Positions 1-21,920 of a stretch of DNA of 21,920 nucleotides are shown piece after piece. Under the pieces are notes generated by a model. The model had not been told where the DNA came from. It saw only the letters and a list, made by a program, of their open reading frames with translations, and searched no databases. Positions within the stretch are counted from its first letter, which is position 1, and each line of letters opens with the position of its first letter. A program made the position numbers and the translations under genes. Source of the stretch: a virus; the IMG/VR virus record IMGVR_UViG_3300020470_003359, positions 1-21,920 of that record; one strand, written 5' to 3'.

Positions 1-1398
1 CGTAAAGTACAGTGCTGTATTTACTGCCTCACGTGTATTGTAAAAGAAAATAGAGTTGGCATTTAGATTGAAGTTGACGTAAGGTAAAATCTGCTGATAA
101 GAATGGTACTGAATGTAAGGGTCAGCCAACTCACCAACGATCGCCAGTTCATTTCTACCACCTGTAAAGGCAGGGAAAACTTCTACCTCATCACCAACCT
201 GATAACCAGTACCCTGTTTGACAACTCCCATAAAGTCTATGGCAAAGTTGTTTGAGGTCTTAATGATTTCAGCAGTTGATGTTACACCACCTGCACTCTC
301 AAAGGTAACAACCTGACCAGGTTTGTAATGTGAGCCAGCAGCATATATGTCTACTTCTTTTACACCACCACGTACCTCAGCAGTAAGTGATGATTCTTCT
401 CTGCTGTAAAAATCTTCTGCCTCAATAAATGTCGCAGGCAGTACTTCGATTGTCTCACCAACTATAAAGTCACTGATAGAAGGATTGCCTGGAAGACCTG
501 GTTGTGTTTCGTCTACCCAGTCTGGCAAACCTGCCAACTCAAGTACGTTTACTTCTTTATTTCCTACTTGGTTTTTGTATGAGTTAATGACCAGTGCTTC
601 TACGTTTGAGTCTTTACCACGTATACGCATACCAACAAAATCGCTAAGTGTAAAACCTTGGGGTATTCCAGCAAGGAAAGTAACGATTGGTTGGTTCCAA
701 CGACCATCAGAAGCACGGAGTAATAGAGTACCAGGGAAAAAGACATCGGAGTCCTCACCGTAAACTAACTTAAACAACCACTGAATAGTTTTATCGACAC
801 CCTTCTTATTGTTGAAGGTGCGAATCATCTTAGCGAGTTGACGTTCGTTTACATAACGAGCATTCTCCAACTCAGGAAAGTTGGCAAGTAATGTATCTCT
901 GTATGTTTCGTTGAAATATTTGAGGTCGGTGGTATCTACATCCTGCAGATCCATCATGTAGGATGCGGCAAGGATGGCATTGTAGTGGACATCTAGGATG
1001 CCAGCAGTGTAGTCATCACCTGGGGACTTTAACCAGAACTCAACATCAAATCGGTCTTTGTGTTCTTCGACGAGATCATCCCACGAAAGACCTTCTGTGA
1101 AAATCCTCTCATCATACAGCATCTTCTGTCGCGACTTATACTGAACATAAATCGTGCGACCTTCATTGATTACTGATTTGATGACTGCTTGTGCCGCAGA
1201 CCTTTCACCATAGACTATTTGGTCTACGTAGAAAAGTTCTGAGACATCTCGATCGAGATCTATACGTACGAGTTCTAGCCACTCATAGTATGCCTCAAGG
1301 AATCCTTGAAAGTTCTGACCTGCATCTGCCCGTATAAACTCAGGCAGTTGCTCTTTTATTTGAGCAGAGACATCAACGTCGTGTATTAATCCTGGCAC
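1..1398 (-). CDS. T4-like virion structural protein (baseplate/tail-fibre region), C-terminus off window
   Basis: Open for 466 codons from a GTG at 1398 to the left edge, so the C-terminus is missing. A stop codon lies directly upstream in frame, which makes this GTG the only possible start; AGGGG lies 9 bases before it. The N-terminus (residues 14-41, with QLPEFIRADAG and FLEAYYEWLE) and the segment at 202-234 (TIQWLFKLVYGED, then LLRASDGRW) match, from memory, a family of large structural proteins in marine T4-like phages. Residues about 345-420 hold two glycine-rich beta units (HYKPGQVVTFESAGG and GYQVGDEVEVFPAFTGG) of the repeat type seen in tail proteins. It follows gp6 by 12 bases, where T4 has wedge genes 7-10, so a wedge or fibre-attachment role is inferred. 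I cannot assign a T4 gene number. Confidence 0.8.
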   Translation of the reverse strand, partial: MPGLIHDVDVSAQIKEQLPEFIRADAGQNFQGFLEAYYEWLELVRIDLDRDVSELFYVDQIVYGERSAAQAVIKSVINEGRTIYVQYKSRQKMLYDERIFTEGLSWDDLVEEHKDRFDVEFWLKSPGDDYTAGILDVHYNAILAASYMMDLQDVDTTDLKYFNETYRDTLLANFPELENARYVNERQLAKMIRTFNNKKGVDKTIQWLFKLVYGEDSDVFFPGTLLLRASDGRWNQPIVTFLAGIPQGFTLSDFVGMRIRGKDSNVEALVINSYKNQVGNKEVNVLELAGLPDWVDETQPGLPGNPSISDFIVGETIEVLPATFIEAEDFYSREESSLTAEVRGGVKEVDIYAAGSHYKPGQVVTFESAGGVTSTAEIIKTSNNFAIDFMGVVKQGTGYQVGDEVEVFPAFTGGRNELAIVGELADPYIQYHSYQQILPYVNFNLNANSIFFYNTREAVNTALYFT

Positions 1399-1410
1399 CT
1401 AGCATATCCC

Positions 1411-3285
1411 CTAAGAGTTCTGTGACGATGAAACAGTAGACGTATTTCGAGTCGGATCATTTCCATCCCTGTCTACCACGGCATGCATAGTTATCTTAAT
1501 ATCCTCATCGAGTATAGCGAGGATCTGGTCACGAACTGGGGTTATATCATTAATCGCAGGACGAACAAATACATCCAGTTTATCATTATCAAAAGAAAGA
1601 GGTCTAAAACCTTGTATCTCTATCTTACCTGTGTCGTAGTGAACCTTACCTACATTGGATTTGACGATAGTCTTTTCCAAAGTATTTGGGTCGACAAAGA
1701 CGACTCTCAGTCTACCTTGTACTGTATTTCCTAGATGCAAATCTTCGAACTGACAGTTAGCCACTTCTGAACCTGCATCGTTTTCGTGTGAGAATTTTGT
1801 TGAGGTCAACGTGCCGACGTAAGATTGATTAGGTAAGTATAGAGTATTATTCGTTTTCAAGTCTAAGTTGTTTTCAGAGACGATCGACGGTATGAATGTT
1901 TTCCTGAGTCGAACAGAAGTCAGGTTGTTTCTTATGGCAACGTCCTGAGCATCAATATCTGCTATGAGACTCGAGTATCGGAAGACACGATCGAAAGTCA
2001 ACAACTCGCCTTTACTGAAGTTCTTAATATAGTTCTGTACATTCTGTGCTATGATTTCTTGTGGTGTTGGTGTAGCATCAGGTTTGTAGTAAATGTCTAT
2101 CGTAAGTTCAATAAAGGTGTAATCTGGATCAACGATGTTTATTCTTATAGCAACGAGGTTTCTCTCAGTCAGTTGTAGTCGAATATTTTGTTTCTCGACA
2201 AATGAGTAGAATGCTCTGTTCTGAGGTTTGACTGCTACAAAGACATCGCCATATCTTGGTGGGTCATTATCTTCACCACCCCATCCTGTTAATGAATCCA
2301 AGTTTGGCACAAGGGTTCGGGTATATGTTAAGTAATCTTCTAATGTAACACACCGACCCTGCGCAGCAAAGTATTTCGGTGCATTGTATTTTATTTCTGC
2401 TACTGATTCCCTGGGTTTACCACCTGAGGATGCTTGAACTGTGGTAATGATTGCTTCAGACTGTCCTGCTACCAAACCAGTTGGGGAGAAATCAAATGCC
2501 TTATTAGATGCCTCTCCGTTGGTAGAAATGTAATCAAGTAGAACGATATTGCCATCTTCAATCTTACGACCGAGTGTGCCATTTCCAAATGTGACTTCGT
2601 ACCTGGCTCCGTCAACTTCGTCGAGGTAGTAAACATTTGACGTTCCGAAGATCTCGACGACGTTGTTAGCCAAAGACCAAGTCGTAGCAGTATCATCCAA
2701 CTGGGATGACTGAATCACTACATCAAGGGTAGATACGTCTGCTGTAATATTCTTTACCAAGAACTGTTGGTCAGGATTTGTCTCATCATTAATGTAGGAG
2801 TGACGTATCGGTGTACCCTCTCGAAGTTCTACACCATTAGCAAAGTAGTCACCAGTTCTGTTTGGTTTGACTGTAAGTGTATCTGTAGTTACGTAGAAAA
2901 ATTCCTCACCATTTACCTCTGTCCTAAACTCAGTATATTCTTCTAGGATCAATGGATCAGCAGTTGGTGTGTCAGGTATGATTTGAATGTTGACAACTGC
3001 CATCGGTGCCGTAGCAGATCTAGGAGTGTAACCGATCGCCTTTGCTTTTGAGACTACGTTATTTCTTAACTGTGCAGACTGCAGGAAGGATTCGTTAGAA
3101 AGTTGGTTGACATAGTATGCATTGTAGAAAGTATTATATGCCAACATGTCTGCCATAAGACTGAGATTTGATCCCTCAAAATCAAAGTCGGCAAACTGAT
3201 TCTTGGATTTGATAAACTGCATTAGATTCGATTTTATATTATCGAAATCTAAATCGCTAACTTGTAGAGCAGTATTGACTGCCAT
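1411..3285 (-). CDS. gp6: Baseplate wedge protein, gp6-like
   Basis: Encodes 624 residues, close to T4 gp6 (about 660). Gp6 dimers form the continuous ring that joins the six wedges of the baseplate. The N-terminus is typical of the T4-like family: FDNIKSNLMQFIKSKNQF, then FEGSNLSLMADMLAYNTFYN, then QSAQLRNNVVSKAKAIGYTP (residues about 14-90). The middle, around residues 330-400, carries the J-protein-like segment with QGRCVTLEDYLTYTRT. The ATG shares one base with the TAA of gp25 (TAATG) and is preceded by AGAGAGGT, so it is probably coupled to gp25. The order gp25-gp6 is conserved in contractile tails. Confidence 0.93.
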   Translation of the reverse strand: MAVNTALQVSDLDFDNIKSNLMQFIKSKNQFADFDFEGSNLSLMADMLAYNTFYNAYYVNQLSNESFLQSAQLRNNVVSKAKAIGYTPRSATAPMAVVNIQIIPDTPTADPLILEEYTEFRTEVNGEEFFYVTTDTLTVKPNRTGDYFANGVELREGTPIRHSYINDETNPDQQFLVKNITADVSTLDVVIQSSQLDDTATTWSLANNVVEIFGTSNVYYLDEVDGARYEVTFGNGTLGRKIEDGNIVLLDYISTNGEASNKAFDFSPTGLVAGQSEAIITTVQASSGGKPRESVAEIKYNAPKYFAAQGRCVTLEDYLTYTRTLVPNLDSLTGWGGEDNDPPRYGDVFVAVKPQNRAFYSFVEKQNIRLQLTERNLVAIRINIVDPDYTFIELTIDIYYKPDATPTPQEIIAQNVQNYIKNFSKGELLTFDRVFRYSSLIADIDAQDVAIRNNLTSVRLRKTFIPSIVSENNLDLKTNNTLYLPNQSYVGTLTSTKFSHENDAGSEVANCQFEDLHLGNTVQGRLRVVFVDPNTLEKTIVKSNVGKVHYDTGKIEIQGFRPLSFDNDKLDVFVRPAINDITPVRDQILAILDEDIKITMHAVVDRDGNDPTRNTSTVSSSQNS

Positions 3286-3683
3286 TATCTACCTCTCTGC
3301 AAGGTCTGAGTAACTTCTATCTCTTGCGTAGTGTCTTTAATAACGCATGTCACAAAAATATCATATAGTTGTCGTTCTTCGTTAGGTGTGACTGTAACAG
3401 TCGAAACAGTTACCCTTGGTTCTTGGGTGGCTATTGCGGCACGTATACGGTTCTCCATTCTGCTAGCAGTCAGGTTTGTCATTGGCTCGAAGAGCATCTC
3501 CTTGAGTCCTGCGCCAAGATCTGGTCTAAACAATCTTTCGTATGGACCTGTTGCCAGGATGTTCAGAACCGATGCCTGAACTGCCTTCTCATTTGTAATC
3601 TCGTCAAGGTCCTTGGTTACAGGATTCCTTTTCATTGATAAGTTAATATCTGAAAAGGTCTTGGGAAGAGGTTCGGTAGCCAT
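3285..3683 (-). CDS. gp25: Baseplate wedge protein, gp25-like
   Basis: Encodes 132 residues, the usual size of T4 gp25 and its relatives in all contractile machines (P2 gpW, T6SS TssE). Gp25 sits in the wedge core and helps nucleate the sheath. Family features visible are KRNPVTKDLDEITNEKAV near the N-terminus, ILATGPYERLFRPDLGAG (about 43-60) with the conserved ER pair, and the ending EPRVTVSTVTVTPNEER followed by a beta strand. The ATG has no Shine-Dalgarno sequence: its upstream region is the stop codon of the 1553-residue gene embedded in a CTAAATA element that ends 4 bases before the ATG. This suggests its own late promoter and possibly a leaderless message. Confidence 0.94.
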   Translation of the reverse strand: MATEPLPKTFSDINLSMKRNPVTKDLDEITNEKAVQASVLNILATGPYERLFRPDLGAGLKEMLFEPMTNLTASRMENRIRAAIATQEPRVTVSTVTVTPNEERQLYDIFVTCVIKDTTQEIEVTQTLQRGR

Positions 3684-3687
3684 ATTG

Positions 3688-3699
3688 TATTTAGGTTAC
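3688..3699 (-). promoter_or_regulatory. Late-promoter-like element before gp25
   Basis: On the minus strand this reads GTAACCTAAATA. The same element, apart from the third base, occurs twice more in the divergent spacer near 16930. It resembles the T4 late promoter box TATAAATA (6 of 8 in CCTAAATA). It contains the TAA of the upstream gene and ends 4 bases before the gp25 ATG, so a transcript starting 6-7 bases downstream would begin at or inside the start codon. Confidence 0.6.
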
Positions 3700-6600
3700 G
3701 TCCTGAACGATCGGTATGTTCTTGACGATTCTAACGATTTCTCCTGGCGAGTTTGGCACCTGAGGATCAACAAGATCGAGGAAAGCAAAGTTCCTGCTTT
3801 CGCCAGCACCATTTTTAGAGAATGCCATATAGTAAAATGCCTCATCGGGAACTGCGACATTTGAGACTGGTCGACTGAGTTCTGCGAGGTCATCATCGGA
3901 TATTGGAGTAACTCCATGATTGATTATTCCTGAGTTCGCTACGTGAGTTGTAAAGGTACTTGAGTCCAATGGAACTGAAAGTGCCGTATCCGTAAAGAGT
4001 GTTATGATCTGCGAGTTAGCAGCATCCACCACAGCATAATAATCATTGTTATTTAGTTCAGTTGTTCCTGAGACACCAGTAAAAGTTATCAGTTCACCTG
4101 TCCTTACACCATGCTCCTCTTCTTCCATCGTTAGTTCGGTACTCGTGCCCAGTGTGATTGCTCCTATAAAACCTTGAGCATTAGACTTCCTGCCAGTAGT
4201 ATCTACTCTTATAAAATCTTGTGTACCATAGTAGATAGCATAGTTATCTATGAATGATTCGTCTACGGCAGGCGTAAGTGTAAATGTTCCCGTAATCTCA
4301 TTGGGATCATTTAGCTCATCAATAAACTCTATTCCCTCAGGAGCAAATCTTGGGAAATAACCATTGTCGTTGATAGCAATATTAAATGAAGTTCTTGATA
4401 CTACCTTTTGACCTGGGACAGTTTGCTTATCACGAGCAGTAAAAATCATGAAATGAGTAACAGTTTTATCAAGAGTCGTAAGAGGAATCGGTGCTTCTAA
4501 TAACCCCTGTTGATTAATGGCTCTGTAGTTTACATCTGCTCCAACCTGTGAACCAACGATTGCTACAGCATTGATTGCTGGGTTGAACTGCCCAAAGAAA
4601 ACTCTGTAGACATCATCGATACCAAACTCAGATACGTGTCCTGTACCTCTTTCAATCAGAAGTGTTCCACTGACTGTATATCTGTCAGGATTCGTATCAG
4701 TAAACGAAGCACTTACCGCACCTTCTCTTGGTGCTGATATTTTAGAAAGTGGATATACAACTGCTGGCGATAAACCATTTTGATTCTCAGCATACACGAC
4801 AAGTGTTTCGATAGGTGCAACATACGTGCCTGGATCTAGTTGCCTATTGGTAAGGGAGATTGTTTGTATACCTCCACCAGCAGGCAGAACTACACTCATG
4901 AAAGGATCAGTAGTAAGATCTTTACCGTTTGCGTCACCAAAGAAGATTCTGAATCCCAATACTGATGAAGTATTTTCAGGACCTGATAAATCTTGATCTT
5001 CAATAGTAAATGTAAGGTTTGTAAGGTATTTGTCTACAACTGAAACTGAAGAAGCAACATCGTCAACCACAACCTCTGGAGAAGCAGGAAGTGTAGTTGA
5101 AATCGGAATCACGTGTTCTACTTCTGAATCTCGAGCAGTATATACTGTAACATCACCAGCACGACTTCTAATTTCAGCAACAGAAACAAGCAAGACATGA
5201 GTTGTTCCTTTAGGGATAGTATTGGCACCTACTTCAACTTCTTTGATCAACGGGACTTCATTTGCAACTGATTGCTCAAAGTCTATATCATTTGACAACC
5301 ACGTATGGAAGTTATCTAATTTCTCGTATGTGATATTCTCAAACTCATCCTTGACTGCCTTTGCCCAGTAAAGTGAATACGCAATAACTCTTTGTGATCT
5401 CTCATCATTGGCAGATAATCTTTCTACCTCAAACCTCCAATAAAATTTTAGTTTGTCTGATCGACGACGCATCTCATTTGAGCTAAATCCTGCGAGGTCT
5501 GCATTGAGCAGGTTCGCATTTACTACACCAGTTTGGTTTGGGTCTCTAAGTGCTTGTTGCCCATCAAGTAAATCATTCTCTGCCCCTGTCAAAGCAACAT
5601 AACCACCACTTCCTTCTTTACCTGTTCCCCCTTTGTCGAACCTATCAGTACCACCATCAGACATATCTAATGACGCACCCAACACACCACTCATAGCATT
5701 CGGTAAAACCATAAGTGATTCGTCCAGGTCACTGTTTCTGAGCATGTCCTCTTTAAAGACAGACTCCATATGACCACCTCTTCTGAGTGCCTCGCCTAAC
5801 TGATCTTTAATCTCTTCCTGGAAACCAGCAAGCGATTTCTCAAGTAAAGCACCATATTTTTTTCTTGCTTCTTCAAAGGTTTTGAATGCTTGGTTTGTGT
5901 TCAAGAAGTTCTGAAATGCACCAAAGTCTGACTCAGCACCCAAAAGCAAAATAGCAAATGAATATTTTAAATGCTCAGGAGGAGCACCTGGTGCAGTCTT
6001 AAGTTCCTCAAATTTTTTCTTTAATCCTGCCTTGCCGTGAGCAGAAAAAGTTACACCATAGATACCTGAGTCTGCTAGTGCCGCAAGAGACTGCAACCAT
6101 TTAAGGAAGTTTACAATACCAGTTTCCAGTTCCTTTAAAAATTTTATTACGTCATCAAGCAACTGCACAAGTTCTGATACTGCATTAGCACCACCCTTGG
6201 CGAGACCACGGAGAAACTGCGTAAATCCCAGTATAGTGTTTCGGACTGCGAAAGCAAAATCTGGGAAGAACTCAGCGACCGTGATCTTAGGAGCGAAGTC
6301 AGGTCCTATTGAAGGTGGAAACTCATATCCACTAAAATCACCCAACTCAGTATTGAATGTTCCAAGCACACAAGATTTTGAACCAGACACAACTTGCTTG
6401 TCTATGTCTATTGTACCATCACCTTCTTCTATTGCCTGATAAACTAACTCACCTGGCTGGAATGGTTGTCCCTCAATCATTTCATATTTTCCACCACCCT
6501 GTGAGTTGGTGTAAGGCATTACTAGCAACCTTTGAGCACTGTAAGAGGATTCTTCGTCTTGACTAAATGTTATGTTGGGTGGAACAGGACCACCTTGTAA

Positions 6601-8352
6601 AATGTTATATGACCCAGTCGTATTCTGATTTATTACTCTTTCATTTTTCGTTTGAGTTGCCGTAAGTGTAGAATAAGGATTATAGACATTTCCTCTGTCA
6701 TCAACTGCTACAATATTTTCTTTTTCTGTTCTCTCATTCTTAAGCACGATAACTGTGTTTTTACTTTGCTCACCTATGAGAATCGTACCCTCTTCAATCT
6801 TATGAAAACTTTCCTTCACCTGCATCTTAGGAAAGAAAGGATTCATTGCTGCCGCACCTGACAGTGGTTTTTGTGCAGATACCATACATATGTTTCTCAT
6901 GTGTATAGATCTTGCCTTTGCGTGCTCATTGAATGCCATTGTAAGGCGATTAGTCAAATCTGCAAAATACTTGTCAAAACCATTGAAGACTCGACCGAGC
7001 AGTTCAAGAACTGAGAGTGGAATGCCGTCGATCGTTGCGGCACCCACATAGAAAATCGCACCAGTATATTTTGTGAATCCACTATCAAGATCCTGATCTA
7101 GAGAAGACTCATAGTCAACTGACTGAAAGAAACCGAAATCATTTCCTCCAAATGGATCACCCTTAACTCCACCAGCATTAAATCCTCTGAGTCTTGGGCG
7201 ACCATACTTATCTCTCTTTGGTTTACCTATTTCTCCGAAAACTTCTTCAGTATCATTTTCTAAGGTAGCAAGTGATTGATTTACTGCGTTAAGTTTTGCC
7301 TGCACAGCAGACTTGTTTTGAGCAGATGCATTCTTAAGTATCGCCTCAAACTGTAACTTCTGTGAGTGAGCAAAGAAATAGTTCTGTGGATTTTTGATTC
7401 TCTGTTCTGCTCTATCTGCTTTTTCGGCACTGGTATGAAGTTCAAAAAGTGGTGCCCCAGGTCTGTTGAAATCACCCTTGTCATCAAGTGCTGATGCCAT
7501 ACCATCAAGAACATCCTTAGGTGACAACTGTGTAAGACCTAGTGCCTCTGCTCTTTTCCCAACATACGCCAAACCTGAGTCCATAAGGTAACGTGCTGAT
7601 CTAGCAGTTGAACCCAATACACCATCATTGTTTCCATCATCGTCATCAGTAATATTTGCTAGATCTGCCTTACCCTCACGTTCTGCAATAATCCTCTTTG
7701 CAGATGATCCATATTTATTCGTAAATCCTTGTACTAAGAAAACATCATCTTTGATTGAATTATAGATAAATCTAAGTTTGATATCCTTTGTTTCTCTTGG
7801 ACTAAACTTCAGTGAAGTCTTTTGCTGTATCCGTGCTACATATTCTGTTGCGGCAATCTCATGTGGTCGAAGGAACTGCTCTGATAAATATTTTGGTCTT
7901 CGTGCACGTTCTGCATCTCTGACCTTCTGCGAATCTGGAAGAGCACTGTTGATGCGCATCGCCATCGCCATCATCTCATAAGAGGCAGACTTTTCCTCTA
8001 GGTTAAGGATATCTCTCAATAGTTGACCAGGATAAACGAACTCAGCATCTTTCTTAAACTTGGCGACTTTTTCCAAGTCAGTATTGCCAGAGTGTATGAC
8101 CATATAATACAAACCAGCATTGAAAAGGGAGTTGACATAATCCTCGATCGCCTGACAAAGAACCTGTATGACTATAAAAAATGGGTTGGCTAAACCTGTC
8201 AGAAGAAGTTGCAGGAAGGCGACGTTCGCTTGAGCTAACTGTGCAAGTTGCTTTACGACCTTGATGCAACCATCGATGTCCTTGAGGAACCCTTTGATTG
8301 CCTTTGTGTTATTGGTCGCAAAAGTTAGACTCTGCCATTCTCCGTCAGCCAC
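3691..8352 (-). CDS. Large virion structural protein (1553 aa) with C-terminal fibronectin-like modules
   Basis: I cannot name this protein; its position between hub and wedge genes implies a virion role. The start is GTG at 8352, overlapping the previous stop by 8 bases. Residues 35-87 are strongly hydrophobic (LLLTGLANPFFIVIQVLCQ) and could be a buried helix bundle. A short helical heptad-like stretch lies near 345-375. A second helical region, about 690-780, contains ELVQLLDDVIKFLKELETG. From about 960 to the end there are four beta-rich units of roughly 110-120 residues with matching strands: YSLYWAKA (near 985), FRIFFGDA (1131), YRVFFGQF (1247) and YAIYYGTQ (1369), each of the last three followed by a strand such as VVYAENQNGLS or YYMAFSKNGAGES. 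These look like fibronectin type III-type sandwiches. The last unit carries an insertion with HGVRTGELITFTGVSG, a motif I know from phage tail proteins. Confidence 0.75.
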   Translation of the reverse strand: MADGEWQSLTFATNNTKAIKGFLKDIDGCIKVVKQLAQLAQANVAFLQLLLTGLANPFFIVIQVLCQAIEDYVNSLFNAGLYYMVIHSGNTDLEKVAKFKKDAEFVYPGQLLRDILNLEEKSASYEMMAMAMRINSALPDSQKVRDAERARRPKYLSEQFLRPHEIAATEYVARIQQKTSLKFSPRETKDIKLRFIYNSIKDDVFLVQGFTNKYGSSAKRIIAEREGKADLANITDDDDGNNDGVLGSTARSARYLMDSGLAYVGKRAEALGLTQLSPKDVLDGMASALDDKGDFNRPGAPLFELHTSAEKADRAEQRIKNPQNYFFAHSQKLQFEAILKNASAQNKSAVQAKLNAVNQSLATLENDTEEVFGEIGKPKRDKYGRPRLRGFNAGGVKGDPFGGNDFGFFQSVDYESSLDQDLDSGFTKYTGAIFYVGAATIDGIPLSVLELLGRVFNGFDKYFADLTNRLTMAFNEHAKARSIHMRNICMVSAQKPLSGAAAMNPFFPKMQVKESFHKIEEGTILIGEQSKNTVIVLKNERTEKENIVAVDDRGNVYNPYSTLTATQTKNERVINQNTTGSYNILQGGPVPPNITFSQDEESSYSAQRLLVMPYTNSQGGGKYEMIEGQPFQPGELVYQAIEEGDGTIDIDKQVVSGSKSCVLGTFNTELGDFSGYEFPPSIGPDFAPKITVAEFFPDFAFAVRNTILGFTQFLRGLAKGGANAVSELVQLLDDVIKFLKELETGIVNFLKWLQSLAALADSGIYGVTFSAHGKAGLKKKFEELKTAPGAPPEHLKYSFAILLLGAESDFGAFQNFLNTNQAFKTFEEARKKYGALLEKSLAGFQEEIKDQLGEALRRGGHMESVFKEDMLRNSDLDESLMVLPNAMSGVLGASLDMSDGGTDRFDKGGTGKEGSGGYVALTGAENDLLDGQQALRDPNQTGVVNANLLNADLAGFSSNEMRRRSDKLKFYWRFEVERLSANDERSQRVIAYSLYWAKAVKDEFENITYEKLDNFHTWLSNDIDFEQSVANEVPLIKEVEVGANTIPKGTTHVLLVSVAEIRSRAGDVTVYTARDSEVEHVIPISTTLPASPEVVVDDVASSVSVVDKYLTNLTFTIEDQDLSGPENTSSVLGFRIFFGDANGKDLTTDPFMSVVLPAGGGIQTISLTNRQLDPGTYVAPIETLVVYAENQNGLSPAVVYPLSKISAPREGAVSASFTDTNPDRYTVSGTLLIERGTGHVSEFGIDDVYRVFFGQFNPAINAVAIVGSQVGADVNYRAINQQGLLEAPIPLTTLDKTVTHFMIFTARDKQTVPGQKVVSRTSFNIAINDNGYFPRFAPEGIEFIDELNDPNEITGTFTLTPAVDESFIDNYAIYYGTQDFIRVDTTGRKSNAQGFIGAITLGTSTELTMEEEEHGVRTGELITFTGVSGTTELNNNDYYAVVDAANSQIITLFTDTALSVPLDSSTFTTHVANSGIINHGVTPISDDDLAELSRPVSNVAVPDEAFYYMAFSKNGAGESRNFAFLDLVDPQVPNSPGEIVRIVKNIPIVQDVT

Positions 8353-8602
8353 TTGTCACTTTCTCTCTTAGTTTTTCGAGTTCGTCTATACTTGCTCTTA
8401 ACTCATCAACAGTTCCCTGTAATGCTTCAGCACTCTCAGCATGTTGCCTCCAGTGTGTAGGGTGAGACCATTTATCCTCTTGAACTGGATTCAGTTCCTT
8501 ATTTAACCTAGGATCTAATGGTCGCTCAAGAGGAGTAGAGTTTGTATTTTTTGCGATTTCGCCTAACATCGTCGTAGATGAGGTCGAGATTTTTAATTGC
8601 AT
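8345..8602 (-). CDS. Small protein with C-terminal coiled coil (85 aa), unknown function
   Basis: No family recognised. The ATG at 8602 has an AAAAAAGG sequence about 6 bases upstream, which favours it over the internal ATG at 8569 that has none. This start makes a 77-base overlap with the end of the 995-residue gene. The last 30 residues (SAEALQGTVDELRASIDELE, then KLREKV) have a heptad pattern typical of a short coiled coil; the middle is proline and charge rich (DPRLNKELNPVQEDKWSHPT). The stop overlaps the GTG of the 1553-residue gene by 8 bases, so it is tightly embedded in the operon and is probably real. It could be a small adaptor or a chaperone for one of its giant neighbours (inference). 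Confidence 0.65.
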   Translation of the reverse strand: MQLKISTSSTTMLGEIAKNTNSTPLERPLDPRLNKELNPVQEDKWSHPTHWRQHAESAEALQGTVDELRASIDELEKLREKVTSG

Positions 8603-11513
8603 TACTTGCCTTTTTTAAGTCACCTATGGCATCGCCAGTTAAATACTCTGCCATGTTGTAAAGTTCCATTGAATAACCCTGAGCAGATTCTCCGTGTCCT
8701 ATGGGAAAACTGTCTGTATTAGAAACAGGAAAACCTATTCTATTGTGTACAGAAAGTTTCCACTCATCAGTTGCCTGCTTGCATAGATTTAGCGCATCAA
8801 AAAGTGCGTTAGAATCTTGAGTGGTAGAAAAGGTAAAACCTGTTGCCTTCGCTGTTGAGTTGGTAAAACCATCCATTGCATTATTCCATTCAGTTCTCCA
8901 GTCTCTGACTGTGTTGATACTGTCGAGAACGAATCTGTAAAGTGCCCTGTCTTGATCTATGGTTGCATCACCTGCGTAGAAACCATGGTTGTAAATAGTC
9001 AATCCTGGTTTGTTGTTGGATGAGCCAGCACCAGTTGCATCACCAAAATACAAGTCCCAATGTCCATCAGCATGTATATCGTAGACGGTATTTCCTGATA
9101 CAACTTCAGCAAACTGAGCATGCGCAGTCCATCTGCTTCTCAGCACATCAGCAAATGCAGTCATGTCGTTGCTGTTGAAGAGTTTGCCAAAAACGTTCCA
9201 CTCATTTCTCCATTCTTCAGCATTCCAAACCAGTGTGTGCAAATAGTTTCCTGTTGGTGATCCATTATTTGTTTCTGGATTTACTTGCCACTCGCCTGTT
9301 ACCTTCCAAATCCTAGGACCCTCATTATTTTCCATTTTGATATAATAAGTTCCTGGCTCATGATTAAAAGTCGTCGGAAAAGTTGTTTGGTTTCCATTGA
9401 CAATAGTTTGCGAAACGGTATTGTTGTATTGATTGTATGCACCATTACCCAGAGGGAAGTAGGGCAACTTGGTCGGAGTTCCACCTCCTGCGACAGCATC
9501 TCTAGTCCATGCTGGAACTGCCCAACTATCAACTGCTGACCCTGCAGTATCCCAAGTCATGAAACTGCCAACATCTGCTGTTCCTGCCCCATCCTGAGGA
9601 CTGTTTAGAAATCTCATGTTTCCTGAGTAAGTACCATTATCATAGTACAGATTCATCAGGCGATTCATACCATCAGCAAGTGCATCATTTGCTGTCAGTG
9701 TTTTGATTGTCTGTACATCAAGTGCTCTTGAACCATTCGTAGGATCTGTTGCATATCCTGGTAACTCAGTATGGAAAACTTCGGTGTTCGGATCAGTAGT
9801 GCTGTACGTATCTAAAAATGGACACGGCAAATATCTCCACCTTGCCTCAGCATAAACAGCAAACTCAACTGCCCCTGCTCCATTGTTTATAGACTCATCC
9901 CAATAAGCAGAAGTTCCTGCATATGGTGCACTATCATCAGGGAAATCCTCTACACCAGCAGGTATAAAAGCATTGTACTCAATGTAAGGATACTGATCAT
10001 TCGGTCTACCTGGAGCACCTGCTCTCGTTGAGTTAAAGAACTGACGTTTGTTTGACCCTGACTTTGCTGTATTAGATTTGAAATCAGCAGGTCGTGTAGT
10101 TGACACAATCGCTAAGTCTGTATTTGCTGCCCACCCCAAGTATGGCACGAAAGTATCGTTGTCCATTTTAGTAATGTTTTGAGCAGGCAATCCATCCATG
10201 TGTCTGTTGTTTGCCGCAAACCATTGGAAGTTCATCTGTAAACCCCTGCCTGTTACAATGGCAAGAAGTCCTGTAGTATGAGCAGGATCAGCATCAGTAT
10301 GATCATTCCACCTTCTCATTGGCAGTGTCTTCCCGAAAACTGGTGGAACGATTTTGTTTATATCACCTGTTTGATAGTTTCTGCCATCCCTTGTGTTTGC
10401 TGTCCCAGCAAGTTGTGAGTGATGTAAAGTTATCTGAGCAGGAAACTCAATCCCTTCTGCATCTGAGTAACTGGCGAGGTTCATCGTTCCATACTGTTGA
10501 CTCCAGGTATCCTGTTCGTATCCTTCGATAGTAGCAGCCAACTCATCTGTTATCGTTTCGCCGACTCCAGTAGCAGTCCATCTAAATGCTGTGTTAACAG
10601 TGCCTACAAAACCAAATGCACCTGATGACAAACCTTGTACCTTGTCAGAGATATCAAATCCTGTATCACCTCTCTCAATCTTTTGCTTGCCGATAATATC
10701 AACTGACATCGTTGAAGTATTAACAGCAGATATAGAGTCAAGCACCATAGTTTTGTCACCACTCAAAATAGTTTCTGTTGTGGTAAAAACTGCATCATTG
10801 GAAACTGAGTTTAGTTTGATATTATGAACCAGTTCTGGTGTATAAGTATCAATAACCAGTACACCATTATTTGACTGGCGAAAATCAAAACGTGTGTCAG
10901 TCGCTGATTCTGGTGGCAAGTAATCACCATCTTCTGGTTTGAATGCTATTTCGCCATTGATGAGATTCTGTGGTATGTAAGGTGCTGGACTGACAAATAC
11001 ACCTACGTCATCATCTATATTGAAAAAGTTATGCGTATCATAGTCCTGCGCAAGATAGTAGTCACCAATGTAGTTCGAAAATGTATTGCCATTTATTGTT
11101 ACTTTAGACCCTGCTTTGTTGCTCATTACAACTTCGCTAGTCCCATCAAGTGTTACGATTAGAACTGAAAGTCTAGAGGTAGTGCTTGCCGCAACATTCG
11201 CAGTGGTGATGAAATCATTAAATGTACCCAACTCATAGTTCATTAACCAGTCCTGTGAATAACCCATGAGATTGCATCTCATCTGTCCTAACTTCTTGCA
11301 GGTAGAATGTAGGTTGCCTGCTCCGTTGGCACCAGGATGCATGAATGCTCTGCCTGATGTGTGTAGGTAGTTATCCGTATCTGGATCGGTCATAACTTCA
11401 CGTATAGACTCGACATCCTTAAGAAGTCGAGTGCGAGTATCAACTGCCATAGAGGGTGCATCGAGCAGTGCTTGGTCTGCGTCATTTGCACGTTCGTCTT
11501 TAATCGCTCCCAT
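8526..11513 (-). CDS. Unrecognised large virion-type protein (995 aa)
   Basis: I do not recognise this protein. It is rich in Asn, Thr, Asp, Gly and Trp, with few Lys and Cys outside the ends, a composition typical of extracellular beta-rich virion proteins. The first 100 residues are helical and charged (MAVDTRTRLLKDVESIREVM). Residues about 100-700 look beta-rich with many aromatic positions. Two later stretches share a tryptophan spacing: EEWRNEWNVFGKLF (about 776-789) and VRDWRTEWNNAMDGF (about 880-894). The C-terminus is helical and basic (DLIYDDVRRNRKKYKLYSS). No signal peptide, transmembrane segment or catalytic motif is visible. The ATG shares one base with the stop of the 158-residue gene. 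Position between spike and wedge genes suggests a baseplate periphery, fibre or tail-tip protein (inference). Confidence 0.7.
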   Translation of the reverse strand: MGAIKDERANDADQALLDAPSMAVDTRTRLLKDVESIREVMTDPDTDNYLHTSGRAFMHPGANGAGNLHSTCKKLGQMRCNLMGYSQDWLMNYELGTFNDFITTANVAASTTSRLSVLIVTLDGTSEVVMSNKAGSKVTINGNTFSNYIGDYYLAQDYDTHNFFNIDDDVGVFVSPAPYIPQNLINGEIAFKPEDGDYLPPESATDTRFDFRQSNNGVLVIDTYTPELVHNIKLNSVSNDAVFTTTETILSGDKTMVLDSISAVNTSTMSVDIIGKQKIERGDTGFDISDKVQGLSSGAFGFVGTVNTAFRWTATGVGETITDELAATIEGYEQDTWSQQYGTMNLASYSDAEGIEFPAQITLHHSQLAGTANTRDGRNYQTGDINKIVPPVFGKTLPMRRWNDHTDADPAHTTGLLAIVTGRGLQMNFQWFAANNRHMDGLPAQNITKMDNDTFVPYLGWAANTDLAIVSTTRPADFKSNTAKSGSNKRQFFNSTRAGAPGRPNDQYPYIEYNAFIPAGVEDFPDDSAPYAGTSAYWDESINNGAGAVEFAVYAEARWRYLPCPFLDTYSTTDPNTEVFHTELPGYATDPTNGSRALDVQTIKTLTANDALADGMNRLMNLYYDNGTYSGNMRFLNSPQDGAGTADVGSFMTWDTAGSAVDSWAVPAWTRDAVAGGGTPTKLPYFPLGNGAYNQYNNTVSQTIVNGNQTTFPTTFNHEPGTYYIKMENNEGPRIWKVTGEWQVNPETNNGSPTGNYLHTLVWNAEEWRNEWNVFGKLFNSNDMTAFADVLRSRWTAHAQFAEVVSGNTVYDIHADGHWDLYFGDATGAGSSNNKPGLTIYNHGFYAGDATIDQDRALYRFVLDSINTVRDWRTEWNNAMDGFTNSTAKATGFTFSTTQDSNALFDALNLCKQATDEWKLSVHNRIGFPVSNTDSFPIGHGESAQGYSMELYNMAEYLTGDAIGDLKKASNAIKNLDLIYDDVRRNRKKYKLYSS

Positions 11514-11989
11514 TATATCGGTGGTCCTGAAAAGGGGACTGGTGGTACACCAGGAATCACCCCTGTTATTACTGTTGTAGCACAGTAAGTGTGTATCGCA
11601 TTTGTCAATCCCATGATGAATAAACTTCCTGCTGGGACTGGTGCGGCAAATACACCATTAAGTGCCGATTGTAAACTTGCTAGATTTGCTACCACAGGTC
11701 CTGTCTGAAATGTAGTCTGAACTGAAGACCATGCTGTATTTATTGCTGTTGCCACATTCATTGCTGCTATCGCACCTGCTGGAACTGGTGCTGACATCGC
11801 TGACTGAAGTGATGAAAGTCCAGCAGAAAAAGCAGGCATCGCAATGAACGGCAAACCCATCATGTTTTGTACTCCAAGTGCATAGGATTGAAATGCCAAC
11901 ATGATAGTTTGAGCAGACAAAGCACCTGAAACCATTGGTGCATTTAGAGGTTGTAATCCTCCTTGTAGTGCTGATGGTACAAGTGCCAT
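11513..11989 (-). CDS. Ala/Met-rich three-repeat protein next to the spike gene (158 aa)
   Basis: The function is unknown. The protein is hydrophobic and small-residue rich. Two clear repeats are visible: residues 58-99, with LSSLQSAMSAPVPAGAIAAM then INTAWSSVQTTF, and 103-147, with LASLQSALNGVFAAPVPAGS then AIHTYCATTVITG. Residues 15-50 look like a diverged first copy. The end is a Pro/Gly-rich tail (GVIPGVPPVPFSGPPI). The start is secure: GGAGG precedes the ATG, which shares a base with the spike-gene TAA. Small Ala-rich proteins of this kind occur beside spike genes in other large myoviruses (from memory). T4 places the PAAR tip protein gp5.4 here, but no PAAR motif is visible. A spike-associated or cargo role is only an inference. 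Confidence 0.65.
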   Translation of the reverse strand: MALVPSALQGGLQPLNAPMVSGALSAQTIMLAFQSYALGVQNMMGLPFIAMPAFSAGLSSLQSAMSAPVPAGAIAAMNVATAINTAWSSVQTTFQTGPVVANLASLQSALNGVFAAPVPAGSLFIMGLTNAIHTYCATTVITGVIPGVPPVPFSGPPI

Positions 11990-13935
11990 TATCCTCCGAA
12001 AATAACTTTCTTTGAAAGCAGAGTCATGACCTTGGCCGCAGTAGTCGGTGGCCCAGTCGGTCCTGCTGGTGACAAGTGTAAGTGTGCCGCATACTCGGTG
12101 GCAAACTGGTCACCGAGCACGGCAGGGGAGGCACCCACCCCTCCTATAAATGTCATCTTTGAATCGAGCAACATCAGTTTTGCATTTATCATTGCCAAGG
12201 CACCATAGTCAATAAGTGCCAATCCTGTCTTGTGAAAAGTTCCGATCGTGGCAGTCGTATCAATAAATGTAGGTGTCTGCATCATGATCGACTGTGTTGC
12301 TACAGGATTCAGTTTCAAGAATGTGAGTCCATTTACGTTTGTAGGCATGTCAACCATGTCAGGCAACGGAGCAGGTTTAACGATAAACTCAATCGCACCG
12401 AGTTTCGGATTACCTGTGTTCACCTTGAGCACGATGTTACCCATCATTGACTCAATCTCTTTACCATTCCAGTCAGTGCCAGGAGTTCGATTATTACCTA
12501 TAAACTCATTGGTATAAAACTCTTTACTGTAACCACCCTTGACGATATATCCACCTTTGGGTGACCAGTTAATATTGCCACTTGAGGAACCTGATATGTC
12601 AGAGGCACCTGAGAATACAATATTCCTAGACTCAAGAAAAAACTGACCGATAGTATTTTTTGGTTTCTGAGGATCAGGTACAGCAGACCAAAACAGTGTT
12701 CCGTTCGGTCCAGTAATAGCATGCTGATCAGCATTAACACTAAATGCTGTACCTGCATTTATCATTGTACCCTTTGATGCTACAGCAAAAAATCCACCTG
12801 AGTTGAAGTGCATGTTCCCAGAGGTTGTCTCAAAGTTCAGTTCAGCAGAACCAGTTCCCTTCATAACAATCTCTGAACCAACAGCATTCAAGTGTATACC
12901 TGAACCCGTTATGGCTTTGAATCCTACGACACCCTCATATGAGTTTCCCGAGGTTGTCTCATATCTATCAGCATGTGTTCGCTCGATTCTCACTCCTGTT
13001 GGAGCGAACTCAGTAAATGTACCAGTTCTATGTTGCCATAGAAGTCTCTCTGCCTGAGGAGTGTCATCTCGTTCTATTAGGTGACCAGACTCAGTTTCTA
13101 TAGCATGATTGTATGGATATCTTGCTTTGTAAAACTGTGGTGGTTCTTGGAAACTATTGGGTAGTGATTTACCTAACTGACTTGAGGACCTGGCCAACTC
13201 AAACTGACCGAGGACTTTTCTGCCTCCCTCTCTAAAATATACCTGCGATTTCTCTACGTTTGATGAATCAGAAATCTTATTTGATATTAACTCATCCTGC
13301 CTAAACTGATGTGATCCACGAATGTCATCATACCCCAGTGAAACTCTTGGTACAGTAGGCATCTGAATCAGACGTTTGCTCGGATAAGGTGTTGGATCAA
13401 GTTCCCAGAGTTTGAAAGTATTGTTCTTCAGAATCACTGAAGCATCAGCATCTAATGCTTGACCCTTCTGAGCGAAGACAAATCCACCAGGTCTTCGAGG
13501 AACTGATCCTTCAATATCGGGCATGCCCGTCTTGTTATTTTTAGCAAAAGCACCATTCTCAGCACTCAGTTCATACATCGATGATGATACACGCCAACGA
13601 TTATCTTTAAATGGACCACCTGTTTTGTCGCCACCTTTCTTTGGTACACCAGGAAGTGTACCCATGATGACAGGTTCCTGACCATCTTCACCATCCCTGA
13701 AAAACCCTACGACATGTGTTCCTTCTACTGGACCTGTTGGTGACCAACCTACACCTGTCTGTGAAGCAGAAGAAACAGGCATCATTGGCACTGCCCAAGG
13801 CAATAACTCTGTAGGCATTTTTGTGAGATCAGGTGAATGGTATCCCATTATACGAACCTGACAACGACCCAACTTCATAGGATCATGGCGATTCTCAACT
13901 ACACCTGTCCACCAATGAAACTCAGGATACATCAT
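11989..13935 (-). CDS. gp5: Baseplate central spike, gp5/VgrG-like, without lysozyme domain
   Basis: Encodes 648 residues. The N-terminus (about 5-96) is an OB-fold domain of the gp5/gpV type: WWTGVVENRHDPMKLGRCQV, LLPWAVPMMPVSS, then FFRDGEDGQEPVIMGTLPG. Residues about 273-330 are the classic spike junction: HAIETESGHLIERDDTP, then QHRTGTFTEFAPTGVRIER, leading into short beta repeats (about 330-420) that would form the trimeric needle. T4 gp5 has a glycoside-hydrolase lysozyme between these parts; here the intervening 170 residues show no lysozyme-like motif. The C-terminus has EYAAHLHLSPAGPTGPPTTA; an HxH followed by GPTGPP is common near the tips of P2 gpV-like spikes, where histidines bind iron. 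The ATG overlaps the hub stop by 4 bases (ATGA) and GAAGAAGG precedes it. Confidence 0.88.
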   Translation of the reverse strand: MMYPEFHWWTGVVENRHDPMKLGRCQVRIMGYHSPDLTKMPTELLPWAVPMMPVSSASQTGVGWSPTGPVEGTHVVGFFRDGEDGQEPVIMGTLPGVPKKGGDKTGGPFKDNRWRVSSSMYELSAENGAFAKNNKTGMPDIEGSVPRRPGGFVFAQKGQALDADASVILKNNTFKLWELDPTPYPSKRLIQMPTVPRVSLGYDDIRGSHQFRQDELISNKISDSSNVEKSQVYFREGGRKVLGQFELARSSSQLGKSLPNSFQEPPQFYKARYPYNHAIETESGHLIERDDTPQAERLLWQHRTGTFTEFAPTGVRIERTHADRYETTSGNSYEGVVGFKAITGSGIHLNAVGSEIVMKGTGSAELNFETTSGNMHFNSGGFFAVASKGTMINAGTAFSVNADQHAITGPNGTLFWSAVPDPQKPKNTIGQFFLESRNIVFSGASDISGSSSGNINWSPKGGYIVKGGYSKEFYTNEFIGNNRTPGTDWNGKEIESMMGNIVLKVNTGNPKLGAIEFIVKPAPLPDMVDMPTNVNGLTFLKLNPVATQSIMMQTPTFIDTTATIGTFHKTGLALIDYGALAMINAKLMLLDSKMTFIGGVGASPAVLGDQFATEYAAHLHLSPAGPTGPPTTAAKVMTLLSKKVIFGG

Positions 13936-15545
13936 AAGACCTTCTTCGCATTTGCTGCCTCAGCCAGTTTCTGAGCACTTGATTGCTTTTCCTTAACTCT
14001 AGGACCTGTCGGTGGCGTGTCTTTATCTGAAGCATAAGAAAAAATCTTATATACCATTGGATCCACACCTGTCTCACCTCCAGCAAGATCTTTCGCACGT
14101 GCAGGTTTTGACGATGGGGTAGAAGTTTGATTTGCTGGCAGTGGTTTTAGTGTAATAGGATGCAACTGTTGAAGTGAGTTTGGTTTGTTGATGATCTCAT
14201 TCAGTTCCATATTATAGGAATCTTTTGAGCACTGTATCTTCATTTTGTAATCACCCTTAAAGAACTGATGCTGTATTCTTGTTACCAGATACCCACCTGA
14301 ACGAAGGACTTCATTACTTTTTGTGTATGGAACTCTAGATGGAAGATCAAGATTTATACATGATCCACATTCAACATCGTCAGTTCCTGGAACTGTGATA
14401 TTAAGAATCATAGAGTTTATTTGTTCAATCTGCGATCCTCTGTTAAGTCTCCACTGTCCTGCGTTATTGTAAAAGGTTGAACCACTAAGTGGATAATACT
14501 CAACGTGAGCAAACTTATTATGCTGGGCACCCTTCTTCTCTGCATTTGGTGGAGCAAGACCTAATGATTTTGCTGATGCAAGTATGCTATTTTTCTTCAG
14601 GTGACCTTGTGAAAATCCTTCCTTGTCATAGAAAAACTCATGCTGTTCTACTGTCATGTCCCAGATATTATGACCCACCAGTTTACGAGAATACATACCC
14701 TCTTCCATATTAGTAAGTGTGTCAAAGTATCTCTCATGCTCGAACTCATCTATGGTAAAGAAGTCTGCTGGATTAACTGATATCTGAGGTGCATCTTCAT
14801 CCTGTAAGTTTTTCGGTCTCATTCTAAATGTAGGTATGTCACTTGTGTTTCCTGCCTCCATTGCCTCTGCATATCTTCTCATGATTGTTTCGACACTACG
14901 AAAGTAATGCCCATGCAGTGTTTCCCAAAAGAAAAACAATGAACCAGGAATCCTATTGTCGACCAGTGTGATAGACCTTTTGGCTATCATGTTCAGAGCA
15001 TCAAAGGGATGCATACCTGGGAAGGCGATTACGTAACCCTCTTTGGTATCCTCTACGTTGAAGTTTTTTCTGTATTCTGGTGAGAAGATTGTCTTTAGTT
15101 CTTGCTCGAAATACTCACCATATATCTTCTTTGCCATCTCAGAGTATGGCGTAGGTCCATAGGAGTTGTAGACTCTGAGACGTGTATTCAAAACTGACTC
15201 AGCACTGCAACACCTTAGTCTGTATGCTGAACTCTGCTGAGCATTGTCCACGATTTCCTCTATCTTATATGAGTAGAAAATCATTCGAATCGCTCTGTCA
15301 GGTGTTGCTGTATAGAAGGTCATAAAGATCTTCTCCTCGCCTATAAGTGGCAAGGTCTCTAGCAAACCAACAGCATCAGCAAATGTTATGACTAGATCTA
15401 AGGATGGAGCATAGATTGATTCATAAATGTCAATCAGCACCCACTTGTCTTTTACGTCAAACATTTGACCACTAAAATTCTGTATGGTCAGTTCTGTAAT
15501 CCTGTAGTCCCCAGGATTTATAGGTAGTGGTTTCTGTGTCGCCAT
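13932..15545 (-). CDS. gp27: Baseplate hub protein, gp27-like
   Basis: Encodes 537 residues, longer than T4 gp27 (about 390). Gp27 trimers form the hub cylinder that carries the gp5 spike and docks the tube. Family features are YRITELTIQNFSGQMFDVKD (about 14-33), DIYESIYAPSLDLVITFADA, and the GLLETLPLIGEEKIFMTFYT strand pair, as in gp27/gpD-type hubs. A gp44/gpD-like second half follows (NPADFFTIDEFEHERYFDTL near 265). The last 80 residues or so (TLKPLPANQTSTPSSKPARA onward) are Pro, Lys and Ser rich and look disordered, an addition relative to T4. The start has no good Shine-Dalgarno sequence; its ATG shares a base with the gp53 TAA, so coupled translation is likely. It lies directly before the spike gene, as expected for a partner. 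Confidence 0.85.
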   Translation of the reverse strand: MATQKPLPINPGDYRITELTIQNFSGQMFDVKDKWVLIDIYESIYAPSLDLVITFADAVGLLETLPLIGEEKIFMTFYTATPDRAIRMIFYSYKIEEIVDNAQQSSAYRLRCCSAESVLNTRLRVYNSYGPTPYSEMAKKIYGEYFEQELKTIFSPEYRKNFNVEDTKEGYVIAFPGMHPFDALNMIAKRSITLVDNRIPGSLFFFWETLHGHYFRSVETIMRRYAEAMEAGNTSDIPTFRMRPKNLQDEDAPQISVNPADFFTIDEFEHERYFDTLTNMEEGMYSRKLVGHNIWDMTVEQHEFFYDKEGFSQGHLKKNSILASAKSLGLAPPNAEKKGAQHNKFAHVEYYPLSGSTFYNNAGQWRLNRGSQIEQINSMILNITVPGTDDVECGSCINLDLPSRVPYTKSNEVLRSGGYLVTRIQHQFFKGDYKMKIQCSKDSYNMELNEIINKPNSLQQLHPITLKPLPANQTSTPSSKPARAKDLAGGETGVDPMVYKIFSYASDKDTPPTGPRVKEKQSSAQKLAEAANAKKVL

Positions 15546-16105
15546 TATACAGGAGTACTAAAAACAGTTTGTAAATCAGTTATAAGAGTTGGTAGATACG
15601 CAGGTTGAGGCACTATGATATCACGTTTTGCCTCATTTTGATTTATCTCATAGTCAAACATTGAGACGATTCTGTTGTTATCAGTATCTTTGATGTACTG
15701 AAATCGATCGATCTCATTTCCTCTGTTGTCCTCGTAGTGATGTATGGTTGCCTGTGCTATGGCAGGACTTCCGTACTTTCTAAACAGTCTCTCGTTCATT
15801 ATCGTATCTGATTTGGGCCAGTCAGTGTATATGTTTTGAATGTTGTTTACATACATGATGACCCAAATAAACCTTACCTCACCATAAAGTTTATGCGATG
15901 TAATGTCAGGACGTTCGCCATCTGGTATTCGATAGGGTTGATATTGCCTAACGAGATCAAGTGCATCTGACCGAAACCTTGCTGTTGATGTGAGGTCAGG
16001 TACATTCTTAAACTTGCCATTCTTGAGCATGTCGAACTCGACACGTGGGAACTGGCCAAAATATTGACTCGTCGGTATGGTTGGTTTAGGTGGTGATTTT
16101 GCCAT
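15545..16105 (-). CDS. gp53: Baseplate wedge protein, gp53-like
   Basis: Encodes 186 residues against about 196 in T4. Gp53 closes the wedge and links neighbouring wedges during star formation. Recognisable family blocks are YFGQFPRVEFDMLKNGKFK near the N-terminus, then YQPYRIPDGERPDITSHKLY and GEVRFIWVIMYVNNIQNIYT followed by DWP (about residues 55-98), and a C-terminal TDLQTVF. The middle block corresponds to the LysM-like part of gp53. The ATG shares one base with the TAA of the upstream tube-cap gene and CAGGAT precedes it. Confidence 0.92.
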   Translation of the reverse strand: MAKSPPKPTIPTSQYFGQFPRVEFDMLKNGKFKNVPDLTSTARFRSDALDLVRQYQPYRIPDGERPDITSHKLYGEVRFIWVIMYVNNIQNIYTDWPKSDTIMNERLFRKYGSPAIAQATIHHYEDNRGNEIDRFQYIKDTDNNRIVSMFDYEINQNEAKRDIIVPQPAYLPTLITDLQTVFSTPV

Positions 16106-16902
16106 TAGTATCCTGCATCAATCATGCTTGAAGTAATGAGTTGTGTCTCTTGTAGTCCTATAGTTAGTTTTGTTCCTGTCGGGTACCCATCTACAAAGAA
16201 GGTAGGAACCAATGCACCTATACCATTATAATCAATCTCGACTGAGGTCAACACGCACTTGGCAAACTTCTGAACCTTGTCTGCATCAGGTGTTGCTCCA
16301 CCGAGTTTATGTACCTTCATCTCTACATCAAAAGTTGGTGGCATTTTGAAGAAAGTTGAGAAATCATCATTACCCTTTGTAGGCAAAACATGCTTCTTGA
16401 AGAACCTTGCTATACCAGCAATCGTTTTTGCCTCGCCAGCATCCTGAGGTATCATTGTCCAGTTCATTGTATATGATCTGAACTCTGGACCCGTATAGGT
16501 AACAAACTGATATGGATTTTTTACTGTTCCAAGTACATTATTTCTAAACTTTGCCAATGCAGTCTGAGATCCAACTGATGAAATAGCAGCATTTGCTACC
16601 TCTTGAACACCTAACTGTGTTATTCGTTGCTCAATATTACCTGCGGCACCATTCAATCCTGATGCCTGTGCGTCATTCGCTATACCCATTGCTGCCGCAC
16701 CTACCATACCCAAGGATTGATTTTCATAGTTTGCTTTGTAAGTACTGGCTAATGCACCAATGGGGATAGGAAGAGCAACTGAACCTATTGGTCTATCTCT
16801 GCTTTGTAACTGTCTTTCCCGTGCAGTAAAAAGAATATAGTTTGGTTGACCTTGGTTTTCGTCACCCAAACCAGTGGGCCATGTGAGATTAACTGATGCC
16901 AT
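16105..16902 (-). CDS. gp48: Baseplate tail-tube cap/initiator, gp48/gp54-like
   Basis: Encodes 265 residues from the ATG at 16902. An upstream in-frame ATG at 16980 exists, but it lies inside the divergent gp4 gene, whereas 16902 has AAGGAAG four bases upstream and sits behind a promoter-like box. The sequence has the conserved NPYQFVTYTGPEFRSYTMNW (about 143-162) followed by TMIPQDAGEAKTIAGIARFF and a cysteine-containing strand KCVLTSVEIDYNGIGALVPT near the C-terminus, as in gp48 and gp54, which form the platform on which the tail tube polymerises. The region about 50-110 is Ala/Gly rich (GMVGAAAMGIANDAQASG). It is shorter than T4 gp48 (364) or gp54 (320). I favour gp48 because a second tube-fold protein is at 18049. 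Confidence 0.82.
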   Translation of the reverse strand: MASVNLTWPTGLGDENQGQPNYILFTARERQLQSRDRPIGSVALPIPIGALASTYKANYENQSLGMVGAAAMGIANDAQASGLNGAAGNIEQRITQLGVQEVANAAISSVGSQTALAKFRNNVLGTVKNPYQFVTYTGPEFRSYTMNWTMIPQDAGEAKTIAGIARFFKKHVLPTKGNDDFSTFFKMPPTFDVEMKVHKLGGATPDADKVQKFAKCVLTSVEIDYNGIGALVPTFFVDGYPTGTKLTIGLQETQLITSSMIDAGY

Positions 16903-16921
16903 AAATCTTCCTTTCTCGATA

Positions 16922-16933
16922 TATTTAGGTGAC
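16922..16933 (-). promoter_or_regulatory. Late-promoter-like element for the leftward baseplate operon
   Basis: The minus strand reads GTCACCTAAATA, ending 19 bases before the ATG at 16902. A start 6-7 bases downstream would give a leader of about 13 bases that contains the AAGGAAG ribosome binding site. It interlocks with the opposite-strand copy at 16929-16940 and shares the central GGTGACC bases with it. Confidence 0.6.
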
Positions 16934-16940
16934 CTAAATA
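16929..16940 (+). promoter_or_regulatory. Late-promoter-like element for the rightward operon
   Basis: Reads GTGACCTAAATA, and its last base is 4 bases before the GTG of gp4. It is identical in its last nine bases to the elements before gp25 and gp48. With T4 late promoter geometry the transcript would start at about 16946, at or within the start codon. Confidence 0.55.
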
Positions 16941-16944
16941 AATC

Positions 16945-17373
16945 GTGGCACTCCGTGGAAAATACAAGATCAAATATCATGAGAAGTACCTAGGGAATCC
17001 CAGGAATGTAGTCTACCGATCCAGATGGGAACGAGAGGCATTCAAGTTTATTGAGAATCACCCCAACGTCAAGAAGTGGGCAAGTGAAGAGATAAAGATC
17101 CCATATGTGCTCAACGGAAAAGTCCATAGATACTACCCTGATCTATATGTTGAAATGAAAAGTGGTGTGAAGATGCTGATAGAAATCAAACCTGCATCAC
17201 AATGTAAACCACCTACATCTGCAAAACACAAAAGATTCATCACTGAGATGGCAAGGTGGAAAAAGAATCAGGCAAAATGGGATGCCGCAGAGGACTTCTG
17301 CAAGAGAGCAGGCATCAAATGGTATGTTTGGACTGAAAAGACTCTTAACAAAACCTTCGGACTTAAGATTTAA
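16945..17373 (+). CDS. gp4: Head completion protein, gp4-like, with nuclease-type motif
   Basis: Encodes 142 residues against about 150 in T4 gp4, which acts late on packaged heads before tail joining. The N-terminus ALRGKYKIKYHEKYLGNP and YRSRWEREAFKFIENHPNVK followed by KWASEEIKIPY are family hallmarks. P65-D66 in HRYYPDLYVEMKSG, with E80 and K82 in LIEIKP, give the PD-(D/E)xK nuclease signature, with E29 or E31 as a possible further active-site residue. The start is GTG at 16945, chosen because it preserves the family N-terminus; there is no in-frame ATG before residue 71. There is no Shine-Dalgarno sequence next to it. The stop shares a base with the next ATG (TAATG). Confidence 0.9.
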   Translation: MALRGKYKIKYHEKYLGNPRNVVYRSRWEREAFKFIENHPNVKKWASEEIKIPYVLNGKVHRYYPDLYVEMKSGVKMLIEIKPASQCKPPTSAKHKRFITEMARWKKNQAKWDAAEDFCKRAGIKWYVWTEKTLNKTFGLKI

Positions 17374-18047
17374 TGGCTACACAAAGGCAAGACCTAACAG
17401 AAAACTTACTTGATAGATTTAAAGATGCTCTAAGAACAGGCAATGCTAAGAACCTAAAGACAAAAGCATCGAACTGGTTTAAATCAAAGGTTCGCCAAGG
17501 TAAAGAACTCGCTAAGACTACATACAATCGATCCAGAGCACAGATGGCTGGTGGATTGAAGGGCATAAAACCCCAAGATATGTTTATGCGAGGTGGTTAT
17601 GATAGAAAGAGGATGACCAGTCGTAAGGTTGTCTATGGAAAAATGTTCTTTTTTGAATATGATGCAAAGTACAAAGATACTCTGCCGTATTGGGACAGGT
17701 TTCCATTGACAGTTTTCTTTGACTTTCAACCTCCTCATATGATAGGACTCAATCTTCATTACTTGAATCCTTATCAAAGAGCAATGTTGATGGACAAGTT
17801 GAATCAGTATCGGAATCAGAAAGAAAATGATTCGAACACATTCCTTCGTCTTAACTGGAAGCAGTTGGCAAGGATACCTGAGGTCAAACCTGCTGTGAAG
17901 AAGTACATTATTAATAGAGTGAAGATGGCAGTTCAGGTACCTGCTGATGAATGGGACATAGCTATCTTTATGCCAGTAGCAAGGTTCCAGAATGCATCAG
18001 AGAAGGAAGTACTCAGAGACTCTAAACGCATGATCGCGCAAAGGTAA
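17373..18047 (+). CDS. Conserved T4-like phage protein of unknown function (224 aa)
   Basis: I know this type from marine T4-like phages but cannot assign a function. The first 60 residues are basic and helical (LLDRFKDALRTGNAKNLKTK). From residue 84 there is a conserved core: YGKMFFFEYDAKYKDTLPYW, DRFPLTVFF, then GLNLHYLNPYQRAMLMDKL (about 123-143), ending with EWDIAIFMPVARFQNASEKE. T4 places the DNA end protector gene 2 next to gene 4, so gp2-like is a positional guess only; the sequence does not let me confirm it. The ATG is coupled to the gp4 stop. It could equally be a tail or neck structural protein. Confidence 0.7.
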   Translation: MATQRQDLTENLLDRFKDALRTGNAKNLKTKASNWFKSKVRQGKELAKTTYNRSRAQMAGGLKGIKPQDMFMRGGYDRKRMTSRKVVYGKMFFFEYDAKYKDTLPYWDRFPLTVFFDFQPPHMIGLNLHYLNPYQRAMLMDKLNQYRNQKENDSNTFLRLNWKQLARIPEVKPAVKKYIINRVKMAVQVPADEWDIAIFMPVARFQNASEKEVLRDSKRMIAQR

Positions 18048-18048
18048 T

Positions 18049-18705
18049 ATGGCAAACTATGACATAGATGGATTTATAGGGCAGGTAGGAGCAAAAGGTT
18101 TTGCTAGAGGCAACTTGTTTACAGTATATGTGGACATTGCCCAGTTAGACCAATCATGGGTTTCAGGCACATCGATTACAACAGCAGACCTTGCTATGCA
18201 GGCACAGAGTGTTGAGTTGCCAACAAAAGCACTGCTCACAAAAGAGATATTTACTCAGAACATACCAAATCCAATGGGTTATAATCTGCAGTATTCAGAC
18301 TTAACGATCAACTTTCTACTCGATAACAATACAGACAGAATGACCATATGGGGATTTTTTAATACTTGGATGAATCGTATAGTAAATCCCTACAATACAT
18401 ACGTAGGTTATAAGAGAGATTATTCATGCCCGATTTATGTTTCCACTATTGGAACAGGCAAAAACATACCAAAAAGTCCCGATCATTCGTTCGGTGCTAA
18501 TAAAGATACGCACCACAAATCGGTAGCAGTAAAATTCGTAGACTGCTTTCCCAAGACATTGGGAACAGCATCATTAGACTATTCAAATGCTGAGGTTATA
18601 AAGTTTCCTGTTACGTTTGCTATAAGACATTTTGAGGATGTCAAAATAGACACAGACTTAAAACAACTGGGTTCAAGAACAGGAGTTATTGGCTCAGCAA
18701 CTTAA
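18049..18705 (+). CDS. Tail-tube-fold protein, gp54/gp19-like
   Basis: Encodes 218 residues. The layout matches the tail tube fold shared by T4 gp19 and gp54: ARGNLFTVYVDIAQLD (about 19-34), then YSDLTINFLLDNNTDRMTIW followed by GFFNTWMNRIVNPYNTYVGY (about 84-123), then AVKFVDCFPKTLGTASLDYS and IKFPVTFAIRHFED near the end. The FFNTW/NP pair and the late CFP...LDYSNAEV...FPVTFA strand set resemble gp54, the tube initiator that sits on gp48, so I favour gp54 or a tube paralogue over the main tube protein gp19 (about 163 residues). AAAGG lies 5 bases before the ATG. It comes one base after the preceding stop. Confidence 0.72.
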   Translation: MANYDIDGFIGQVGAKGFARGNLFTVYVDIAQLDQSWVSGTSITTADLAMQAQSVELPTKALLTKEIFTQNIPNPMGYNLQYSDLTINFLLDNNTDRMTIWGFFNTWMNRIVNPYNTYVGYKRDYSCPIYVSTIGTGKNIPKSPDHSFGANKDTHHKSVAVKFVDCFPKTLGTASLDYSNAEVIKFPVTFAIRHFEDVKIDTDLKQLGSRTGVIGSAT

Positions 18706-18720
18706 TTATGAAAGGATTGA

Positions 18721-19437
18721 ATGGCGTTACCACAGTTATCAGTAAAGCAGTTTGAGGTACGGCAACCCTCGACAGGCGAGAAACTGACTCTGAGACCTTT
18801 TCTGGTATCAGAGGAGAAGATTTTGTTACAAGCAGGCGAGCAACCTGATACTATGATGGATGCAATGAAGCAAGTTCTCAAGAACTGCATCATTGGACAG
18901 GACATAGATCTAGAACAACTCCCCTCTTTTGATATAGAGTTTTTGTTTTTGCAACTGAGGTCTGAATCAATAGGATCACAGGTGCCACTAATGATCCAGC
19001 ACACAGATAAGTGTGAAAGAACTGAGGTTACAGTAAATCTCAGGGAAATCAAAGTCCATATGCCAAAGGATCTTGAGAATGAGTTCATGCTTGATGACAG
19101 GGTAGGCATTAAAATGAAATACCCTACGTTAGCAGTCATGGGTGAGTTCGCCAACTTCAATGAAGAAACGGATAATGCGGCAGAAATGTCGTTCGAGATG
19201 ATTAAGAAATGCATCGAAACAATATTCACCAAAGATGGTGAGACACACGATGCATCACAGACAAGCGATGAGGAACTGACAGCATTTGTTGACTCAATGA
19301 ATACAGATCAGTTTCTAAAGTTACAGAAATTTTTTGATGAGATGCCAGTAGTAAAGCATACCATCAAAGTGCCTAAGTGTGTAACTTGTGGTGCACCATT
19401 TGAGCAAGAGGTACAGGGAATACAGTCTTTTTTCTGA
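18721..19437 (+). CDS. gp26: Baseplate hub assembly chaperone, gp26-like
   Basis: Encodes 238 residues (T4 gp26 is 208). The N-terminus is the conserved T4-like block LPQLSVKQFEVRQPSTGEKL, TLRPFLVSEEKILLQAGEQP, then KQVLKNCIIGQDIDLEQLPS and FDIEFLFLQLRSESIGSQVP. C98 and the C220-x-x-C223-G pair may form a small metal site. In T4, gp26 helps build the central hub together with gp51, gp28 and the tape measure. AAAGGA lies 5 bases before the ATG. The last codons TCT TTT TTC TGA contain a slippery heptamer, so this product may be the unshifted form of a pair. A 176-codon open frame lies antisense to it and is treated as a shadow. Confidence 0.88.
   Translation: MALPQLSVKQFEVRQPSTGEKLTLRPFLVSEEKILLQAGEQPDTMMDAMKQVLKNCIIGQDIDLEQLPSFDIEFLFLQLRSESIGSQVPLMIQHTDKCERTEVTVNLREIKVHMPKDLENEFMLDDRVGIKMKYPTLAVMGEFANFNEETDNAAEMSFEMIKKCIETIFTKDGETHDASQTSDEELTAFVDSMNTDQFLKLQKFFDEMPVVKHTIKVPKCVTCGAPFEQEVQGIQSFF
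19415..19434 (+). promoter_or_regulatory. Predicted programmed -1 frameshift site
   Basis: The heptamer T TTT TTC occupies 19428-19434 with the correct X XXY YYZ phasing relative to the gp26-like frame (codons 236-238), and the stop TGA follows directly. A Shine-Dalgarno-like AGGGA at 19415-19419 lies 8 bases upstream, similar to the stimulator in dnaX. A weak stem is possible downstream (19437-19441 with 19467-19471, and 19448-19451 with 19461-19464). Confidence 0.7.
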
Positions 19438-19637
19438 TATGCCTCTCTCATGATAACTTGATGAATCATATGCAGACAACATTTGCTCTTCATCGATACC
19501 ACAAATACACTATTGAAGATCTCTATAGTATGATGCCTTGGGAGAGGCAAGTCGTTGTTCACCAGGTAATGGATGCAATGGAAAAAGAAAAGCAGGCACA
19601 GTCAGGAACCACCAATATGTTTGACGAGGAAATGTAA
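19434..19637 (+). CDS. gp51-like C-terminal extension of gp26, reached by -1 frameshift
   Basis: After slipping at T TTT TTC, reading resumes at CTG 19434 and gives 67 further residues ending in TAA 19635-19637, for a fusion of 305 residues. The added part contains CLSHDNLMNHMQTTFALHRY, then HKYTIEDLYSMMPWERQVVV, a block I associate with T4-like hub chaperones (T4 has gene 51 directly after gene 26). No good independent start exists: the ATG at 19461 has no Shine-Dalgarno sequence and the ATG at 19439 is in another frame with a stop after four codons. The stop shares a base with the tape measure ATG. The arrangement mirrors the G/GT chaperone pair located before the tape measure in lambda-type phages. 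Confidence 0.72.
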   Translation: MICLSHDNLMNHMQTTFALHRYHKYTIEDLYSMMPWERQVVVHQVMDAMEKEKQAQSGTTNMFDEEM

Positions 19638-21920
19638 TGGCAGATGCTCAAGTACCAATACTTAATGACATACTGAAATCTAGCAAGCAAGTGCATAAAT
19701 CACTGCTTAATGGATTCAGTCTGCTCAATAAAAACCTGCTGAACCAGACCAAGGCAATGACCATGGGGCAGAAGGGTATAATGACTGCCGTCATCAGCAT
19801 GAGAAAACATGCTGAGGGCAATGCCAAAACCATGGTTGAAGGATTCGGAAACTTACTGGATGCTGAGAGAAAGGCATTGGAGTTTGAGAAGCAGGAAGCA
19901 ATCAAAGAAGGTCTTAAGAAAAACGAAGAGACAAGAGAAGGTGGTGGAAAAGGATTGCTTAATGATTTGCCAAAGGGAAAAGATCTAATCGATCCTAAGA
20001 AGTGGGCAGGGTTTGCTAAGAGTTTCTTGATGGGATTGTTTAGCGCACTGAGTTCTCTGTTTACTGGTCTGATAACTACATTCCTCGCACCCCTGTTACT
20101 AGGAGCATTCCAAGGATACTATGAGTCTTTAGTAAAGGCGATGAAGGCACCATTCAGATTCCTTAAACTTGCCCTCGGTACACCACTAGCATTTGCCAGA
20201 GATATATCTGCTACCCTAGTAAAAACCTTTCTGAAAATTATTGATCTTGTTACCTTTGGAAAAATGAAAGAAGTTACAGGGACTATTGAACTGCTCACGA
20301 ATAAAGTATTGAATATGTTCAATCCGATCGGCAAAATAGTTGATAATCTCTCCGTGAATCTAGATGCTAAACTGCCTGATGTCGAAGCAAAGGGAGCAAA
20401 AGCATTAAGTTTTGTTGATAAGGTAAAAGGATTTTTTAATCTATCAATCTTCAGCACAGACCTTTCCAAAGGTATGCCTACCTATGCTGAATCCCCTCTA
20501 GGGAAGTTTATAAGCAAGACCAAAAATTGGTTCTTCGTCGGAACATGGGAAGAGGGTGCTAAGGCCATTGATGTAGATACACCTAACGCAGATACTCTGA
20601 AAAAGTCTCCTTCATTTTCTCTTATTGAAAAGGTTAAGGGATTCTTCAAACTCCCTGACTTTAGTTCAATGCTTCCGAAACTATCACTACCAAAACTCCC
20701 AGACACAGGTCTAGGAAAGTTTATTGATGGAGTCAAAGCACTGTTTAAGTTTGAGGGACTGGGCGTAGACGTATCAAATATAGGCGAAAACCTGAAAAAA
20801 GCAATAGGCGAAAGTTCTATTGTCAAAATGTTTAAGGGTGTTCAAAAGTTCTTTGGTCTTGGTGGATCGAAAGAACCAGGTCCAATCCAGAAAGCAATAG
20901 AAGCAATCAAGAAGGTATTTGATTTTGAACTGCCTTCAGGTCTACAGAAAGTGTTAAAGGGCATAGGTAAGATATTCGGTAAGGTCTTCTTTATCGTAGA
21001 TATCTTCATGGGACTCTACGAAGCATTTAAAGCATTTACAACTACAGAAGGTTCGTTAGCAGATAAGATAGTTGCCGCACTCAAGGCATTTATCGATGAG
21101 GTAGTATTCGGTCTGCCTAACTTCTTGATAGAAATGGTTGGTAAAGGTATATCTGCCTTGCTCGAGTTCTTAGGATTTGGTGATGCGGCAAAGAAGGTAG
21201 AAGATGCTACCAAAGACTTCAGCATCATGAAGATTTTAGAGGACAGTATATCTAAGGTCTGGAAATGGATGAAGGAGTTTTTCGGCAACCTGTTTAATTT
21301 CGAAAGTCTAAGTATGGAATCATTGATTCCGTCATTTGATTTTGATATAGGGAATCCTCTTAAGATAGTAGGTGAGAAACTTGCTGGTATCATGAAAGGA
21401 TTCGCTGATTACACAAGAGGAACATTTGGTGTAGGTTGGTTTACTGATCTTATGGATAGTGCGGCAGAGAAGATCCTAGGTTGGGGAGCAGATGAAGGTG
21501 AATCCAAGATGGGTGTGCAAAAGAAAAGATCAGGTGGTATGGTACAACAGGTGACGGGTGAGCAAATACCTGCTATTCTACATGCCAATGAGGTGGTGCT
21601 AGCAGAACAGTCAGCAAAACTTTTCTTGCAGGCAGCACAGATGTTTGCCAAACCTGAATACATCAACAGCATCAAGGACCTAGTCGCAACTAATGATCAA
21701 ATCAAAACTCAAACGACTGACGCAATCATGCAAGCAGGTGCCATGAGTGGTGGTGACGGGGGAGCATCAGCAATGGTTGCTCAACTTGCGGCACAAACTG
21801 AAGCACTGGGTGCTACAATGGCACAGATCCCAGGAGCAGTACAACAAGGTGCTAGCAGTGGTGCTAGGACTGGTACTTCCTACCAGGGATTCTCAAAACT
21901 ATCTAATCCTCACGAGAAAA
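19637..21920 (+). CDS. Tail tape measure protein (gp29-like), C-terminus off window
   Basis: Open for 761 codons to the right edge, longer than T4 gp29 (590) and still incomplete. Tape measures set tail length and are ejected with the genome. The N-terminus is helical with VHKSLLNGFSLLNKNLLN; residues 122-160 are a strong hydrophobic stretch (FLMGLFSALSSLFTGLITTF). From about 255 to 470 there are irregular amphipathic units such as VDKVKGFFNLSIF, IEKVKGFFKLPDF, GKFIDGVKALFKF, MFKGVQKFFGLGG and IEAIKKVFDFELP. Near 632-655 there is SGGMVQQVTGEQIPAILHAN followed by EVVL, the GE.xP motif common near tape measure C-termini. Its position directly after the gp26/51-like chaperones agrees. The ATG overlaps the extension stop by one base; AGGAAATGTA lies upstream. 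Confidence 0.86.
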   Translation, partial: MADAQVPILNDILKSSKQVHKSLLNGFSLLNKNLLNQTKAMTMGQKGIMTAVISMRKHAEGNAKTMVEGFGNLLDAERKALEFEKQEAIKEGLKKNEETREGGGKGLLNDLPKGKDLIDPKKWAGFAKSFLMGLFSALSSLFTGLITTFLAPLLLGAFQGYYESLVKAMKAPFRFLKLALGTPLAFARDISATLVKTFLKIIDLVTFGKMKEVTGTIELLTNKVLNMFNPIGKIVDNLSVNLDAKLPDVEAKGAKALSFVDKVKGFFNLSIFSTDLSKGMPTYAESPLGKFISKTKNWFFVGTWEEGAKAIDVDTPNADTLKKSPSFSLIEKVKGFFKLPDFSSMLPKLSLPKLPDTGLGKFIDGVKALFKFEGLGVDVSNIGENLKKAIGESSIVKMFKGVQKFFGLGGSKEPGPIQKAIEAIKKVFDFELPSGLQKVLKGIGKIFGKVFFIVDIFMGLYEAFKAFTTTEGSLADKIVAALKAFIDEVVFGLPNFLIEMVGKGISALLEFLGFGDAAKKVEDATKDFSIMKILEDSISKVWKWMKEFFGNLFNFESLSMESLIPSFDFDIGNPLKIVGEKLAGIMKGFADYTRGTFGVGWFTDLMDSAAEKILGWGADEGESKMGVQKKRSGGMVQQVTGEQIPAILHANEVVLAEQSAKLFLQAAQMFAKPEYINSIKDLVATNDQIKTQTTDAIMQAGAMSGGDGGASAMVAQLAAQTEALGATMAQIPGAVQQGASSGARTGTSYQGFSKLSNPHEK

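Follow-up and report, generated by a model that had tools for sequence, protein, structure and literature searches.

The tail assembly chaperones of an uncultivated, marine T4-like phage are very probably made in a short and a long version through a -1 programmed ribosomal frameshift at the heptamer T TTT TTC, located at the end of its gp26 gene. The DNA analysed, hereafter the window, comprises positions 1 to 21,920 of the IMG/VR record IMGVR_UViG_3300020470_003359, and its relevant features are collected in Table 1.

In the mechanism that we infer, most ribosomes would stop at the TGA at 19435 and release a gp26 protein of 238 amino acids, the short form (TAC-N). A minority would be made to pause over T TTT TTC by a Shine-Dalgarno-like element ahead of it and an RNA helix beyond it. 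After moving back by one base, these paused ribosomes would continue through a 67-codon gp51-like domain, producing a fusion of 305 amino acids (TAC-NC). By analogy with G and GT of lambda (PMC5009743), coating of the tape measure would fall to the short form and recruitment of tube subunits to the long one, and neither form is expected in the virion.

Table 1. Features of the gp26 junction and its neighbouring genes (positions in the window)
Feature	Position	Strand	Basis
Tail tube (gp19/gp54-type) gene, directly upstream of gp26	18049-18705	+	phrog_45 tail tube, E 4.8e-29
gp26-family ORF, 238 aa; putative short tail assembly chaperone (TAC-N)	18721-19437	+	PF12322, phrog_150, AlphaFold model
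Shine-Dalgarno-like AGGGA, 8 nt before the heptamer	19415-19419	+	codon bias, synonymous randomisation
Slippery heptamer T TTT TTC, in gp26 phase	19428-19434	+	TTT 19429-19431, TTC 19432-19434
0-frame stop TGA, ending the short form and adjoining the heptamer	19435-19437	+	direct reading
-1 extension, 67 codons plus TAA 19635-19637; gp51-like (TAC-C), C-terminal domain of the predicted long form	19434-19637	+	phrog_634, phrog_150, conserved -1 ORF
5' arm of the long-range helix, TGCCTCTCTCA, beginning 5 nt past the heptamer	19440-19450	+	duplex energy, covariation
3' arm of the helix, TGGGAGAGGCA, encoding W-E-R of the PWER motif	19539-19549	+	duplex energy, covariation
Presumed tape-measure gene, at least 761 aa, running off the window	19637-21919	+	position and length

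The slippery site and the -1 frame at the end of gp26

The last codons of gp26 read CAG TCT TTT TTC TGA. The sequence-only reading had pointed to an in-phase heptamer as the last element before the gp26 stop, to a 67-codon frame entered by a -1 slip and to an AGGGA lying 8 bases upstream. Direct reading of the window bears out each of these points, and the figures given for the predicted fusion (238 + 67 = 305 residues, with the junction QSFFLICLS) are all correct. Reading in the -1 frame from 19434 begins with LICLSHDNLMNHMQTTFALHRYHKYTIEDLYSMMPWER... In-phase heptamers of the form X XXY YYZ, where Y is A or T, occur just 14 times in the 7186 codons of the window, and TTTTTTC is found only at this site.

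Conservation of the heptamer and of the -1 frame among gp26 homologues, which had been proposed as a check, was followed through 226 junctions from named phages and IMG/VR loci, reduced to 185 after dereplication. In 181 of the 185 loci, an in-phase TTTTTTN lies 0-8 codons before the gp26 stop, combined with a -1 frame that stays open for 58 or more codons from the slip. The last base of the heptamer is C in 145 of these loci, T in 20, A in 15 and G in one, the preceding codon is always NNT, and the stop stands 0-1 codons past the heptamer in 163 of the 181. The remaining four (Vibrio phages K364 and K393, Serratia phage 2050H1 and Pseudomonas phage Cygsa01) carry N NTT TTY, a weaker slippery form. 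The version in Serratia phage 2050H1, G GTT TTC, is the heptamer of T7 gene 10. A chance arrangement or a pseudogene is ruled out by the conservation in 181 of the 185 loci.

The ends of other genes in homologous loci were used as a control, taking ORFs of at least 100 amino acids and asking whether a heptamer within the final 10 codons was accompanied by a -1 extension of at least 45 codons. Both features were present in 1 of 416 control ends, compared with 91 of 94 gp26 ends in a first set of 94 loci. Furthermore, Phe-Phe is written TTT TTC at 78 of 91 gp26 ends but in only 6 of 96 internal pairs.

All 13 named phages, belonging to Kyanoviridae, Straboviridae, Ackermannviridae and unclassified groups, show a slippery run near the gp26 stop, and in each of them the -1 extension contains a block recognisable as PWER-like. 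The extension is unannotated in Aeh1, Cronobacter S13, Aeromonas Aswh_1, Aeromonas 65.2, S-WAM1 and Serratia 2050H1. In Aeromonas phage Aeh1, a gp51-like domain is found in the -1 frame directly after gp26 (positions 3244-3411 of locus L016). Aeh1 has been reported as the only phage from which gp51 is missing (PMC3037559); contrary to this reported absence, its gp51 domain is hidden in the -1 frame.

Protein identity, gene order and relation to known chaperones

Profile searches identified gp26 as a full-length match to the T4 gp26 family, with hits to PF12322 (E 4.5e-54) and to phrog_150, 'baseplate hub' (positions 5-232 of 282, E 4.2e-59). The extension had been suspected to be gp51-like, and the profile search suggested for it supports this, since the -1 ORF matches phrog_634, the gp51 family 'baseplate hub assembly catalyst' (E 9.3e-17). 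It also matches phrog_150 weakly, at positions 236-276. The phrog_150 profile covers gp26 with its N-terminal portion and the extension with its C-terminal portion, so this family profile contains fused members. T4 gp51 spans positions 13-280 of the 282 in phrog_150 and matches PF12322 (E 4e-52), and thus it comprises a gp26-like domain and the extension in one frame, while T4 gp26 corresponds to just the short form and lacks the extension.

The AlphaFold model of gp26, predicted from an alignment of the window and IMG/VR rows only, has a pLDDT of 92.4. Two of the 982 PDB chains aligned to it scored above Z 5, the third best reaching Z 3.5. The best match is the uncharacterised Bacillus protein 3fgx (Z 8.5). 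Residues 1-85 align with the HK97 tail assembly chaperone 2ob9 at Z 7.5 (rmsd 3.5 over 83 residues), a moderate score below the safe range of the tool, so that the likeness of the N-terminal portion of the model to the HK97 chaperone is suggestive. Foldseek with the same model recovered gp26-family proteins of many viruses; a plain Foldseek search of the PDB returned nothing significant, and searching PDB sequences with the profiles of gp26 and of the extension yielded no meaningful hits. The extension is modelled as four helices, with a pLDDT of only 72.

The gene order is tail tube, gp26 with its -1 ORF and presumed tape measure, the placement found for G/GT-type pairs. The last A of the TAA of the extension is also the first base of the tape-measure ATG, a one-base overlap. 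The presumed tape-measure ORF had no match in profile searches and is assigned by its position and length, and with this assignment the ORF order agrees with the earlier claim that the pair precedes the tape measure. No Rfam families or tRNAs were found in the window. The heptamer and -1 frame, the gp51 match, the fused organization of T4 gp51 and the HK97 alignment together lead to the proposal that gp26 and the gp26-gp51 fusion would be the short and long chaperones. The view that gp26 and gp51 are counterparts of G and GT, also put forward in the sequence-only reading, is supported by the gene order and, at a moderate score, by the HK97 alignment.

The likeness to gpG and gpGT of lambda is one of organization: a short protein is encoded before the tape measure, a -1 slip site lies near its end, and the extension has no start of its own. 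However, no sequence homology was detected, and the heptamer is T TTT TTC rather than that of lambda. A longer tail-building helper protein produced by such a slip is known from many other phages. The lambda proteins and related -1 frameshifted tail chaperones were reportedly treated together by Xu, Hendrix and Duda in 2004.

The relation to T4 is closer, as gp26 and both halves of the predicted fusion are homologous to T4 gp26 and gp51. In T4, however, the genes are divergent and gp51 is a complete fused copy that is not frameshifted; the T4 gp26 gene ends in TTC TTT and no -1 extension follows. T4 was listed in 2016 as an exception to the conserved G-T frameshift (PMC5009743). The comparison made here suggests that T4, which has long been listed as exceptional, shares this system and has a separate gene for each of the two forms.

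Frameshifting is said to be conserved in several T4-like groups, other than that of T4 itself, in the work of Vladimirov, Gautam and Davidson (Virology 2022, 566:9-15). According to passages in two papers, these authors identified TAC genes in T4-like phages in 2022; TAC-N of some T4-like phages is described there with poly-T -1 slippery signals, and other T4-like phages are described with separate genes for the short and the fused long TAC (PMC10885494, PMC12846349). The chaperones of T4-like phages having been published in 2022, the frameshift is a known claim and the present phage, which has the same gp26/gp51-type short and long chaperones but is uncultivated and marine, is a further member. 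Vandenendeviridae and Andersonviridae, exemplified by phage Adele, share a poly-T slip site at the end of TAC-N and a -1 extension that is often unannotated, although their motif is GTTTTT and they represent another phage lineage (PMC12846349). Over 185 loci, the comparative evidence supports production of the tape-measure chaperones by a -1 slip in a very large group of T4-like phages, both marine and other.

Signals on either side of the slippery site

In most relatives the upstream element reads GAGGG, its end lying 9 nt away from the heptamer. The Glu codon at this element is GAG in 98 of 130 loci, compared with 29% in gene bodies (P 4e-28), and the predicted anti-Shine-Dalgarno pairing exceeds that obtained by synonymous randomisation (P 1e-10). 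Glu-Gly is written either GAG GGN or GAA GGG, so that about 9 nt separate the purine run from the heptamer. Judged from these codon statistics, the Shine-Dalgarno-like element is preserved through codon choice. The stimulatory Shine-Dalgarno sequence of E. coli dnaX lies at the same position.

On the downstream side, the two arms listed in Table 1 form an 11-bp duplex of -20.4 kcal/mol. The own 3' arm is the best partner among 93 for the 5' arm of the window, the other 92 being weaker, and no other convincing partner was found in the downstream regions at +40 to +100. Across the loci, the helix starts 5-6 nt after the heptamer. The sequence past the heptamer folds more strongly (mean z -1.56) than the body of gp26 does (mean z -0.17). 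Under randomisation of synonymous codons, the helix reaches a mean z of -2.10, compared with about -0.25 for arms placed elsewhere. When own and swapped arms were compared, the long-range helix in the clade of the window gave z -8.05, and the cyanophage-type loci, in which a local hairpin begins at that 5' position instead, gave z -10.9; control regions remained between z -2.3 and +0.8. In four loci near the clade of the window (L113, L114, L111 and L193), short perfect hairpins are found instead, such as GACTTTCTCACGAAAGTC in L114, in which the same 5' arm pairs with an adjacent partner. From the sequence, the layout is that of a dnaX-type stimulator, with a Shine-Dalgarno-like element about 10 nt on the 5' side and a helix 5-9 nt on the 3' side.

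It is unlikely, though conceivable, that the helix is no stimulator but a by-product of codon or amino-acid constraint, the codons of LSH and PWER being complementary; the frameshift would stand in either case. Both arms do encode conserved residues, and the protein sequence fixes most of the invariant pairs. Nevertheless, two pairs of the helix join the wobble bases of different codons (Leu5-Glu38 and residue 4-Arg39), and both of them covary: Watson-Crick combinations number 53 where 34.5 are expected and 51 where 35.2 are expected (p 2e-4 for each), whereas four control wobble pairs show no covariation (p 0.31-0.99). In a shuffle test on 65 related rows, 29 double-change cells were counted versus 15.3, above all shuffles, a result that is inflated by relatedness. 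For this reason an independent-pairs sign test was run, giving 7.3 versus 1.0 (median p 0.07) for one pair and 2.8 versus 0.1 for the second, with the controls about even. The covariation on independent branches is thus clear in its direction and, taken alone, marginal, which leaves some room for the by-product explanation. It is further opposed by the mean z of -2.24 under synonymous randomisation in the clade of the window, and by the different local helix that cyanophages hold at the same spacing.

The downstream helix therefore seems, from sequence comparison, to promote the slip. It is probable that its start has been kept 5-6 nt past the slip site while its partner moved in evolution, and that the helix drives the frameshift. 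The partner strand would, with similar probability, lie about 90 nt away in the PWER codons in the clade of the window and 20-30 nt away in cyanophages. A partner-switching helix within coding sequence would mean that the same stretch both encodes a chaperone domain and holds a stimulator that can be switched. The helix looks undescribed as a slip promoter: neither the Shine-Dalgarno-like element nor the partner-switching helix was found in the literature searched, although Vladimirov et al. (2022) may mention them. The long-range helix would offer a compact natural test of distant base pairing as a promoter of frameshifting in bacteria.

Start of the extension and other sites in the window

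An ordinary gene overlap has also to be considered, in which the -1 ORF would be a separate gp51 gene with its own ATG, perhaps translated by re-initiation after the gp26 stop. It is annotated in this way in GenBank for many cyanophages, and gp51 of S-PM2 starts 3 nt past the gp26 stop. Codon 5 of the -1 ORF is ATG in 73 of 181 loci, of the cyanophage type, and because this ATG stands 5 codons past the slip, a separately started gp51 is conceivable in those loci. The codon-5 ATG (e.g., position 3220 in L010) follows the gp26 stop after two or three bases, a place at which re-initiation could occur. However, the other 108 loci have no such codon, and in 85 of them the first ATG is 13 to 34 codons in. 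Conserved -1 residues precede most ATGs in these loci without M5 (L5 in 104, H7 in 98 and L10 in 96 of the 108). In the window, the earlier remark that the 67-codon ORF has no convincing start of its own holds: the first possible starts (TTG 19458, ATG 19461 and ATG 19470) show no Shine-Dalgarno pairing at all, and no convincing ribosome binding site was found for the extension in this computation on the window alone. By contrast, the tape-measure ATG at 19637 has a GAGGA ribosome binding site (-5.9 kcal/mol). The conserved purine element, ending 9 nt before the heptamer, is too distant from any ATG to serve as such a site. Unlike the separate full-length gp51 of T4, the ORF found here is the C-terminal domain alone, and T4 has that domain as an in-frame fusion. 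Finally, a separate gene would have no need of T TTT TTC. Taken together, a separately started gp51 is very improbable as the general explanation.

Least credible of all is a slip of the polymerase while it transcribes the T run, which would yield mRNAs that differ in their number of U: the site is indeed a run of 6-7 T, but six T are short for transcriptional slippage, the codon phase, the Shine-Dalgarno-like element and the helix at the typical spacing of a -1 frameshift are all conserved, and N NTT TTY in the Vibrio, Serratia and Pseudomonas phages cuts the run to 4-5 T.

Elsewhere in the window, two genes of the baseplate cluster on the minus strand (3691-8352 and 8526-11513, encoding 1553 and 995 amino acids) have no PHROGs match. 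An ORF of 85 amino acids on the same strand (8345-8602), likewise without a PHROGs match, shares 77 bases with the end of gene 8526-11513, relative to which it lies in the +1 frame, and also overlaps the start of gene 3691-8352. The gene at 8526-11513 contains an in-phase A AAA AAG at codon 965, 31 codons before its end; it is probably there by chance, because the -1 frame closes after two codons.
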